In this document: piece after piece, positions 1 to 64,000 of the stretch
Layout of the letters: each line of letters opens with the position of its first letter
Numbering within the stretch: position 1 is the first letter of the stretch
Assembly: GCA_902778055.1 (NCBI GenBank)
Contig: CACYWL010000012.1
Coordinates: forward strand, 1-64,000
Origin: an uncultured Eubacteriales bacterium
GTDB lineage: Bacteria > Bacillota > Clostridia > Christensenellales > Aristaeellaceae
Direction of reading: 5' to 3'
DNA: 64,000 nucleotides
Notes under the pieces: model-generated
What the model saw: the letters and a program-made list of their open reading frames with translations, nothing else
Databases searched by the model: none
What the model was told of the DNA's origin: nothing
Made by a program: the position numbers and the translations under genes

Positions 1-2
1 GG

Positions 3-314
3 ACGAAGGGCGCGGGCGGCGAGGTGCTCGGCACCGATGCCAGCATCAACGTCACCTGCGAGCAGAACGGACACTATCAGGTGTATGCGAATTTTGAAAT
101 CGACAAGACAGCGCAGACCATCACTGCAGAGGATGTGACCGCCACCTACGGCGACACGGATAAGAGCGTCAGCGGCACGACCACCGGCGACGCCGTGACG
201 ACGCTGCCGAAAACCGGAGACGGAGCGAAGCCGGTGCTCTGGCTGGGTATGATCGCGGCCGGACTGGCCGTGGCGTTTGTAGCGGGGTTTGTGAAAAAAC
301 GTCGGGAGAGATAA
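3..314 (+). CDS. C-terminal end of LPXTG-anchored surface protein (partial)
   Basis: The frame is open from the first bases of the window, so the gene starts upstream; the internal GTG at 24 is not a convincing start. The visible ~103 residues end in a textbook sortase signal: LPKTGD (bases 204-221), then a hydrophobic segment (VLWLGMIAAGLAVAFVAGF) and a basic tail KKRRER. The stretch just before (ITAEDVTATYGDT) resembles repeats of the MBG class of bacterial surface proteins. A sortase would cut between T and G and link the protein to peptidoglycan. The bulk of the protein and its ligand are unknown. No sortase gene is seen in this window. Confidence 0.85.
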   Translation, partial: TKGAGGEVLGTDASINVTCEQNGHYQVYANFEIDKTAQTITAEDVTATYGDTDKSVSGTTTGDAVTTLPKTGDGAKPVLWLGMIAAGLAVAFVAGFVKKRRER

Positions 315-321
315 GACAGCT

Positions 322-354
322 TGGGAACGAAAAGGACCGTCCCTATCGTTCCCA
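322..354. repeat. Palindromic element with ACCGTCCC loop, copy 1
   Basis: A 9-bp perfect inverted repeat (TGGGAACGA / TCGTTCCCA) encloses the loop AAAGGACCGTCCCTA. It lies 8 bases after the stop of the LPXTG gene and could help end its transcript, but no T-run follows. A second palindrome at 40597-40621 has unrelated arms but shares the loop core AGRACCGTCCC, suggesting a REP-like family. Confidence 0.5.
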
Positions 355-362
355 TAAGAGAG

Positions 363-445
363 TGCGGATGGCGGGGCTCGAACCCGCACGCCGGTTAGGG
401 CAGGGGATTTTAAGTCCCCGGTGTCTGCCATTCCACCACATCCGC
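363..445 (-). tRNA. tRNA-Leu (anticodon UAA)
   Basis: On the minus strand the 83-nt gene folds as a class II tRNA. The acceptor stem is GCGGATG/CATCCGC with discriminator A. The D-arm region TGGTGGAATGGCAGACACC is followed by the anticodon stem GGGGA/TCCCC with loop CTTAAAA (anticodon TAA), a long variable arm, and a T arm GCGGG-TTCGAGC-CCCGC. The long variable arm and anticodon specify leucine (UUA). CCA is not encoded, so the CCA-adding enzyme would be needed. Confidence 0.95.
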
Positions 446-532
446 ACAGCAGGATGAGTATACCTTTTTTAAAAATGAACGTCAAGACCGCGGAAAGACC
501 CGGAAACCGCGGAAAATGTAATGAAAAACAAA

Positions 533-562
533 TTGACCTGCGACGCTTTTCGGATGTAAAAT
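533..562 (+). promoter_or_regulatory. Sigma-A type promoter for the BIG2 operon
   Basis: TTGACC (533-538), an 18-bp spacer and TAAAAT (557-562), with an A-rich tract just upstream that could act as an UP element. It would drive the gene at 715 with a leader of about 145 nt. Nothing else recognisable was found between the tRNA and this gene. Confidence 0.6.
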
Positions 563-714
563 AGAGGAAACCATAAAAGGGAGAATCCGCGGCGAAGGGA
601 TGCCGCGGACGGAATATCCCTCATCCCGAATATCACTGCCTCCGGACGCGTGATCGGGTCCGGGGCAAGGCGGCGCTGTCCATCCGGTGCGCTGCTGACG
701 AAGGAGGAGAAAAC

Positions 715-2748
715 ATGAGGAGAATCCTGGTCACTCTGCTGGCCGCCGCGATGATCCTGCTGTGCGCGGGCGCGGCCATGGCAGAGGGGAATGTCCTGCA
801 GTTTGACAGAAGCCTGGACACGGTTTTCGAGGGGGAGACCCTGCAGACCGTGCTGACCCGGGAGGGCGCGCCGGCCGGCGGGCTGCTGACCTACACCACG
901 GGGGACGCGAAGATCGCGACCGTGGACGAGAACGGCATCGTGACCGGCCTGGCGAGGGGACAGACGAATATCACCGCGACGGTGACGGCCGACGGGAGGA
1001 CCTTCCGGGCCCAGCTGCGGGTGAACGTGCTTCGGCGGGCGACGGAGCTGGAGGTCAGGACCGACCGGCTGCCGCTGTACGCGGCGGACGATCCGACGGT
1101 CGCCGGGCTGATTCCGGAGGATCCGGAGAAACTGCCGGTGCTGCTGGTGCCCGAGAAAAAGTCGCTGAACCTTCAGGTGACGGTGCTGCCCAAGGATGCG
1201 AGCAACCACCGGTTCACGCTGACCAGCGCGGACGAGACCGTCGTCCGGACCAGCGGGAGCGAAATCCGGGGCATGGCCCAGGGGCTGACCACGGTGACGG
1301 TGGCGAGCGAATCCAACCCGGAGGTGAACGTCAGATACCGGGTGCTGGTGATCCGGCCGGTGAAGTCGATTACCGTGCAGGCCTCCGCGCCGGCGGTGAC
1401 CGTCGGCGGTCAGGTTCAGGTAAATGCAGTCATCGCGCCGGAGGACGCGACGGTGAAAAAGGTGCAGTGGACCTCCGGAGACGAAAGATACGTGACCGTC
1501 GATGAAAACGGGACGGTGACGGGCATCCGGCGCGGCAACGGGCGGATCATCGCCACGGCGGCGGACGGCACCGGGGCGCGGGCGAACTTCAGCCTGAAGG
1601 TGTCACAGCTTCCCGAGAGCCTGACGCTGAGCGCGGAAGAGGTGACCCTGGACACGGGGCGGAACATGATCGTGAAGGCGACGGTGGCCCCGGCGGACGC
1701 GGACAACAAGAAGGTCCTGTGGACCTCCTCGGACGAGGGAATTGCCAAGGTGGGCAAGGACGGCCGGATCACGGGCGTCGCCCCCGGCGAATGCACGGTG
1801 ACCTGCGTCAGCGAGGCGATGGAGAGCGTGACGGCCTCCCTGACGGTGCACGTGCAGCAGCCGGTGAAGAAGCTGACCTTCACGGAGCAGACAGTGACGG
1901 TCTACGCCGGGGAGGACACGAAGCTGGAATGGGTGACGGAACCGGCCGACGCGACAAATCCCGGCGTCGCCTTCAGCTCCTCCGATGAACGGATTGCCAC
2001 GGTCAGCCCAGAGGGCACCGTGACCGGCGTGAAGGCCGGGAATACCTACATCAACGCGGTGACGACGGACGGATCCAACCGGAAAGCGCGGATCAAGGTC
2101 ACGGTCGGGCAGCACGTGACTGGCGTGCACATGGTGCGAAACCACGCGTACATCGACCTGCACGAAACCGCCACGGCCGGCGCGACCCTGGAGCCGAAGG
2201 ACGCGACGGACAAGAACATGACCTGGGTCAGCTCCGACGAGAGCGTCGTGACCGCGACGGGGAAGACGAACCACAAGATGAAGCTGAAGGGCGTCGGATA
2301 CGGTGAGGCGACCGTGACCGGCACGACGGAGGACGGAGGATTCGAGACCTCCATCGACGTGACAGTGGGCGACTTCGACCGGTGCCTGAGCTTCCGGGAC
2401 TTCGGCCTGGACGACAAGGGGAACTTCTGGCTGATCGTCCGGAACGACTCCGCGTTCACGATCACGCAGATCACCGCCTCCCTCGAGATGTACGACGCGA
2501 CGGTGGACGGGTTGCCGAAGGTGGAGATCAACACGAAGGACGGCTCCAACAAGGTCGACATCGTCTGGAGCGGGACGCTGGCCCCGGGAGAAACGACGGG
2601 CACGCGGCACTGGAAGATGAGCAACTACAGGGCGCCCTCGAAGGGCATCTACACGACCCGGGGCACCGTGACCCTGTACAGCTTCCAGATCGAGAACGAC
2701 TGGATCAAGACCATCCGGGAGCACAACCGGACCACCAAGGATTACTGA
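715..2748 (+). CDS. Secreted multi-domain BIG2 (bacterial Ig-like) protein
   Basis: A 677-residue exported protein. Residues 1-23 form a signal peptide ending in AMA-E. The body is a string of about six BIG2-type Ig-like domains of 80-90 residues. Each shows the typical cycle: a hydrophobic strand, then (A)P.DAT..K..W.SSDE, then A.V...G.VTG...G...I.A. The last ~115 residues, from about CLSFRDFG, form a different C-terminal domain that I do not recognise. There is no LPXTG or SLH anchor. BIG2 domains usually serve as adhesive or spacer modules on the cell surface. AAGGAGGAG at 701-709 fixes the ATG at 715. It heads a closely spaced run to 6864. Confidence 0.85.
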   Translation: MRRILVTLLAAAMILLCAGAAMAEGNVLQFDRSLDTVFEGETLQTVLTREGAPAGGLLTYTTGDAKIATVDENGIVTGLARGQTNITATVTADGRTFRAQLRVNVLRRATELEVRTDRLPLYAADDPTVAGLIPEDPEKLPVLLVPEKKSLNLQVTVLPKDASNHRFTLTSADETVVRTSGSEIRGMAQGLTTVTVASESNPEVNVRYRVLVIRPVKSITVQASAPAVTVGGQVQVNAVIAPEDATVKKVQWTSGDERYVTVDENGTVTGIRRGNGRIIATAADGTGARANFSLKVSQLPESLTLSAEEVTLDTGRNMIVKATVAPADADNKKVLWTSSDEGIAKVGKDGRITGVAPGECTVTCVSEAMESVTASLTVHVQQPVKKLTFTEQTVTVYAGEDTKLEWVTEPADATNPGVAFSSSDERIATVSPEGTVTGVKAGNTYINAVTTDGSNRKARIKVTVGQHVTGVHMVRNHAYIDLHETATAGATLEPKDATDKNMTWVSSDESVVTATGKTNHKMKLKGVGYGEATVTGTTEDGGFETSIDVTVGDFDRCLSFRDFGLDDKGNFWLIVRNDSAFTITQITASLEMYDATVDGLPKVEINTKDGSNKVDIVWSGTLAPGETTGTRHWKMSNYRAPSKGIYTTRGTVTLYSFQIENDWIKTIREHNRTTKDY

Positions 2749-2809
2749 TTCCGGAGAAGAGAAGCGGATCAGGGAAAGTCATTTCAGGGATGCGAGGAGG
2801 TAAAAGAAG

Positions 2810-3424
2810 ATGACCGGAAAAATCATTTCTCTGCTGCTGGCCGTGCTGATGCTGACGGGCGCCTTCGCCGCGGCGGGGGCGGAAACGGCCGGGGAGGGCC
2901 GGACCTGGTATGTCTACACCGAGAACGGGAAGCCGCTGAACGTCCGGATTCTGCCGGAGGGCGAGATCGTCGGAAAGATCGCCTGCGGAGAGCAGGTGCA
3001 GGTGGTTTCCGTTCAGAACGACACCTGGGCTGAGATTACCTTCCATTACAGCCATCCGGAAAACGGGGAAGGGGACTGGCCGGCCTACGTGAACCGCAGG
3101 TACCTGACGGACATCGAGCCCGGCGAGCTCCAGAAGCTGCAGGAGGCGGAAGCCGTCTTCTTCACGGGGGATCCCATGACGGACATCAACAAGGAATTCG
3201 CCAGCGCGCAGAGCGTCACGCCCTACGAGATCTCCATCCGCCCGGCCCGCGTGACCGGCGTCGTGAACATGCGCTGGATTCCCAGCGAGACCGGCGCCAT
3301 CATCGCCCAGTACAAGGCGACGGAGAAGCTGAACGTGCTGAAGGAGCTGACCTACTTCCTGATGGTGCAGGATCCCGACACGGGGGACGTGGGGTATATT
3401 CACCGGAGATACGCGGTGAAGTAA
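2810..3424 (+). CDS. Secreted protein with two SH3b-like domains
   Basis: 204 residues with a signal peptide (about 1-23, cleavage near AGA-ET). One bacterial SH3-like domain lies at about 30-100 (..GKPLNVRILPEGEIVGKI..). A second lies at about 140-204 (..GVVNMRWIPSETGAIIAQY..DVGYIHRRY). Such domains often bind peptidoglycan or stabilise exported proteins. No catalytic domain is present. It starts 61 bases after the BIG2 gene with RBS GAGGAGG. Its domain plan matches the protein at 6959-7549, so the two are probably paralogues. Confidence 0.75.
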   Translation: MTGKIISLLLAVLMLTGAFAAAGAETAGEGRTWYVYTENGKPLNVRILPEGEIVGKIACGEQVQVVSVQNDTWAEITFHYSHPENGEGDWPAYVNRRYLTDIEPGELQKLQEAEAVFFTGDPMTDINKEFASAQSVTPYEISIRPARVTGVVNMRWIPSETGAIIAQYKATEKLNVLKELTYFLMVQDPDTGDVGYIHRRYAVK

Positions 3425-3454
3425 GGCCGAAGGGACACGAGGAGGAGAAGCCAC

Positions 3455-4540
3455 ATGAAGAAGATCGCTGCAATGCTGCTGAGCCTGATCCTGCTTCTGG
3501 GATGCGCGGCCGGGACGGCGGAAGGCGCCGTGGAAAAGATTGTTTTCGGGACACTGCACGCCAACGGGGAGTTCACGCTGAAGGGCGTGCTGCCGGAGGG
3601 CTACAGGATTTACCCCTTTGAGCAGGACGACAGCGCCCTCATCTCCTTCATCCGGGCGGAGGACCCCGCGCGGCCGGAGATGATCCTGTCCATCGCCTGC
3701 GACGAGATCTACGCGGATGTCGCGCGGCTGAACGACCTGAGCGACGAGGAGCTGGCCGTGCTGGAGAAGACCTTCACGGACACCGATCCCTACGCGAACA
3801 TTACCTATGACGAAACCGCGCACGGGACGCGGCTGCTGATCTGCCGGACCGTCGCGGAGGCCTACGACTACATGGACATCCTGAGCATCTATCAGGGATA
3901 CATGATCGAGCTGATCATGCAGCCGGGAAAGGGCGCGGCAGAGCAGGCGCTGACGGAGGAACAGACGGCGGCCTGCATCAACCTGCTGTCCGAGCTGGAG
4001 TTCATCTCCGGCATCGAGGACGAGGAGCTGAAGCTGGCCGGGAACACCTTTGACGCCGAGATCACCGGATTCGACGCGGCGGGACGGACGCTGGACGTGA
4101 AGCTGCTCAAGCCCTTCCTGATGACGGAATGGGAGGTTGTCTCCCTCAGCGAGGGCGGCACCATCCGGATCGGCACCGAGGAGGTTCAGATTGACAAGCT
4201 GACCTACGAGGGGGATGACGCGGTGATCAACGACGTCTACCGGCTGGAGCGCCGGGAGGACGGCCTGTACACGGCCCGGGACTACGAGATGCCGGTCCTG
4301 ACGGAGGCCGCGGCGATGACCCTGAGCGTGCCGGAAGGGCTCGAATTCATCGAGGGCATCGAACCGGAATACGGCGAGATGCTGGACGAGCCGGTAACCC
4401 TGACGGCGGACGATCTGTTCGCAGCCCTCGAGGCGGCGGAGAACGGCGGCATCGGGTTCAACACCCAGAACGTGACCGTGACCTTCGGGGAGGATGGGAC
4501 GCTGGCCCAGGTCCGGCGCGAGTACACTCCCTGGCAGTAA
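3455..4540 (+). CDS. Exported protein of unknown function (lipoprotein-like)
   Basis: 361 residues with an N-terminal export signal. LLGC at about residues 14-17 could be a lipobox; the alternative is signal peptidase I cleavage after AEG. The first ~180 residues resemble the whole 185-residue protein at 7590-8147: a G..LPEGYRI-like strand, an acidic helix with SDEELAVLEKTF versus TPEDVEAVKESF, and an ending in LLSELEFI versus FLTDIEFA. They appear to be paralogues, this one with a ~180-residue C-terminal extension. The function is not recognised. It lies 30 bases after the SH3b gene and 30 before the DUF1538 gene. Confidence 0.7.
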   Translation: MKKIAAMLLSLILLLGCAAGTAEGAVEKIVFGTLHANGEFTLKGVLPEGYRIYPFEQDDSALISFIRAEDPARPEMILSIACDEIYADVARLNDLSDEELAVLEKTFTDTDPYANITYDETAHGTRLLICRTVAEAYDYMDILSIYQGYMIELIMQPGKGAAEQALTEEQTAACINLLSELEFISGIEDEELKLAGNTFDAEITGFDAAGRTLDVKLLKPFLMTEWEVVSLSEGGTIRIGTEEVQIDKLTYEGDDAVINDVYRLERREDGLYTARDYEMPVLTEAAAMTLSVPEGLEFIEGIEPEYGEMLDEPVTLTADDLFAALEAAENGGIGFNTQNVTVTFGEDGTLAQVRREYTPWQ

Positions 4541-4570
4541 AACCAATATGAACGGAAACAGACGCGGAAA

Positions 4571-6097
4571 ATGATACTGAAAGACAAACTGCTCGATAAA
4601 TTCCGGGAAGCACTGGCTGCAGTGCTTCCCATCGTTCTTCTCGTCATGGTGCTCAGCCTGAGCGTGGCGCCGATTCCCAGCGGCGTCATGCTCAGTTTTC
4701 TGATGGGCACGGTGATGCTGATTTTCGGAATGATGTTCTTCTCCGTCGGCGCGGAGGTGGCCATGCAGCCCATGGGCGAGCTGACCGGTGCCAGGGTGAC
4801 CAAAAGCCGGAACCTGACGCTGATCCTGACGCTGGGCTTCGTGATGGGCGTGCTGATCACCGTTTCCGAGCCGGACCTGCAGGTGCTGGCCGGGCAGGTT
4901 CAGGCGATCCCGAACCTGGTGCTGATCCTTTCGGTGGGGCTCGGCGTCGGCGCCTTCCTGGTGCTGGCGCTGGTGAGAATCCTGTACCGGATCTCCCTGC
5001 GGATCCTGCTGTTCGGATTCTACGCGCTGATCCTGCTGCTGACCTTCCTGACGCCGGAGAGCTTCCGGTCCATCGCCTTCGATTCGGGCGGCGTCACCAC
5101 CGGCCCGATGACGGTGCCCTTCATCATGTCCTTCGGCCTGGGCATCTGCGCCATCCGGAGCGACGCCAACGCGGCGGAGGATTCCTTCGGCCTGGTGGCG
5201 CTCTGCTCCGTGGGCCCGATCCTGGCCGTCATGGTGCTGGGGATGATCTTCCGGCCGGACGGGGCGTCCTACACCTCCATGACGCTGCAGAACGTGCAGG
5301 ACTCCGTTGAACTGGGGAGGGTTTTCCGCAACGGGCTGCCGGAGATGCTGCGGGAGATGCTGATGTCCATCCTGCCCATCACAGTCTTCTTCTTCGTCTT
5401 CAATTTCATCATGCTGAAGCTGAACCGGGAGACGCTGAGCCGGATCGGCCTGGGCATCCTGTACACCTACATCGGCCTGACCGTTTTCATGACGGGCGCC
5501 AACTACGGCTTCATGCCGGCCGGCGCGTATCTGGGCGAGATGCTGGGAGATCTGGACTACCGGTGGATCATCATTCCCGTCGGGATGCTGATCGGCTTCC
5601 TCGTCGTGCGGGCGGAACCGGCGGTCTACGTGCTGATGCGCCAGGTTGAGGAGCTGACGGACGGCGCCATCACCGGGCGCAGCCTGCAGATGAGCATGTG
5701 CTTCGGCGTGGGCGTCTCCGTCGGGCTGTCCATGCTGCGGGTGATGATCGGGCTGAACGTGCTGTGGATCATCGTGCCGGGATACATTCTGGCGCTGGGG
5801 ATGAGCTTCCTGTGCCCGAAGCTGTTCACGGCCATCGCCTTCGACTCGGGCGGCGTCGCCTCCGGGCCGATGACGGCGGCCTTCCTGCTGCCGATGACAA
5901 TGGGCTTCTGCACCGCCCTGGGCGGCGATCTGGCCCAGGATGCCTTCGGCGTCGTGGCGCTGGTCGCGATGACGCCGCTGATCACGATTCAGGGGCTGGG
6001 CATCCTCTACCGCATCCGGAAGGCGCACCGGAAGCAGGAGCGGACGGAAACCGACCTGTTTGCCGAACTGCCCAATGACGCGGTCATCGAGCTGTAA
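4571..6097 (+). CDS. DUF1538 integral membrane protein, internally duplicated
   Basis: 508 residues, strongly hydrophobic with about 12-14 membrane segments. The protein is two tandem homologous halves. Each carries the signature (I)AFDSGG(V)..GPMT: residues ~172-186 (IAFDSGGVTTGPMTV) and ~420-435 (IAFDSGGVASGPMTA). Each signature is followed by ED(S)FG or QDAFG..ALV. This is the DUF1538 family, whose substrate I do not know. The inverted or duplicated layout with a conserved DSGG..GP loop is what transporters typically show. The next gene, 11 bases downstream, encodes a PII-like signalling protein, so transport is probably gated by a nucleotide or energy signal (inference). Confidence 0.8.
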   Translation: MILKDKLLDKFREALAAVLPIVLLVMVLSLSVAPIPSGVMLSFLMGTVMLIFGMMFFSVGAEVAMQPMGELTGARVTKSRNLTLILTLGFVMGVLITVSEPDLQVLAGQVQAIPNLVLILSVGLGVGAFLVLALVRILYRISLRILLFGFYALILLLTFLTPESFRSIAFDSGGVTTGPMTVPFIMSFGLGICAIRSDANAAEDSFGLVALCSVGPILAVMVLGMIFRPDGASYTSMTLQNVQDSVELGRVFRNGLPEMLREMLMSILPITVFFFVFNFIMLKLNRETLSRIGLGILYTYIGLTVFMTGANYGFMPAGAYLGEMLGDLDYRWIIIPVGMLIGFLVVRAEPAVYVLMRQVEELTDGAITGRSLQMSMCFGVGVSVGLSMLRVMIGLNVLWIIVPGYILALGMSFLCPKLFTAIAFDSGGVASGPMTAAFLLPMTMGFCTALGGDLAQDAFGVVALVAMTPLITIQGLGILYRIRKAHRKQERTETDLFAELPNDAVIEL

Positions 6098-6108
6098 GGA
6101 GGGAGAAG

Positions 6109-6864
6109 ATGAACCAGTCAGAGCTGTATCTGATGATGACAATTACGGACAGGGAAAAAATGCAGGGATTTATCCGGCTGTTCAAGGATAAGGGGCTGGA
6201 GACGCATTTCCTGTCCATCGGCCACGGCACGGCGCAGGAAAGATATCTGCGGCTGCTGGCCCTGAACGAGACGGAAAAGATGGTCTGCCTGACGGTGGTT
6301 ACCGGGCGGAAATGGCTGGAGGTCAAGAAGGCCATGAACGTCCGGATGCGGATCGACATTCCCGGCGTGGGCATCGCCTGCGTGATGCCTCTGGCCTCCG
6401 TGGCCGGAAAGCGGGAGCTGCAGTTTCTGGCCGCGGGGCAGGATTTCAGAGTAGGGGAGGAACAGACCTTGAAGGGAACGGAGCAGGAGCTGCTGATCGT
6501 GATCGGCAAGCAGGGATACAGTGAACAGATCATGGACGCGGCCCGGAAGGCGGGTGCGGGCGGAGGCACCGTGATCCACGCGCGGGGCACCGGTCAGGAG
6601 AAGGCGGAGCAGTTTCTGGGCATCTCCCTGGCCAGCGAGAAGGATATCATCCTGATTGTCGCCCCGACGGAAAAGAAGAAGGAAATGATGCAGGCGATCC
6701 TGCACGATGCCGGGCCCGAAACCCCGGCGGGCGCCATCGTGTTCTCCCTGCCGGTGACGGACACTGCCGGCATGACGCTTCGCCCGCAGACCGAGGAGCT
6801 CGAGGAGGAGGACCTGGCGGCCGGGGAAGGCAACACCCCCGCGGAGCCGTCCGCGAAATCCTGA
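6109..6864 (+). CDS. Tandem PII-like signalling protein
   Basis: 251 residues, apparently two PII/GlnB-like ferredoxin folds in one chain. The first is at about 5-112 (LYLMMTITDREKMQGFIRLF). The second is at about 125-230 and holds the more canonical PII strand-helix pattern YSEQIMDAARKAGAGGGTVI followed by HARGTG. The T-loop regions are short and there is no obvious uridylylation tyrosine. An acidic, probably disordered tail follows (LEEEDLAAGEG). PII proteins bind ATP/ADP and 2-oxoglutarate or other effectors and dock on transporters. Pairing with the DUF1538 gene 11 bases upstream (RBS AAGGAGGG) suggests it is that protein's regulator. Two PII domains in one chain is unlike the usual homotrimer. 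Confidence 0.75.
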   Translation: MNQSELYLMMTITDREKMQGFIRLFKDKGLETHFLSIGHGTAQERYLRLLALNETEKMVCLTVVTGRKWLEVKKAMNVRMRIDIPGVGIACVMPLASVAGKRELQFLAAGQDFRVGEEQTLKGTEQELLIVIGKQGYSEQIMDAARKAGAGGGTVIHARGTGQEKAEQFLGISLASEKDIILIVAPTEKKKEMMQAILHDAGPETPAGAIVFSLPVTDTAGMTLRPQTEELEEEDLAAGEGNTPAEPSAKS

Positions 6865-6901
6865 GAACGGAAGAAGGAAAAAGAAAAATACGATAAAAAC
6901 A

Positions 6902-6930
6902 TTGACAAATTCTGTGCAAAATATTACAAT
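6902..6930 (+). promoter_or_regulatory. Strong sigma-A promoter
   Basis: A near-consensus promoter: TTGACA (6902-6907), a 17-bp spacer and TACAAT (6925-6930). The transcript would start about 20 bases before the ATG at 6959, giving a very short leader containing the RBS AAGGAGG (6944-6950). Confidence 0.85.
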
Positions 6931-6958
6931 TCAGTAAAATTTGAAGGAGGTTTTATCC

Positions 6959-7549
6959 ATGAACAAACGGATTCTTTCTCTGCTTGCGGTTGTGGCGGTC
7001 CTGATGACCATGTTCGCCTTCACGACCTCCGCCTCCGCCATTTACATCCGGTATTCCGCCTGCGGCAACGGCAAGCCCCTGAACGTGCGCTCCGGCCCCG
7101 GCAAGAACTATGATGTCATCGGCTCCATCCCCTACGGCAACGAAGTTCCGATCGATCATGACTGCGGCAACGGCTGGTACGAGATCGTCTGGGGCAGCGT
7201 TCCCGGATTCGTGATGGGCAGCCTGACCAGCCGCAGCTATCCCGGCCCCTATGTCGCCCCCGAGAAGAAGGATCCCCAAAAGCAGGAGACCACCTCTGAT
7301 CCGGGCTACAACGATGTGTTCTCCAAGGCGAAGCTGGTTGCCCCCTATGCCGTGACCCTGAAGGCCACCAAGAACAGCAAGGGCGTGGCCAATGTCCGCT
7401 GGGCGCCCAGCAAGGCGGCGACCCTGCTGAAGGCCTATCCCGACGGAACCCAGGTTCAGGTCATTGCCGAGCTGGACAAATGGTATCAGGTCTCTGATCC
7501 CTCCAGCGGAGCCGTCGGTTTCGTGAACACGGCCTATGTCACGAAATAA
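6959..7549 (+). CDS. Secreted protein with two SH3b domains
   Basis: 196 residues. Signal peptide 1-26 (cleavage after SASA), then an SH3b domain at about 30-90 with the classical GKPLNVRSGPGKNYDVIG motif, a charged linker (EKKDPQKQE), and a second SH3b at about 130-196. The upstream TTG at 6941 lies inside the Shine-Dalgarno sequence and is not the start; ATG 6959 sits 8 bases after AAGGAGG. The strong promoter and short leader suggest high expression, consistent with an abundant wall-associated protein. It is probably cotranscribed with the next gene, 40 bases on. Confidence 0.8.
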   Translation: MNKRILSLLAVVAVLMTMFAFTTSASAIYIRYSACGNGKPLNVRSGPGKNYDVIGSIPYGNEVPIDHDCGNGWYEIVWGSVPGFVMGSLTSRSYPGPYVAPEKKDPQKQETTSDPGYNDVFSKAKLVAPYAVTLKATKNSKGVANVRWAPSKAATLLKAYPDGTQVQVIAELDKWYQVSDPSSGAVGFVNTAYVTK

Positions 7550-7589
7550 TCCAGTTTCCGATTGAAACAGTAAGAAGGAGGAAAACCAC

Positions 7590-8147
7590 ATGAAGAAGAT
7601 TATTGCGCTGGCGCTGAGCCTGATGATGCTGCTGGGCTGCGTATCTGCCCTGGCGGAAGCCGCGGAGAAGGACACCATCACCATGGTGGGCGCCTTCACC
7701 GTTACCTATGACAAGCTGCCTGCCGATTATGCCATGACCGTTGTGACGGACACCGAGATGGAATATGAAGCCATCTTCACCTCCGAAGACGCCAAGAAGC
7801 CCATGATCGACCTGCTCATGTGCTTCAGCGATGAGTGGAGCGGCGTGGAGACCTGGGCTGATGCGACCCCCGAAGATGTCGAAGCCGTGAAGGAGTCCTT
7901 CTACGAAGTGACTGAGATGGATGACGGCGACATCACCTTCGAGGACAGCACCACCGGCAAGGGCACCCCGATCCTGATCGCCAAGGGCGCCGACGGTTCC
8001 TTCGCCGCCGCGTACACCATCTTCAAGAGCCACGAGATCGAGCTGGACATCTTCCCCGGCGAGGAGCAGGAAGCCGTGACGGATGAGGATATCGCCCGCA
8101 TCGTCGCGTTCCTGACTGACATCGAATTCGCCCCCGTGGAGAAGTAA
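7590..8147 (+). CDS. Small exported acidic protein, paralogue of 3455-4540
   Basis: 185 residues. The N-terminal export signal MKKIIALALSLMMLLGC offers both a lipobox-like LLGC and a signal peptidase I site (ALA-E) a few residues later. The mature part is acidic, about 160 residues, alternating strands and helices, and ends in AFLTDIEFAPVEK. It resembles the N-terminal half of the protein encoded at 3455-4540. The function is unknown. RBS GAAGGAGG. It is the last gene of its transcript, as a terminator follows at 8168. Confidence 0.7.
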   Translation: MKKIIALALSLMMLLGCVSALAEAAEKDTITMVGAFTVTYDKLPADYAMTVVTDTEMEYEAIFTSEDAKKPMIDLLMCFSDEWSGVETWADATPEDVEAVKESFYEVTEMDDGDITFEDSTTGKGTPILIAKGADGSFAAAYTIFKSHEIELDIFPGEEQEAVTDEDIARIVAFLTDIEFAPVEK

Positions 8148-8167
8148 GATCCGATTTGTATTTTCCG

Positions 8168-8195
8168 AAAGGAGCCGAAAGGCTCCTTTCTTTAT
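8168..8195 (+). terminator. Rho-independent terminator
   Basis: A 9-bp perfect stem AAAGGAGCC / GGCTCCTTT with a GAAA tetraloop, followed by CTTTAT. It lies 20 bases after the stop of the gene at 7590. Confidence 0.85.
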
Positions 8196-8234
8196 ACCCG
8201 CAGAAAAAAGTTCGCCTGACACGGCAAAAAAATG

Positions 8235-8263
8235 TTGGATATTTTTCCGGAATCTGTTATGAT
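8235..8263 (+). promoter_or_regulatory. Promoter of the STAS operon
   Basis: TTGGAT (8235-8240), a 17-bp spacer and TATGAT (8258-8263), 65 bases before the STAS ATG. It is not a sigma-B-like promoter, so the partner-switch genes appear to be transcribed by the housekeeping sigma factor. Confidence 0.65.
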
Positions 8264-8328
8264 AAGCGCGTCAGGAACGGAAAAGTAATTTACGCCTGCA
8301 AGACTAAAAATCACAGGAGGAACGAATC

Positions 8329-8625
8329 ATGACGATTCAGAAGGTTCAGAATGGAAATGAGCTGACGGTCTGCCTGGAGGGCCGGCTGGACACGGTGACT
8401 TCTCCCGATCTGGAGAAGGAGCTGAAGGGCAGCCTGGACGGCGTTGAGAAGCTGACGATGGATTTCAGCAAGCTGGAGTACATCTCTTCCGCCGGACTGC
8501 GGGTGCTGCTGAGCACGCACAAGATCATGGCGGCCAAGGGCGGCATGAAGGTGACCCACGTGAACGAAATCGTCCGCGAGGTGTTCGATGTGACCGGCTT
8601 TGCCGATATTCTCGACATCGAGTAA
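8329..8625 (+). CDS. STAS-domain anti-anti-sigma factor-like protein
   Basis: 98 residues, a single STAS domain (SpoIIAA/RsbV size). Conserved elements are LEGRLDTVTSPDLE near the N-terminus and the phosphorylation-loop motif YISSAGLRVLL at about residues 47-57, whose serine is the usual kinase target. In partner switching, the unphosphorylated form binds an RsbW-type kinase. The downstream genes encode one degenerate and one fused RsbW-like domain, so this is probably their partner. RBS AGGAGG (8315-8320). Confidence 0.9.
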   Translation: MTIQKVQNGNELTVCLEGRLDTVTSPDLEKELKGSLDGVEKLTMDFSKLEYISSAGLRVLLSTHKIMAAKGGMKVTHVNEIVREVFDVTGFADILDIE

Positions 8626-8640
8626 GGGAGAAGCTGAAGG

Positions 8641-9228
8641 ATGAGAACAGATGTGATCACCGTTTCCTCCAATGGGAAGCAGATGAGCGCGGCGCTGGAG
8701 CAGGTCGAAAAGATGGCCGCCTTCAAGGGCCTTTCTTCCAAAGGCACGCTGCAGCTTCGCCTGCTGACCGAAGAGATGATGGGTATGATGCGCTCCATCA
8801 CCGGGGAAAAGGAAGGCCAGTTCTGGATCGAGGATGAGGACGGAGTCTATCAGCTGCACCTGCGGATGAACACGATCATGGATCCGGCGAAGCGCGAGCA
8901 GCTGCTCGGCGCCTCCACCTCCGGGAAGAACGAGGCCGCCAGGGGCCTGATGGGCCGGCTGCGGGATTTCTTTGAACAGGGAGACAATCTCGGCGCGCTG
9001 CCCTACTTCATGTCCGAGGCGGATGACCCGACCGCGGCCACCATGCGCTGGGAATGGTCCATGAATGCCTATCAGAACACGCTGCAGGGCTATATGGAGA
9101 AGGATCAGAGGGCCCGGGAAGCCTGGGACGAGCTGGAAAAATCCGTCGTGACGCATGTGGCCGATGAAATCAAGGTCTTCATTCGCGGCGGACAGACCGA
9201 AATGACGATTATCAAAAAGCTGGGATAA
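8641..9228 (+). CDS. Degenerate RsbW/HATPase-like protein next to STAS
   Basis: 195 residues. The early helix LQLRLLTEEMMGMMRS is laid out like the N-box helix of RsbW/SpoIIAB kinases (LxVxEExxNxxxH). However, the magnesium-binding asparagine and following histidine are missing. The middle (about 75-150) is an insert rather than clear G1/G2 ATP-lid motifs. The C-terminal strand IKVFIRGGQTEMTIIKKL fits the last strand of the fold. It is probably a catalytically dead or strongly diverged GHKL protein that could still bind the STAS partner. It lies 15 bases after the STAS gene, in the same operon. The assignment rests on position and a weak pattern. Confidence 0.55.
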   Translation: MRTDVITVSSNGKQMSAALEQVEKMAAFKGLSSKGTLQLRLLTEEMMGMMRSITGEKEGQFWIEDEDGVYQLHLRMNTIMDPAKREQLLGASTSGKNEAARGLMGRLRDFFEQGDNLGALPYFMSEADDPTAATMRWEWSMNAYQNTLQGYMEKDQRAREAWDELEKSVVTHVADEIKVFIRGGQTEMTIIKKLG

Positions 9229-9393
9229 GCACGGACGGCGGCGGAAAGGGCGGCACCATCCGGCACGGCGGCGGGGATTACCCGGCGCCGCGCCGGCATG
9301 AGGCTCCTTTCCCCGCTTTTTATATGCCGGCGGAAAGAACCGCAGCCGCGAAGGGCGGAGCGGGCCGGAAGGAAAAGGGAGACGGAAGGGAAA

Positions 9394-11139
9394 ATGATAC
9401 GCAAGCTGATCCGGCAGATGCTGGCCGCGCAGACGCTGTCCGCGCTGACCGTGTCGCTCTGCCTGCTGATTGACAACATCATGATCGGAAGGTTCCTCGG
9501 GGTCAACGCGATCGCGGCCTACGGGCTGGCCAACCCGATTCTGCTCGTGATCGGCGCCTTCGGGAGCATGCTGGCCGCGGGAGTTCAGGTGGCCTGCAGC
9601 AAATCCCTGGGCTGCGGATCCCAGGAGGAGACGAACCGGGGCTATTCCTCGGCGCTGGCGCTGGCCGCCGCGGTCTCGCTGCTGCTGACGGCAGGGGTGC
9701 TGATCTTCCGGAATCCGCTGGCGACCGCCATGGGAGCCGGAAGAGAGGGCGAGATCTATGACATGACCCGGGACTATCTGGCCGGGTTCATCATCGGCGC
9801 GCCGGGCTCCATGGGCGCGCTGGTGCTGGTGCCCTTCCTGCAGATGGCCGGGAAAAGCGGACTGCTGATCGCGGCGGTGCTGGGAATGACGGTGGCCGAC
9901 GTGGCGCTGGACCTGCTGAACGTGCTGGTCTTCCACGGCGGGATGTTCGGCATGGGCCTGGCGTCCTCCCTGAGCTATTACGTGGCGATGGTGATCGCGG
10001 CGTTCTACTTCCTCTCCGGGAAATGCGTCTTCCGCTTCTCCCGGGGATATGTCAGCCGGAAAAAGATCGCGGAGCTGATGACCGGCGGCGTTCCCACCGT
10101 GTTCACGATGGCGTCCTCCGTGGTGCTGGTGTTCATCCTGAACCGGATTCTGCTGGGCACGGGCGGGAGCGACGCGGTCGCGGCCTACTCCGTGCTGCTG
10201 ACGATCGGAAACGCCTCCAACTGCATCTCCACAGGCGTGGGCGGCGTCTCGCTGACGCTGTCCGGCATCTTCCACGGCGAGGAGGATGTCAGCGGACTGA
10301 AGGAGCTGCTGAAGCTGCTGAGCCGGTACGGCGTGCTGCTGGGCGCGGCGGTGGGGGCGATGCTGATCGCCTTCGCGCCGGTGCTGACGGGGATCTTCAT
10401 TCCCGAGGAGGGCGCCGCGAAGGAGCTGACGATTCAGGGGCTGCGGCTGTTCGCGCTGGGGCTGATCCCCTGCTGCATCAACAACGCGCTGAAGAACCTG
10501 TATCAGGGGACCGGGCGGGTCGCGCTGACGGAGGGCATCTCCGTGCTGGAGGGCGCGGTGTTTCCGGCCCTGGCGGCGCTGGTGCTCGGCCGCCTCTTCG
10601 GAGTCACCGGGGTCTGGCTGTATTTCCTGTGCGGAGAGGTGCTGGCGCTGCTGTTCACGGTGATGCTGGTGTGGAAAAAGAGCCAGGGCTTTCCCCGGGG
10701 AGCGAAGCCCTTCCTGCTGCTGCGGGAGGATTTCGGCGTCTGGGAGGGCAACCTGATGGAGGTCAGCATTCGCTCCATTGAGGAGGTGACGGGCGCCGCC
10801 GAGAAGGCGGAGGCCTTCTGCCGCGCCCACGGGCAGAGCGAAAAGACCGCCAACCACATCGCCCTGTGCGTCGAGGAAATGGCGAGCAACACCGTACAGC
10901 ACGGGTTCAGGAAGGACCGGGAGAATCACCTGTCCGTCCGGATCCAGAACCGGGAGAAACGGTGGACCCTGCGCTTCCGGGACGACTGCAGCGCCTTTGA
11001 CCCGGTCAGCTATGTGCCCCGGGGAGAGGAGGATGCCCTGGGCATCCGGCTGGTGATGGCAATGGCGGATGATATCCGCTACACCTATTCCCTGAACCTG
11101 AACAACCTGACGATCAAGCTGACAGATCAGCAAGTGTAA
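9394..11139 (+). CDS. MATE-family transporter fused to an RsbW-like ATPase domain
   Basis: 581 residues from ATG 9394; the more upstream ATG at 9298 would add a basic, non-hydrophobic leader and is unlikely. Residues ~1-440 form a 12-helix MATE (NorM-like) transporter. It opens with a helix containing LIDNIMIGRFLG, and the repeat ISTGVGGVSLTLSG lies in the second half. Residues ~455-581 are an RsbW/HATPase_c_2 domain. It has an intact N-box (CVEEMASNTVQHGF), a D..AFDP segment like the G1 box, and ALGIRLVMAMAD like the G2 box. A cytosolic anti-sigma-type kinase welded to a drug/Na+ antiporter-like carrier implies that transport and STAS phosphorylation are coupled. It is third in the STAS operon, after a 165-base gap. 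Confidence 0.8.
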   Translation: MIRKLIRQMLAAQTLSALTVSLCLLIDNIMIGRFLGVNAIAAYGLANPILLVIGAFGSMLAAGVQVACSKSLGCGSQEETNRGYSSALALAAAVSLLLTAGVLIFRNPLATAMGAGREGEIYDMTRDYLAGFIIGAPGSMGALVLVPFLQMAGKSGLLIAAVLGMTVADVALDLLNVLVFHGGMFGMGLASSLSYYVAMVIAAFYFLSGKCVFRFSRGYVSRKKIAELMTGGVPTVFTMASSVVLVFILNRILLGTGGSDAVAAYSVLLTIGNASNCISTGVGGVSLTLSGIFHGEEDVSGLKELLKLLSRYGVLLGAAVGAMLIAFAPVLTGIFIPEEGAAKELTIQGLRLFALGLIPCCINNALKNLYQGTGRVALTEGISVLEGAVFPALAALVLGRLFGVTGVWLYFLCGEVLALLFTVMLVWKKSQGFPRGAKPFLLLREDFGVWEGNLMEVSIRSIEEVTGAAEKAEAFCRAHGQSEKTANHIALCVEEMASNTVQHGFRKDRENHLSVRIQNREKRWTLRFRDDCSAFDPVSYVPRGEEDALGIRLVMAMADDIRYTYSLNLNNLTIKLTDQQV

Positions 11140-11161
11140 ACGCGGATGGGGAGGAATCGGG

Positions 11162-13228
11162 ATGCGCTTTGAACAGCAGGGAAACAGGCTGATGATTCTG
11201 GAGGGAAACAGCCAGCTGTGGATCGACCCGTGGGGAGAGGACGGCGTGCGCGTCCGCATGAGCTGCGAGCCGGAGATGGACGGGCATGACTGGGCCCTGA
11301 CCGAGCCGGTGAAGGAAACCAGGCCGGAAATCCGCTTCGAGGAGGTGGACACGACGGATCCCTGGTACCGGGGGCCGGAATGGGCGAAATACCATCAGAC
11401 CGGGACCCGGATCACCTTCACCAACGGAAAGCTGACGGTCCGGGTGTCCCCCGAGGGCTGGCTGAGCTTCTGCAACCAGAAGGGCGAGCTGCTGACGGAG
11501 GAATACTGGCGGAACCGGAACCGGCTGAATCGCTTTGCCTCCTCCCTGCGCATCTCCGCCCGGAAGCTGAAGCCCATTCCCGGCACGTCGGACTATGCCC
11601 TGACGGCGCTGTTCGAGGCCTTCCCCGGAGAGAAGATCTTCGGCATGGGCCAGTATCAGGATCTGCGGCTGGACAAGAAGGGATCCGTGCTGGAGCTGTG
11701 CCACCGGAACTCTCAGGCCAGCGTTCCCTTCTACGTCAGCAGCCGGGGATACGGCTTCCTGTGGAACAACCCGGCCGTCGGGCAGGCTGTTTTCGGGGAG
11801 AACCGGACGGAATGGACGGCCCGGTCCACCCGGAAGATGGACTACTACATCACCTGCGGGGATACCCCGGCGGACATCGAGCGGAACTACTCCGCGGTGA
11901 CGGGCCGGACTCCCATGATGCCGGAATACGGCATGGGCTACTGGCAGTGCAAGCTGCGCTACCGGACCCAGGAGGAGCTGATGAAGGTGGCCAGGGAGCA
12001 CAAGCGGCGCGGGCTGCCGATGGACGCCATCGTGGTGGACTTCTTCCACTGGACCCGGCAGGGGGATTACAAATTCGAGCCGCTGGACTGGCCGGACCCG
12101 GACGCGATGGTGAAGGAGCTGCGGGAGATGGGGATCGAGACGGTCGTCTCCGTCTGGCCCACCGTGGACGAGAAGAGCGAGAACTACGGGACCATGGCGG
12201 ACCGGGGATACCTCGTCCGCACCGACCGGGGCAACGATGTTTCCACCTGGATGGGGGCGGCGGTCTACTTTGACGCCACCAACCCGGGAACCCAGAAATT
12301 CGTCTGGGAGAAATGCCGGGACAACTATTACCGGAAGGGCATCCGCTGCTTCTGGCTTGACGAGGCGGAGCCGGAATACGCCGACTACGAGTTCGACAAC
12401 TACCGCTACTGGGCCGGCCCCGCGCTGCAGTGCGCGAATGTCTACCCGGTGGGATACGCCAAAGGCTTCTACGAGGGCCTGCAGGCGGAGGGGGAGAAGG
12501 ACATCCTTTCCCTGGTCCGCTGCGCCTGGGCGGGAAGCCAGAAATACGCGGCGCTGACCTGGAGCGGGGACGTCTACTCCTCCTTCCGCTCCATGCGGGA
12601 GCAGCTGCAGGCCGGGCTTTCCATGGCCATGGCGGGGATTCCCTGGTGGACCTGCGACCTGGGCGGCTTCATCGGCGGGGACGGATCCGATCCGGCCTTC
12701 CGGGAGCTGCTGGTCCGCTGGTTCGCGTGGGGATGCTTCCTGCCGGTCTTCCGGATGCACGGGGAACGCTCCCCCTGGTACGAGCGGGAGCAGGAATACC
12801 GCAACGGCGTGCGCCAGCTGACCTCCGGGCAGGACAACGAGGTCTGGAGCTTCGGGGAGGAGAACACCCCGATCCTGAGCCGGTTCCTCTTCATCCGGGA
12901 GAAGCTGCGGCCCTATATCCGCGGACTGATGCAGGACGCCCACGAGACCGGCGCGCCGGTGATGCGGCCGCTGTACTACGATTTTCCGGCGGATCCGCAG
13001 GCCGCGGAGACGGAGGACTGCTACATGTTCGGGCCGAAGCTGCTGGTGGCCCCGGTGATGGAGGCCGGCGCGAAGGAAAGAACGATCTATCTGCCGAAGG
13101 GCGCCCGGTGGAAGGACGCCTATACCGGCCGGGAATACGAGGGAGGGCAGACCGTGACCGTGCCCGCCCCGCTGGAAATCATCCCGGTGATGATCCGGGA
13201 CGGCGCGGAAATCGACATTTACGGCTGA
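11162..13228 (+). CDS. GH31 family alpha-glycosidase (alpha-xylosidase/alpha-glucosidase)
   Basis: 688 residues without a signal peptide, so cytosolic. The order is an N-terminal beta-sandwich (~1-230), the (beta/alpha)8 barrel (~240-590) and C-terminal beta domains (~590-688). The GH31 signature WLDEAEPE holds the predicted nucleophile D400. The acid/base is predicted as D470 in LTWSGDVYSS. MMPEYGMGYWQCKLRY marks the barrel entry. The retaining mechanism would release alpha-linked xylose or glucose from non-reducing ends of imported oligosaccharides. The WLDEAEPE variant is more like alpha-xylosidase or sulfoquinovosidase-related clades than yeast maltase, but specificity cannot be read here. 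The ATG lies 22 bases after the MATE fusion gene, with GGGGAGGAA as RBS. Confidence 0.9.
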   Translation: MRFEQQGNRLMILEGNSQLWIDPWGEDGVRVRMSCEPEMDGHDWALTEPVKETRPEIRFEEVDTTDPWYRGPEWAKYHQTGTRITFTNGKLTVRVSPEGWLSFCNQKGELLTEEYWRNRNRLNRFASSLRISARKLKPIPGTSDYALTALFEAFPGEKIFGMGQYQDLRLDKKGSVLELCHRNSQASVPFYVSSRGYGFLWNNPAVGQAVFGENRTEWTARSTRKMDYYITCGDTPADIERNYSAVTGRTPMMPEYGMGYWQCKLRYRTQEELMKVAREHKRRGLPMDAIVVDFFHWTRQGDYKFEPLDWPDPDAMVKELREMGIETVVSVWPTVDEKSENYGTMADRGYLVRTDRGNDVSTWMGAAVYFDATNPGTQKFVWEKCRDNYYRKGIRCFWLDEAEPEYADYEFDNYRYWAGPALQCANVYPVGYAKGFYEGLQAEGEKDILSLVRCAWAGSQKYAALTWSGDVYSSFRSMREQLQAGLSMAMAGIPWWTCDLGGFIGGDGSDPAFRELLVRWFAWGCFLPVFRMHGERSPWYEREQEYRNGVRQLTSGQDNEVWSFGEENTPILSRFLFIREKLRPYIRGLMQDAHETGAPVMRPLYYDFPADPQAAETEDCYMFGPKLLVAPVMEAGAKERTIYLPKGARWKDAYTGREYEGGQTVTVPAPLEIIPVMIRDGAEIDIYG

Positions 13229-13319
13229 GCGGGAGCTCCCGGGGAAGCGGGCCTGACGGAAAAACGGGGCAGGCTTTCCGGGGAGAGTGAGCGACGATCA
13301 GAGGGGGAGGAAAGCACAG

Positions 13320-16382
<3,063 letters not shown>

Positions 16383-16401
16383 GAAGGGGGCGGGGAAGTC
16401 C

Positions 16402-16626
16402 ATGGGACTGTTTGGAAGAAAAAACCGGTCTTCCGTCTCCTTTCCGGAGGCCGCGGGCCGGGAGCCGGTGATCCGGAGCAGCATCTGCACGGGTGAAAAA
16501 ACCGCCTGCCTTCGGGACCCGAAGACCGGGCACATCGAGGAGATCTGCCTGATCCGCTCGGAGGCGGAGATGAAGGCCTTCCGGGAGAAATACGGCGTGA
16601 CGGGGGAGATCCCAACCATCTACTGA
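16402..16626 (+). CDS. Small conserved protein of unknown function
   Basis: 74 residues, soluble, starting MGLFGRK. The core is EPVIRSSICTGEKTACLRDP followed by TGHIEEICLIRSEAEMKAFREKYGV. I recognise the pattern (VIR.SICTGE...G.....LIR...E...F...YG) as a small uncharacterised Clostridia family that is sometimes mislabelled as aspartate dehydrogenase; it is far too short for that enzyme. It begins 20 bases after the C11 peptidase with RBS AAGGGGG, so it is probably cotranscribed. No catalytic motif is visible. Confidence 0.65.
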   Translation: MGLFGRKNRSSVSFPEAAGREPVIRSSICTGEKTACLRDPKTGHIEEICLIRSEAEMKAFREKYGVTGEIPTIY

Positions 16627-16664
16627 ACCGGGGTCCCGCACGACGGACAGGGAAGGAAATTTCC

Positions 16665-17273
16665 ATGACCGGGAATTTGATGCGCATTGAAAATGACAGG
16701 CTGCTGATCCGCAGCCTGGAAAACCGGGATCTGAAAGGGCTGGAAGCCCTCAGGCGCGATCAGCGGGTTTACCGCTATGAGCCGGTGTATCTTACGGAGC
16801 TTCAGGGAACGCCGGAAGAGGCCCTGGAAACGATTCGCCGGATGGACCTGGAGGAGCACAGGCAGTGTATCCTGGGCGTCTATGAAAAAACAGATCCTTC
16901 CGTACTGGCCGGGCTGGCGGAATTCTACGATTTCAAACCCTCCGGGAAAGTCATTTCGATCGGCTACCGGTTTCTGTCCGGCCGCTGGGGAAGGGGCCTC
17001 GGCTCCAGCTGTGTCCGGGCCCTGATGGATTATGTGCAGAGCCATACGGAGGTCGAGCTGGTCACGGCCCATGTCATCCCCGACAATATAGCCTCAGCGC
17101 GGTGCCTGACCAAAAACGGATTCGAGTATCTGCTGACCAAAACGGAGGACTGGGGATACAGTCCCCTGACTGTCGCGGACGTGTATACCTGTGACTGCCA
17201 GCGTTCTGCCGGTACGGACCGCGCTCCGTCGGGAGCGGAAAAAAACGATCATCAGGCCGCGGAAACGCGCTGA
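16665..17273 (+). CDS. GNAT-family N-acetyltransferase (RimJ/RimL type)
   Basis: 202 residues. The N-terminal strand RLLIRSLENRDLKGLEALRR and the acetyl-CoA binding segment GYRFLSGRWGRGLGSSCVRAL (R/Q-x-x-G-x-G/A pattern as GRGLGS) at about 105-125 are typical. The following AHVIPDNIASARCLTKNGFE is the classical GNAT helix 4 with the N.AS...LEK.GF motif. It would transfer acetyl from acetyl-CoA to an amine, as in RimJ-like protein N-termini or small molecules; the substrate is unknown. The last ~25 residues are polar and likely disordered. The ATG lies 39 bases after the preceding gene. Confidence 0.85.
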   Translation: MTGNLMRIENDRLLIRSLENRDLKGLEALRRDQRVYRYEPVYLTELQGTPEEALETIRRMDLEEHRQCILGVYEKTDPSVLAGLAEFYDFKPSGKVISIGYRFLSGRWGRGLGSSCVRALMDYVQSHTEVELVTAHVIPDNIASARCLTKNGFEYLLTKTEDWGYSPLTVADVYTCDCQRSAGTDRAPSGAEKNDHQAAETR

Positions 17274-17284
17274 GACAGACGCAG

Positions 17285-17323
17285 GCGAAGCGCCCGCCGG
17301 ATGCCCTCCGGCGGGCGCTTCGC
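17285..17323 (+). terminator. Long perfect hairpin, probable terminator
   Basis: A 16-bp perfect GC-rich stem (GCGAAGCGCCCGCCGG and its complement) with a 7-base loop, placed 11 bases after the GNAT stop and before the next promoter. A T-run is lacking (TGTCCGG follows), so it may be a weak or factor-assisted terminator. Confidence 0.6.
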
Positions 17324-17349
17324 TGTCCGGAAAAGACAGGGAAATGCCT

Positions 17350-17378
17350 TTGCTTTTTCTCCCGCTTTGTGATATAAC
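17350..17378 (+). promoter_or_regulatory. Promoter of the preQ1-controlled operon
   Basis: TTGCTT (17350-17355), a 17-bp spacer and TATAAC (17373-17378). Transcription would start near 17385, about 17 bases before the predicted aptamer, and continue into the transporter gene at 17461. Confidence 0.55.
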
Positions 17379-17401
17379 AGTTCGGCGCGCTTCGGCGCTC
17401 A

Positions 17402-17452
17402 AGCGGAGTTCGGGCTCTAAATCCTTCGCTATACAAAATAAAACCAAGGAGG
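17402..17452 (+). promoter_or_regulatory. PreQ1-I type riboswitch overlapping the Shine-Dalgarno
   Basis: The leader folds as a class I preQ1 aptamer. P1 pairs AGCGGAG (17402-17408) with CTTCGCT (17424-17430), one G-U pair included. The 15-nt loop is TTCGGGCTCTAAATC, matching the known UUC-NNN-C-U..A..C layout, with C17415 as the predicted ligand-pairing base. The A-rich tail ATACAAAATAAAACC (17431-17445) ends in CC, which can pair with GG of the loop to form the pseudoknot. The tail runs straight into AAGGAGG (17446-17452), so ligand binding would hide the ribosome site: translational repression by queuosine precursors. The downstream gene is a VUT/YhhQ transporter, as expected. Confidence 0.75.
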
Positions 17453-17460
17453 AAAGGAAT

Positions 17461-18180
17461 ATGAACACGAAAGGTCTGTCCCTCCGGCAGCGGGCCGGGC
17501 GAGACCTCCGGGCGGTGCCCGGCGAAGTAACATCCCTGTTTTGCGTAACGGTGATCGTCATGAACCTTCTGGCCAACAAGACGATTTATCAGGTCGGCAG
17601 CGTCGCGGCGGACGGCGGCATCCTGCTGTCCTGGCTGGCGTTCATGTGCATGGATGTGGTCACCAAAGGCTTCGGGCAGCGGACGGCAACCACGCTCTCC
17701 GTCTTTGCCCTGGGAGTGAACCTGTTCGTGTCCCTGATTTTCTATCTTTGCAGCATTATTCCCACGGAGACGGATTATTCGGCTTTCAACACCATCTTCG
17801 GGGGTACCTGGTTTATCCTGCTCAGCAGCAGTATCGCCTTTCTGCTTTCCGCCATCGTGAATAACTCGGTCAATGAGGCCGTCGGCCGGTATTTCCGGAA
17901 GAATCCGGACGGGAAGGCGGCCTATGTCACCCGGAGCTATGTTTCCACGTTCATCGGCCAGTTCGTGGACAATTTTGTTTTTGCCGGGCTTACGTTCATG
18001 GTGTTCGCGCCGATCTACTGGGACGGATTCTGCTGGACCCTGCCCCAGTGCATCACCTGCTCCCTGATCGGAGCGGGACTGGAGCTGATCATGGAAGTGA
18101 TCTTCTCCCCTCTGGGATACCTGCTGCTGGAAAAGTGGCGGAAGGAAGGAATCTGCAAAGCGGAGGGTCTGCCTCAATGA
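17461..18180 (+). CDS. VUT/YhhQ family queuosine precursor transporter
   Basis: 239 residues from ATG 17461, 8 bases after AAGGAGG; the longer frame upstream runs through the riboswitch and is not used. There are about six membrane helices. The motif VMNLLANKTIYQVG near residue 35, the D.. TK.FG.R helix-loop (MDVVTKGFGQRTATT) and RSYVSTFIGQFVDNFVFAG near 160-180 match the VUT (formerly DUF165) family. Family members import preQ0, preQ1 or queuine for tRNA modification. The preQ1-like riboswitch directly upstream supports this. Its stop overlaps the next start by 4 bases. Confidence 0.85.
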   Translation: MNTKGLSLRQRAGRDLRAVPGEVTSLFCVTVIVMNLLANKTIYQVGSVAADGGILLSWLAFMCMDVVTKGFGQRTATTLSVFALGVNLFVSLIFYLCSIIPTETDYSAFNTIFGGTWFILLSSSIAFLLSAIVNNSVNEAVGRYFRKNPDGKAAYVTRSYVSTFIGQFVDNFVFAGLTFMVFAPIYWDGFCWTLPQCITCSLIGAGLELIMEVIFSPLGYLLLEKWRKEGICKAEGLPQ

Positions 18181-18977
18181 ATATCCTGATTACCGGAGCC
18201 TCCGGCGGCATCGGCTCCGCGGTCGCGGAACGGTTTCTGAAGAACGGTCACGCGGTGTTCGGGCTGGATCTGGCGCCCGCGCCGTTTGAGCACCCGGGCT
18301 ATACTCATTTCGTGACGGATCTGCTGGACGAAGCGGCCCTGCCGGAGCTTCCGATGCCGGAAATCCTCTTTCTCAACGCGGGCGGCCAGAACAGCCCGGA
18401 CGACATCGATCTGAACCTGAAATCAACGATCCGGGTGACGGAGCATTATCTGCGGGGGAATACGGCGCTGCGTTCCGTGCTCTTCAACGCCTCCGCCTCC
18501 GCCGTCTCGGGTCAGGAGTTTCCCGTCTATGCCGCCTCCAAGGCGGGGCTTCTGGGATATATGAAGAATCTGGCGATCCGCCTGGCCCCCAGGAGGATTC
18601 CCTGCAACGCCATCTGCCTGGGCGGGGTGTACACGCCGCTGAACGAGCCTGTGGTCCGGGATCCGGAGCTGTGGAAGCAGATCATGGACGTGACGCCCAT
18701 GAAAAAATGGACGGATACGGAGGAAGTGGCGGACTGGGTGGAATTTCTGACGATGAAGAACCGGTCCATGTCCGGGGAGAGCCTGCTGATTGACAATGGG
18801 GAATATCAGCTGCGCTCCACCTTTGTCTGGCCGGAGTCCGCGGACATTGTCAGGCTGCGCCCCGTGACAGACGAACCGCGGTCCGAGGCCGCTCCGGACG
18901 GCGGTTCCGGGAAAAACGAAGGAGGACGGGAGAAATCCCAACCTGCTTCTGACAGCATGAAAAAGGACGAGGCATGA
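18177..18977 (+). CDS. Short-chain dehydrogenase/reductase (SDR)
   Basis: 266 residues starting at the ATG that overlaps the transporter stop (ATGA), so translation is coupled. The classical SDR motifs are present: the nucleotide-binding TGASGGIG at 6-13, NAGG at about 68-71, the catalytic serine region NASASAVSG, and YAASK at about 117-121. It ends normally with LLIDNGEYQ and then carries a polar tail of ~45 residues (SEAAPDGGSGKNEGG). It is probably an NAD(P)-dependent reductase of the 3-oxoacyl-ACP-reductase-like group. The substrate is unknown. Its place behind a preQ1 riboswitch is unusual. Confidence 0.85.
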   Translation: MNILITGASGGIGSAVAERFLKNGHAVFGLDLAPAPFEHPGYTHFVTDLLDEAALPELPMPEILFLNAGGQNSPDDIDLNLKSTIRVTEHYLRGNTALRSVLFNASASAVSGQEFPVYAASKAGLLGYMKNLAIRLAPRRIPCNAICLGGVYTPLNEPVVRDPELWKQIMDVTPMKKWTDTEEVADWVEFLTMKNRSMSGESLLIDNGEYQLRSTFVWPESADIVRLRPVTDEPRSEAAPDGGSGKNEGGREKSQPASDSMKKDEA

Positions 18978-21900
18978 AAAGCAAGATCCTTCTTCTCCTG
19001 ATGATTCTGGCGGCGGCAGGATTCCGCGCGCCGGCCGCGGCGGACAGCGAGCCTTCCCGAAAGCTGACGCTGATGGTCTACATGTGCGGCAGCAACCTGG
19101 AAAGCGAGTACGGATCCGCCTCGGCGGATATCCGGGAAATGATGGAGGCTTCCTTCTCCCCGGAGGAGATGAGCCTCCTGGTCATGGCCGGGGGAACCAC
19201 CCGGTGGGAGATGGGATACAGCCCGGAGGAAAGCAGCATTCTGGAGATCCGGTCCGGCCGGCAGCGGGCGGTCTGGCACGGCCCCCTGCGGAACATGGGC
19301 CGGGAGGGGACGCTGCGCTTTCTGATGAGCTACGCGCGGGAGCATTATCCGGCGGAACGGTATGCCCTGATCCTCTGGGATCACGGCGGCGGACCGCTGG
19401 AGGGCCTCTGCTGGGATGAGCTGTTCAGCATGGACCGGCTGACGCTGACGGAGCTGACGGACGGGCTGAACGACGCGATGCGCTCCCTTTGGCTGGCCAC
19501 GGGAGAGGAAAAGCTGGCCTGGATCGGCTTCGACGCGTGCCTCATGGGCACGGCGGAGGTCGCGGACGCCGTGGCACCCTATGCGGAATACATGATTGCG
19601 AGCCAGGAAACCGAGCCGGCCGACGGATGGGACTACGGCTTCCTGTCGAAGATGGATCCCGGCGCTTCCGGCGCGGAAACCGGCCGCCTGATTGTGGACA
19701 GCTATTTCGAATGCCGGCCGGAATCCCGGGACCGGCTGACCCTGGCCTGCATCGACCTTGGCGCGATGGAAGCGCTGCAGACGGAGATGGACGCCTTCTT
19801 CGAGCAGGAGGCGGAGCTGGTCGACGAGCAGCATTTTGCGGCGCTTTCCGGGCTCCGGCAGGCCTCCTCCGGCTTCGGCCAGACGGTGCGCGCGGCCGGC
19901 AGCGACGGCTATGACCTGGTGGACCTCGGAGACCTGGCCGAGCGCTACGGCCCGGAGGCGGAGAAGGTGCGGTCGGCGCTGGAGCGCGCGGTGGTATATT
20001 CCCGATGCAGCGAAACGCGGGCAGCCGGGCTGTCCGTTTATCATCCCTTCAACAATAAAGCCAGATATCTGGAGGCCTGGCGGACGGATTACCGCCGGCT
20101 CGGGTTCAGCGACGGGTATGCCCGGTACATGGAGCGCTTCGGCACGCTGCTGACCGGGGAGACGCCGGTTTCCTGGTTTCCGCTGACACCGCGGGAGGAG
20201 ACCGGGGAGAATGCCGGCGTTTTTGCGCTGGAGCTGACGGAGGAGCAGCGGGCGGATCTGGCGTCCGCCCAGCTGCTGATCCTGGCCCGGCAAATGGGCA
20301 CGGCCCTTTCGCCGATCTATGCGGTTCAGGCCGCGGAGGAGGACGGCACGCTGCGGGCGGCCTACGGCGGCCGGGCGCTCTACGCGGTGGACGGGGACGG
20401 AAACCGTCTTCTGGGGCCGATCAGCTTCCTGCGGCAGGAGGACGGAAAAACCCTCCAGGTGCTGACCACGTACAGCGACTATTCCGGCCGGCATCAGGGC
20501 GCGGAGGAACAGGCCGTGCTGTACGAATGCGAGGCGGACGAGGAAACCGGAGAGGTCCGGATCCTCCGGACCTACGTCTTTGACCGGGCGACCGAAAGCT
20601 ATACGAACCGCGCCGCCTTCTCCGAGGAGGGATATACCAGTCTCTTTTTTCATGAATTCCTCCGGACCTGGCCGGAGGACCGGGAACCGATTCCGGGCTT
20701 TCAGGACTGGAAGCACTACAACGGATACCTGGCCCGGAGCATTTCGCTGCCGCAGGAATGGCATCTGGCCTTTGCCGAGGCGCCGCACGGGGAGAAGCTG
20801 TTCGGCGTGTTTCAGGTGACGGACAGCCGCCGCAATACCTGGTCCAGCGAGCTGTTTCCGCTTCGCAACGAGGCGATCTCCGAGGCCGGAGTGACGGTCC
20901 GCGGGGCGGAGGAGGAGGACGTCGGCTTCCGGTTCCGGCTGGAGATGAAGCGGGCGGAGCTGAAGCCCTGCGCGGACATCTATATGGAGGCGGAAAACCG
21001 GTCCGGCCTCATCATGGACATCCGGGGCACCGGGATCATTGTGAACGGGACGCGCGAAACGGAAGCCTCCTTCCTGCTGACGGACCTGGGCCCCGGAGAA
21101 ACGGGGGAGCATTCCCAGCGGCTGGAGGCGCTGAGCCTGACCGGCCTGGAGGAAATCCGCAGCCTGGATTTCACCCTGGAGATCACCCGGAGGGCCGGGG
21201 AGGAGGACGAAGGGGAGACCCGGGAGACGCAGATGCATCTGGACGTGACGGACGGCAGCCTGGAGGGCATTGCGAAGATACCCCCGGAGCCGTTGGCCGA
21301 AACGGAAAGCCAGGGGCTTCTCTGGCAGCTGGTTTCCCTGAACCGGGAGTCGGACGGAAGCTTTCAGGGCGTGATCCATGCCCAAAACCCGGGCGAGGAG
21401 GACTGGGACGGGTACGGGCAGGTTTTCCTCAACCGGGTCCGGGCGGAGGGCTTTGTCAGCGTGAGCCTGGGAGGCGGCCGGGACGGGTATTTCCGGCTGC
21501 AGGCGGAGAACGCGGCGCATGTCAGCCAGTTTGACCTGCCGGTGGAGAGCACCCCGGCGTTCTACCTTCTGAGCGTTCCGGAGGCCCTGGAGCAGGCCGG
21601 CGTGACGGAGATCAGCGAGGCGGAGCTCTACTTCGGCGGGGACGAGATGGACGGAACCGCGGGGGCGCCCGTGACGCTGCGGCTGAAGAATCCGATTCCG
21701 ATCGGACCGGGGGAAGCGGCGCCGGCGCGGAAGCCGCTGCTGATTCCCGCGGAGGACGGCGGGGACCGGCCGGGCGTTTCCGTTCTGCTGGAAAGCGCCT
21801 TTGCGGGCGACGACGGCGTCGGACTCGGACTGCGGCTGCGGAACGATTCGGAGGAGAAAGTGACGGTCGCCTTCACGGCGCCGGAGATGAACGGGACGGA

Positions 21901-22264
21901 GCTGGATGAATTCGAATCCTACGACCGGATCGGGCTTCCGGCGGGCAGCATGGCGGTGAAGACACTGGTGCTGAGAAACTGGGAGCTGACGGGAAAAAAG
22001 ACCCCGCTGGAGAAGCTCTGCTTCCGGATTCGGGCCGGGAAACTGATCAGCGATCCCGTCGAACTGGCGTTTCCGGAGGGAACCCGGCTGGGCGCGGAGG
22101 GAGGTATCCTCCTGACCGCGGAAGAAATACAGGTCCGGCCCGCCGCGCTGACGGAACAGGCGGAAACGGAAGAGGAGTCGGAGGACGACCTGTGGAGTTT
22201 TGAATTCGAATGGGAGGATGAAGAAACGGAGGAGACCCTGTCGGATCTCCTCCCGGAAGCGTAA
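18974..22264 (+). CDS. Secreted clostripain-like (C11) cysteine peptidase
   Basis: 1096 residues. Signal peptide 1-24 (cleavage near AAA-DS). The C11 domain starts at once (KLTLMVYMCGSNLESEYGSA). The dyad is predicted as H137 (ALILWDHGGG) and C189 (IGFDACLMGT). Around 700 residues of beta-rich sequence follow, probably several Ig-like or carbohydrate-binding-like modules. The tail is very acidic and has no sorting signal. Compared with the C11 protein at 13320 it has a cleavable signal instead of a cytosolic repeat tail. The start overlaps the SDR stop by 4 bases (ATGA), making a three-gene coupled operon. Expected activity is extracellular cleavage after basic residues. Confidence 0.85.
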   Translation: MKSKILLLLMILAAAGFRAPAAADSEPSRKLTLMVYMCGSNLESEYGSASADIREMMEASFSPEEMSLLVMAGGTTRWEMGYSPEESSILEIRSGRQRAVWHGPLRNMGREGTLRFLMSYAREHYPAERYALILWDHGGGPLEGLCWDELFSMDRLTLTELTDGLNDAMRSLWLATGEEKLAWIGFDACLMGTAEVADAVAPYAEYMIASQETEPADGWDYGFLSKMDPGASGAETGRLIVDSYFECRPESRDRLTLACIDLGAMEALQTEMDAFFEQEAELVDEQHFAALSGLRQASSGFGQTVRAAGSDGYDLVDLGDLAERYGPEAEKVRSALERAVVYSRCSETRAAGLSVYHPFNNKARYLEAWRTDYRRLGFSDGYARYMERFGTLLTGETPVSWFPLTPREETGENAGVFALELTEEQRADLASAQLLILARQMGTALSPIYAVQAAEEDGTLRAAYGGRALYAVDGDGNRLLGPISFLRQEDGKTLQVLTTYSDYSGRHQGAEEQAVLYECEADEETGEVRILRTYVFDRATESYTNRAAFSEEGYTSLFFHEFLRTWPEDREPIPGFQDWKHYNGYLARSISLPQEWHLAFAEAPHGEKLFGVFQVTDSRRNTWSSELFPLRNEAISEAGVTVRGAEEEDVGFRFRLEMKRAELKPCADIYMEAENRSGLIMDIRGTGIIVNGTRETEASFLLTDLGPGETGEHSQRLEALSLTGLEEIRSLDFTLEITRRAGEEDEGETRETQMHLDVTDGSLEGIAKIPPEPLAETESQGLLWQLVSLNRESDGSFQGVIHAQNPGEEDWDGYGQVFLNRVRAEGFVSVSLGGGRDGYFRLQAENAAHVSQFDLPVESTPAFYLLSVPEALEQAGVTEISEAELYFGGDEMDGTAGAPVTLRLKNPIPIGPGEAAPARKPLLIPAEDGGDRPGVSVLLESAFAGDDGVGLGLRLRNDSEEKVTVAFTAPEMNGTELDEFESYDRIGLPAGSMAVKTLVLRNWELTGKKTPLEKLCFRIRAGKLISDPVELAFPEGTRLGAEGGILLTAEEIQVRPAALTEQAETEEESEDDLWSFEFEWEDEETEETLSDLLPEA

Positions 22265-22275
22265 AGGGGAAAGGC

Positions 22276-23334
22276 TTACCGGGCGCCCCAGGCGCGCAGG
22301 GCCGCGAGCACCTGATCCGCCATGCGGCGCTGGGTGATGACGCTGGGATGCCCGTCGGCCCCCAGACCGTCCCGCTCCGCGTCCTGGGTGGGCACCGTCG
22401 CAGAGCGGATCCGGTCATCCCCGGTTTCCGCGCGGTAATCCTCGACGGCGAGCTGCATGGATTCGTTCAGCCCGCCGCCCATGAGCCCGAGCACGCAGAG
22501 GATCCGGGCCGAGGGGTTGTTCCGCCGGACCATCTTCAGGAACTGCGCGTACTCCCGGCGGAAAAGATCCTTCCGATCCTGAAAATCCCGGCACCAGCTG
22601 AGATCGTTGGTGCCGAGGCAGAGGACGATCCAGTCCGGCTGAAAACGGCTGAAATCCCAGGGCTGATCCTGCAGGCGCTGGCCGCCGGGGAGCACCAGGA
22701 CGTTCCGGCCGATTTTTTCATAGCAGAGGGGGACCAGCTCCGACAGGTTCCGGATGTCCGGATCCCCCGTCCAGGCGGAGACGATGCCGTAGCCGCTGTA
22801 GCAGTCCAGCTCCCGGTCCATGTCCAGGGCCTCGGATACCAGGCCGGCATAGCTCTTCTCCGCGTTCTCCGTGAAGGTGGAGAACCGCTCAAGCCCGTTT
22901 TCCGCCTCGACGCCGTAGCCGCAGGTGATGGAATCCCCGATGAAGCTGATCCGGCCCGGCCGGGCGGGCAGGGGAGAAATCTCACCGTCCGTCCGCAGAT
23001 CCGTGAGGGCGAAGAGACTCTGGGTGCATTCCGAAAGCTTGATCAGCCGGATCTCGGGCTCGCCGGCCAGCTCCTCCGCCGGAAGGGAAATGCTTTCCTC
23101 CGGCTCTGAAAGATGCGCGTCCCGGATCAGACGCCCGTTCACCCGGATCGCGTAACGGGGCGTCAGACGGCTGCGCTCCGGATCCGTGACGGTCCCGTCC
23201 GCCTTCAGGGCAAACGTCAGGAAGGAGGCTCCCTTCAGCCGGAAGCCGACCTCGCAGAGGGAGGAGGCCATCCAGAGCTCTCCTTCCGTAAAAGCATACC
23301 TTCCCTGAAGCTTGAACCGGTTGATCTCCAGCAT
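22276..23334 (-). CDS. SGNH/GDSL carbohydrate esterase (CE2-like)
   Basis: 352 residues, no signal peptide. An N-terminal ~110-residue beta-sandwich (jelly roll) precedes an SGNH hydrolase domain. Block I is ISFIGDSITCGYG (nucleophile Ser at about 134), block III is LCLGTNDLSW, and the Asp/His block near the C-terminus is LGADGHPS. The jelly-roll plus SGNH plan is that of CE2 acetyl esterases, which remove O-acetyl groups from xylan or other glycans. Being cytosolic, it would deacetylate imported oligosaccharides. It faces the C11 peptidase gene tail to tail with only 11 bases between. Its promoter lies at 23368-23396. Confidence 0.85.
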   Translation of the reverse strand: MLEINRFKLQGRYAFTEGELWMASSLCEVGFRLKGASFLTFALKADGTVTDPERSRLTPRYAIRVNGRLIRDAHLSEPEESISLPAEELAGEPEIRLIKLSECTQSLFALTDLRTDGEISPLPARPGRISFIGDSITCGYGVEAENGLERFSTFTENAEKSYAGLVSEALDMDRELDCYSGYGIVSAWTGDPDIRNLSELVPLCYEKIGRNVLVLPGGQRLQDQPWDFSRFQPDWIVLCLGTNDLSWCRDFQDRKDLFRREYAQFLKMVRRNNPSARILCVLGLMGGGLNESMQLAVEDYRAETGDDRIRSATVPTQDAERDGLGADGHPSVITQRRMADQVLAALRAWGAR

Positions 23335-23367
23335 GGGTTCATCCGCCTTTCAACTTGATTTTCGACC

Positions 23368-23396
23368 ATTTTACCACGGCAGGAATCCGCGGACAA
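23368..23396 (-). promoter_or_regulatory. Promoter of the CE2-like esterase
   Basis: Read on the minus strand: TTGTCC, a 17-bp spacer and TAAAAT, about 34 bases before the esterase ATG at 23334, which is preceded by AAAGGCGG. Confidence 0.55.
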
Positions 23397-23424
23397 GACG
23401 GATAATAAGAACAGGGAAGGAAAT

Positions 23425-23550
23425 AGAAGGGAAGCCCGCGAAGTGGGATACGCCGATCAGCTGGCTTTTTCCAAGTTTTTCAAGAAGAAATTCGGGCTCA
23501 GCCCGGAGCAGTACAGAAGGAAGCATCATGATGAATATTCGATTGAATGA
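23425..23550 (+). pseudogene. C-terminal remnant of an AraC-family regulator
   Basis: In the frame of base 23425 the sequence reads RREAREVGYADQLAFSKFF and then KKKFGLSPEQYRRKH before a TGA at 23548-23550. This is the second helix-turn-helix of AraC/XylS regulators (compare the usual EIAEEVGYSD..YFS..FKK..G.SP..YR). No start codon, sensor domain or first HTH precedes it. The frame upstream turns into non-coding sequence and a promoter for the opposite gene. The end overlaps the start of the alpha-galactosidase gene, as expected if an AraC regulator once sat in front of that gene and was deleted. Roughly 40 residues remain. Confidence 0.75.
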
Positions 23551-25741
23551 ATCCACGGGGATCTTTTCCCTGACCACGGAGCATACCCTCTATCAGATCA
23601 AGGCGGATACCACCGGCGTGGTGCTGCATCTGTATTACGGCCGGAAGGCCGGCGGGGAGACGGACTATCTGCTCCGCATGGCCGACCGCGGCTTCTCCGG
23701 GAACCCCTACGAGCTGCAGAAGAACCGGGGATACTCCCTGGACACCCTGCCGCAGGAATACCCCGGGAACGGGGTGGGCGACTTCCGGCTGCCGGCGGTG
23801 CAGATCCGCTCGGAGAACGGAAGCCGCAGCGTGGATCTGCGCTACGCGGGATATCAGATCCTCCGGGGCCGCGAGGAGCTGCCGGGGCTGCCCCAGGTGC
23901 GGGAGGCGGAGGAGACCGAGACGCTGATCCTGAGCATGCGGGACGAGGTGATCGGGCTGGAGGTTCAGCTGCTGTACCATGTGTTCCCCCGGCAGGATGT
24001 GATCGTGCGCTCCGCCCGGCTGGTGAACCGGAGCGGGGAGACGCTGGTGATCGAAAAGGCCGCCTCCTGCAGCGTGGACTTCCCCTACGGAGCGTGGGAC
24101 GTGATCCACTTCCACGGCCGGCATAACATGGAGCGGGCCGCGGAGCGCACCCGGCTGCCCCGGGGCGTGACCTCCTTCGGATCCAGGAGAGGCATGAGCA
24201 GCCACCACCACAACCCCTTCGTCATTCTCTGCGACCGGCATGCCACCGAAGACAGCGGGGACTGCTACGGATGCATGCTGGTCTATTCCGGCAACCATCT
24301 GGAGGAGATGGAGGTGGACCAGACGGGCAGCACGCGGCTGGTCTCCGGCATTCATCCGGACGGCTTCGCCTGGACGCTGGCCCCCGGGGAAAAATTCGAC
24401 ACGCCGGAGGCGATCCTGTCCTTCAGCGGGGAAGGGCTGAACGGCCTGAGCCGGAACTGCCACCGGATCCTCCGGGACCAGGTGATTCCCCGGAGATACC
24501 AGGAGAAGACCCGGCAGGTGCTGATCAACAGCTGGGAGGCGGCGTATTTCGATTTCGACGCCGAAAAGATCCTCCAGTTTGCCCGGGCCGCCAGGGAGAT
24601 GGACATCGAGATGCTGGTCCTGGACGACGGATGGTTCGGAAAGCGGGACGACGACACCTCCGGCCTGGGCGACTGGATTGTGAACGAAGGAAAGCTGGGA
24701 TGCTCCCTCCGGGAGCTTTCGGAGAAGACCCACGCGCTGGGTATGTCCTTCGGGCTGTGGTTCGAGCCGGAGATGGTCAACGAGGACTCCGACCTGTACC
24801 GTGCGCATCCGGACTGGGCGCTGACGGACCCCGGCCGCAGGCCGATGGTGGCCCGGAACCAGCTGGTGCTGGACATGAGCCGGCAGGAAGTGGTGGACTA
24901 TGTCTTCGGCGCCATGTGCGCCGTGCTGGACGGGGCGCGGATCGAATATGTGAAGTGGGATTTCAACCGCTCCATCGCCAACTGCTATTCCCGCGCCCGG
25001 GGCGCGGACCGGCAGGGGGAGACCGCCCACCGGTTCATGCTGGGAACCTATCAGCTGCTGACGAGGCTGCTGGAGAGATATCCGGAGCTGATGATTGAGG
25101 GATGCTCCGGCGGCGGCGGACGGTTTGACGCCGGCATGCTGTATTACTGCCCGCAGATCTGGTGCTCGGACGACACGGACGCCGTCGAGCGGCTGGAGAT
25201 CCAGCGGGGCACCTCCTACGGCTATCCCGTCAGCGCCATGGGCGCCCATGTTTCCGCGGCGCCGAACCATCAGACGGGGCGGCGGACGCCGCTGCAGACC
25301 CGGGGTATCGTGGCCCAGTCCGGAACCTTCGGCTACGAGCTGAACCCGGAGCAGCTGACGGAGGAGGAGCGGGAGGAAATCCGGCGCCAGGTGGCCGACT
25401 ACCATCGCTATGCCGCGCTGATTTCCCAGGGAGATTACTGGCGGCTGGGCGAGCTGGACGACGGGGCCGATTATTCGGCTTGGATGTTCACCGCCCGGGA
25501 CGGAAGCGAGGCGCTGGTGAACCTGGTGATGACACATGTGCGGGCCAACGGCCCCTTCCCGTACGTCCGGCTGAAGGGACTGGAGCCGGAGGCGGTGTAT
25601 CGGCTGGAGGGCACGGAGCGGCGCTTCAGCGGCGCGGCCCTGATGTATGCCGGATACAGCTTCCCCCAGGGCTGGGGGGATTACCCGGCGCAGCAGCTGC
25701 ATTTCGTACGGACGGATAGGGAGGAGAAACCGCGTGTTTAA
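23528..25741 (+). CDS. GH36 alpha-galactosidase
   Basis: 737 residues from ATG 23528; ATG 23531 is equally possible, with AGAAGGAAG at 23515-23523 as RBS. There is no signal peptide. The layout is an N-terminal beta-supersandwich (~1-330), a TIM barrel (~330-640) and a C-terminal beta-sheet. The predicted nucleophile is D478 in EYVKWDFN and the acid/base is D548 in WCSDDTDA. CSGGGGRFD is the conserved substrate loop. These spacings fit bacterial GH36 retaining alpha-galactosidases acting on melibiose, raffinose or galactomannan side chains. The gene probably lost its AraC-type regulator, whose stub overlaps its 5' end. The next ORF is translationally coupled. Confidence 0.92.
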   Translation: MMNIRLNESTGIFSLTTEHTLYQIKADTTGVVLHLYYGRKAGGETDYLLRMADRGFSGNPYELQKNRGYSLDTLPQEYPGNGVGDFRLPAVQIRSENGSRSVDLRYAGYQILRGREELPGLPQVREAEETETLILSMRDEVIGLEVQLLYHVFPRQDVIVRSARLVNRSGETLVIEKAASCSVDFPYGAWDVIHFHGRHNMERAAERTRLPRGVTSFGSRRGMSSHHHNPFVILCDRHATEDSGDCYGCMLVYSGNHLEEMEVDQTGSTRLVSGIHPDGFAWTLAPGEKFDTPEAILSFSGEGLNGLSRNCHRILRDQVIPRRYQEKTRQVLINSWEAAYFDFDAEKILQFARAAREMDIEMLVLDDGWFGKRDDDTSGLGDWIVNEGKLGCSLRELSEKTHALGMSFGLWFEPEMVNEDSDLYRAHPDWALTDPGRRPMVARNQLVLDMSRQEVVDYVFGAMCAVLDGARIEYVKWDFNRSIANCYSRARGADRQGETAHRFMLGTYQLLTRLLERYPELMIEGCSGGGGRFDAGMLYYCPQIWCSDDTDAVERLEIQRGTSYGYPVSAMGAHVSAAPNHQTGRRTPLQTRGIVAQSGTFGYELNPEQLTEEEREEIRRQVADYHRYAALISQGDYWRLGELDDGADYSAWMFTARDGSEALVNLVMTHVRANGPFPYVRLKGLEPEAVYRLEGTERRFSGAALMYAGYSFPQGWGDYPAQQLHFVRTDREEKPRV

Positions 25742-25994
25742 GCAGATTCAGCGGAATCCGGATACGGTGATGATCGAAGAGCGGGAAGCCCGCCCTGAGG
25801 CCGGAAAGAAAGGATGCTTCCGGCTGGGAGATGTGACCGTGAGAACGGAGCCCGGGGAGGGAGCCATGCCGGTCCTGATTTCCGCCGGCGAAACCCCGGT
25901 GCGCAAGGTGCGGCTGCGCTGGCATACGGGAAAGAGGCTGCGCGGACGGGTCCTGGGGGACGCCTGGGAGCGGTCCTATGCGGATCTGGGCTGA
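25734..25994 (+). CDS. Short ORF, probably N-terminal part of a truncated gene
   Basis: 86 residues from GTG 25734, which overlaps the GH36 stop; RBS GGGAGGAG (25719-25726). The C-terminal part VRKVRLRWHTGKRL then LGDAWERSYADLG resembles, as I recall it, the start of larger uncharacterised glycosidase-associated proteins. In those, a segment like LGDAWERSYGDLEWR is followed by several hundred residues. Here a TGA stands where TGG would be expected, and the downstream sequence does not continue the family. It may be a decayed partner of the alpha-galactosidase, or a genuine small protein. The function is unknown. Confidence 0.5.
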   Translation: MFKQIQRNPDTVMIEEREARPEAGKKGCFRLGDVTVRTEPGEGAMPVLISAGETPVRKVRLRWHTGKRLRGRVLGDAWERSYADLG

Positions 25995-26026
25995 GAAAAG
26001 ACCGGCCTGCCGGACCGAAAAAGAGC

Positions 26027-26055
26027 TTGACAGAAGCAAAAGACTATGATATCTT
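26027..26055 (+). promoter_or_regulatory. Promoter of the rplU-prp-rpmA operon
   Basis: TTGACA (26027-26032), a 17-bp spacer and TATCTT (26050-26055). The start point would be close to the first base of the structured leader at 26061. Confidence 0.7.
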
Positions 26056-26060
26056 TCTTC

Positions 26061-26123
26061 GGTGAGCCGCTCGGGAGAGGTCTGTTCAATGCGCCACGGC
26101 GCAACCTCGGTTTCCCGGCGAGT
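26061..26123 (+). promoter_or_regulatory. L21 leader RNA (ribosomal protein autoregulation)
   Basis: A compact nested hairpin between the promoter and rplU. CGGGA (26072-26076) pairs with TCCCG (26113-26117), GAGGT (26077-26081) with ACCTC (26104-26108), and TGCGC (26090-26094) with GCGCA (26099-26103) around a CACG loop. Position and shape fit the L21 leader of Bacillota, where free L21 is thought to repress its own operon. The RBS AGGAGGTG (26131-26138) lies just outside the fold. Confidence 0.65.
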
Positions 26124-26145
26124 ATGAATCAGGAGGTGCTGGTCC

Positions 26146-26454
26146 ATGTATGCGATTATCGCGGCAGGCGGTCGGCAGTATCGGGTATCCCAGGGTGATG
26201 TGATCTATATCGACAAGGTGAATCAGGAAGCGGGTTCCGCGGTTTCCTTCGACGTGCTGATGATCGGCGGCGAGGGCGACGTGAAGGTCGGAAACCCCGT
26301 TCTCGAAGGCGCGAAGGCCGAGGGCAAGGTTGTGGCCCAGGTCAAGGGCGAGAAGATCCGGGTTTACAAGTACAAGAGCAAGAAGAACTATCATCGGACG
26401 CAGGGGCATCGTCAGCCCTACACCAAGGTGGAAATCACCGCGATCAACGCGTAA
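26146..26454 (+). CDS. rplU: 50S ribosomal protein L21
   Basis: 102 residues, the full L21 length. Typical features are MYAIIAAGGRQYRVSQGDVI at the N-terminus and the basic RNA-binding end KYKSKKNYHRTQGHRQPYT. L21 binds 23S rRNA in the large subunit. The stop overlaps the start of prp by one base (TAATG), so the two are translationally coupled. Confidence 0.98.
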   Translation: MYAIIAAGGRQYRVSQGDVIYIDKVNQEAGSAVSFDVLMIGGEGDVKVGNPVLEGAKAEGKVVAQVKGEKIRVYKYKSKKNYHRTQGHRQPYTKVEITAINA

Positions 26455-26792
26455 TGATCTCCGCCGTCCTGTATCGGAAAGACGGGCGGTACACGGGATA
26501 CCGCGCCTCGGGCCACAGCGGATACGCGGAGGCCGGGAGCGATATCGTATGCGCGGGGGTTTCGGCCCTGAGCATCGCCTGTGTGAATTCGCTGGAAAGC
26601 CTGCTGGGCATTGAGACTTCTCCCGAGGTGGAGGAAGCGTCGGGGCTGCTGAGCTTCGACCTGCCGGCGCTGAAGGGGGAGCAGGCCTCCGGCGCGCAGC
26701 TGCTGCTGGGCGCCCTGGGGCAGGGCCTTTCCGATCTGCAGGAAGCCTATCCCGGATATCTTTCATTCGAAATCAAGGAACGGAGGAAATGA
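26454..26792 (+). CDS. prp: Ribosomal-processing cysteine protease Prp
   Basis: 112 residues. Prp trims the N-terminal extension of L27 in Bacillota and related phyla. The catalytic histidine is in the [11 protein letters not shown] motif (~H22) and the cysteine is in [11 protein letters not shown] (~C34). Its position between rplU and rpmA and the extension on the L27 encoded next to it are diagnostic. It overlaps the end of rplU. Confidence 0.95.
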
Positions 26793-26794
26793 CC

Positions 26795-27094
26795 ATGTTG
26801 AAGATGAATCTGCAGCTGTTTGCGCATAAAAAGGGAATGGGCTCCACCCGGAACGGCCGGGACAGCGAGTCCAAGCGCCTCGGGCCGAAGCGGGCGGACG
26901 GTCAGCTGGCTCTGGCGGGCAACATCCTCGTCCGGCAGCGGGGAACCAAGATCCATCCCGGCCTGAACGTGGGCATCGGCAAGGATGACACCCTCTTCGC
27001 CAAGGAGACGGGCATCGTCCGGTTCGAGCGCCTGGGCCGTGACAAGAAGCAGGTTTCTGTGTATCCCCTGGATACCGCGGCCGAAGCTCAGTAA
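26795..27094 (+). CDS. rpmA: 50S ribosomal protein L27 with Prp-cleaved N-terminus
   Basis: 99 residues from ATG 26795, 8 bases after GGAGG (26782-26786); ATG 26789 would overlap the prp stop and add two residues. The precursor begins [20 protein letters not shown]. Prp is expected to cut after LQLF, exposing AHKKG, whose residues reach toward the peptidyl transferase centre. The rest ([24 protein letters not shown]) is standard L27. A terminator follows at once. Confidence 0.97.
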
Positions 27095-27108
27095 GCATCA
27101 CATTGGGG

Positions 27109-27138
27109 AAGGGCTGTTGCGTCGCAACAGCCCTTTTT
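27109..27138 (+). terminator. Rho-independent terminator after rpmA
   Basis: A 12-bp perfect stem AAGGGCTGTTGC / GCAACAGCCCTT with a 3-base loop GTC, followed by a T-run, 14 bases after the rpmA stop. Confidence 0.92.
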
Positions 27139-27238
27139 GTTCGCATCCGGGAAACGGAGGCGGCAGGGGCCCGGACGGGCCGACGGGGAAAAGGAAGAAC
27201 AGGGGCATGAGGACGCTCCGGAAAGCAGGGGAAAGACC

Positions 27239-29257
27239 ATGACGAACACCAACGGAAAGAAAACCTTCTATATCACGACGCCGATTTACTATCCCTCGGA
27301 CAATCTGCACATCGGCCACGCGTACTGCTCCACCGCGGCGGACTCCATGGCCCGCTTCAAGAAGCTGACGGGCTACGACACCTATTTCCTGACCGGGACG
27401 GACGAGCACGGCCAGAAGATCGAGAAGAAGGCCACGGCCCAGGGCGTGACGCCCCAGGCCTATGTCGACAAGATCGTTGCGGGAATCAAGGATCTGTGGA
27501 AGCTGATGGACATCGAATACGATGACTTCATCCGGACCACCGACGAACGGCACGTGAAGACCGTGCAGAAGATTTTCCGCCAGCTGTATGACCAGGGGGA
27601 TATCTACAAGGCGGAATACGAGGGATGGTACTGCACCCCCTGCGAGAGCTTCTGGACGGAGCTGCAGCTGAAGGACGGCCGCTGCCCGGACTGCGGACGC
27701 CCGGTCGAGAAGACCCAGGAGGAAAGCTATTTCTTCCGGATGAACAAATACGCGCCCTGGCTGATTCAGTACATCGAGGAGCATCCGGACTTCATCCAGC
27801 CCGCCAGCCGCGCCAACGAGATGATCAACAACTTCCTGAAGCCGGGGCTGCAGGATCTGTGCGTCAGCCGCACGAGCGTGAAGTGGGGCATACCGGTGGA
27901 CTTCGACCCGAAGCACACGGTATACGTCTGGATCGACGCGCTGAGCAACTATATCACTGCCCTGGGCTACGGGACGGATCACGATGAGCTGTACCGGAAA
28001 TACTGGCCGGCGGATGTGCACCTGGTCGGCAAGGAGATCGTCCGGTTCCACACGATTTACTGGCCCATCATGCTGCACGCCCTGGGGCTGCCCCTGCCGA
28101 AGCAGGTGTTCGGCCACGGATGGCTGGTCATCGACGGAAAGAAGATGGGCAAATCCGTGGGCAACGTCGTGGATCCGGTCGTGCTGTGCAACCGGTATTC
28201 CAGCGACGCGGTGCGGTATTTCCTGATGAGGGAGATGCCCTTCGGCAACGACGGCGAGTTTACCCTGAAGGCGATGCTGACCCGGGTGAACGCCGATCTG
28301 GCCAACGACCTGGGCAACCTGGTCAGCCGGACCGTCGCCATGATCGAAAAATACTGCGGCGGCCTGATCCCCGCCATCGGCGCGGAGGAGGAGATCGACC
28401 GGAGCCTGTGGGCGCTGGCGGAGGCCATGCCCGGGCGGGTCGAGGAGCAGGTGAACGCCTTCCAGTTCTCCGGCGCGCTGCAGGAGATCTGGAAGCTGAT
28501 CGGCGAGTGCAACCGCTACATCGACCAGACCCAGCCCTGGGTGCTGGGCAAGAGCGAGGAAGCGAAGCCGCGGCTGAATACGGTGCTCTACACCCTGGCG
28601 GAATGCGTGCGCCGGGTCGCGGTCTGCGTCAGCTTCGTTATGCCGCGGACGCCGGAGCGGATCTTTGCCCAGCTGGGCGCGGAGGACGCGGCGCTGAAGA
28701 CCTGGGAGTCCGTGTGCCGACCCTTCGCCGTGCTGCCCGCCGGGCTGAAGGTGCATAAGGGTGACGCCCTCTTCCCGCGGCTGGACATCCAGAAGGAGAT
28801 CGAGCGGGATCAGCCGGCGGAGGAGAAGCAGGACAAGGCCGCGGAGAAGGCGGCGAAGAAGGAGCAGAAGGCCGCCGACAAGGCGGAAAAGAAGGCGGAG
28901 AAGAAGCACGAGGAGCCTGAATTCCCGGCGGAGATCCCCTTCGATACCTTTGCCCAGTGCAAGATGCAGGTGGCCCGGGTGCTGGAATGCGTCAAGGTCG
29001 AGAAGAGCAACAAGCTGCTGCAGTTCCGCCTGAGCTTCGGCGCGGACGGCGAGCGTACCATCCTCAGCGGCATTGCGAAATACTACCAGCCGGAGGACCT
29101 GATCGGGAAGCAGATCGTGGCCATCACCAACCTGGCGCCCCGGAAGATCGCGGGCATCGAAAGCCAGGGCATGATCCTCTCCGCGCTGGACAACGCCGGA
29201 AACCTGCGGCTGATGACCGTCGGCGAGGGCGTTGAGGACGGGGCGATCGTCGGATGA
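27239..29257 (+). CDS. metG: Methionyl-tRNA synthetase with C-terminal tRNA-binding domain
   Basis: 672 residues from ATG 27239. The Rossmann core opens with FYITTPIYYPSDNLHIGHAY (HIGH motif as HIGH). One zinc knuckle is seen in WYCTPCESFW followed by CPDCGRP. The KMSKS loop reads KKMGKSVGN, a known KMGKS variant. After the helical anticodon-binding domain comes a ~45-residue Lys/Glu/Ala-rich charged linker (about 522-565). It leads to an EMAP/Trbp111-type tRNA-binding domain (~570-672, QVARVLECVKVEKSNKLLQF). It charges initiator and elongator tRNA-Met. The stop overlaps the tatD start. Confidence 0.97.
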   Translation: MTNTNGKKTFYITTPIYYPSDNLHIGHAYCSTAADSMARFKKLTGYDTYFLTGTDEHGQKIEKKATAQGVTPQAYVDKIVAGIKDLWKLMDIEYDDFIRTTDERHVKTVQKIFRQLYDQGDIYKAEYEGWYCTPCESFWTELQLKDGRCPDCGRPVEKTQEESYFFRMNKYAPWLIQYIEEHPDFIQPASRANEMINNFLKPGLQDLCVSRTSVKWGIPVDFDPKHTVYVWIDALSNYITALGYGTDHDELYRKYWPADVHLVGKEIVRFHTIYWPIMLHALGLPLPKQVFGHGWLVIDGKKMGKSVGNVVDPVVLCNRYSSDAVRYFLMREMPFGNDGEFTLKAMLTRVNADLANDLGNLVSRTVAMIEKYCGGLIPAIGAEEEIDRSLWALAEAMPGRVEEQVNAFQFSGALQEIWKLIGECNRYIDQTQPWVLGKSEEAKPRLNTVLYTLAECVRRVAVCVSFVMPRTPERIFAQLGAEDAALKTWESVCRPFAVLPAGLKVHKGDALFPRLDIQKEIERDQPAEEKQDKAAEKAAKKEQKAADKAEKKAEKKHEEPEFPAEIPFDTFAQCKMQVARVLECVKVEKSNKLLQFRLSFGADGERTILSGIAKYYQPEDLIGKQIVAITNLAPRKIAGIESQGMILSALDNAGNLRLMTVGEGVEDGAIVG

Positions 29258-30027
29258 GGTCCCTGTTTGACAGCCACTGCCATGTGAACGAGGAGAAGTT
29301 CGACGAGGACCGGGAAGAGGTACTGGCCCGGATGGCGGAGCACGGCGTGACCCGGTACGCGGTGATCGGATCCGACATGGCCACCTCCGCGGCCTGCGTG
29401 GAATACGTGAAGAGCCACGGGAACGCGGTCTGCGCCGTGGGCATTCATCCCCATGAGGCGAAGGGATACCGGGAGGGAGACCTGGACCGGCTGGCCGGAT
29501 GGATCCGGTCCGGGGAGGCCCGGGCCATCGGGGAGATCGGCCTGGACTACTACTATGACCTGAGCCCCCGGGAGACTCAGCGGGAGGTCTGCCGGATCCA
29601 GATGGAGCTGGCCTGGGAGCTGGGGACGGCTGTGGCCTTCCATGTGAGGGACGCGCATCAGGACATGCTCGACCTGATGAAGAGCATGAAAAATCATCTG
29701 ACGCCCGGCATCCTGCACTGCTTCAGCGGCAGCGCGGAGATCGCGAAGGAATATCTGAAGCTGGGATACCACATCTCCTTCGCCGGGCCGGTGACCTTCA
29801 AGAAGGCGCCGAAGCTGCGGGAAGCCGCCATGCTCGTGCCGAAGGACCGGCTGCTGATCGAAACGGACAGCCCCTATCTGGCGCCCGAGCCGGTGCGGGG
29901 GAGGCGGAATGAACCGGCGAACGTCCGGTTTGTGGCGGAGAAGCTGGCGGAAATCCGGGGAGAGGATCCGGAGAAACTGGCCGCCTATACGTTTGAAAAC
30001 GCGGAAAAAATCTACGGCCTCCGGTAA
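29254..30027 (+). CDS. TatD-family metal-dependent hydrolase
   Basis: 257 residues. The metal-binding HxH motif is at the start (FDSHCHVNEEKF). Other conserved blocks are GIHPHEA, AIGEIGLDYYYD, FHVRDAH, HCFSGS and the final aspartate IETDSPYLAPEP. The fold is a TIM barrel using two divalent metals. TatD enzymes act as 3'-5' DNases or D-aminoacyl-tRNA deacylase-like enzymes. The metG-tatD pair is a common bacterial arrangement; here the genes overlap by 4 bases (ATGA). Confidence 0.95.
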   Translation: MRSLFDSHCHVNEEKFDEDREEVLARMAEHGVTRYAVIGSDMATSAACVEYVKSHGNAVCAVGIHPHEAKGYREGDLDRLAGWIRSGEARAIGEIGLDYYYDLSPRETQREVCRIQMELAWELGTAVAFHVRDAHQDMLDLMKSMKNHLTPGILHCFSGSAEIAKEYLKLGYHISFAGPVTFKKAPKLREAAMLVPKDRLLIETDSPYLAPEPVRGRRNEPANVRFVAEKLAEIRGEDPEKLAAYTFENAEKIYGLR

Positions 30028-30133
30028 GGGAACGGGCCGCGGCAGAGAGCCGGCGGACCGGAAGAACCGGAGGGGCTGCGCGGAGCCGCATAAGTCCCGG
30101 AGGACGGGAAACAGAACACAGGAGGAAAACACC

Positions 30134-31585
30134 ATGGCCTGCACCACCGTGCTGGTTGGAAGAAACGCCAGCAACGACCATTCCACCATGATTGCCCGGA
30201 CGGACGACGGGCATTTCGACATCAAGAAGATCATCGTGACCGAGCCGAAGAACCAGCCCCGGGTCTACGAGAGCAAAATCGCCCACCTGAAGGTGGAGCT
30301 GCCGGACAACCCCATGCGGTACACCTCCTGCCCGAACGTGGACGGGACAAGCGGCATCTGGCCGGCAACCGGCATCAACGCGGCCCAGGTCGGCATGACC
30401 GCGACGGAGACCATCACCAGCAACCCGAGGGTGCTGGCGGCGGACCCGATGGTGGTCTATCAGAAGGCGAAGAGCCGGAGAGAAAAGGATATTCCCGGCG
30501 GCGTCGGCGAGGAGGACTTCGTCGTGCTGGTGCTGCCCTACATCCGCAGCGCCCGGGAGGGCGTGCTTCGCCTGGCGGAGCTGCTGGAGAAATACGGCAC
30601 CTACGAGAGCAACGGCATCGCCTTCAACGACGAGCACGAGGTCTGGTGGATGGAGACCATCGGCGGGCATCACTGGATCGCGAAAAAGGTGCCGGACGAC
30701 CGGGTCGTCATCATGCCGAACCAGTTCGGGCTCGACGAGTTCGACCTGGAGGACGCTTTCGGAAAGCAGGAGGCGCACCTGTGCTCGAAGGACCTGCGGG
30801 AATTCATCGCGGAGAACCATCTGGACCTGAACCAGGGGGGAAAATTCAATCCGCGGGACATCTTCGGATCCCGCCGGGACATGGACCACATCTACAACAC
30901 GCCCCGGGCCTGGATGATGGGCAAATACCTGACGCCCGAAAGCCACCGCTGGCAGGGGGAGAACGCGGAATTCACGCCCGAGAGCGACAATATCCCCTGG
31001 AGCCTGGTGCCGGACCGGAAGGTGGCCGTCGAGGACGTGACCTATCTGCTGTCCGGGCACTACCAGGGCACGCCCTACAATCCCTACACCAATCAGGACA
31101 CCGGCAAGCGGGGCATGTACCGCTCCATCGGCATCAACCGGACCGGCGTCACCTCCGTCTGCCAGATCCGCCCGGACAAAAAGCAGAAGGGCCTGGAATG
31201 GATCTGCTTCGGCTCCACGACCTTCGGCGCCTTCCTGCCGCTGTATCCCAATGTGCCGAAGATGCCCGACTATGTGAGCCGGGTGGAGGAAACTGTATCC
31301 ACGGAAAACTATTACTGGAGCAGCCGGCTGATCGGCGCGATGGCCGATGCCAACTACAGCAGCTGCATCCAGGACATCGACCGGTATCAGGAGGGCATCG
31401 CGACGAAGGGAAGGCAGATCGTCCTGGAATATGACCGGAAGGAAACCGACGACGAAAAAATCCTGGCCGAGGCGAACGAGAAGCTCTGCGCCATGGCCAG
31501 GGAATGGACGGAAAAAACGCTGAAGAAGGTGCTGGCCGCGGCCAGCCAGAACATGAAGAACGGCTTCAATCTGGCGGACAACTGA
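30134..31585 (+). CDS. C69 family dipeptidase
   Basis: 483 residues from ATG 30134 (AGGAGG 13 bases upstream). MACTTVLVGRNAS places the nucleophile Cys at position 3, as in C69 (PepD-like, Ntn-hydrolase) dipeptidases, which expose this cysteine after removal of the first residues. Further family marks are ARTDDGH, the loop EVWWMETIGGHHW and INRTGVTSVCQIRP. There is no signal peptide, so it should be a cytosolic dipeptidase with broad specificity. It ends 12 bases from the convergent cysteine desulfurase gene; no terminator hairpin is obvious there. Confidence 0.9.
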   Translation: MACTTVLVGRNASNDHSTMIARTDDGHFDIKKIIVTEPKNQPRVYESKIAHLKVELPDNPMRYTSCPNVDGTSGIWPATGINAAQVGMTATETITSNPRVLAADPMVVYQKAKSRREKDIPGGVGEEDFVVLVLPYIRSAREGVLRLAELLEKYGTYESNGIAFNDEHEVWWMETIGGHHWIAKKVPDDRVVIMPNQFGLDEFDLEDAFGKQEAHLCSKDLREFIAENHLDLNQGGKFNPRDIFGSRRDMDHIYNTPRAWMMGKYLTPESHRWQGENAEFTPESDNIPWSLVPDRKVAVEDVTYLLSGHYQGTPYNPYTNQDTGKRGMYRSIGINRTGVTSVCQIRPDKKQKGLEWICFGSTTFGAFLPLYPNVPKMPDYVSRVEETVSTENYYWSSRLIGAMADANYSSCIQDIDRYQEGIATKGRQIVLEYDRKETDDEKILAEANEKLCAMAREWTEKTLKKVLAAASQNMKNGFNLADN

Positions 31586-31597
31586 GCCCGCCGGAAA

Positions 31598-32743
31598 TCA
31601 GAATCTTTTCAGGTCCTGCACGATCTCCGGGAGAACGCGCAGGACTTCTTTTATTTCCTCCGGAGTGTTTTCCTCCCCGAGGGTCATGCGGAGGCCGCCC
31701 TTCGCCAGCTCCGGAGCCTGACCGATCGCGGCCAGCACATGGCTGGGCTCCTGGGCGCCGGAGGTGCAGGCGCTGCCCCCGGAGCAGGCGATGCCGGCCA
31801 GATCCAGGCGCAGCAGCAGCGCCTCCCCGTCGACGCCGGGGAAGGAGAAATGCACGTTGCCCGGAAGCCGGCGCTCCGGATCGCCGTTCAGCACCGCGTC
31901 CGGAATGCGGGCGCGGATTTCCCGGATCAGCTGGTCCCGCAGGGCCCGGACCCGGTCCGCGGACTCCGGAAGGGAAGCGGCAGCCAGCTCGAGGGCCTTT
32001 GCGAGTCCCACGGCGCCGGGGACATTGGGCGTGCCCGCCCGGAGCCCCCGCTCCTGGGCGCCGCCGTGAATCAGGCTGTCCAGCTTCGTGCCCCGGCGGA
32101 CATAGAGTATGCCGACGCCCTTCGGCCCGTGAAACTTATGGGCGCTCAGGCTGAGCAGATCCACCTGCAGCTCCTCCACGTTCACCGGGATATGCCCCGC
32201 GGCCTGGACGGCGTCCGTATGGAAGGGAACGCCACGGGAGCGGGCAATCTCCCCGATTTCGCGGATGGGCTGGAGGGTTCCGATTTCATTGTTCGCGGTC
32301 ATGACCGAGATCAGCACGGTATCCGGCCGGAGGGCGCGGGCGACGCTGTCCGGATCCACCCGGCCGAGGGCGTCCACCGGCAGGCGGGTGACCTCAAAGC
32401 CCATGCCCTCCAGCCAGGCGCAGGCGTTCAGCACCGCGTGATGCTCGACGGCGGAGGTGATCACGTGCTTTCCCCGGCCGCGGGCCGCCCAGGCAACGCC
32501 CTTGACGGCCCAGTTGTCGCTCTCGCTGCCCCCGGAGGTGAAATAAACCTCCTGGGGCTGGGCGCCGAGGACCGCGGCGACCTGCTTCCGGGCCCGGTCC
32601 AGCGCGCGGTGGGCCTCCCGGCCCGTGCCGTGAATGCTGGCGGCGTTGCCGAAGCACTCGGTCATAAAGGGCAGCATCTCCCGGAGCACCTCCGGGGAGA
32701 CGGCGGTGGTGGCGGCATGATCCAGGTAAATCCGGTTCATCAT
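31598..32743 (-). CDS. Cysteine desulfurase (NifS/IscS type)
   Basis: 381 residues, PLP fold type I. MNRIYLDHAATTAVSPEVL is the classical start. The PLP lysine is in LSLSAHKFHGPKGVG, with H and T around it (SAVEHHAVLN). The catalytic loop cysteine is in ACSGGSACTSGAQEPSHVL. The enzyme takes sulfur from cysteine for Fe-S clusters or tRNA thiolation. It is monocistronic here: there is no IscU or MnmA/ThiI gene beside it. The start is MM, with AAGGGAGG as RBS. An extended -10 promoter lies at 32777-32785. Confidence 0.95.
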   Translation of the reverse strand: MMNRIYLDHAATTAVSPEVLREMLPFMTECFGNAASIHGTGREAHRALDRARKQVAAVLGAQPQEVYFTSGGSESDNWAVKGVAWAARGRGKHVITSAVEHHAVLNACAWLEGMGFEVTRLPVDALGRVDPDSVARALRPDTVLISVMTANNEIGTLQPIREIGEIARSRGVPFHTDAVQAAGHIPVNVEELQVDLLSLSAHKFHGPKGVGILYVRRGTKLDSLIHGGAQERGLRAGTPNVPGAVGLAKALELAAASLPESADRVRALRDQLIREIRARIPDAVLNGDPERRLPGNVHFSFPGVDGEALLLRLDLAGIACSGGSACTSGAQEPSHVLAAIGQAPELAKGGLRMTLGEENTPEEIKEVLRVLPEIVQDLKRF

Positions 32744-32776
32744 CGTACAGGGTTCCTCCCTTGGATTTCTTCCGGC

Positions 32777-32785
32777 ATTATACCA
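32777..32785 (-). promoter_or_regulatory. Extended -10 promoter of the cysteine desulfurase gene
   Basis: On the minus strand TGG-TATAAT, a perfect -10 box with a TGn extension. The -35 region is poor. It lies 34 bases before the ATG at 32743. Confidence 0.6.
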
Positions 32786-32839
32786 CGGCCTCCCCGGCGG
32801 AAAAAGGGGAAACTCCCGCCGCGGGCCGGAAAAAACCGG

Positions 32840-32869
32840 TTGCCAATCGGAAGGCGCATCCCTTATAAT
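32840..32869 (+). promoter_or_regulatory. Promoter of the gene at 32906
   Basis: TTGCCA (32840-32845), an 18-bp spacer and TATAAT (32864-32869). It is divergent from the cysteine desulfurase promoter 55 bases away. Confidence 0.65.
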
Positions 32870-32905
32870 AAGGGAGAAAGCAAAACAGAAGGGATGGAGC
32901 GGATC

Positions 32906-33625
32906 ATGCGCAGGATTCTGTGTGTTCTTCGACGGATCGGAGTGCTGGCCGCCTGCCTGCTGATGATTTCAGCGGCCGCGGCGGAACGCCCCTTCGCCCC
33001 GCTGAACGAGACGGACGCCGCGAAAAGGGCGCTGGACCTGTTCTGCGAATGTGCCTTTCATCCGGAATACGGGGATGCGGACGCGGCGCGGCTGACCCGG
33101 TGGGAGCAGGAGATCACGGTCTGGATCGGCGGCAGCGCCACCCAGGAGGATCTGCGGACGGCGGACCGGTTTCTGGAGGAGCTGAATACGCGGGTGGAAG
33201 GCTTCCCGGGAATCCGGCGCGTGCGCCGGGATACGGACGCGGCCGTGCGCATCTGGTTCGTGCCGGAGTACCTGCTCGGATCCTACATTGAAGGGTATGT
33301 GCAGGGAAACATGGGCTTCTTTCATTTCAACGAAGACCGGAGCTTCCGGATCGTCTCCGCGCGCATCGGCATCGCCTCGGACAGCACGGAGCAGGAGGAG
33401 AGGAACCACCTGCTCCAGGAGGAGCTGGTCGGGGCCCTGGGCCTGCCCGGCGACCATACGCGGTACACCGACAGCATCCTCTACGACGGATGGACCACCG
33501 TACAGACCCTCTGCGACGCGGACTGGCGCATGCTGAACATGCTCTACCGCCCGGAGCTGGCCCCGGGGCAGACGGAAGAGCAGGCGAGGGAAACGCTGAG
33601 AGGCGTGTACGGCCTTCGGGACTGA
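32906..33625 (+). CDS. Exported protein, DUF2927-like
   Basis: 239 residues from ATG 32906 (GGAG at 32896-32899). The N-terminus has a signal peptide ending SAAAA-ER. The mature protein contains ITVWIGGSA, a long helix (RTADRFLEELNTRVEGF) and the block ERNHLLQEELVGALGLPGD. That block resembles the DUF2927 pattern (C..EEL.Q.LGL..D followed by S....D). Members are exported and uncharacterised; some are suspected to be metal-dependent peptidase-like, but no HExxH is seen here. The closing RETLRGVYGLRD fits the end of such proteins. The family call is tentative. Confidence 0.55.
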   Translation: MRRILCVLRRIGVLAACLLMISAAAAERPFAPLNETDAAKRALDLFCECAFHPEYGDADAARLTRWEQEITVWIGGSATQEDLRTADRFLEELNTRVEGFPGIRRVRRDTDAAVRIWFVPEYLLGSYIEGYVQGNMGFFHFNEDRSFRIVSARIGIASDSTEQEERNHLLQEELVGALGLPGDHTRYTDSILYDGWTTVQTLCDADWRMLNMLYRPELAPGQTEEQARETLRGVYGLRD

Positions 33626-33701
33626 AGCCGGGCCGGAGGAGAAAAAAGGATGCCGGGGACTGCTTGAGTTATTAAGAGTTTGTAACAAATTCGCCATAGA
33701 C

Positions 33702-33730
33702 TTGACATTTTTCCGGCATCTGATTATCAT
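33702..33730 (+). promoter_or_regulatory. Strong promoter of the SH3b gene at 33856
   Basis: TTGACA (33702-33707), a 17-bp spacer and TATCAT (33725-33730). An 8-bp inverted repeat, GATGCCGG (33649-33656) and CCGGCATC (33713-33720), brackets the -35 box. It could be an operator or a weak terminator of the preceding gene. Confidence 0.75.
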
Positions 33731-33855
33731 GGTCTCGAACGGAAGAAGGAAATTGCTTTTCCGCCGGAGGACGCCGGGTACACCGGCGCCGGCGGGGCGG
33801 ATGCATTTTTCACCGGAAAGGAGGCGGGCCGCGGCATCGCGGTCCGGGAGGACGG

Positions 33856-34794
33856 ATGAGAAGAAGAACGGTGGTTGCGCTGAGCCTGGCGGCGGTGCTG
33901 TGCTGCCTGCTGGCGGCGCCCGCGCTGGCGGCGACCTACGGCACGGTGCACGGCGGATGGCTCCGCCTGCGGGCCAATCCCTCCTACAGCGCGCCCGTCA
34001 TCTGCAGCTACAGGAACGGGACGGTGGTGACCGTGCTGAGCCAGGAGAACGGCTGGGCCCGGGTTCTGACCGCGGATTACCGGATCGGTTACATGGACGC
34101 GAGATACCTGTATATCGGGAGCGATCCGGCGCCGCAGCCCTATATCACCCCGCAGCCGCATCCTCAGCCCTACATTACCCCGGTGCCTTATACCAGAACC
34201 TGGACGGAGGTCAACCGGACGGCCTACGTCACCAGCTCCAACGGCAAGGGAGTCCGGCTGCGGAGCGCGCCGGAGGTGAACAACGGCAACATCCTCGGTC
34301 TGTATCCGGTGGGGCGGACCGTGACGGAAATCCGCCGTTCCAGCGACGGATGGTCCTATATCCGGATCGACCGGAAGCACGGGTATATGATGACCCGGTA
34401 CCTGACCAGCAGCTACTACGCTCCGGCTCCGCAGCCCTGGGTCGTCACCCCGGCTCCGACTCCGGCCTCCACGTATGTCCCTGCGCCGGCCTCGGATCCC
34501 TGGACGATTCAGTCGGTCAAGGTGCTGCCCAATTCCCCGAAGGTGGGAGATACGGTCACGGTGGAGGTTTATCCGTCCACGGCCCAGTTTACGGTCGTAT
34601 GGTACAACGATCTGAACAGCCTGCTGGGGACCAGCAAGAGCTACACGGTACGCAGCACGGATGTGGGCCGCGTGATCAAGGTCCGGATCCAGGGCGTCGG
34701 AAACTCCGCGGGCTTTGTCGCGGACGGGCAGACCCAGCAGGTGGCCGATGCCGCCACCGTGCCGGAAATGACCATGGAATGGGTTTCCCCGTAA
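33856..34794 (+). CDS. Secreted SH3b protein with C-terminal Ig-like domain
   Basis: 312 residues. Signal peptide 1-25 (ALAAPALA), SH3b domain 1 at ~28-90 (GGWLRLRANPSYSAPVICSY), a Pro/Gln/Tyr linker (APQPYITPQPHPQPYITP), SH3b domain 2 at ~112-190 (GKGVRLRSAPEVNNGNILG), a Pro/Thr linker, and a C-terminal beta domain at ~215-310 (LPNSPKVGDTVTVEVYP). It is probably wall-associated. It is the third SH3b protein in the window, and its leader is long (~125 nt). RBS GGGAGGAC. A terminator follows. Confidence 0.8.
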   Translation: MRRRTVVALSLAAVLCCLLAAPALAATYGTVHGGWLRLRANPSYSAPVICSYRNGTVVTVLSQENGWARVLTADYRIGYMDARYLYIGSDPAPQPYITPQPHPQPYITPVPYTRTWTEVNRTAYVTSSNGKGVRLRSAPEVNNGNILGLYPVGRTVTEIRRSSDGWSYIRIDRKHGYMMTRYLTSSYYAPAPQPWVVTPAPTPASTYVPAPASDPWTIQSVKVLPNSPKVGDTVTVEVYPSTAQFTVVWYNDLNSLLGTSKSYTVRSTDVGRVIKVRIQGVGNSAGFVADGQTQQVADAATVPEMTMEWVSP

Positions 34795-34810
34795 ACAGAA
34801 GCATCAAAAG

Positions 34811-34836
34811 AGCCGCCGTGCTTCACGGCGGCTTTT
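34811..34836 (+). terminator. Rho-independent terminator
   Basis: A 10-bp perfect stem AGCCGCCGTG / CACGGCGGCT with loop CTT, preceded by AAAAG and followed by TTTT, 16 bases after the SH3b stop. It could also serve the opposite strand because of the upstream A-run. Confidence 0.9.
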
Positions 34837-34912
34837 CCCATCGCTGCGGGATGGCCTTCCTCCTGAGGGAGGGGGCCGTTTTTTCATGAACCCGGCGGGC
34901 GGACCAGATCCG

Positions 34913-35275
34913 TCAGAACCGGGTGACCCAGAGGGAGAAATTCTGCGAAAAATCGGTGGAGATAAACTGAATCATGCTGATCAGGAAGGCCACGAGGACC
35001 AGAATGACCGCGACGCCGACCAAGGTCGCGCCCAGATTGCCGAAGCCGGCGGCAATGCGGAACCGGCGACGGTTTTCCCTCCGCCGATCCTCGGGAGAGA
35101 GCGGCTCCTCCTCCGGCTCTCCGTCCATCTCGTCAAAGCCGTCGTCATAGAGGGGCTCCTCTTCGCCCCAAGCGTCCTCCTCCTCGCTCCAGGTCTCCTC
35201 CTGCTCGGGGGAAGGGGGGGCAAACCGGCGGGTATAGGTGGCATCCTGCCCGGACTTATGCTGAAAATAGGCCAT
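34913..35275 (-). CDS. Small acidic single-pass membrane protein
   Basis: 120 residues. The N-terminal ~65 residues are highly acidic (TWSEEEDAWGEEEPLYDDGF) and probably disordered in the cytosol. A basic patch follows (DRRRENRRRFR), then one membrane helix (GATLVGVAVILVLVAFLISMI, about 82-102) and a short outside tail. No family is recognised. It is monocistronic between convergent and divergent neighbours and has its own promoter at 35348-35376. The charge layout suggests a cytosolic docking tail, but nothing defines a partner. Confidence 0.7.
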   Translation of the reverse strand: MAYFQHKSGQDATYTRRFAPPSPEQEETWSEEEDAWGEEEPLYDDGFDEMDGEPEEEPLSPEDRRRENRRRFRIAAGFGNLGATLVGVAVILVLVAFLISMIQFISTDFSQNFSLWVTRF

Positions 35276-35347
35276 GGCTTTTCCTTTCCGGAGCTCCCGG
35301 ATCCGGGGGCGGGCAATCCCGTCCCCTTCGGGAAGCTCTGCGGAATC

Positions 35348-35376
35348 ATTGTACCTTTTTTGGGAGGGAAAAACAA
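35348..35376 (-). promoter_or_regulatory. Promoter of the small membrane protein gene
   Basis: On the minus strand TTGTTT, a 17-bp spacer and TACAAT, giving a leader of about 65 nt before the ATG at 35275. Confidence 0.6.
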
Positions 35377-35463
35377 GGCCGGGAACGGGAAGCCCCCGGA
35401 GGGTCGGACGGGGAAGCGCCGCCCAGGCGGGCCGCGAAAATCAGACGGAGACACAGAAACGGT

Positions 35464-35491
35464 TTGTCAACGGCCGGAAAATGCGTATAAT
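35464..35491 (+). promoter_or_regulatory. Promoter of the glycosidase-like gene cluster
   Basis: TTGTCA (35464-35469), a 16-bp spacer and TATAAT (35486-35491), 64 bases before the ATG at 35555. Confidence 0.65.
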
Positions 35492-35554
35492 GGGGGAAGC
35501 AAACCGGGCGATCCCGGAAGCATACCTCAACGACAGCATGGAGCGTGAAAAAGC

Positions 35555-37867
35555 ATGGCCTACCTGAGATCCCCGCGGGAGGAGCTGACTGGCATTCAGG
35601 AGTGTGCCCCCTTCCGTCCGTCCATCGACCTGCGGTGCGACTTCGTGATGGTGTACGGACTGGATGCCGATCTGCCCGAAAGGATCCGCGCCTGGCGGGA
35701 GCGGGGGTATACGGTTCACCTGATGACGGGCATCTCCTGGGGGGAATATCAGGATTATCTGGACGGGCGCTGGGACGGAAGGAACCACTGGGACGAGGCT
35801 CAGCGGGACCGGGACGGGAAGGACATCCTGCACGGCCCGCGGGTTCCGTATATGTGCCCGACGGCCGCCTTTGCCGATTACCTGACGGAAAAGCTGAAGA
35901 CGGCGGTGGACTGCGGCGTGGAGGCCATCCACATGGAGGAACCCGAATTCTGGAGCCACGGCGGGTATTCGCCGGCGTTTCAGCGGGAATATGAGGACTT
36001 CTACGGGGAGCCCTGGCAGCCGCAGCATGCCGGCCCGGACGCCGCGTACCGGAGCGCGAGGCTGAAGGTTTACCTGTACTGCCGCGCCGTCCGGCGGATC
36101 AGCGAGGCCGTCAAGGCCTACGCCGAAGAGCGCGGGGCGGGGAAGCTGCGTTTCTATGTCCCGACCCACAGCCTGATCAATTACACGACCTGGAAGATCC
36201 TGAGCCCCGAGGCGGAGCTGCTGGGCATTCCCTCCGTGGACGGATACATCGCCCAGGTCTGGACGGGCACCAGCCGGGAGGGCACGGTCTATGAGGGAAT
36301 CTACCGGGAAAGGACCTTTGAGACGGCCTTCCTTGAATACGGCGTGATGCAGGAGCTGGTCCGCGGAACCAGCCGGAGAATGTGGTTCCTCCACGATCCG
36401 ATCGAGGACCGCCCGCTGTATACCTGGGAGAACTACGCGCTGAACTATCAGAAGACGCTGATCGCCTCCCTGCTCCAGCCGGAGGTGCATCACTACGAAA
36501 TCTGCCCCTGGCCGGACCGGGTTTTCAACGGAAAATATCCCCGGATCCCCGAGGGCTTCTCCGGCATTCCGGAGGACACGACGGAGGGGCAGGCCGCCAG
36601 GGCCCTGAAGGGCAACACCGTGCCCAGGCCCATCCCGGAGGACTACGCCGCCCTGCTTTCCTCCGTGTTCCAGATGCTGGGAGACATGGATCAGGAGGAA
36701 TGGGCCTTTGAGGGACGGACGGACAGCGTCGGCGTCTTTCTGTCGGACAGCGCGCTGTATCAGCGCGTCCTTCCGGACGGCCTCCTGCGGAAGGAAGGCC
36801 TGCAGGGCCGGATGAACACCGTGCTGTGCAAGAACAACGATCCCGAAGGCTATCACCGGGAGGAATCCCTGGCGCTGATGCGGGAGATCGGGGAAAGCCG
36901 GGAGGCCGGGCTGGATTTCGTCCAGAGCATGGCTTTTCCGCAGTTCTACGGGCTGGCGCTGCCGCTGCTGAAGCACGGGCTGGCGGTCCGGCCGGTCCAG
37001 CTGGACAGCCTGACCCGGTTCCCCGGCTGCCTGGAGGGGATGCGGGTTCTGATCCTGAGCTACGAATTCCTGAAGCCCGCCTCGGCGGAAATCCACTCGG
37101 CGCTGGCGGAATGGATCCGGGGCGGCGGAGAGCTGATCTACGTCGGAGACGGATCCGATCCTTTCCATCAGGTGCGCTCCTGGTGGCGGGAGGAGGGCTT
37201 CGGCACGCCGGCGGAGCATCTTTTCCGGCTGTGCGGGCTGCCGGCGGACCCGGAGGAGTGCCGGTATCCGGTGGAAAGGGGCGCGGTGACGGTCGTGAAA
37301 ACCGCGCCGTACCGCTTCTGCCTTTCCGCGGCGGCGGCGGAGGCCTGGCGGGAAACCGTCCGCGGGGTGCTGAAGGAAGCCGGGATCCCCTGGCGGGAAA
37401 GGAACGATATCACGCTGCGCCGGGGACCCTATCTGATCAGCGCCGTGATGGATGAAAGCGTCAGCGGGGAGCCGAAGGTTGCGGAGGGACTGTTTGCGGA
37501 TCTGCTGACGGTCGATTTTGCCATCGTGCACCGCAGGGAGATCAGGCCGGACAGCGGAGCGGTGCTGTTCGATTTTTCCGGGATCGAAGACGTGCCCTTC
37601 CGGGTGATCGGCACCTCCGCCCGGATCGAGGAGGCCGGCGTCACGGAGGATTCCTTCACGTTCCGCCTCCGGGCCGCGGACCGGATTCATGCCCGGCTCC
37701 GGATCCGCCTGCCGGGGGAGGGAAAGGCGCTGAAGGGTAAGGACGAAAACGGGGAGGAGGTTCCCCTGGGAGCCGCCTGGGATCCGGAAACCCGGACGCT
37801 GCTGGTGGATTACCGCAGCCGGGGAAGGGCAGTCCATGTGACGGGACGGCTGGAGAAGAACGAATGA
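35555..37867 (+). CDS. Uncharacterised glycoside-hydrolase-like protein
   Basis: 770 residues, no signal peptide. The first ~330 residues look like a (beta/alpha)8 barrel: DFVMVYGLDADLPERIRAW, then TGISWGEYQDYLDGRW, and AIHMEEPEFWSHGGY, whose glutamates are candidates for catalysis. A middle segment (~440-580) resembles the glutamine-amidotransferase-like domain of GH42-type enzymes (LAEWIRGGGELIYVGDG). A beta-rich C-terminal part follows. I cannot place it in a numbered family with confidence. It belongs to the GH-A/GH42-like type by architecture. It is first in a cluster with a GH113-like gene, so glycan breakdown in the cytosol is likely. Confidence 0.55.
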   Translation: MAYLRSPREELTGIQECAPFRPSIDLRCDFVMVYGLDADLPERIRAWRERGYTVHLMTGISWGEYQDYLDGRWDGRNHWDEAQRDRDGKDILHGPRVPYMCPTAAFADYLTEKLKTAVDCGVEAIHMEEPEFWSHGGYSPAFQREYEDFYGEPWQPQHAGPDAAYRSARLKVYLYCRAVRRISEAVKAYAEERGAGKLRFYVPTHSLINYTTWKILSPEAELLGIPSVDGYIAQVWTGTSREGTVYEGIYRERTFETAFLEYGVMQELVRGTSRRMWFLHDPIEDRPLYTWENYALNYQKTLIASLLQPEVHHYEICPWPDRVFNGKYPRIPEGFSGIPEDTTEGQAARALKGNTVPRPIPEDYAALLSSVFQMLGDMDQEEWAFEGRTDSVGVFLSDSALYQRVLPDGLLRKEGLQGRMNTVLCKNNDPEGYHREESLALMREIGESREAGLDFVQSMAFPQFYGLALPLLKHGLAVRPVQLDSLTRFPGCLEGMRVLILSYEFLKPASAEIHSALAEWIRGGGELIYVGDGSDPFHQVRSWWREEGFGTPAEHLFRLCGLPADPEECRYPVERGAVTVVKTAPYRFCLSAAAAEAWRETVRGVLKEAGIPWRERNDITLRRGPYLISAVMDESVSGEPKVAEGLFADLLTVDFAIVHRREIRPDSGAVLFDFSGIEDVPFRVIGTSARIEEAGVTEDSFTFRLRAADRIHARLRIRLPGEGKALKGKDENGEEVPLGAAWDPETRTLLVDYRSRGRAVHVTGRLEKNE

Positions 37868-37963
37868 GGCGGGGAAGCACCCGCCGGACCGACTCCGCGG
37901 GACGGACCGCGGGAAGAAAAAGAAAAAACGGCCTGGAGCCGGAGAAGAAAGAGGAGCGGCAAT

Positions 37964-38902
37964 ATGGATTTTCTGAATGCATATACCTACGGATTCTGTG
38001 AAAAGCGGGGCTTCACCAGGAGAACGGCCTGGAAGCACTCGCTCCGCCTGCTGGCTGAATCCACCGGATGCAACGCCATCATCCTGCCGGTGTGCGCCTG
38101 GCAGGAGCACACCTATTCCACGGTCATGGATTCGGCGCACCCGGACGTCATGGACGGGGAGGACGTGCGGAATGTCTGCGGCTTTGCGGAGGAACTGGGG
38201 CTGAAGGTGATCCTGAAGGCCATGGTCAACTGCCGGGACGGCTACTGGAGGGCCTATATCCGCTTCTTTGACACGGAGGTGCCCGTCGAGCCGGGCTGGG
38301 CGGAGTGGTTCGCCTCCTGGTCGGAGCACGTGAAGCGCGTGGCCGCCATGGCGGAGGAAAACCGCGCGGAGATTTACTGCATCGGCTGCGAGATGGTCGG
38401 AACGGATCACCGGGAGCAGGAATGGAGAAAGCTGATCGCCGAGGTCCGGGAGATCTATCACGGGAAGCTGACCTACAACTGCGACAAGTATCAGGAGGAG
38501 CACGTCCGCTGGTGGGACGCGCTGGACCTGATTTCCTCCTCCGGCTACTATCCCGCGGACGACCTGGACCGGCAGTTCGCGCGGATTCAGGCGGTGGCGG
38601 AGCGGGAGAACAGGCCGTTCATGTTCATGGAATGCGGATGCCCCTCCCGGCACGGGAGCGAGCTGCGGCCGAATGACTGGAGGTTCGGAACGGGCGTCAG
38701 CCCGGAGACCCAGGCGGTCTGGTACCGGGCCTTCCTGGAGACGCTGGAGCGCTTCCCCTTCATCCGGGGAACCGGATGGTGGGACTGGCCGGCGACCCGG
38801 CTGTATCCGGAGTTCGCCGGGGAGGATCAGAACGGCTACTGCACATGGGGCAAGCCGGCCAACCGGCTGATCCGCGCGTTTTCGGACAGAATCAGGGGAT
38901 GA
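37964..38902 (+). CDS. GH113-like glycosidase (beta-mannanase fold)
   Basis: 312 residues without a signal peptide. It looks like a single TIM barrel: AIILPVCAWQEHTYS, GLKVILKAMVNCRDG, then IYCIGCEMVGTD with predicted acid/base E143, and FMFMECGCPSR with predicted nucleophile E223. The closing FIRGTGWWDWPA is like the last barrel strand of GH113. Length and the ~80-residue spacing of the two glutamates match GH113 beta-1,4-mannanases and related GH-A enzymes. Mannan or another beta-hexoside oligosaccharide is the likely substrate. It is 96 bases downstream of the larger glycosidase-like gene. Confidence 0.7.
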   Translation: MDFLNAYTYGFCEKRGFTRRTAWKHSLRLLAESTGCNAIILPVCAWQEHTYSTVMDSAHPDVMDGEDVRNVCGFAEELGLKVILKAMVNCRDGYWRAYIRFFDTEVPVEPGWAEWFASWSEHVKRVAAMAEENRAEIYCIGCEMVGTDHREQEWRKLIAEVREIYHGKLTYNCDKYQEEHVRWWDALDLISSSGYYPADDLDRQFARIQAVAERENRPFMFMECGCPSRHGSELRPNDWRFGTGVSPETQAVWYRAFLETLERFPFIRGTGWWDWPATRLYPEFAGEDQNGYCTWGKPANRLIRAFSDRIRG

Positions 38903-38951
38903 AACCGGCCGCGGATTCAGGAGCCGGCGGGTTCCCGGGAAGGGGACGGAG

Positions 38952-39734
38952 ATGAATAGAAGCTTTCCGGATCCGGCCGCGCGCTTCTCGGAGACGGAGC
39001 AGCGGGTCTACGCCGCCATTGCCGCCCGGGACGGCCTGAAGGCCCGGGAAATCAGCCGGATGCTCGGGATCGACCGGACGGAGATCAACCGGCTGCTGGT
39101 TTCCTCCGCGCTGATGCGGGAGCTGTGCTATCAGGACCGGGAATATGCCTGGCACGCGCTGATCCGCCAGAAGGCACCCCATGAAGGACTGTACGAGTTT
39201 TCCGGATGGTACGGAACCGTCGGGGAGTTTCTGGCGCAGGACGAAAGCGCCTGGCTGCGGCAGCTGGAGGAGGGGTGCCGGCGGATCGGGCGGAACCTGA
39301 ACGATACCCGGGGACTGATCCATTCCTTCCTGGACTGCAGAAAGACCATGGCGGGGCTGTTCGCGGACCTGCGGGACATGATGAAGCAGCCCTTTGAGGG
39401 GTGGGAGCTGGTTTTCGAGCTGCGGCTCAACCGGGCAAGATATATCCGGATTTATACGGATGTGCTGCTGATTGCCGGAGAGAAGGCCTTCTCCCTGGAA
39501 TTCAAGATGAAGGACCGGATCGATCCGGAGGAGGTGCTGCAGGCGGCCAAGTACGTGCCGTACCTGGAAATCCTGCTGGGAAGAAGCATCGACGTGATTC
39601 CGGCGCTGGTGCTGACGGGCGCGGAAGAGCTCTATGAATACGCCCCCGTGACAGGAACGGATTACGAAATTCCGGTGTGCTCGGGGGACATGCTCTTCAA
39701 CGTGCTGGACGAATATCTGGGCTTTCTGAATTAG
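38952..39734 (+). CDS. Winged-HTH protein with PD-(D/E)XK nuclease-like domain
   Basis: 260 residues. Residues ~12-70 form a winged helix (TEQRVYAAIAARDGLKAREI, then SRMLGIDRTEINRLL). Residues ~160-250 carry YTDVLLIAGEKAFSLEFKMK and EEVLQAAKYVPYLEILLG, which match the D...ExK core plus the QA..Y helix of restriction-endonuclease-like folds. That domain usually sits at the N-terminus of larger DUF2075-type helicases. Here it stands alone behind a DNA-binding domain, without a helicase. Metal-dependent DNA cleavage is possible but not shown. It follows the GH113-like gene by 49 bases. Defence or repair roles are speculation. Confidence 0.55.
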   Translation: MNRSFPDPAARFSETEQRVYAAIAARDGLKAREISRMLGIDRTEINRLLVSSALMRELCYQDREYAWHALIRQKAPHEGLYEFSGWYGTVGEFLAQDESAWLRQLEEGCRRIGRNLNDTRGLIHSFLDCRKTMAGLFADLRDMMKQPFEGWELVFELRLNRARYIRIYTDVLLIAGEKAFSLEFKMKDRIDPEEVLQAAKYVPYLEILLGRSIDVIPALVLTGAEELYEYAPVTGTDYEIPVCSGDMLFNVLDEYLGFLN

Positions 39735-39770
39735 ACGGGGGATATCTGTACCCTGTTCAGGAGAAAGCGG

Positions 39771-40424
39771 TCAGGACCGGCATTTCTCCAGGAAGAAACT
39801 GAAAAGCAGGCTGCCGTCGGCGGTATCCGGCCGGGCATGCTGAAAGCACATCCGCTCCGGATGAAACTGCACGCTCCAGACGGGCAGCGTTTCATGCTCC
39901 ATCGCCTCGACCACGCCGTCGCCCGCCCGCGCCGCCACGCGGAGACCGTTTCCCGGCCTGTCCACGCCCTGATGATGCGAGCTGTTGATCTGAAAGGACG
40001 GGCCGAAGAGCCCGGAGATGAAGGTACCCGGGACGGACTCGCAGGAATGCACGCTGTCCTTTCCGGCGAAGGCCTTGTGGTCCCAGGCGGTGGGCAGATC
40101 CTGAATCAGGGTGCCTCCCAGAGCGACATTGATCAGCTGATGGCCGCGGCAGATGCCGAAGACCGGCTTGCGGGCCTCCAGAAAGCGGCGGAGCGTGTCC
40201 AGCTGCAGCCGGTCCAGCGCCTGTTCAAACTCGGTGGTCGGATCCTTTTCCTGTCCGTACAGGGAGGGATCGACATCCACCCCGCCGGGAAGCAGCAGCC
40301 CGTCGCAGACCTCCGGACGAAGACCTTCCCCCAGCATGGGGAGGGCACCGCTCCGGACCAGCGCCTCGATATAATTATTGGTTGACGAAGCGATCTCAAC
40401 CAGCGGCAGCGCGATTTTCAGCAT
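39771..40424 (-). CDS. Class I glutamine amidotransferase, peptidase C26 (PuuD-like)
   Basis: 217 residues from the ATG at 40424 (RBS AAGGGAGG); the longer upstream frame has no support. Motifs are LLLPGGVDVDPSLYG, the nucleophile elbow FGICRGHQLINVALGG, HHQGVDRPG, and the closing His/Glu VQFHPERM. This is the gamma-glutamyl-gamma-aminobutyrate hydrolase family, which cleaves gamma-glutamyl bonds, for example in putrescine breakdown. No puu-type genes lie nearby, so the actual substrate is open. It is convergent with the nuclease-like gene. Confidence 0.88.
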   Translation of the reverse strand: MLKIALPLVEIASSTNNYIEALVRSGALPMLGEGLRPEVCDGLLLPGGVDVDPSLYGQEKDPTTEFEQALDRLQLDTLRRFLEARKPVFGICRGHQLINVALGGTLIQDLPTAWDHKAFAGKDSVHSCESVPGTFISGLFGPSFQINSSHHQGVDRPGNGLRVAARAGDGVVEAMEHETLPVWSVQFHPERMCFQHARPDTADGSLLFSFFLEKCRS

Positions 40425-40501
40425 GGGGTCAGCCTCCCTTTCCTGTTCATCCCCGTCCTGTGTTTTCTTCATTCGGCGCCCGGGGATCGGTGTGCCGGAT
40501 A

Positions 40502-40530
40502 AGCATACCATAGAAGAAAGGGAAGGGCAA
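40502..40530 (-). promoter_or_regulatory. Promoter of the C26 amidotransferase gene
   Basis: On the minus strand TTGCCC, a 17-bp spacer and TGG-TATGCT (extended -10), giving a leader of about 70 nt. Confidence 0.55.
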
Positions 40531-40596
40531 CAGCTCCGGAAAATCCGTAAGCAGCTCTCTCAGACAGAAAAAAATGAACCAGGTCCGGCCCAACCA

Positions 40597-40621
40597 AGAC
40601 AGAAGAACCGTCCCCCTGTCT
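40597..40621. repeat. Palindromic element with ACCGTCCC loop, copy 2
   Basis: A 6-bp inverted repeat AGACAG / CTGTCT around the 13-base loop AAGAACCGTCCCC, within the 346-base gap between the C26 gene and the PRPP synthetase gene. The loop core matches that of the palindrome at 322-354. Apart from this element and the minus-strand promoter, the gap shows no gene. A weak TTGCGC...GATAAA pair near 40645-40672 may start the prs transcript. Confidence 0.5.
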
Positions 40622-40770
40622 CCGCCTGTCTCCGTGGGGAGGGGTTGCGCGGAGGTTCTTCGCTGTGATAAACTGAAAAACGAAATCCTGTACTGTGCGG
40701 CGGGTCTTTCGGCCGCGCGGGGAGCACAGTTTTACAAATCTGAAATTCAGCGTCAGGGAGGCTGCACAAC

Positions 40771-41874
40771 ATGAATAAACTCGGATTCATTGCCCTTGAA
40801 TCGGCGGAGCATCTGGCCGGCCGGATCGAAACGCTCCTTTCCCAGTGGCATGACGGCGAGCAGGTCCGCATCCCCGTATCCTGCCCCCGCTTTTCCAGCG
40901 GAGAGGCGAAGGGGATTCTCGGAGAGACGATCCGGGATCAGGATCTTTACATTCTTGTGGACGTATGCAACAATTCCCTGACCTACAAGATGAACGGGGA
41001 GCCCAACCGGATGTCGCCGGACGATCACTACCAGGATCTCAAGCGCGTCATCGCCGCCTGCAACGGGCAGGCCGCGCGGCTGACGGTGATCATGCCCTTC
41101 CTGTACGAGGGAAGGCAGCACCGGAAGACCGCCCGGGAGTCGCTGGACTGCGCGGTGATGCTGCGGGAAATGGAGAACATGGGCGTCCGCCGCATCATCA
41201 CCTTTGACGCGCACGACCCGCGGATGCAGAACGTCGTGCCGCTGACCGATCTGGAAAACGTTTCCCCGGCCCTGCAGTTCACCCAGGCCCTGCTGACGGA
41301 AAACGAGGACCTGCGGCTGGACGGCGATCACCTGATGTTCATCGCGCCGGACGAGGGCGCGACGGGGCGGGTGGTTTTCCTCGCGACCCTTTTCGGCGTC
41401 AACATCGGGATGTTCTACAAGCGGAGGGACTATACCCGCATCGTGGACGGCACGAACCCCATCATCGCCCACGATTTCTGCGGCGGCTCCGTGGAGGGCA
41501 TGGACGTTGTGGTCGTCGATGACATGATCGCCTCCGGCGGCAGCATGCTGGACGTGGCCCGGCAGCTGAAGGAGCGGGGCGCGGGGCGGGTCTTCCTGTT
41601 CTCCACCTTCGGCCTGTTCACGGGCGGCCTGAAGAAGTTTGACCGGGCCTACGCGGAGGGCACCTTCGACCGGATCTACACCACCGACCTGGTCTATCAG
41701 ACTCCGGAGCTGCTGGAGCGGGAGTACTACTCCTCCGTCGGCATGGCGCGCTACATCGCCGCGCTGATCGATACGCTCCACCGGGGAGATTCCATCTCCG
41801 GGCTGGTGAGGCCCGAGGGGCGCATCCGGGAGATGATTGAGCTGTATGAAAAAAACCGGGCTGTCAAGGCCTGA
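40771..41874 (+). CDS. Ribose-phosphate pyrophosphokinase (divergent PRPP synthetase)
   Basis: 367 residues, longer than the usual ~315. The two PRT-fold halves are visible: FSSGEAKGILGETIRDQDLY (the usual F.DGE...I...VRG.D), MPFLYEGRQHRKTARES replacing the canonical PY.RQDRK loop, TFDAHDPRMQ (usual D.H..Q.Q), and the ribose-5-phosphate/PRPP loop VVVDDMIASGGSM with D250. It makes PRPP from ribose-5-phosphate and ATP for nucleotide, His and Trp synthesis. The longer, diverged type is found in several Clostridia in addition to or instead of the classical form. RBS GGGAGG. Confidence 0.88.
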   Translation: MNKLGFIALESAEHLAGRIETLLSQWHDGEQVRIPVSCPRFSSGEAKGILGETIRDQDLYILVDVCNNSLTYKMNGEPNRMSPDDHYQDLKRVIAACNGQAARLTVIMPFLYEGRQHRKTARESLDCAVMLREMENMGVRRIITFDAHDPRMQNVVPLTDLENVSPALQFTQALLTENEDLRLDGDHLMFIAPDEGATGRVVFLATLFGVNIGMFYKRRDYTRIVDGTNPIIAHDFCGGSVEGMDVVVVDDMIASGGSMLDVARQLKERGAGRVFLFSTFGLFTGGLKKFDRAYAEGTFDRIYTTDLVYQTPELLEREYYSSVGMARYIAALIDTLHRGDSISGLVRPEGRIREMIELYEKNRAVKA

Positions 41875-41930
41875 AAACCGGGGCAGAGCCGGTTCTGTAA
41901 AACAGTCTGAAAAAAGATGCAAAGAAACGC

Positions 41931-41976
41931 TTGACATTTCCATAGGCATAGTGTACTATGCACATAGTGCACTAAG
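41931..41976 (+). promoter_or_regulatory. Promoter with two tandem GntR (YtrA-type) operators
   Basis: TTGACA (41931-41936), a 17-bp spacer and TACTAT (41954-41959). Two near-palindromes with the same pattern follow in register: CATAGTGTACTATG (41947-41960), covering the -10 box, and CATAGTGCACTAAG (41963-41976), covering the start point. The centres are 16 bp apart. This is the layout expected for autorepression by the GntR protein encoded next; inducer binding would open the ABC operon. Confidence 0.8.
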
Positions 41977-41993
41977 ACTTTAGGAGGTGGCGC

Positions 41994-42362
41994 ATGAATT
42001 TCGATCCGATGATCCCGATCTGGCTGCAGGTCGCCACCAGCATCAAGCAGCAGATTGTGACGGGCCGGCTTCCCCCGGGCGCCAAGCTGCCCGGCGGGCG
42101 GGATCTGGCCCTGCAGTACGGCATCAACCCCAACACCGCCGCCAGAATCTATCAGGAGCTGGAGCGGGAGGGCGTCTGCCAGACCCAGCGGGGGCTGGGC
42201 ACCTTCGTCACCGACTCCGGGGAGACCGTTCAGCGGCTCCGGGAGGAGATGGCGCGCGGGGCCGTGTCCCGCTTCCTGGCGGACCTGAAGGGCATAGGCA
42301 TGAACAGGGAGGACGCAATTGAACTGATCCGGAAGGAGGACAATACGGATGATCACCAGTAA
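41994..42362 (+). CDS. GntR-family repressor, YtrA subfamily
   Basis: 122 residues: an N-terminal winged helix-turn-helix (PIWLQVATSIKQQIVTGRLP, GRDLALQYGINPNTAARIYQ) and only a ~45-residue C-terminal helical extension. This is the size of YtrA-type regulators, which lack a large effector domain. Such proteins dimerise and repress adjacent ABC transporter genes. Operators are visible over its own promoter. RBS TAGGAGGTGG gives a strong start. The stop overlaps the next gene by 14 bases. Confidence 0.92.
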   Translation: MNFDPMIPIWLQVATSIKQQIVTGRLPPGAKLPGGRDLALQYGINPNTAARIYQELEREGVCQTQRGLGTFVTDSGETVQRLREEMARGAVSRFLADLKGIGMNREDAIELIRKEDNTDDHQ

Positions 42363-43047
42363 GGACCTGACCAGAAAATTCGGAACCAAGACGGCGGTGG
42401 ACGGCGTGAGCCTCACCCTGACCCCGGGCCATGTGTACGCCATGCTGGGGCCGAACGGCAGCGGCAAGACCACCTGGATGAAGATGGCCGCCGGCCTGAT
42501 GAAGCCCACCAGCGGCGAGGTGCTGTTCGAAGGGCAGCCGGTCGGCGTGGAAAGCCGCCGGCACGTGGCCTATATGTCCACGGAGCCCTACTTCTACCCC
42601 TGGATGACCGTGAAGGATGTGGGCGCCTACTACGGCGATTTCTTTGAGGATTTTTCCGCCGAAAAATACGCCTCGCTGCTCCGGGAGATGGAGCTGGAGG
42701 AGGGCATGAAAACCCGGACCCTTTCCTCCGGCATGATGGCGAAGCTGAAGATTGCCGTGACCATGGCGCGGGACGCCAGGGTCTACATGCTGGACGAGCC
42801 CTTCAACGGAATCGACCTGCTGGCCCGGGACGAGATCCGCCAGAGCATCCTGCGGGAGAGCGCGGAGGACAAGGTGCTGCTTCTGTCCAGCCACCTGGTC
42901 GAGGAGATGGAGGCCGTCTGCGATACGGCGATCTTCATCCGGCAGGGGAAGCTGATCGAGGTCAGGAACCTGGAGGAGATGCGGGAAACCGACCATGTGT
43001 CCATGGCGGACCGCTACCGCGAGATCTACGGACATACGGAGGGATGA
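42349..43047 (+). CDS. ABC transporter ATP-binding protein (YtrB-like)
   Basis: 232 residues. Walker A GPNGSGKTTWMK, Q-loop region VAYMSTEPYFYP (Q replaced by the TEP segment, as in several YtrB-like proteins), signature LSSGMMAKLKIAV, Walker B VYMLDEPFNGID and the H-loop LLSSHLVEEMEAVC. It works with the membrane protein encoded next, and a GntR/YtrA regulator controls both. Homologous systems respond to cell-wall antibiotics or peptides. The export or sensing role is inferred from family context. Confidence 0.92.
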   Translation: MITSKDLTRKFGTKTAVDGVSLTLTPGHVYAMLGPNGSGKTTWMKMAAGLMKPTSGEVLFEGQPVGVESRRHVAYMSTEPYFYPWMTVKDVGAYYGDFFEDFSAEKYASLLREMELEEGMKTRTLSSGMMAKLKIAVTMARDARVYMLDEPFNGIDLLARDEIRQSILRESAEDKVLLLSSHLVEEMEAVCDTAIFIRQGKLIEVRNLEEMRETDHVSMADRYREIYGHTEG

Positions 43048-43051
43048 AAAA

Positions 43052-43801
43052 ATGGGCAAGCTGCTGAAATATGAAATGCGGAAAACCATGGCGCTGAAGC
43101 TGATTCTTCTGGGGATCACGGCGGTGGCGGAGGTGGCGTTCCTGATCACCCTGTACCTGAACGAGAAGGCGGCCGACACCCTCGCCCTGACCAGCGTGCT
43201 GCTGTTCTTCATCGCCCTGGCCGGGACGGTCCTGATCGGGGTGCAGAGCGTGCTGACGCTGCACCGGGACATGAACACCAAGCAGGGCTACATGCTCTAC
43301 ATGACGCCCCGGAACAGTTTCCAGATTCTGGGGGCGAAAATGCTGGAGAACGGCCTCTCCCTGCTGCTGGCCGGCGGATTCTTCTTCCTGCTGGGGCTGC
43401 TGGACGTGACGCTGCTGTTCAGCAAGCTGGGCAGCCTCGAGGATCTGTGGAAAATGTTCCAGGATTTCATGCGGATGATCAACACCGAGATTCAGCTGAA
43501 CAGCTGGAGCGTTCTGTGCCTGGTGTCGGAGATGCTGGCCTCCTGGCTGGCCACCGTGTCCATCGCCTACCTGGCGGACATCGTCGCCTCCGCGCTGCTG
43601 AACGGGAAAAAGATGAGCGGCTTTGTGGCCTTCCTGTTCTTCATTGCGCTGACGGGTGTGCTCGGCTGGCTGCAGAACCTGCTGCGCACGGGGGCCGCCA
43701 TCGAGACCATCCTGCTGATCCGCGCGGGCATTGCCCTGGTCTATGCCGGCATCATGTACGCCGTGTCCGCCTGGGTGATGGACCGGTATCTGAGCGTATA
43801 A
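43052..43801 (+). CDS. ABC transporter permease (ABC-2 type)
   Basis: 249 residues from ATG 43052 (the GGAGGG of the preceding gene end serves as RBS). Six membrane helices are seen: LILLGITAVAEVAFLITLYL, VLLFFIALAGTVLIGV, GLSLLLAGGFFFLLGLL, MLASWLATVSIAYLADIVA, FVAFLFFIALTGVLGWL and LLIRAGIALVYAGIMYAVSA. A loop between helices 2 and 3 carries MNTKQGYMLYMTPRN, typical of small ABC-2 permeases of bacteriocin or lantibiotic-type exporters. It pairs with the ATPase 4 bases upstream. Confidence 0.88.
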   Translation: MGKLLKYEMRKTMALKLILLGITAVAEVAFLITLYLNEKAADTLALTSVLLFFIALAGTVLIGVQSVLTLHRDMNTKQGYMLYMTPRNSFQILGAKMLENGLSLLLAGGFFFLLGLLDVTLLFSKLGSLEDLWKMFQDFMRMINTEIQLNSWSVLCLVSEMLASWLATVSIAYLADIVASALLNGKKMSGFVAFLFFIALTGVLGWLQNLLRTGAAIETILLIRAGIALVYAGIMYAVSAWVMDRYLSV

Positions 43802-43854
43802 ACGCGCTTCCTGGCGAAACCCGGGACGCCAGACGGTGAAAAAAGGAGGATTCC

Positions 43855-44346
43855 ATGAAGACCATCTATCTTGCGGGCGGCTGCTTCTGGGGCGTCCAGA
43901 AATACTTTGACCAGTTTGACGGCGTAGTCCGGACGGAAACCGGATACGCCAACGGCCCGGACAGGGCGCCGGGCTATGAGGAGGTCTGCGCCGACAGCGG
44001 GCACGCCGAAACGGTCCGGATCGACTATGACGAAAGCCGGATCACGCTGACCCGGCTGCTGGGCGCCTACTTCCGGATCATCGATCCCCTTTCCGTCAAC
44101 CGGCAGGGCCACGACGAGGGCATCCAGTACCGGACGGGAATCTATTACACCGACATGGACCAGCTCGCGGAAATCGAGCCGGTCTGGCACGAACAGGAGA
44201 GGCTCGCGGGCGCGAAGCTGGCGGTGGAGCTGGGGCCCCTGATCAATTTCTTCCCGGCGGAGGAATATCACCAGCACTATCTGGACAAGAATCCCGGCGG
44301 CTACTGCCACATCCCGGCCGCCCTGTTTACCCGGAATCCGGATTGA
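43855..44346 (+). CDS. msrA: Peptide-methionine (S)-S-oxide reductase
   Basis: 163 residues. The catalytic cysteine is C10 in YLAGGCFWGVQKYF. The conserved TGYANG, YEEVC, GHAE and QYRTGIYY blocks and the C-terminal EYHQHYLDKNP are diagnostic of MsrA. It reduces methionine-S-sulfoxide in proteins. There is no fused MsrB domain, and no further C-terminal resolving cysteine beyond GYCHIP. RBS AAGGAGG, 53 bases after the ABC permease gene. Confidence 0.96.
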   Translation: MKTIYLAGGCFWGVQKYFDQFDGVVRTETGYANGPDRAPGYEEVCADSGHAETVRIDYDESRITLTRLLGAYFRIIDPLSVNRQGHDEGIQYRTGIYYTDMDQLAEIEPVWHEQERLAGAKLAVELGPLINFFPAEEYHQHYLDKNPGGYCHIPAALFTRNPD

Positions 44347-44372
44347 TTCGTTTCCGGCGCCTGTGGTATCAT
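44343..44372 (+). promoter_or_regulatory. Promoter of the nucleotidase/S58 pair
   Basis: TTGATT (44343-44348), an 18-bp spacer ending in an extended TGG, and TATCAT (44367-44372). The start is about 15 bases before the RBS AGGAGG of the gene at 44392. Confidence 0.6.
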
Positions 44373-44391
44373 CAGGGTCAGGAGGTGCGGC

Positions 44392-44958
44392 ATGACGATT
44401 CTTGTGGATATGGACGATACCCTCGAGCAGCTGCTGAAGGCCTGGGTGAGCAGGGCCAACGAGAAGTTCGGCCGGAGCGTGACCCTCGATGAGATCACCG
44501 ACTGGAACGTGGCGGCGCCCTATCCCGGACTGACCCGGGAGCAGGTGTACGGCATCACCTACGAGAAGGGCTTCTGGGAATCCGTGGAGCCGATGCCCGG
44601 CGCCGCGGAGGCCCTGAAGCACTTCATGGACGAGGGGCACGAGGTCTTTATCGTCACGGCGACGGAGCCGGAGCATGTCGAGGAGAAGATGAATCGCCTG
44701 CTGTTCAGGTACTTTCCCTTTCTCTCCTGGAGCCAGGTGATCGTCACCGGCCGGAAGCAGATGATCCGCGGCGACGTGCTGATCGACGACGGGATCCACA
44801 ACCTGGAGGGCGGGGACTACCGGAAGATCCTGTTCACCGCCCCGCACAACCGGTTCTACGACGCGGAGGCGCACGGCATGATCCGGGTCAGCACCTGGGA
44901 GGAGGCCGTCCGGATCATCGACGGCTTCGGCGGGACGGCGGGAAACGCGCGGCCGTAA
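44392..44958 (+). CDS. 5'(3')-deoxyribonucleotidase (HAD superfamily)
   Basis: 188 residues. HAD motif I is VDMDDTLEQ (D6, D8), motif II is FIVTATEP, and motif IV is VLIDDGIHNL. FWESVEPMPGAAEALKHF is the cap-side signature of the NT5C family. It removes phosphate from deoxynucleotides, helping to balance dNTP pools. It is followed after 12 bases by the S58 peptidase gene. Confidence 0.88.
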   Translation: MTILVDMDDTLEQLLKAWVSRANEKFGRSVTLDEITDWNVAAPYPGLTREQVYGITYEKGFWESVEPMPGAAEALKHFMDEGHEVFIVTATEPEHVEEKMNRLLFRYFPFLSWSQVIVTGRKQMIRGDVLIDDGIHNLEGGDYRKILFTAPHNRFYDAEAHGMIRVSTWEEAVRIIDGFGGTAGNARP

Positions 44959-44970
44959 GGGGAGGAAGGC

Positions 44971-45942
44971 ATGGAGATACCGATCACAGAGATCCGGAAC
45001 ATCCGGATCGGCCAGACGGAAAACCCGGAAGCGGGCACCGGATGCACGGTGCTGATTTCCGAAAACGGCATGCCGGCCGGCCTGGACGTGCGGGGCGGGG
45101 GCCCCGCCTCCCGGGAAAGCCAGCTGCTGAACCCGCTGATGGCGGCGCAGAAGATTCACGCGGTGGTGCTGTCCGGGGGAAGCGCCTTTGGGCTGGGCGC
45201 GGCGAACGGCGTGATGCAGTACCTGGAGGAAAAGGGATACGGCTTCGATACGGGCTATGCGCTGGTGCCCCTGGTGGTGCAGGCGGACATCTACGACCTG
45301 TCCGCGGGAAACCCGAAGATCCGCCCCGACGCCGCCATGGGGTACGAGGCGGCCCGAATCGCCTTTGAGCGGCCCAACTACCGGGACGGCTGCTTCGGCG
45401 CCGGCTGCGGGGCGACGGTCGGAAAGATCGCCGGCATGGCCAGATGCATGAAGTCGGGCATCGGCAGCTTCGCGGTTCAGCTCGGAAGCCTGCAGGTCGG
45501 GGCGATCGCGGTCGTGAACGCCCTGGGCGACGTGTTCGACTGGAGGACCGGCCGGCAGACCGCGGGGCTGCTGTCGGAGGACGGGAAAAGCCTCACGAGC
45601 ACCTCGGAATACATGAAGCAGTCCACCGAAAAGGTGGAGAACCGGTTTACGGGCAACACGACCCTGGCCGCCGTCCTTACGAACGCGAAATTCGACAAAA
45701 CCCGGCTGTGCAAGATCGCGGGCATGGGCCACGACGGCATGGCGAGGGCGATCCGGCCGGTTCATACCTCCGCGGACGGGGACAGCATCTTCGCGCTCTC
45801 CATCGGGGAGGCCGAGGCGGATCAGGACCTGGTCGGCGTGCTGGCCGCGGAGGTCATCAGCGAGGCGATCCTCCGGGCCGCGGAGCGGGCGGAGGGCGCC
45901 TACGGCTTTCCCTCCGCCGCGGACCTGAGGGCAAGGGGATGA
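44971..45942 (+). CDS. P1 family (S58, DmpA-like) aminopeptidase
   Basis: 323 residues, no signal peptide. Family marks are NIRIGQTENPEAGTGCTV, the LSGGSAFGLGAANGVM loop and the autoproteolysis region GNTTLAAVLTNAKFDK. In that region the N-terminal nucleophile of the beta chain is generated in DmpA/BapA-type enzymes. These are L-aminopeptidases or beta-peptidyl aminopeptidases with an Ntn-like fold. In this protein the residue after GN is Thr rather than Ser, so it could be a threonine-nucleophile variant. RBS GGGGAGGAA. Confidence 0.85.
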   Translation: MEIPITEIRNIRIGQTENPEAGTGCTVLISENGMPAGLDVRGGGPASRESQLLNPLMAAQKIHAVVLSGGSAFGLGAANGVMQYLEEKGYGFDTGYALVPLVVQADIYDLSAGNPKIRPDAAMGYEAARIAFERPNYRDGCFGAGCGATVGKIAGMARCMKSGIGSFAVQLGSLQVGAIAVVNALGDVFDWRTGRQTAGLLSEDGKSLTSTSEYMKQSTEKVENRFTGNTTLAAVLTNAKFDKTRLCKIAGMGHDGMARAIRPVHTSADGDSIFALSIGEAEADQDLVGVLAAEVISEAILRAAERAEGAYGFPSAADLRARG

Positions 45943-46019
45943 CCTGAACCCGGCGCCGGCGGCACCGCGGGCCCGCGGGCCGCAAAGCCGAACGAACAAG
46001 TTCATAAAAAATACCCTTT

Positions 46020-46052
46020 CCGCATGATTTTTCATGCGGATTGTGGTATACT
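46020..46052 (+). promoter_or_regulatory. Hairpin and extended -10 promoter before the GGDEF gene
   Basis: An 8-bp perfect hairpin CCGCATGA-TTTT-TCATGCGG (46020-46039) is followed by TGTGG-TATACT (TATACT at 46047-46052), an extended -10 with no good -35. The hairpin occupies the -35 zone, so it may be a regulator site. It may also be a terminator for the S58 gene, although the downstream T-run only starts after the -10. Confidence 0.5.
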
Positions 46053-46120
46053 TTTTTTATATAAGCCCAAGAAACAGAAACTCTATTTCCCGCAGAGACC
46101 GCCGAACAGGAGGAAAACGC

Positions 46121-48019
46121 GTGAAACGGAAGACAATAGCGGTTCTGATGGCCAGCATCGACCGCGAGTATCAGACGGATTTTATCCGCGGCGTGATGGA
46201 TACGGCCGAAGAGCTGAACATCGACGTATGCGTCTTCAACTGCATGGGATACATGAACGTGGACGTGGCCACCAGCGACCGGGGCGAGAGCGCGGTGTTC
46301 GATCTGGCGGGTGCGCGGGACTTCGACGGGATCATCTCCCTGCGGGCCACGCTGGCGGGGGAAAGCTCCGTCCGCAAGGTGGAAAAGCTGCTGCACCGGA
46401 TGGCGGGGCTGCCCCATGTTTCCATCGATGTTCCCACGAACGGTGCCGTGTCCATCCAGTTTGACGACGCGGTGTCCGTCCGGCAGGTGACCGAGCATGT
46501 GATTACCCGGCACGGCGCCCGGAACATCGTATATCTCAGCGGCCCCCTGCGCCAGATGGTCGCCATGAACAGGCTGCAGGCCTGCCGGGAAACCATGGAA
46601 GCCCACGGGCTGACGCTTGCTCCGGAAAACATCTTCGAGGGAGAATGGATCCAGGGCAGCGGCCGGCAGTGCGCGGAGGAGCTTCTCCGGCGTCCCGGCG
46701 GGCTGCCGGACGCCATTCTCTGCGGAAACGACGATATGGCCTTCGGCGTGACGGACTGCCTAATGGAGAAGGGATACCAGGTGCCCCAGGACGTGATCGT
46801 GACGGGATACGACGCGCTGCGCGAAGCCGTGGCCCGGGGGCTGACCACCATCCGCCGCCCGATCGATCAGGCGGCCCGGATCGCGGTGGAAACCCTTTCC
46901 GGCTGGATGGCGGGGGAGACGCCGAAGGAGTACGACATCGTTCTGCCCGGTGTTCCCATCTACGGGGCGAGCTGCGGCTGCTTTCATGAGACGGAGCGGA
47001 ATTCTCCCTCCGCCCGGCACGGCATGCGGGGCGGCCATCGAAGAATGGAGAGCGTGCTGCTGATGATCAGCATGTTCAGCGGCAGCCTGGTCAGCGTCGT
47101 GAACGAGGAGGACGCCCGGGAAAAAATCGATCAGTTTGTGCAGACGATGGGGATCGGCGAGCTTTACCTGTGCGTGGATCCCTCCGTTTCCCGCCCCGGG
47201 GAGGTCCGGGAGGGCAATGACACCTATCCCAATGAGATGTTGCTTCTGTACGGCTTCCGGGACGGAGAGAGGATGCCTGCCGGGCGCTTTCCCCTGAGCC
47301 GGATTCTGCCCGTGCTTGACGAGGAAAGAGAGCGTCCGGTGAAGCTGGTCTTCTGCCCCCTGTATTACCGCGAGAGAAATTTCGGGTATGTGGCGCTGCG
47401 GATGGGGACGGCGACGGGCGTGGCGCTCTATTCGGTGCTGATGCTGTTCAACGGCGCGCTGATGAGCCTGTATCTGCAGAACAGCCTGCGCGAATATGCC
47501 CGCAAGGTGGAGGATATGTCCGTTCATGATATCATGACGGGCATGCTGAACCGGCGGGGCTTCCAGGAGCGGTACCGGCAGGTTCTTGACCGGGCCCGCC
47601 GGGAAGGCAGCTGGTTTGTGCTGCTCAGCGCGGACATGGATCACATGAAGCAGATCAATGACCGGTACGGCCATCTGACGGGCGATCAGGCCATCGGCCG
47701 GATGGGCCGGGCGATGGAAAAGCTGAGGAAGGGCGGCATGGAGCCGGTGCATATCAGCGGCGACGAGTTTCTGGCCTTCGGCATCCGGCCGACCCTCGCG
47801 GAGGCGGAGCGGGTGCTTTCGGAGGCCCGGGAGGCGGTCCGGCAGCTGAACGAGGAGGAGCCCTGGATGGAGGAGACCAGCGCCAGCTTCGGACTGTATA
47901 CCGCCGTCCCGACAGCCAAGGATACGATCGATCTTTTCCTGACCCGGGCGGACCATGCCATGTATGAGGAGAAAAAACGGAAAAAGGCCGCGGCGCGGCA
48001 GGCGGAAAGCGGCAAATAA
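46121..48019 (+). CDS. LacI-type sensor domain fused to GGDEF diguanylate cyclase
   Basis: 632 residues from GTG 46121, 7 bases after AGGAGG (46108-46113). Residues ~1-290 form a LacI/GalR-type periplasmic-binding fold (IAVLMASIDREYQTDFIRGV, PDAILCGNDDMAFGVTDCL, TTIRRPIDQAARIAVETL). No HTH precedes it and there is no export signal, so it senses a ligand in the cytosol. A ~160-residue middle region leads to a GGDEF domain (~460-620). The domain holds DIMTGMLNRRGFQERYRQVL, DMDHMKQINDRYGHLTGDQA and the active-site loop SGDEF. SGDEF keeps the catalytic GDE residues, and an RxxD inhibitory site is not visible. It probably couples a sugar-like ligand to cyclic-di-GMP. Confidence 0.85.
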   Translation: MKRKTIAVLMASIDREYQTDFIRGVMDTAEELNIDVCVFNCMGYMNVDVATSDRGESAVFDLAGARDFDGIISLRATLAGESSVRKVEKLLHRMAGLPHVSIDVPTNGAVSIQFDDAVSVRQVTEHVITRHGARNIVYLSGPLRQMVAMNRLQACRETMEAHGLTLAPENIFEGEWIQGSGRQCAEELLRRPGGLPDAILCGNDDMAFGVTDCLMEKGYQVPQDVIVTGYDALREAVARGLTTIRRPIDQAARIAVETLSGWMAGETPKEYDIVLPGVPIYGASCGCFHETERNSPSARHGMRGGHRRMESVLLMISMFSGSLVSVVNEEDAREKIDQFVQTMGIGELYLCVDPSVSRPGEVREGNDTYPNEMLLLYGFRDGERMPAGRFPLSRILPVLDEERERPVKLVFCPLYYRERNFGYVALRMGTATGVALYSVLMLFNGALMSLYLQNSLREYARKVEDMSVHDIMTGMLNRRGFQERYRQVLDRARREGSWFVLLSADMDHMKQINDRYGHLTGDQAIGRMGRAMEKLRKGGMEPVHISGDEFLAFGIRPTLAEAERVLSEAREAVRQLNEEEPWMEETSASFGLYTAVPTAKDTIDLFLTRADHAMYEEKKRKKAAARQAESGK

Positions 48020-48055
48020 CAGTACAGCAGAGATGCTTCAAGGAGATGACCGTAC

Positions 48056-49900
48056 ATGCCCGGACCCGGCGGCCCGAGAGGAAGGGCCAGCTTCCTGACC
48101 GAGGAGGAAAAGCAGAATTCTCCCCGGATTACGAAGGCGCTCGTGAAACGGGTGCTATCCTATCTGCGGCCGTATCGGAAGCACCTGGCCCTGGTGCTCT
48201 GCTGCATCGCCGTATCCTCCGTGTGCAGCCTTTTCCCGTCCATCCTGACCGGATACATGGTCGACGTGCTGACGGGCCGGAGCCTCGGAGGGTGGATCGG
48301 CGCGGGGATCTCCGCGCTGGTCCGGCTGATTGTCCTGTCCCTGCTGCTGCACCTGGCCTCCAACCTGATCGGCGTGGGAGAATCCTATCTCAGCGCGTGG
48401 ATCGCGCAGCATATCTCCTATGACATGCGGAACCAGATGTACCGGCATCTGCAGAAGATGTCCCAGCGGTTTTTCACGACGGCGAATCAGGGGGACATCC
48501 TGACCCGGATGACCAGCGATATTTCCGGCGTCGAATCCGTGGTGACAAACACGTTTACCAGCATTCTTTCCAACGTGATCACCCTGATCGTCGCCGTGAC
48601 GGCCATGTTCCGGAAAAACTGGATCCTCGCGCTGGTGGGCATCGCGGTGGTGCCGCTGTTTACGCTGCCCACCCGGATGGCCGGGAAGAAAAGATGGAAG
48701 CTGGCGGGGGAGGCCCAGGCCTGCAATGATGAAATCAATGGGATCCTGAATGAGACCCTGTCCGTGTCGGGCCAGCTGCTGGTGAAGCTTTTCGGCCGGG
48801 AGGACGCGGAATTCTCCCGGTACCGGGAGGCGAACGGCCGAATGATCAGGCTGAACATCCGGGAACGGATGGCCGGCCGGTGGTTCTTCATGCTGCTCAG
48901 CACCCTGACCGCCATCGGGCCGATGCTGCTCTATCTGGTGGGCGGCATGCTGATCATGCGGTACGACAGCAGCCTGAGCGTGGGCGACATCACGGTGCTG
49001 GTGGCGCTGCTGGGACGGATGTACGGCCCGGTGAACAGCCTGCTGAACATCCAGGTCGAATGGATCCGGTCCATGGCCATGTTCACCCGGATTTTCGAAT
49101 ACTACGACATGAAGCCGGAAATCGCGGAGAAGGCGGACGCGAAGGAGCTGAAGGACGCCCGGGGAGAGATTGAATTCAGGCATGTCGGCTTCTCCTATGA
49201 CGGAGAGCGGCAGATCCTGCAGGACATCAGCTTCACGCTTCACAGCGGGGACTGCATCGCCATCGTGGGCCCCAGCGGGAGCGGGAAAAGCACCATCGTC
49301 AACCTGATTCCCCGGCTTTGGGATCCCACCTCCGGGTCCGTCACCTTTGACGGCACCGATGTGCGGGATTATACGCTGCACTCCCTGCGGGACGAGATCG
49401 GCGTCGTGACGCAGGAAACCTATCTGTTCAACGGAACGATCCGCGAGAACCTGCGCTATGCCAAGCCGGACGCCACGGAGGAGGACATGATCCGGGCCTG
49501 CAGGCAGGCCAACATCTACGACTTTATCGAAAAGCAGCCGGAGGGGCTGGACACGGTGGTCGGGAACCGGGGGCTGAAGCTTTCCGGCGGGGAAAAGCAG
49601 CGCATCTCCATCGCGAGGGCGCTGCTGAAGGACCCGGCCCTGCTGATCTTCGACGAGGCGACCTCGGCGCTGGATTCGATCTCGGAGGCGGCGATTCAGG
49701 CGGCCATCAATCCGCTGATTGAAGCGAGGACCTCCATCCTGATCGCCCACAGGCTGTCCACGATCCTCGCGGCGGACGAGATCCTGGTGGTCCGGGACGG
49801 CCGGATTGCGGAGCGGGGCACGCATAAGGATCTGGTTCACGCCGGAGGCACCTATCAGGAGCTTTACGAAACCCAGTTCAGCAAGGCCATGGAATCCTGA
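48056..49900 (+). CDS. ABC exporter, fused permease and ATPase (MsbA/LmrA-like)
   Basis: 614 residues. Six membrane helices lie in ~35-340 (HLALVLCCIAVSSVCSLFPS and on), with the coupling-region motif FFTTANQGDILTRMTSDISG. The ATPase domain spans ~370-610: Walker A GPSGSGKSTIVN, Q-loop VTQETYLFNGTIREN, signature LSGGEKQRISIARAL, Walker B LLIFDEATSALD and H-loop IAHRLSTI. It would act as a homodimer, or as a heterodimer half, exporting lipids, drugs or peptides. There is no second half-transporter nearby, so a homodimer is likely. It is 36 bases after the GGDEF gene. Confidence 0.93.
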   Translation: MPGPGGPRGRASFLTEEEKQNSPRITKALVKRVLSYLRPYRKHLALVLCCIAVSSVCSLFPSILTGYMVDVLTGRSLGGWIGAGISALVRLIVLSLLLHLASNLIGVGESYLSAWIAQHISYDMRNQMYRHLQKMSQRFFTTANQGDILTRMTSDISGVESVVTNTFTSILSNVITLIVAVTAMFRKNWILALVGIAVVPLFTLPTRMAGKKRWKLAGEAQACNDEINGILNETLSVSGQLLVKLFGREDAEFSRYREANGRMIRLNIRERMAGRWFFMLLSTLTAIGPMLLYLVGGMLIMRYDSSLSVGDITVLVALLGRMYGPVNSLLNIQVEWIRSMAMFTRIFEYYDMKPEIAEKADAKELKDARGEIEFRHVGFSYDGERQILQDISFTLHSGDCIAIVGPSGSGKSTIVNLIPRLWDPTSGSVTFDGTDVRDYTLHSLRDEIGVVTQETYLFNGTIRENLRYAKPDATEEDMIRACRQANIYDFIEKQPEGLDTVVGNRGLKLSGGEKQRISIARALLKDPALLIFDEATSALDSISEAAIQAAINPLIEARTSILIAHRLSTILAADEILVVRDGRIAERGTHKDLVHAGGTYQELYETQFSKAMES

Positions 49901-49942
49901 GGCCGGAGAAGACGGAAGCCTGACGCGAAAGGGGGCAGGGAG

Positions 49943-51283
49943 ATGAGGGAACGCATGAGAAAGATGCTGTGCATGTTCCTGACCCTGCTGCAAATTGCCC
50001 TGCCGGCCCTGGCTGAGGAAACGGGACCGGATATCCGGCATCTGCAGGAGCGGCTGCTGGCCCTGGGGTACGAGATCGGAGAGGCCGACGGGATTCCGGG
50101 ACCCCGGACCGCGATGGCGGTCCGGCTCGTCCAGCAGCTGCTGGCGGACGCGGGCTTCGGCGTTACGCCCACGGGCGTGCCCGACCGGCAGACCGCCGAG
50201 CTGACGGATCGGGAGGAAAACAGTGTGCTGCTGCAGACCCTGCTCAGGGGCAGCTGGGGTTCCCGCGTCCGGGCGGCCCAGAACCGGCTGATTCAGCTGA
50301 ACCTGCTGTGGGACCTCGCGGACGGCACCTACGGCGCCAACACGGAGAAGGCGGTTTCCGATTTTGAAGCCAAAATGGAGACGCTGTCCCCCGGCCTGGT
50401 GACGGAGGACGGAAGGCTCTCCCTGCCCGAATACGCGCTGCTGATGAGCGACCTGAGCGCATACGGCTTTGAGGCGCCGGTCTTCTTCGACGAGGAGCAT
50501 CCGGAAGGGCTGAAGGCGGAATTCCTGTACGCGAGAAACGCCTGCCTGATCAACGCGGTGACGGGAGAGACACTGCTGGAAAAGAACGCGGACGAAAAGG
50601 CGGAGCCGGCCAGCACGACGAAGATCATGACCCTGCTGACCGCCCTTTCCCTGTGCGACCCGGAGGCCGCCGTCGTGATTCCGGAGGAGGCGGCGCAGGT
50701 ACCGGCGGACAGCTCGCTTGTGCCGGTCTATCCCGGGGAAAAAATGACGATGCGGGATCTGCTGTATGCCATGATGATCCGCTCCGGAAACGACGCCGCC
50801 AACGCCGCGGCCGTGCTGTGCGCGGGCAGCGTGGAAGGCTTTGTTGAAAAGATGAACGAGCAGGCGGAGAAGCTCGGCATGAAGAACTCCCGCTTTGTGA
50901 ATCCGCACGGCTATGCCGCGGAGGGACACTATACCACCGCGCGGGACCTGGTGCTGGCCGCCCGATACGGCATGACCCGGGAGGAGTTCATCCGGATTGT
51001 GACCTGCCTGAAATATACCCTGCCCGCGACGGAAAAGAGGGAGGCCCTTCCCCTGAGCCTGAAGTGGGAGATCTTTGACCCGGCCTCGGAATTCTATATC
51101 CCGCACGCGGCGGGGATCAAGAGCGGTTACACTTCCTCCGCGGGATTCTGCTATGTGGGCGCGTACCAGGAAAACGGCGTGACCCTGATCGCGGCGGTGC
51201 TGGGAGACCGAAGGAGAAACATGGCCTGGACCGATCTGAAACGGCTGTTTGCCTACGGCATGGCGGTGCAGCCGGAGAAATAA
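49943..51283 (+). CDS. D-alanyl-D-alanine carboxypeptidase with peptidoglycan-binding domains
   Basis: 446 residues. Signal peptide ~1-25 (ending ALA-EE). Two peptidoglycan-binding-like repeats follow (DIRHLQERLLALGYEIGEAD.., then RVRAAQNRLIQLNLLWD..). The S11 penicillin-binding domain then runs from about 190: SxxK as S224-T-T-K, SxN as MIRSGNDAANAA, and KTG as KSGYTS. It trims the terminal D-Ala of pentapeptides and so limits cross-linking outside the membrane. A C-terminal amphipathic anchor typical of DacA is not obvious; binding may rely on the N-terminal domains. RBS GGGGGCAGGGAG. Confidence 0.93.
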   Translation: MRERMRKMLCMFLTLLQIALPALAEETGPDIRHLQERLLALGYEIGEADGIPGPRTAMAVRLVQQLLADAGFGVTPTGVPDRQTAELTDREENSVLLQTLLRGSWGSRVRAAQNRLIQLNLLWDLADGTYGANTEKAVSDFEAKMETLSPGLVTEDGRLSLPEYALLMSDLSAYGFEAPVFFDEEHPEGLKAEFLYARNACLINAVTGETLLEKNADEKAEPASTTKIMTLLTALSLCDPEAAVVIPEEAAQVPADSSLVPVYPGEKMTMRDLLYAMMIRSGNDAANAAAVLCAGSVEGFVEKMNEQAEKLGMKNSRFVNPHGYAAEGHYTTARDLVLAARYGMTREEFIRIVTCLKYTLPATEKREALPLSLKWEIFDPASEFYIPHAAGIKSGYTSSAGFCYVGAYQENGVTLIAAVLGDRRRNMAWTDLKRLFAYGMAVQPEK

Positions 51284-51323
51284 CGGGGAACACGGCATCA
51301 ACGGACGCACGCCGGAGGAGACC

Positions 51324-51413
51324 ATGCGGAATATCGGGAAAATCGCCTCCCCCGGAATGACGGAAACGGAGCGCACCATCGTGGAGATCCAGACCGCCAA
51401 AACGATCCGCTGA
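51324..51413 (+). pseudogene. Possible coding remnant between DacF and the URO-D gene
   Basis: In the 189-base gap the frame ending at TGA 51411 reads NGRTPEETMRNIGKIASPGM then TETERTIVEIQTAK, which looks like real protein sequence rather than random GC-rich text. It would start at ATG 51324 behind GGAGGAG or be the end of a longer lost gene. I cannot name a family. Only about 29-45 residues remain. Confidence 0.35.
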
Positions 51414-51472
51414 AATGCTCCGAGCCAGGGAGCCAATCAAAAAAACAAAACCGGAGAAAAGGAGAAGGGATC

Positions 51473-52429
51473 GTGAACAAGAGAGAACGCGTAACCGCAG
51501 CCTTCAGGGGCCAGGAGGTGGACCATGTGCCGGTCTGCATGTGGCAGCATGTGCCGCCGGAGTACTGGGGAGATGACGACGCCTTCTCCCGGGTGCAGGC
51601 CAAGCTTCTGGAGGACACGGATGTGGACTTCATGAAGCTGAGCGGCGACAAGTATTTCGGATGGCCTTCCCCCATTCTGGAGGGCATCGAAAGCGCCAAT
51701 GAGCTGATGAAGATCACCCCCCTGGGCCCGGATCATCCCTACATCCGCGGACAGATCGAACGCACGAAGAAGGTCGTTCAGGCGCTGGGCGGCGAGTGCC
51801 CGGCCCTGTATCTGGTCTTCGCGCCGCTGAGCTGCATCCGGCTGAAGATCGGCTATCCGAAGATGATGCAGTTCATCCGGGAGAACCCGAAGGCCATGAA
51901 GCACGCCTGCCGGATCGTGGCGGGGGACCTGAAGCTGCTGGTCCAGGGCCTGATTCAGGAAGCCGGGGCGGACGGCATCTTCTACAGCGTGCAGAACGGA
52001 GAGGAAAGCCGCTTTACCTACGAGGAATACCGGGACTGGGTCACCCCCAGCGACAAGGAGGTGCTGGACTGCGCCAACAGCCTCAGCGGGATGAACGCGA
52101 TTCATTTCTGCGCCTGGGAGGAGGAAAGGAACCGCCTCAGCGTCTGGGAGGACTACAAGGCGCCGGTCATCAGCTGGAGCCGGTATTTTGACATCATGGA
52201 CATCCGGGAAGCGAAAAAGCATTTCGGATGCACGGTCTGGGGCGGCTTCGACAACCGGCCCGGCACCTTCCTGTATACCGCCGGCCGGGAGGAGATCGAA
52301 AAGGAAACGGAGAACCTGATCGCCCAGGGTGGAAAGCAGGGGTTTATTCTGGGATCGGACTGCAGCATCCGCAACGATCTGCCGGAAGAGCGCATCCGCT
52401 GGGTGGTGGAAGCGTCCAGACGGATCTGA
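51473..52429 (+). CDS. Uroporphyrinogen decarboxylase-family protein
   Basis: 318 residues with the URO-D/MtaA-like TIM barrel. MNKRERVTAAFRGQEVDHVPV is the family's typical opening (MN.RER...AL.G...DR.P). GADGIFYSVQNGEESRFTYEEYRDWVTP and the closing FILGSDCSIRNDLPEERIRWVVEA follow. In true HemE, substrate-binding arginines lie near the N-terminus (FMRQAGR), which is absent here. It therefore more likely belongs to the methyltransferase-like or unknown branch. No corrinoid protein gene remains next to it. RBS AAAGGAGAAGGG. Confidence 0.82.
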   Translation: MNKRERVTAAFRGQEVDHVPVCMWQHVPPEYWGDDDAFSRVQAKLLEDTDVDFMKLSGDKYFGWPSPILEGIESANELMKITPLGPDHPYIRGQIERTKKVVQALGGECPALYLVFAPLSCIRLKIGYPKMMQFIRENPKAMKHACRIVAGDLKLLVQGLIQEAGADGIFYSVQNGEESRFTYEEYRDWVTPSDKEVLDCANSLSGMNAIHFCAWEEERNRLSVWEDYKAPVISWSRYFDIMDIREAKKHFGCTVWGGFDNRPGTFLYTAGREEIEKETENLIAQGGKQGFILGSDCSIRNDLPEERIRWVVEASRRI

Positions 52430-52492
52430 TCCGGGTCAGGAATCATCAGGGAATGCCGCAGCGCAGTCTGTGCGGTCAGGAATGGGTGAAAG

Positions 52493-53410
52493 ATGGGAAG
52501 GAGAAAACGGATGGTGACGATTGGAATCATTGCGGCGGTACTGCTGATCCTGCTGGCCGGGATCGGGTTCCGGCTGGCCGAAACCGCCATGACCGGGAAA
52601 AGGCAGACGCTGGAGGAGGCGCGCGCCTGGCAGGCGGAGCACTATGACCTGTCCTGGTATGATTCCCTCGAGAAAAAGGATTATACCGTGAAGGGCCGGG
52701 ACGGCTACGTCCTCCATGTTCAGCTGCTGAAGAACCCGGAGAAAAGCGCCCGATACATCATCATCTCGCACGGGTATACGGACAACCGTTTCGGTTCTCT
52801 CAAGTATGCCTCCATGTATCTGAAGCTGGGCTTCAACGTGATTATCTACGATCTGCGCGGGCACGGCCTCAACGAACCCACCTTCTGCACCTATTCCGTA
52901 CGGGAAAAGATGGATCTGCTGTCGATCATCGAGGACAGCCGGGGCCGGTATCCGGAGACCGCCTTCCTCGGCCTCCACGGCGAATCCCTGGGGGCAGCCA
53001 CCTCCGTGGCCGTGCTGGGCGAAAAGCCGCCGGTCGATTTTGTGGTCGCGGACTGCGGATTCTGCGAGATTATGCCGGTCCTGAAGGGCGGAATGAAGGG
53101 AATGCACGTTCCGGCCTTCCTGGCGGACATCGCTTCCGTGTTTGCGAAGATCCGCTACGGCTACTCCTTCAGCGAGATGCGCCCGATTGCAGCCCTGAAG
53201 GACAATGAGATTCCGATCCTGTTCATTCACGGCGCCGAGGACCGCTTCATTCTGCCGGAGCACAGCGAGAGGATGAAGGAAGCGACCCGGGGATACGCGG
53301 AGCTCCATCTGATTCCGGGCGCCGGGCACGCGATGTCCGTGCTGCAGAATCCGGAGATGTACCGGCAGTGCGTGGAAACCTTCCTGGCGGAACGCTTTCC
53401 GGGCAGATGA
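52493..53410 (+). CDS. Membrane-anchored alpha/beta hydrolase
   Basis: 305 residues from ATG 52493, chosen because MGRRKR supplies the positive N-region of a signal anchor. ATG 52511 has the better RBS (AAGGAG) and is an alternative. The anchor helix is TIGIIAAVLLILLAGIGF. The hydrolase domain has the oxyanion region ISHGYTDNRFGS, the nucleophile elbow LHGESLGAAT, the acid in FIHGAEDRFI and the histidine in GAGHAMSV. It resembles lysophospholipase/BEM46-like hydrolases that face outside the membrane. The substrate is unknown. Confidence 0.87.
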   Translation: MGRRKRMVTIGIIAAVLLILLAGIGFRLAETAMTGKRQTLEEARAWQAEHYDLSWYDSLEKKDYTVKGRDGYVLHVQLLKNPEKSARYIIISHGYTDNRFGSLKYASMYLKLGFNVIIYDLRGHGLNEPTFCTYSVREKMDLLSIIEDSRGRYPETAFLGLHGESLGAATSVAVLGEKPPVDFVVADCGFCEIMPVLKGGMKGMHVPAFLADIASVFAKIRYGYSFSEMRPIAALKDNEIPILFIHGAEDRFILPEHSERMKEATRGYAELHLIPGAGHAMSVLQNPEMYRQCVETFLAERFPGR

Positions 53411-53506
53411 AGGCAGGGAAGGGAAAAGGACAGCCGGTTCCGCCGGCCGTCCGCTGAAAGCAGGGAAAAACCGTCCCGAAAAGGGCGGAGCGGAGGAAAA
53501 ACGGGA

Positions 53507-53950
53507 ATGGAAAAAACGACAACGGTTCAGATCGTCATGCCGCAGCACTGCAACGGCTACGCCAAACCCCGCCTGTTCGGCGGACAGATCATGGCCTGGA
53601 TTGACGTGGTGGGCGCGGTCGCGGCCCGCAGGTATACGCAGACAGGGGTGACCACGGTCTGCATCGATCATCTGACCTTTCTGAAGCCGGCATATCTGAA
53701 CGATACGGTGGTGCAGGAAGCGGTTGTAACCTGGACGGGAAGAACCTCCCTGGAGGTCCGGGTGGACAGCATGGTGGAGCGCCTGGACGGGAGCAGGGAG
53801 CTGATCAACCGGGCGTACGCCGTGTTTGTTGCGCTGGATCAGAACGATCAGCCGACGGCCGTTCCGCCCTTCATTCCGGAAACGGAGGACGAAAAGGAAG
53901 AATACGCCAACGCGGAGCGGCGGCGCAAAAACCGGATCGAGGGCCGGTAA
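53507..53950 (+). CDS. Acyl-CoA thioesterase (hotdog fold)
   Basis: 147 residues. The order is MPQHCNGYAKPRLFGGQIMAW then IDVVGAVAARRYTQTGVTTV and DHLTFLKPAYLNDTV. This matches the YkhA/BFIT-type acyl-CoA thioesterase signature, with the FGG.IM.WID..GA..A helix and the catalytic Asn/Asp region. It hydrolyses acyl-CoA to free acid and CoA in the cytosol. The acidic, lysine-rich tail (EDEKEEYANAERRRKNR) is probably flexible. RBS GGAGGAAAAACGGG; 96 bases separate it from the hydrolase gene. Confidence 0.9.
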   Translation: MEKTTTVQIVMPQHCNGYAKPRLFGGQIMAWIDVVGAVAARRYTQTGVTTVCIDHLTFLKPAYLNDTVVQEAVVTWTGRTSLEVRVDSMVERLDGSRELINRAYAVFVALDQNDQPTAVPPFIPETEDEKEEYANAERRRKNRIEGR

Positions 53951-53983
53951 GCGCCGCGGAAACGAAAAAAGGAGGACAGCTAT

Positions 53984-54814
53984 ATGAGACTCGGCGGCAC
54001 AGTATGCTGCAGGGATATTTCGGAGTTTGAGGAGAAGCTGATCGCGTCCCGGTTCCGGGCCATCACGGCGCCGTTTACCTGCGAGACGCCCCGGGAGGAG
54101 ATCGACCGCTATCTGGAGATCATCCGGAAGCACGATATCCTGATCGCGGAGGTCGGCGTATGGCGGAATCCCTTTGACCGGGAGAACGGAAGGGCGAACC
54201 TGGAATATGCCGTGCGTCAGCTGAAGCTGGCGGATGAGCTGAAGATTCCCTGCTGCGTCAACATCGTGGGCACCGAGAGCAGCGAGGGCTGGGACGCCGC
54301 GGACCGGAGCAACTTCACGGAGGAAATGTATGAAAGGATTGTGGCCTCCATCCGGGAAATCATCGACGGGGTTCAGCCGAAGAGCGCCTTTTACTGCATT
54401 GAGCCGATGCCCTGGATGATCCCGGACGGGCCGGATGAATACCTGCAGCTGATCCGGGATGTGGACCGCCCGCAGTTTGCCGTGCACATGGATTTCGTGA
54501 ATATGATCAACTGCCCCCGGAGATATCTGGCGGCGGAAAGCTTCATTGAGGAGTGCTTCCGCAAGCTGGGCCCCTGGATCAGGAGCACCCACATGAAGGA
54601 CAGCCGGATGGATCCGAGACAGCTGACGACGATCCTGAACGAATGCTCTCCGGGAGAGGGAACGCTGGATTTCGTGAAGGTGCTTCAGATTCTGGACAGA
54701 TATCTGGACGCGGAGGCGCCGGTGCTGCTGGAGCACATGAGCACCTTCGAGGAGTACCGGAAGGCCTATGACTACGTGGCGGGAAAGGCCGGAGAAGCGC
54801 ACATCCGGATCTGA
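53984..54814 (+). CDS. Sugar phosphate isomerase/epimerase family (TIM barrel)
   Basis: 276 residues. The AP-endonuclease-2-like/xylose-isomerase-like barrel is visible through LIAEVGVWRNPFD, CCVNIVGTESSEGWD, AFYCIEPMPWMIPD (metal Glu), FAVHMDFVNMINCP (metal His/Asp), WIRSTHMKDSRMD (metal His) and VLLEHMSTFEEY (metal Glu). These metal ligands fit a divalent-metal sugar or polyol isomerase or epimerase. The substrate is not identifiable. It starts 33 bases after the thioesterase gene (RBS AAAAGGAGG) and ends before a bidirectional terminator. Confidence 0.85.
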   Translation: MRLGGTVCCRDISEFEEKLIASRFRAITAPFTCETPREEIDRYLEIIRKHDILIAEVGVWRNPFDRENGRANLEYAVRQLKLADELKIPCCVNIVGTESSEGWDAADRSNFTEEMYERIVASIREIIDGVQPKSAFYCIEPMPWMIPDGPDEYLQLIRDVDRPQFAVHMDFVNMINCPRRYLAAESFIEECFRKLGPWIRSTHMKDSRMDPRQLTTILNECSPGEGTLDFVKVLQILDRYLDAEAPVLLEHMSTFEEYRKAYDYVAGKAGEAHIRI

Positions 54815-54856
54815 GGGAGCGGAAATGTCCAGACCCGGCCCCAAAGAATCAAAAGA

Positions 54857-54898
54857 AAAATCCCCATCCGGGCTGAGAAAGCCCGGGATGGGGATTTT
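54857..54898. terminator. Bidirectional terminator
   Basis: AAAATCCCCATCCGGGCT pairs with AGCCCGGGATGGGGATTTT (one bulged G) around a 5-base loop. A- and T-runs on the two sides make it work on both strands, between the convergent genes ending at 54814 and 54924. Confidence 0.92.
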
Positions 54899-54923
54899 AT
54901 TCTGTCCGAAAAGCAGGGGGAGC

Positions 54924-56258
54924 TTATTCAGCTTCGTCCAGCCGGTATACGCGCCAGACGCCCCGCTCCGGATTGGTCAGGATGACCTTTCCGTCGTTGG
55001 AGATCTTCAGATTGTAGGCGTTGGCAATGGTTCCGTCCGCGGGAATGATTTCCTCCCCGTGCTGGCCGATCACGCCGGCGAAGCCGTCGGCGGTCTCCAC
55101 CGTGGCCAGGGTGCCGGTGATGCCGCTGCCGGAATAGGGCGCGGAAATGTCCTTCCAGCTGCCTTCCAGACGGCCGGCCGCGGCGCTGACCGCGTAGGTC
55201 ACGCCATTCAGCTTGTCCTCCACCTTGAGCCACGCGGCAAAGGCGCGCACGGCTTCCGCCGGGAACTCAAAGCCGGCTTCACTGCCGTCCGCCAGGGAGA
55301 CAAATCCGGCCTTCCCGTCCCGAACCGCGTAGATGTATCCGACCGCCTTCGCGCCGGGCAGATCATAGCCCACCTCGGAATACAGGCAGGGAACGAGCTC
55401 CCGGCCGGTCACGTCCGCGACGCCGTAGAGGCCGTCCGCGTTCCGCACCTTCACCAGCCCGCTTTCGGCCCGGTAAACCGAATCGTAGGCGGAGAGATCC
55501 GCGGTCACATTGCCCTGCAGATCCAGCACCGTCTTGTTCTGGGCGACCCAGTAGGGTTCCCGGACTTCTTCGGGGGTCAGGGTGCAGCCGGGCGCGAAGG
55601 CGACCTGACCGCTGCCCTGATGGGTGACGGTCTTCGTCTTGTAGTCGTCGCTGTACTCCCGGTTGCCGTCCGCCGCGAAGGAAGATTTTTCCATCTCTTT
55701 ATTGAAGAAGGTGTAGTTCCCGTCCAGATCGCGGACGCACAGATAATCCCCGTAGGCTTCCGCGCTGTTGTATTCCTTGCGGGTCAGGGTGCCCTTCTTC
55801 TCCCCGGCGTAAAAGACATCCACCGTGTCGATCAGATAGTATTTCTTCTCCGCGTCGGACATCAGCGTGGTCACGGAGGCATCATAGTTCTCGGAGGTGG
55901 ATTCCACCCAGCGCTGGCCGATGACCCAGCGGTCGGAAATTACGTCCGCATTGAAGTATTCCTCCGGAAGCAGCTGCCGGCCCTGGCCGTCCAGGACGCC
56001 GGTGGAGCCGCTGTATTCGGTCTCCTTGGTGACAAAGTACATTCCGTCCCGGATACGGGCATAGGCATAATCGCCGCTCAGCGTCTGGCCGGACAGGTCC
56101 GCCACATGATAGTTTCTGTTCTCATCCTCCACGAGCAGGGTGTTCGCGACGGCATTCAGCTCCACGTTCCGCGCCTGCAGCTCGGTGACCGCGGGATCCG
56201 CCGCGGCAGCGGTCAGCGCCAGACACAGCGCCAGGATCAGCATCCAGATTCTTTTCAT
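54924..56258 (-). CDS. Exported WG-repeat (beta-propeller-like) protein
   Basis: 444 residues from the ATG at 56258 (AAGGAG at good distance); the longer frame upstream lacks a ribosome site. Signal peptide ~1-20 (ALTAAAA-DP). The body has WG-type repeats: NRNYHVADLSGQTLSGDYAY, GSTGVLDGQGRQLLPEEYF, ADGLYGVADVTGRELVPCLY, GKAGFVSLADGSE and GFAGVIGQHGEEIIPADGT. Such repeats form small beta-sheet blades and usually mediate binding. No catalytic signature is seen. It is monocistronic with its own strong promoter. Confidence 0.8.
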   Translation of the reverse strand: MKRIWMLILALCLALTAAAADPAVTELQARNVELNAVANTLLVEDENRNYHVADLSGQTLSGDYAYARIRDGMYFVTKETEYSGSTGVLDGQGRQLLPEEYFNADVISDRWVIGQRWVESTSENYDASVTTLMSDAEKKYYLIDTVDVFYAGEKKGTLTRKEYNSAEAYGDYLCVRDLDGNYTFFNKEMEKSSFAADGNREYSDDYKTKTVTHQGSGQVAFAPGCTLTPEEVREPYWVAQNKTVLDLQGNVTADLSAYDSVYRAESGLVKVRNADGLYGVADVTGRELVPCLYSEVGYDLPGAKAVGYIYAVRDGKAGFVSLADGSEAGFEFPAEAVRAFAAWLKVEDKLNGVTYAVSAAAGRLEGSWKDISAPYSGSGITGTLATVETADGFAGVIGQHGEEIIPADGTIANAYNLKISNDGKVILTNPERGVWRVYRLDEAE

Positions 56259-56321
56259 CCGATTCCACTCCTTTTCCTTCCGGGCAGTTTCCTCCCAAAG
56301 CCCGGAAACCATCACCCGGGC

Positions 56322-56351
56322 ATTATAGGTCCGTCCTTCTTTTCATGTCAA
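56322..56351 (-). promoter_or_regulatory. Near-consensus promoter of the WG-repeat gene
   Basis: On the minus strand TTGACA, an 18-bp spacer and TATAAT, about 64 bases before the ATG at 56258. Confidence 0.85.
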
Positions 56352-56404
56352 GCCGGACGGGCGGAGCGGGGATGGCGGAGAACTGCTTTCGCAAGGAATG
56401 AGGA

Positions 56405-56441
56405 AAAAGCCGGAAGGGGAAAAAATCCCGATCCGGCTTTT
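56405..56441 (-). terminator. Rho-independent terminator after the SDR stub
   Basis: On the minus strand AAAAGCCGGA / TCCGGCTTTT, a 10-bp stem with a 17-base loop, followed by TTCC and placed 6 bases after the stub's stop. It closes the aldo/keto reductase transcript. Confidence 0.8.
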
Positions 56442-56446
56442 ATCAG

Positions 56447-56545
56447 TCAGCGCGGCGGATGCTCCGCCATGAATTTCGCGGTCAGATACCCGATTCCCCG
56501 GGCCGCGCCGGAGATCAGCGCCCATTTTCCCTTTACCTGATACAT
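56447..56545 (-). pseudogene. N-terminal stub of an SDR oxidoreductase
   Basis: A 32-residue frame with intact translation signals (AAGGA, then ATG at 56545). It encodes KGKWALISGAARGIGYLTAK and ends FMAEHPPR-stop. The segment is the start of a short-chain dehydrogenase: strand one and the TG...GIG nucleotide loop, here SGAARGIG. The remaining ~220 residues of the fold are missing, and a terminator follows directly. It sits 27 bases after the aldo/keto reductase gene on the same strand. Most likely it is a deletion remnant; a functional microprotein is less likely. Confidence 0.7.
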
Positions 56546-56572
56546 TCTGAATCCTTCTTGTCTGTGCCCCGG

Positions 56573-57691
56573 TCACCGATCCAGGTCGGCGGAGGCCTTC
56601 CGCAGAAGCTCGATGATCGGCAGATGCTGCGGGCAGACGCCCTCGCACTGGCCGCACTGAATGCAGTCCCCGGCCTTCCCGCCATGGGAAATCAGATTCT
56701 GATAGCTCTCGAGGGGACGGGTGTCTCCGGGATACATGCGGAGGCTGTTCACGACGCGGAAGATGTCCGGAATGCCGATGCCCATGGGGCATCCGTCCGT
56801 GCAGTAACGGCAGGCCGTGCAGCCGATCAGCGGCGTATTGAGCATGATGGAGGCGACCTGCTGGACCGCGGCCTGCTCCTCCTCATTCAGCGGCTCAAAA
56901 TGACGGAAGGTATTCAGGTTATCCATCATCTGCGCTTCATTGCTCATGCCGGACAGAATGGTCATCACTCCCGGCAGCGAGCCCACAAACCGCAGCGCCC
57001 AGGAGGCCGCGGAGGCTTCGGGGCGAATCCGCTGATAGACGGCCTCCTGCTCCGGGGTCAGGGACGCCAGAGTGCCGCCCTTGACCGGCTCCATGACGAT
57101 GATGGGAAGATTGCGCTCCCGGAGGATGGTATACAGCCGGCCGGACTGCACCTTGGGATTGGTCCAGTCCGCGTAATTCAGCTGGATCTGAACGAATTCC
57201 ACCTCCGGGTGATCGTTCAGAAGCTTCTCCAGCAGCTCCGGGGTGCCGTGGAAGGAGAAGCCGAGGTGCCGGATTTTGCCCTCCGCCTTCTTTTGAAGTC
57301 CCCAGCGGAAGCAGTCCAGCTTCTCATAGGTTTCATAATTGCTGCCGTCCTCAATGGAGTGCAGCAGATAGTAATCGAAATATCCGGCGCCGGTCCTTTC
57401 CAGCTGCTCCTCAAAGATCCTGTCCCGATCCGCTTTGCTGTGCATGGACCAGGCGGGCAGCTTCGTCGCCAGATAGAAGGATTCCCGGGGATGGCGGCGA
57501 ACGATCGCCTCCCGGGCCTCCACCTCGGACAGACCGCCGTGATACACATATGCGGTGTCAAAATAATTCAGCCCGGCGTCCAGGTAGGCATCTACCATTT
57601 TGCAGACCTGCTCATGGTCGATTTTTCCATCCTTCTGGGGAAGCCGCATCAGGCCAAAGCCCAGCTTGGGCATTTTCTGCATCTCAATCAT
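56573..57691 (-). CDS. Aldo/keto reductase with C-terminal ferredoxin-like Fe-S domain
   Basis: 372 residues. The AKR barrel has KLGFGLMRLPQ, the catalytic Asp/Tyr in NYFDTAYVYHGG, the Lys in YLATKLPAW and the His in YYLLHSIEDG. From ~290 two four-cysteine clusters follow (CTACRYCTDGCPMGI and CIQCGQCEGVCPQHL), suited to two [4Fe-4S] centres. This AKR-ferredoxin fusion is common in anaerobes and probably takes electrons from ferredoxin or NAD(P)H for reduction of an unknown carbonyl. The ATG at 57691 starts MIEMQKMPKLGFG. Confidence 0.93.
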   Translation of the reverse strand: MIEMQKMPKLGFGLMRLPQKDGKIDHEQVCKMVDAYLDAGLNYFDTAYVYHGGLSEVEAREAIVRRHPRESFYLATKLPAWSMHSKADRDRIFEEQLERTGAGYFDYYLLHSIEDGSNYETYEKLDCFRWGLQKKAEGKIRHLGFSFHGTPELLEKLLNDHPEVEFVQIQLNYADWTNPKVQSGRLYTILRERNLPIIVMEPVKGGTLASLTPEQEAVYQRIRPEASAASWALRFVGSLPGVMTILSGMSNEAQMMDNLNTFRHFEPLNEEEQAAVQQVASIMLNTPLIGCTACRYCTDGCPMGIGIPDIFRVVNSLRMYPGDTRPLESYQNLISHGGKAGDCIQCGQCEGVCPQHLPIIELLRKASADLDR

Positions 57692-57749
57692 CCGTACTGT
57701 TTCCCTTCTTTTTTTATCTGACGGCCTGAGCCGGCCATCCGGTCCGCTG

Positions 57750-58217
57750 TCAGGAACCTGCCTGCGCGGAGGCTTGCATCTGAGCGTTATACTCCTCCAG
57801 GGTCAGAATCTGATAGCCGGAAAGATCAGCCTCCGGAAGGGCATAGCCGACAACAAGGGATCCGTCGCCGAAAAGATCCAGCTCAAGCACGCCTTCCGTC
57901 ATCAGAGCCTCGGCGGAGCTGCCGTCGTCCATTTCGATGAAAACGGAGACAGTTCCCTCCGCCTCGGTCAGCGTCCAGCGGCTCACCGCTTCGATCTCCT
58001 CATCAAAGGTCATCAGGCCGGTTCCGTCCTCATTCAGCGTCAGGATGGATTCAAAACCCATATCAAGCGCAGTCACATAGAGGCCATCCTTTTTGACGGC
58101 GAACATTTTATACTCCCGGGGAAAATCAGGCATCGTCTCAGCCGAAGCGGGAATCAGCGCCGGACCGGTCACCAGGAGCAGAGCGACGAGCAAAACCGAA
58201 AGAATCTTTTTCATCAT
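57750..58217 (-). CDS. Small secreted protein of unknown function
   Basis: 155 residues with a signal peptide (LSVLLVALLLVTGPALIPASA-ET). The mature 130 residues are acidic and strand-rich: EYKMFAVKKDGLYVTAL, then GTGLMTFDEEIEAVSRWTLT, and GVLELDLFGDGSLVVGY. The latter resembles small exported lipocalin-like or DUF4595-like beta-barrels, but no family is certain. The C-terminal ASAQAGS is flexible. RBS AAAGGAG, own promoter at 58261-58290. Confidence 0.7.
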   Translation of the reverse strand: MMKKILSVLLVALLLVTGPALIPASAETMPDFPREYKMFAVKKDGLYVTALDMGFESILTLNEDGTGLMTFDEEIEAVSRWTLTEAEGTVSVFIEMDDGSSAEALMTEGVLELDLFGDGSLVVGYALPEADLSGYQILTLEEYNAQMQASAQAGS

Positions 58218-58260
58218 GTGGCAGCTCCTTTTCTGTCGCGGATATTCGGATCTGGAGAAA

Positions 58261-58290
58261 ATTATATCATGCTTCGCCTTTCAGTGTAAA
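58261..58290 (-). promoter_or_regulatory. Promoter of the small secreted protein gene
   Basis: On the minus strand TTTACA, an 18-bp spacer ending TGA, and TATAAT (extended -10), about 44 bases before the ATG at 58217. Confidence 0.7.
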
Positions 58291-58326
58291 TATGCTGCCT
58301 GAAGCTCGGATTCCTTTTCCCGGGAG

Positions 58327-59568
58327 TCAGCTCCGCGCGGCGGCCATGAAGGCCTCGATTTCATCCGGATCCTTCGGAATCTCCCGGCTCAGCACCTCGC
58401 AGCCATCCTCCGTGATCAGCAGGTCGTCCTCGATGCGGATGCCGATTTCCTCCTCGTCAATATAGAGCCCCGGCTCGTCGCTGACGATCCAGCCGGGCTG
58501 CAGCACATCTCCGACAAAGGATGCGTCATGGCAGTCAATGCCGATGGAGTGGCTGACGGAATGCATGTAGTACTTTCCAACCTCGGCGGGATCGCTGATC
58601 AGCCCCAGGCTGACCAGACCCTCGCCCAGGACGGATTTGGCGACGTCGTTCAGGTCCTTCAGGGTGACGCCGGGGCGCGCCGCGGCGGCGACGGCCAGAT
58701 TCGCCTTCAGCACAAGAAGGTAGATCTCCTTCTGGAGGGGCGTGTACTTTCCGTCCGCCGGGAAGGTGCGGGTGATATCGCTGCAGTAATTGCCGTGCTT
58801 CGCGCCGAGATCCATGAGCAGGAGAGAGCCGGGCCGGATTTCCGCACGGTTGGTGTTGTAGTGCATCATGCACCCGTTCCGCCCAGAGGCGGAAATGGTG
58901 GGGAAGGCAAAGCGCATGGCGCCCAGGGCCCTGCAGGTATACTCAAAGGCGGCCTGAGCCTGGTATTCGGTCTGGCCCGGCCGCAGGGTGCGCATCACAT
59001 GCTCCAGCCCCTGGCGGGTGATATCCACGGCCTGGCGGACCTGGGCAATTTCCCCGGCATCCTTGCACTCCCGCAGGGGCACGCAGGCCCTGTGCAGATC
59101 GCGCAGCGACGCAGCCGGATAGAGGCGGGCAAATTCCCGGGCCTTCATGGCGTTGTAATCCTCGGGATCCGGCACGGCGCAGCGGTACAGGTCAAAATAA
59201 ACCTGCTCGATATTGTACCGGCCCATGAACCGGCCGACGGCGGAGGACAGATCCTCCGTGAAGCGGACATCCTTCAGGCCGCTCACGAGGGAGGCCTCCT
59301 CCTTCGTCGGCATTTTCCCGGTCCAGCGCTCCTGCAGGGGATCCGCGGCCTCGATGAACAGCATCTCGTGCACCGTTCCGCCCGCCTTCACGGCCAGGAA
59401 GGCCATGTTTTCGCGCTCCAGGCCGGTCAGATAGAAGAACTGGCTGTTGACCTCGAAGGGATAATAGTCATCCTCATTGGTATGGATCGGAACGCCCGCA
59501 TAGCTGATCACCATGCTGCCTTCCGGAATGGTTTCATAAAGCCGGGCCCTGTGTTCCTGTACTGACAT
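58327..59568 (-). CDS. Xaa-Pro aminopeptidase (M24B)
   Basis: 413 residues. An N-terminal creatinase-like domain (~1-170, with NSQFFYLTGLERENMAFLAV) is followed by the pita-bread M24 catalytic domain. The five metal ligands are readable: Asp in LLLMDLGAKHGNY, Asp in CSDITRTF, His in HSVSHSIGID, Glu in VSDEPGLYID and Glu in GIRIEDDLLIT. It removes N-terminal residues that precede proline, in the cytosol, using two Mn or Co ions. Monocistronic. The ATG at 59568 follows a strong promoter by about 70 bases. Confidence 0.95.
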   Translation of the reverse strand: MSVQEHRARLYETIPEGSMVISYAGVPIHTNEDDYYPFEVNSQFFYLTGLERENMAFLAVKAGGTVHEMLFIEAADPLQERWTGKMPTKEEASLVSGLKDVRFTEDLSSAVGRFMGRYNIEQVYFDLYRCAVPDPEDYNAMKAREFARLYPAASLRDLHRACVPLRECKDAGEIAQVRQAVDITRQGLEHVMRTLRPGQTEYQAQAAFEYTCRALGAMRFAFPTISASGRNGCMMHYNTNRAEIRPGSLLLMDLGAKHGNYCSDITRTFPADGKYTPLQKEIYLLVLKANLAVAAAARPGVTLKDLNDVAKSVLGEGLVSLGLISDPAEVGKYYMHSVSHSIGIDCHDASFVGDVLQPGWIVSDEPGLYIDEEEIGIRIEDDLLITEDGCEVLSREIPKDPDEIEAFMAAARS

Positions 59569-59639
59569 CCTTCATGCACCTCTGTTTCTGTTTGATCGAA
59601 GGAGAGCCGGCGTTCCGACTTCCCTGTTGTCCGCAAGCA

Positions 59640-59668
59640 ATTGTAGTGACTTTTTCGGGCAGAGTCAA
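59640..59668 (-). promoter_or_regulatory. Promoter of the Xaa-Pro aminopeptidase gene
   Basis: On the minus strand TTGACT, a 17-bp spacer and TACAAT, a near-consensus sigma-A promoter. Confidence 0.8.
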
Positions 59669-59695
59669 ATCCTGTCCGCCGGAAGACCATTCTGG

Positions 59696-59724
59696 TTGCC
59701 GGAGAGGGCCGGATATGATATTCT
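59696..59724 (+). promoter_or_regulatory. Promoter of the DUF6483 gene
   Basis: TTGCCG (59696-59701), a 17-bp spacer and TATTCT (59719-59724), divergent from the aminopeptidase promoter. Confidence 0.5.
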
Positions 59725-59791
59725 TATGCCTGAATTACGGATGATCACAGGATAAACGGGGCAGGATTCCGCCTGAGGAGCGCTGAACAGG

Positions 59792-60175
59792 ATGTACTGG
59801 TATGAAAAGGACTACATCATGCGCATGATCCACGGGATTGCGCAGATCCTGGCCGCCCTCTGGTTCGGAAGGAGGGAAACGGAACTCCCTTCCGTCATGA
59901 GCGAGCAATGCGGGGAGGAAAACGATTATCTTCGCCGCCTGGTCGACAGCGGGCAGATCAACGCGGCGGAGGACAGGCTGTTCGAAATCCTGGAAACGGC
60001 GGGATGGGACAGCGAGCAGAAAGCGGCCCTGATTCTGTCCTTCTATGATTATGTCAACGAAAAGGACGATGCCTTCCTCTCGAAGGCCGGATTCAGCAGG
60101 GATGAAATATTTGAAGGAATGAGAGACGCCCTGAGGTCGATCGGGAAGGAAATCCCGGAATATCTGAGACTCTGA
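59792..60175 (+). CDS. DUF6483-like small helical protein
   Basis: 127 residues, all alpha by pattern. It starts MYWYEKDYIMRMIHGIAQIL, as do the DUF6483 proteins of Clostridia. It continues with a helical-repeat-like part (LVDSGQINAAEDRLFEILE, AALILSFYDYVNEKDDAFL) and ends FSRDEIFEGMRDALRSIG. The function of the family is unknown. It carries no signal peptide or membrane helix. GAGGAG precedes the start. Confidence 0.7.
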   Translation: MYWYEKDYIMRMIHGIAQILAALWFGRRETELPSVMSEQCGEENDYLRRLVDSGQINAAEDRLFEILETAGWDSEQKAALILSFYDYVNEKDDAFLSKAGFSRDEIFEGMRDALRSIGKEIPEYLRL

Positions 60176-60215
60176 CAGGCAGATCAGGCGACGCCCTTCC
60201 TGCAGGAAAACCGGC

Positions 60216-60244
60216 TTGACCGGGGAAGAACGGACTGATAAGAT
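60216..60244 (+). promoter_or_regulatory. Promoter of the deacetylase gene
   Basis: TTGACC (60216-60221), a 17-bp spacer and TAAGAT (60239-60244), about 25 bases before the RBS-proximal start region. Confidence 0.65.
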
Positions 60245-60275
60245 TTCAGCATTGATCAGTGGAGGAATGAATCAC

Positions 60276-60890
60276 ATGAGGATTGCGCTTTCTTTTGACG
60301 ACGGCCCGAATACGGTGACAACCCCGCAGGTTCTGGATATTCTGGAAGAGGAGGGGATCCGTGCTTCCTTTTTCCTGATTGCGGACAACATCAATCCGGA
60401 ATCCGCGAAGCAGGCCCTTCGGGCCCGGGCCATGGGATGCGATCTCGAGAACCATTCCAGAACCCACGGGCACATGAGCGGCATGACCGCGGAGCAGATC
60501 CGGGAAGAGGTCCGGTTCTGCACGGAGCGGATCGAGGAGCTGACCGGGGAGACCCCGAAGTTTTTCCGCCCGCCCTATATCGATGTGAGCCCCGTCATGC
60601 ATGAGGTGATCGACCTGACCTTTATATGCGGGGCAGGGTGCGAGGACTGGGTTCCGGAGGTTCCGGCGGAGGAAAGAGCAAAACGGGTGCTGGCCCAGGC
60701 GGAGGACGGGCAGATCGTGCTCCTGCACGATTCGGCCGGAAACAGCGCCACCGTGGAAGCGCTTCGGACGATTATTCCGGAGCTGAAGCGGCGCGGATTT
60801 GAGTTTGTCACGGTGCCGGAGCTGTTCGAAAAGGCCGGCGTCACACCGGCCCGAGGGATCGTGTACACCAGCGTGTATCAGAAGGCCTGA
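60276..60890 (+). CDS. Polysaccharide deacetylase (NodB/CE4 family)
   Basis: 204 residues from ATG 60276, 10 bases after GGAGG (60261-60265). ATG 60267 is only one base from that RBS, and the longer frame would run through the promoter. CE4 motifs are ALSFDDGPNTVTTP (motif 1, catalytic Asp), ENHSRTHGHMS (motif 2, HSxxH metal ligands), FFRPPYIDVSP (motif 3) and IVLLHDSAGN (motif 5). There is no signal peptide, so a cytosolic N- or O-deacetylase of small glycans or amides is more likely than a wall enzyme. The last 18 coding bases recur upstream of the S66 gene. Confidence 0.9.
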   Translation: MRIALSFDDGPNTVTTPQVLDILEEEGIRASFFLIADNINPESAKQALRARAMGCDLENHSRTHGHMSGMTAEQIREEVRFCTERIEELTGETPKFFRPPYIDVSPVMHEVIDLTFICGAGCEDWVPEVPAEERAKRVLAQAEDGQIVLLHDSAGNSATVEALRTIIPELKRRGFEFVTVPELFEKAGVTPARGIVYTSVYQKA

Positions 60891-60891
60891 G
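60874..60891 (+). repeat. 18-bp direct repeat, left copy
   Basis: TGTATCAGAAGGCCTGAG, covering the last codons and stop of the deacetylase gene. An identical copy lies at 61977-61994. Together they bracket the FliB-like gene on the opposite strand. Confidence 0.85.
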
Positions 60892-60970
60892 CAATGAAAC
60901 GCCGGCTCCCGGGACCTGTACGGGGATTCCGAAGGCCGCTCCGGATGAACGCCGGAACGGGGAAGAACGC

Positions 60971-61699
60971 TCAGGCTTCGGTGAGAAGCTGCTCCAGCTT
61001 TTCATCGTCATATTCCACTTCATTGGAAAAAAGACGCGCCTGTTCGATGAGGTCGGAGACCGTTTTTCCGTTCCACGCGGCGGTTATCCTCGCGAAGGCC
61101 CGGTCCACAAGGCGCACCCGTTCGGCAATCCGGCCGTCATACAGCGCATCGGCCAGATGCCGATAGATCAGATACTCCCGAAGCCGGGCCAGAGGGCCGG
61201 TTTCGGACACGGAGGAAAGCAGCTGATCCCGAAAGCGCAGGAGGGCTGATTCCTCTTCGGAAGGAACCTCCGGCTGCTCGTCTGCTTCAACGGATACGGG
61301 AACCAGACGCAGGGGATGAGGACTGGTCAGGATCAGCCGGGCCGCCTCCTCACAGGCCATGCCCAGCCCGATTTCAATTCGGTCGGACCAGTAGTTCCGA
61401 AAGCGCGGATGATCCGCGCAGATCTGGCACAGGGCATCCTCTCCGGCCCGCAGGATGATTTCGCAGAGATTCTGCTCCGTCAGGAAAGGACATCTTTCCC
61501 CCGCGGAAAGGATGAAATGCGGGACGGGTTCCGAAGCAATGCAGCGCTTCAGCTTTTCGCCCAGGGCTCCGTCCATGGCCTGATACCGTTTCATCGTTTC
61601 CGGGTCCACATCGATTTCCCAGCCCACGCAGCAGGAATGCCTGCAGGAGCCTGCGATGCAGCGAAAATCCGCGCAGTAATCCGGTGCGTATACTTTCAT
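60971..61699 (-). CDS. FliB-like (flagellin lysine-N-methylase family) protein
   Basis: 242 residues from the ATG at 61699; the longer upstream frame has no support. MKVYAPDYCADFRCIAGSCR then HSCCVGWEIDVDPET is the typical opening of the FliB family, with clustered cysteines. More cysteines follow in ERCPFLTEQNLCEI and ALCQICADHPRF. These are compatible with an Fe-S cluster, as proposed for FliB methylases. The usual FliB is ~380-400 residues, so this one is short at the C-terminus. No flagellar gene is present in the window, so flagellin may not be the substrate. It lies between two copies of an 18-bp repeat. Confidence 0.75.
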   Translation of the reverse strand: MKVYAPDYCADFRCIAGSCRHSCCVGWEIDVDPETMKRYQAMDGALGEKLKRCIASEPVPHFILSAGERCPFLTEQNLCEIILRAGEDALCQICADHPRFRNYWSDRIEIGLGMACEEAARLILTSPHPLRLVPVSVEADEQPEVPSEEESALLRFRDQLLSSVSETGPLARLREYLIYRHLADALYDGRIAERVRLVDRAFARITAAWNGKTVSDLIEQARLFSNEVEYDDEKLEQLLTEA

Positions 61700-61820
61700 G
61701 GCGCTCAATCCTTCCGCCTCCATTCCATGCTTCCGCCGGACAGAAATCATATTCTTTGATCCGCCGGGCGCGTATTTCCGAGGGAACGGACAGCGGCCGT
61801 TCCGGGTCCGGATTATCTGC

Positions 61821-61849
61821 ATTTTAGCTGAAACCGCCGAGGTTGACAA
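61821..61849 (-). promoter_or_regulatory. Promoter of the FliB-like gene
   Basis: On the minus strand TTGTCA, a 17-bp spacer and TAAAAT, 120 bases before the ATG. It lies in the 322-base gap between the FliB-like and S66 genes. That gap otherwise holds GC-rich hairpin sequence (around 61890-61960), the right repeat copy and no gene. Confidence 0.6.
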
Positions 61850-61976
61850 TGAAGGTTTTCCGGGAAGCCACAGCAGGGGAGACTCCGGCGGAGAGCCGGC
61901 CGGAGCCGGACCGGAACGACGGCGCGGCTCCGGAGGGCCGGCGCCGCGCCGGTCCGCGAAAACGTGTGCAGCTAAA

Positions 61977-61994
61977 TGTATCAGAAGGCCTGAG
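61977..61994 (+). repeat. 18-bp direct repeat, right copy
   Basis: Identical to 60874-60891 and in direct orientation. It lies 28 bases before the start of the S66 peptidase gene. Confidence 0.85.
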
Positions 61995-62021
61995 TTTCGA
62001 ACGGAGGAGAAGAAAAATTCA

Positions 62022-63056
62022 ATGAAAGCTGTCAAAAATGTTGCCATCGTCAGTCTGTCCAGCGGGATCATGGGAGAAGCATCTGTCCGGTTTGAGGTGG
62101 AAATCGGCCTGCGAAGACTGAAGGAATACGGGCTGAATGTCAAATTCATGCCGCATGCCCTCAAAGGGCTGGAATATGTGAACGCGCATCCTGAAAAGAG
62201 GGCGGAGGACCTTCTGCAGGCTCTCCGGGATCCGGAAGTCGATATGATTCTGTGCGCCATCGGTGGGGACGATACCTATCGGCTGCTTCCGTATCTGTTC
62301 GAACACGGCGAGCTGGCGGAAGCGGCCGCGGACAAGGTGTTTCTCGGATTTTCCGATACCACCGTCAACCACCTGATGCTTCACAAAGTGGGGATGAAGA
62401 CCTTCTACGGTCAGTCCTTCCTGTCGGATCAGTGCGAGCTCGGGCCAGAGATGCTTCCGTACACCCGGAAATATTTTGAGGAACTGATCACCACCGGGAG
62501 GATCCGGGAAATCAGGCCCAGCGATGTCTGGTACGGGGAAAGAGAGCTGTTTTCGGCGGACCAGGTCGGAAAGGCGCTGACCCCGCGCCCCGATCACGGC
62601 TTTGAACTGCTGCAGGGCCCTGCCCGCTTTTCCGGAAGGATTCTGGGCGGGTGTATTGATACCCTGTACGATGTATTCTACGGGGACCGATATGCGGATA
62701 TGCCGGAGCTGTGCGCAAAGTATCACCTGTTCCCGGAGGCGCAGGACTGGCAGGGGAGGATCCTCCTGCTGGAATCCAGCGAGGAGAAGCCGTCTCCGGA
62801 GAAATACCGAAAGGCCCTTGAACAGCTGAAGCACGCCGGCGTTTTTGACGCGGTGAACGGCGTGCTTGCGGGAAAACCCATGGATGAAACCTATGCGGAG
62901 GAATACAAAAAGCTGCTGACCGAGGTGATCGGCCGGCCGGAGCTTCCGATCGTGTTCAATCTGAATATCGGGCACGCGATGCCCCGATGCATCATGCCGT
63001 TCGGGGTTCCGGCCGAGGTAGACGCGGAACAGCAGGTGATCCGTTTCAAAGATTGA
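62022..63056 (+). CDS. S66 family serine peptidase (LD-carboxypeptidase/MccF-like)
   Basis: 344 residues from ATG 62022 (GGAGGAGA upstream, slightly long spacing). The S66 fold is marked by NVAIVSLSSGIMGE, DMILCAIGGDDTYRLLPYL, the nucleophile loop FLGFSDTTVNHLMLHK (Ser), GGCIDTLYDVFYG and the closing IVFNLNIGHAMPR with the catalytic His. The LD-carboxypeptidase branch recycles tetrapeptides from cell wall, while MccF cleaves microcin C and other acyl-sulfamoyl toxins. The ~340-residue length with the SDTT loop is closer to MccF-like proteins, but this cannot be decided here. There is no signal peptide. Confidence 0.88.
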   Translation: MKAVKNVAIVSLSSGIMGEASVRFEVEIGLRRLKEYGLNVKFMPHALKGLEYVNAHPEKRAEDLLQALRDPEVDMILCAIGGDDTYRLLPYLFEHGELAEAAADKVFLGFSDTTVNHLMLHKVGMKTFYGQSFLSDQCELGPEMLPYTRKYFEELITTGRIREIRPSDVWYGERELFSADQVGKALTPRPDHGFELLQGPARFSGRILGGCIDTLYDVFYGDRYADMPELCAKYHLFPEAQDWQGRILLLESSEEKPSPEKYRKALEQLKHAGVFDAVNGVLAGKPMDETYAEEYKKLLTEVIGRPELPIVFNLNIGHAMPRCIMPFGVPAEVDAEQQVIRFKD

Positions 63057-63113
63057 GAGAGCTGCTGATGCTCCGGAAAAGCCTGCGACTGCAGGAGACC
63101 GGGCAGGGAATGC

Positions 63114-63281
63114 TTATCCGGCCTTATCAAAGCCCCTGTGCTCCAGGTAAAACCAGGAGATCTCTTCAGGGGTGGAACGGCGCACCGACCGATTGCCGCA
63201 GTCGGGACAACGATCCGGAACCTGAGATCCTTTCACATGAAATATAAAATAACAATTCTTATGCGTGCAGGTGCAGATCAT
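63114..63281 (-). CDS. 55-residue zinc-ribbon protein
   Basis: A small gene with a strong ribosome site (GGAGGT, 8 bases before the ATG at 63281). It encodes MICTCTHKNCYF, then QVPDRCPDCGNRSVRRSTPEEISWF and a short C-terminal helix. Cysteines at 3, 5, 10, 25 and 28 form a likely zinc ribbon (CxC...CPDCG). It is last in a leftward run of small genes, 12 bases after its neighbour. Such proteins bind nucleic acid or act as adaptors. The function is unknown. Confidence 0.75.
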   Translation of the reverse strand: MICTCTHKNCYFIFHVKGSQVPDRCPDCGNRSVRRSTPEEISWFYLEHRGFDKAG

Positions 63282-63293
63282 CCTGATACCTCC

Positions 63294-63575
63294 TCAGGCC
63301 GCGGCCGGTTCTTCCGCCGCAGATTCAGGGATGGGAACGGCATTCAGCGGCGTGGGCTCCTCTTCCGTCTCCAGGAGCTTTTTCCAGGCATAACCCAGAA
63401 CGCGGAGGAACCCCTTTTCCGTCTTCTCCGTTTCCCCGTCCAGCCAGTTCCAGAAGAACAGGGACGAGCAGTCATAGGACATGGCGATTTCCGGAAGCTG
63501 CTTTCTGCTGAAGGGGCAGCCCCAGCGCATGAATTCGGCGGTCAGATGATCGACGGTTTTTTTCCAGTTATTCAT
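63294..63575 (-). CDS. Small protein of unknown function (93 aa)
   Basis: 93 residues. It begins MNNWKKTVDHLTAEFMRWGC and has a helical, tryptophan-rich core (SSLFFWNWLDGETEK, LRVLGYAWKKLLET). A Pro/Glu/Ala tail (EEPTPLNAVPIPESAAEEP) is probably disordered. No family is recognised. RBS AAGGGAG. It is in the middle of the leftward small-gene operon, 26 bases after the 75-residue gene and 12 before the zinc-ribbon gene. Confidence 0.65.
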   Translation of the reverse strand: MNNWKKTVDHLTAEFMRWGCPFSRKQLPEIAMSYDCSSLFFWNWLDGETEKTEKGFLRVLGYAWKKLLETEEEPTPLNAVPIPESAAEEPAAA

Positions 63576-63601
63576 CCCGATTCTCCCTTCTTTTCGTTTG
63601 T

Positions 63602-63829
63602 TCAGGCGGCCCGATGCTCCCAGAAACCGCTCAGGATCTCACAGGAGAGATCATACCTTGCCCAGGCGAGGATGGCCTGATCGCTGGGGAAGGCGCGGCA
63701 ACGGGAACGGGCTTCCAGCATCATTCTGCGACAGGAACTGTCACCGGCGGTCACAAACTTCTGAACAGGCTTCCCGGCGACCGCCTGGAGCACCTTCCTG
63801 ATCCCCCGTGTACGTTTGACTGAATTCAT
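63602..63829 (-). CDS. Small basic protein of unknown function (75 aa)
   Basis: 75 residues, basic at the N-terminus (MNSVKRTRGIRKVLQAVAGK) and cysteine-containing (DSSCRRMMLEARSRC). It ends AWARYDLSCEILSGFWEHRA. The ATG at 63829 overlaps the stop of the partial upstream gene (ATGA) and has GGGAGGCAGG in front, so it is a real, coupled gene. No family is recognised; the charge and size would suit a nucleic-acid-binding or mobile-element accessory protein. Confidence 0.65.
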   Translation of the reverse strand: MNSVKRTRGIRKVLQAVAGKPVQKFVTAGDSSCRRMMLEARSRCRAFPSDQAILAWARYDLSCEILSGFWEHRAA

Positions 63830-64000
63830 TTTCCTGCCTCCCTTCTGCCTCTCAGCATCCTGATGATAGCAAATCGGATGTTCGATTTTTTCAACATCCA
63901 GATCGCTCCGCCGGAAAGAAAAAGAGCACCGACGGCCCAGTGAAGCACCGGTCTTCTCTGGCCGTTTTGCCCGGCAGCACCCGGATTTGACTGAACAGCT
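63826..64000 (-). CDS. C-terminal end of a membrane protein (partial)
   Basis: The frame is open to the window edge on the minus strand. The visible 58 residues are SNPGAAGQNGQRRPVL then HWAVGALFLSGGAIWML, a likely membrane helix, followed by a basic tail (KKSNIRFAIIRMLRGRREAGK). The stop overlaps the next start by 4 bases (ATGA). The family cannot be named from this end. It is the most upstream visible gene of the leftward operon. Confidence 0.65.
   Translation of the reverse strand, partial: AVQSNPGAAGQNGQRRPVLHWAVGALFLSGGAIWMLKKSNIRFAIIRMLRGRREAGK

Follow-up and report, generated by a model that had tools for sequence, protein, structure and literature searches.

Organization of the locus

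Within the window, i.e., the whole 64,000-nt stretch of DNA analyzed here, three consecutive genes on the forward strand encode a STAS-domain protein, a degenerate RsbW-like protein (P195), and a membrane carrier of the drug-efflux type (MATE) whose C terminus is an RsbW-like domain. The following features were distinguished:

8329–8625, + strand: STAS-domain protein of the anti-sigma-factor-antagonist type, 98 aa
8641–9228, + strand: P195, degenerate protein of predicted RsbW-type fold, 195 aa, without the N-box Asn
9239–9325, + strand: strong GC-rich hairpin with a 3′ U5 tract, located between the P195 and fusion genes (folding energy, z −4.9)
9394–10746, + strand: fusion, residues 1–451: MATE carrier part (domain match, fold, invariant Asp27 and Asp173)
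10747–11139, + strand: fusion, residues 452–581: RsbW-like HATPase_c_2 domain at the C terminus (domain match, invariant residues)

The same trio had been described in the initial annotation, and all of its members were recovered, the STAS protein and the fusion by domain matches and P195 by its predicted fold; the motifs CVEEMASNTVQHGF, ALGIRLVM, and YISSAGL listed there are all present in the sequence. The start of the fusion gene was assigned to position 9394 rather than 9298, because nearly all close relatives begin with MIRKL or a close variant of it, which gives a protein of 581 aa ending at 11139.

The proposal that the three genes form one operon is uncertain for the window. The STAS and P195 genes are separated by 15 nt, whereas the fusion gene follows P195 after 165 nt, with the hairpin (−69.9 kcal/mol, no shuffled sequence being equally stable) and its U5 tract in between, which makes co-transcription of P195 and the fusion doubtful here. 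The hairpin is a probable terminator or attenuator; it was missed by a simple terminator scan, which requires an uninterrupted stem, and simple promoter and terminator scans were uninformative. In several relatives the distance between P195 and the fusion is 0–28 nt, so that co-transcription is likely there and uncertain in the window.

Two sets of neighboring genes were considered as further module members and rejected, since neither recurs beside the fusion in relatives: the downstream GH31 gene (11162–13228, 22-nt gap) and the upstream DUF1538/P-II genes. The latter (4571–6864) encode a DUF1538 protein with both halves present (UmpA/UmpB-like) and then a protein showing a weak P-II domain, and possibly constitute a P-II-regulated antiporter. 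The window also contains a duplicated gene pair (2810–4540 and 6941–8147) for a secreted protein with an SH3 domain and a small secreted protein without an assigned function; such a pair, with a second protein of 185 aa, recurs 5′ of the fusion or of the STAS gene in several relatives. A large clostripain-family (Peptidase_C11) protein with a long and repetitive N-terminal part is encoded at 13287–16382.

Domain composition of the encoded proteins

In its longer 613-aa reading frame, the fusion matches MatE with 92 bits and HATPase_c_2 with 50.7 bits, the latter at residues 495–605. The carrier part is assigned to the MATE family by two MatE repeats, a 12-helix fold similar to those of PfMATE and DinF-BH, and a conserved acidic residue in TM1. 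Both Asp27, which lies in TM1, and Asp173 are invariant. The TM1 Asp of DinF-BH, which reads Asn in the structure 5c6n, is the counterpart of Asp27 in the alignment; the carrier thus looks transport-competent, its residues being compatible with cation-coupled transport. The tail scores above the PF13581 cut-off and retains the intact ATP-site residues of an RsbW-type HATPase domain, with E494, E495, N499, D530, G550, and N570 invariant in 40/40 close relatives. In a sequence comparison with the PDB, only the kinase RsbW matched the tail significantly (E = 6e-4).

The STAS protein matches PF01740 (E = 1.5e-13) and exceeds the cut-off of TIGR00377 (66 bits). Its Ser54, within YISSAGL, aligns with RsbV Ser56 and SpoIIAA Ser58, the phosphorylated serines of these proteins. 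This candidate phospho-acceptor is invariant among homologs, and the SSAGL motif is likewise invariant in 15 family members and in those distant fusion-adjacent STAS domains that were read; as judged from sequence, the protein thus has the conserved phospho-acceptor serine of a partner-switch antagonist. It is the only stand-alone STAS protein found in its genome.

No Pfam or NCBIfam match was obtained for P195. The best fold matches of its predicted model (pTM 0.76) are SpoIIAB, UsfX, SiaB, and RsbW, in agreement with its original description as a degenerate RsbW-like protein. The N-box retains its glutamates and has lost the Asn; given this loss and the RsbW-type fold of the model, we read P195 as a putative RsbW-fold pseudokinase.

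Distribution of the fusion

Loss of the fusion in all relatives had been named at the outset as the sign of an assembly join. This did not occur: a close homolog of the fusion was found in 93/300 genomes of the family (the genome of the window included), about 90 of which encode it at full length, with 55–76% identity and no internal stops. Such conservation rules out an assembly join or a frameshift artifact. The named records of the fusion belong to uncultured Clostridia from rumen and gut. Beyond the family, divergent full-length fusions occur across the class and the phylum, and a profile built from diverse fusions detected them in about 20/391 class-wide genomes (E < 1e-93); matches to MATE-only proteins end near profile position 430–480 and are clearly apart from the full-length fusions.

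Partner genes beside the fusion

At least one partner gene (STAS, P195, RsbW, or PP2C) lies within 4 kb of the fusion at 21/80 family loci, where many contigs end early, and about three-quarters of these loci have no partner within this distance. The search of relatives proposed with the initial annotation showed that STAS, P195, and the fusion recur together, often with a PP2C phosphatase. The observed gene orders include PP2C–RsbW–STAS–P195–fusion (L083), STAS–P195–PP2C–fusion (L086), STAS–P195–RsbW–fusion (L091), and fusion–STAS–P195–RsbW (L116). The phosphatases of L083 and L086 are both dCache-HAMP-SpoIIE receptors, and in L109 and L140 the fusion is directly adjoined by a PP2C of a different type. 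Among the divergent fusions, eight have an abutting PP2C (L202, L203, L204, L213, L214, L218, L176, and L177), and the order STAS–fusion–PP2C is found in L177/L200.

A partner gene (PP2C, STAS, RsbW, or P195) is present within about 1.5 kb at 12 of the 24 divergent fusion loci (L202–L223, L176, and L177, with closely related species among them), compared with 0/12 MATE-only controls (Fisher p = 0.002, phylogeny ignored). An HD-domain protein beside the fusion in L206, taken for a PP2C from a phmmer match, was refuted by Pfam, and this locus counts as positive only through its STAS and P195 genes. Other genes beside divergent fusions encode a single protein that combines STAS, APH-type phosphotransferase, and HATPase_c_2 domains (L204, 3298–4755) and another that combines STAS and APH (L209, 218–1423).

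By co-occurrence, P195 is present in 88/93 fusion genomes and in 53/207 fusion-free genomes (odds ratio 51, phylogeny ignored) and lies within 3 kb of the fusion in 23/93 cases, against about 0.4 expected (phylogeny likewise ignored). Since STAS–P195 precedes the fusion in some relatives and follows it in others, the link survives rearrangement. The association is unlikely to stem from shared ancestry alone, given that linkage occurs in both orders as well as in distant families. The gene context thus gives good support to a partner-switch module attached to a transporter.

The same data bear on the possibility that transport is tuned, independently of STAS, by binding of ATP or another nucleotide to the tail. 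An intact ATP site would fit such tuning, as would the lack of a detected P195 in 5/93 fusion genomes; however, four of these five genomes are 64–82% complete and the fifth 88%, and the linkage with STAS, P195, and PP2C is recurrent, so we regard this explanation as highly improbable.

STAS adjoins P195 in 29/30 P195 loci. STAS–P195 pairs also occur without the fusion (L178, L187, L189, and L190), some of them beside an ABC exporter; tests of the neighbors in L178 and L190 identified an ABC ATPase together with an ABC-2 membrane protein. STAS–P195 is thus not dedicated to the fusion and may serve other transporters too. The occurrence of STAS in fusion-free neighborhoods, together with the persistence of degenerate tails in some fusions, would also fit a tail that only anchors or sequesters STAS (or P195) at the membrane while transport itself is unregulated. 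This is distinctly unlikely, as the transport residues of the MATE part are conserved as strictly as the tail in the subfamily of the window.

Partner-switch components in the genome of the window

The absence of a PP2C and of a sigma factor, as stated originally, is correct for the surroundings of the locus; for PP2C it does not extend to the genome (95% complete), which encodes three SpoIIE PP2Cs elsewhere. Counting that of the window, it has two MATE-HATPase fusions, and a single separate RsbW-like protein is also encoded. A PP2C is thus absent from the locus, present in the genome, and genetically linked to the fusion in relatives. No SigB/F/G-type sigma factor scored above the TIGR02980 cut-off in this genome, the best match being a 417-aa frame (136 vs. 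the cut-off of 234), and none was recognized among the neighborhoods inspected. The genome thus holds the parts of a partner switch but no classical target.

RsbW and SpoIIAB are the closest characterized relatives of the tail by sequence, and the tail might accordingly be a conventional membrane-bound anti-sigma factor, with STAS as its antagonist and the sigma factor encoded elsewhere. With no SigB/F/G-type factor above the cut-off in the genome and none recognized in the neighborhoods inspected, this is very unlikely.

The second fusion (C5:124189–125961) is divergent, with MatE and HATPase_c_2 domains and degenerate N- and G1-boxes, and is directly followed by a HAMP-SpoIIE phosphatase (L162, 7386–9167 and 9190–10962, − strand). 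On the same contig (L163, about 168–173 kb; 8040–9740, 9756–11630, and 11661–12962, − strand), a PP2C, a STAS-acyl-CoA-ligase-like fusion, and an HGSNAT_cat-like membrane acyltransferase are encoded in a row, the ligase part having been identified by reading the sequence; this is possibly another partner switch, with an enzyme as output.

Proposed mechanism

The RsbU/V/W system, in which partner switching is established, served as the model for STAS phosphorylation here. By analogy, a PP2C and an RsbW-type kinase should set the phosphorylation of STAS, and the unphosphorylated form should bind an RsbW-fold partner; since that partner is here a carrier, gating of transport is the simplest output. 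Many relatives encode the other components of the switch next to the carrier with the RsbW-like tail, and the switch would thus probably act directly on transport rather than on gene expression. We therefore favor, with a probability of about 0.5, a partner-switching module whose output is the MATE carrier and not a sigma factor, transport being gated by docking of STAS on the tail.

In this scheme, signals would flow from phosphatase and kinase through STAS to the carrier. A signal would set the phosphorylation of STAS Ser54, in several relatives via a dCache-HAMP-SpoIIE receptor phosphatase, and the opposing RsbW-type kinase could be the tail domain of the fusion, a separate RsbW, or both. 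Unphosphorylated STAS would then dock on the tail and turn transport on or off, while P195, as a relative without an ATP site, would be a second partner that competes for STAS or holds it.

The N-box Asn is no longer present in the own-genome paralog or in several distant fusions that nevertheless keep PP2C or STAS neighbors, which suggests that the tail is conserved for docking; in the subfamily of the window, kinase activity may be kept as well. This bears on the converse arrangement, also raised in the initial annotation, in which the MATE part is a sensor: transport or ligand binding would alter the activity of the tail kinase on STAS, which would then act on P195 or another partner. The invariance of the kinase residues in the close relatives goes beyond the needs of a pure docking domain, and an independent STAS–P195 pair could carry the output. 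However, the linked phosphatases bear usual sensor domains, so that input is already provided for, and retention of PP2C and STAS neighbors by fusions without the N-box Asn is better explained by docking than by a kinase output. The carrier-as-sensor explanation is thus unlikely, and STAS docking as a gate of transport remains our preferred reading.

Comparison with known systems

The known role of partner switches is mainly the control of sigma factors, although a few have non-transcriptional outputs; domains like that of the tail elsewhere turn stress and sporulation genes on and off. Like the Bacillus systems RsbU/RsbV/RsbW and SpoIIE/SpoIIAA/SpoIIAB, the module pairs a STAS protein that has the phospho-serine position with an RsbW-fold kinase domain bearing N-, G1-, and G2-boxes, and in relatives a PP2C is linked to it. 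It differs from them in that the RsbW domain forms the tail of a membrane carrier, a SigB/F/G-type target was not found, and an additional RsbW-fold protein without an ATP site (P195) is paired with STAS. SiaABC of Pseudomonas aeruginosa and SypA/SypE of Vibrio fischeri are partner switches with non-sigma outputs, and P195 has SiaB among its fold matches; these outputs are cyclase or biofilm control and not a transporter. The closest solved structures to the MATE part, DinF-BH and PfMATE, have the TM1 Asp in common with it but, unlike the fusion, lack a cytosolic RsbW-like domain. In MlaB/MlaF and SLC26/SulP a STAS domain acts on a transporter, as proposed here, although neither an RsbW-type kinase domain on the transporter nor a PP2C cycle is known in these systems. 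Their STAS domain is a subunit or a part of the transporter (PMC7367683, PMC8256260).

We found no description of a MATE-RsbW/HATPase_c_2 fusion, or of a partner switch acting on a MATE carrier, in the open-access literature searched; domain databases may show MatE-HATPase_c_2 architectures. What is new is therefore a variant of partner switching placed on a MATE carrier, for which the context evidence is strong and the mechanism itself is a proposal. We tentatively suggest that these fusions represent a class of secondary transporters set directly by a partner switch, where STAS, cycled by an RsbW-type kinase and a receptor PP2C, would dock on a kinase-like tail and let an extracellular signal gate transport without a change in transcription.

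In families across Clostridia, an RsbW-type domain is covalently joined to a secondary transporter and encoded beside the remaining parts of the switch. If docking of STAS gates the carrier, efflux would be under a direct phospho-switch that could operate in the absence of new transcription, and the fusion offers a ready means of testing how many STAS/PP2C sets that lack a sigma factor have membrane proteins as their targets.
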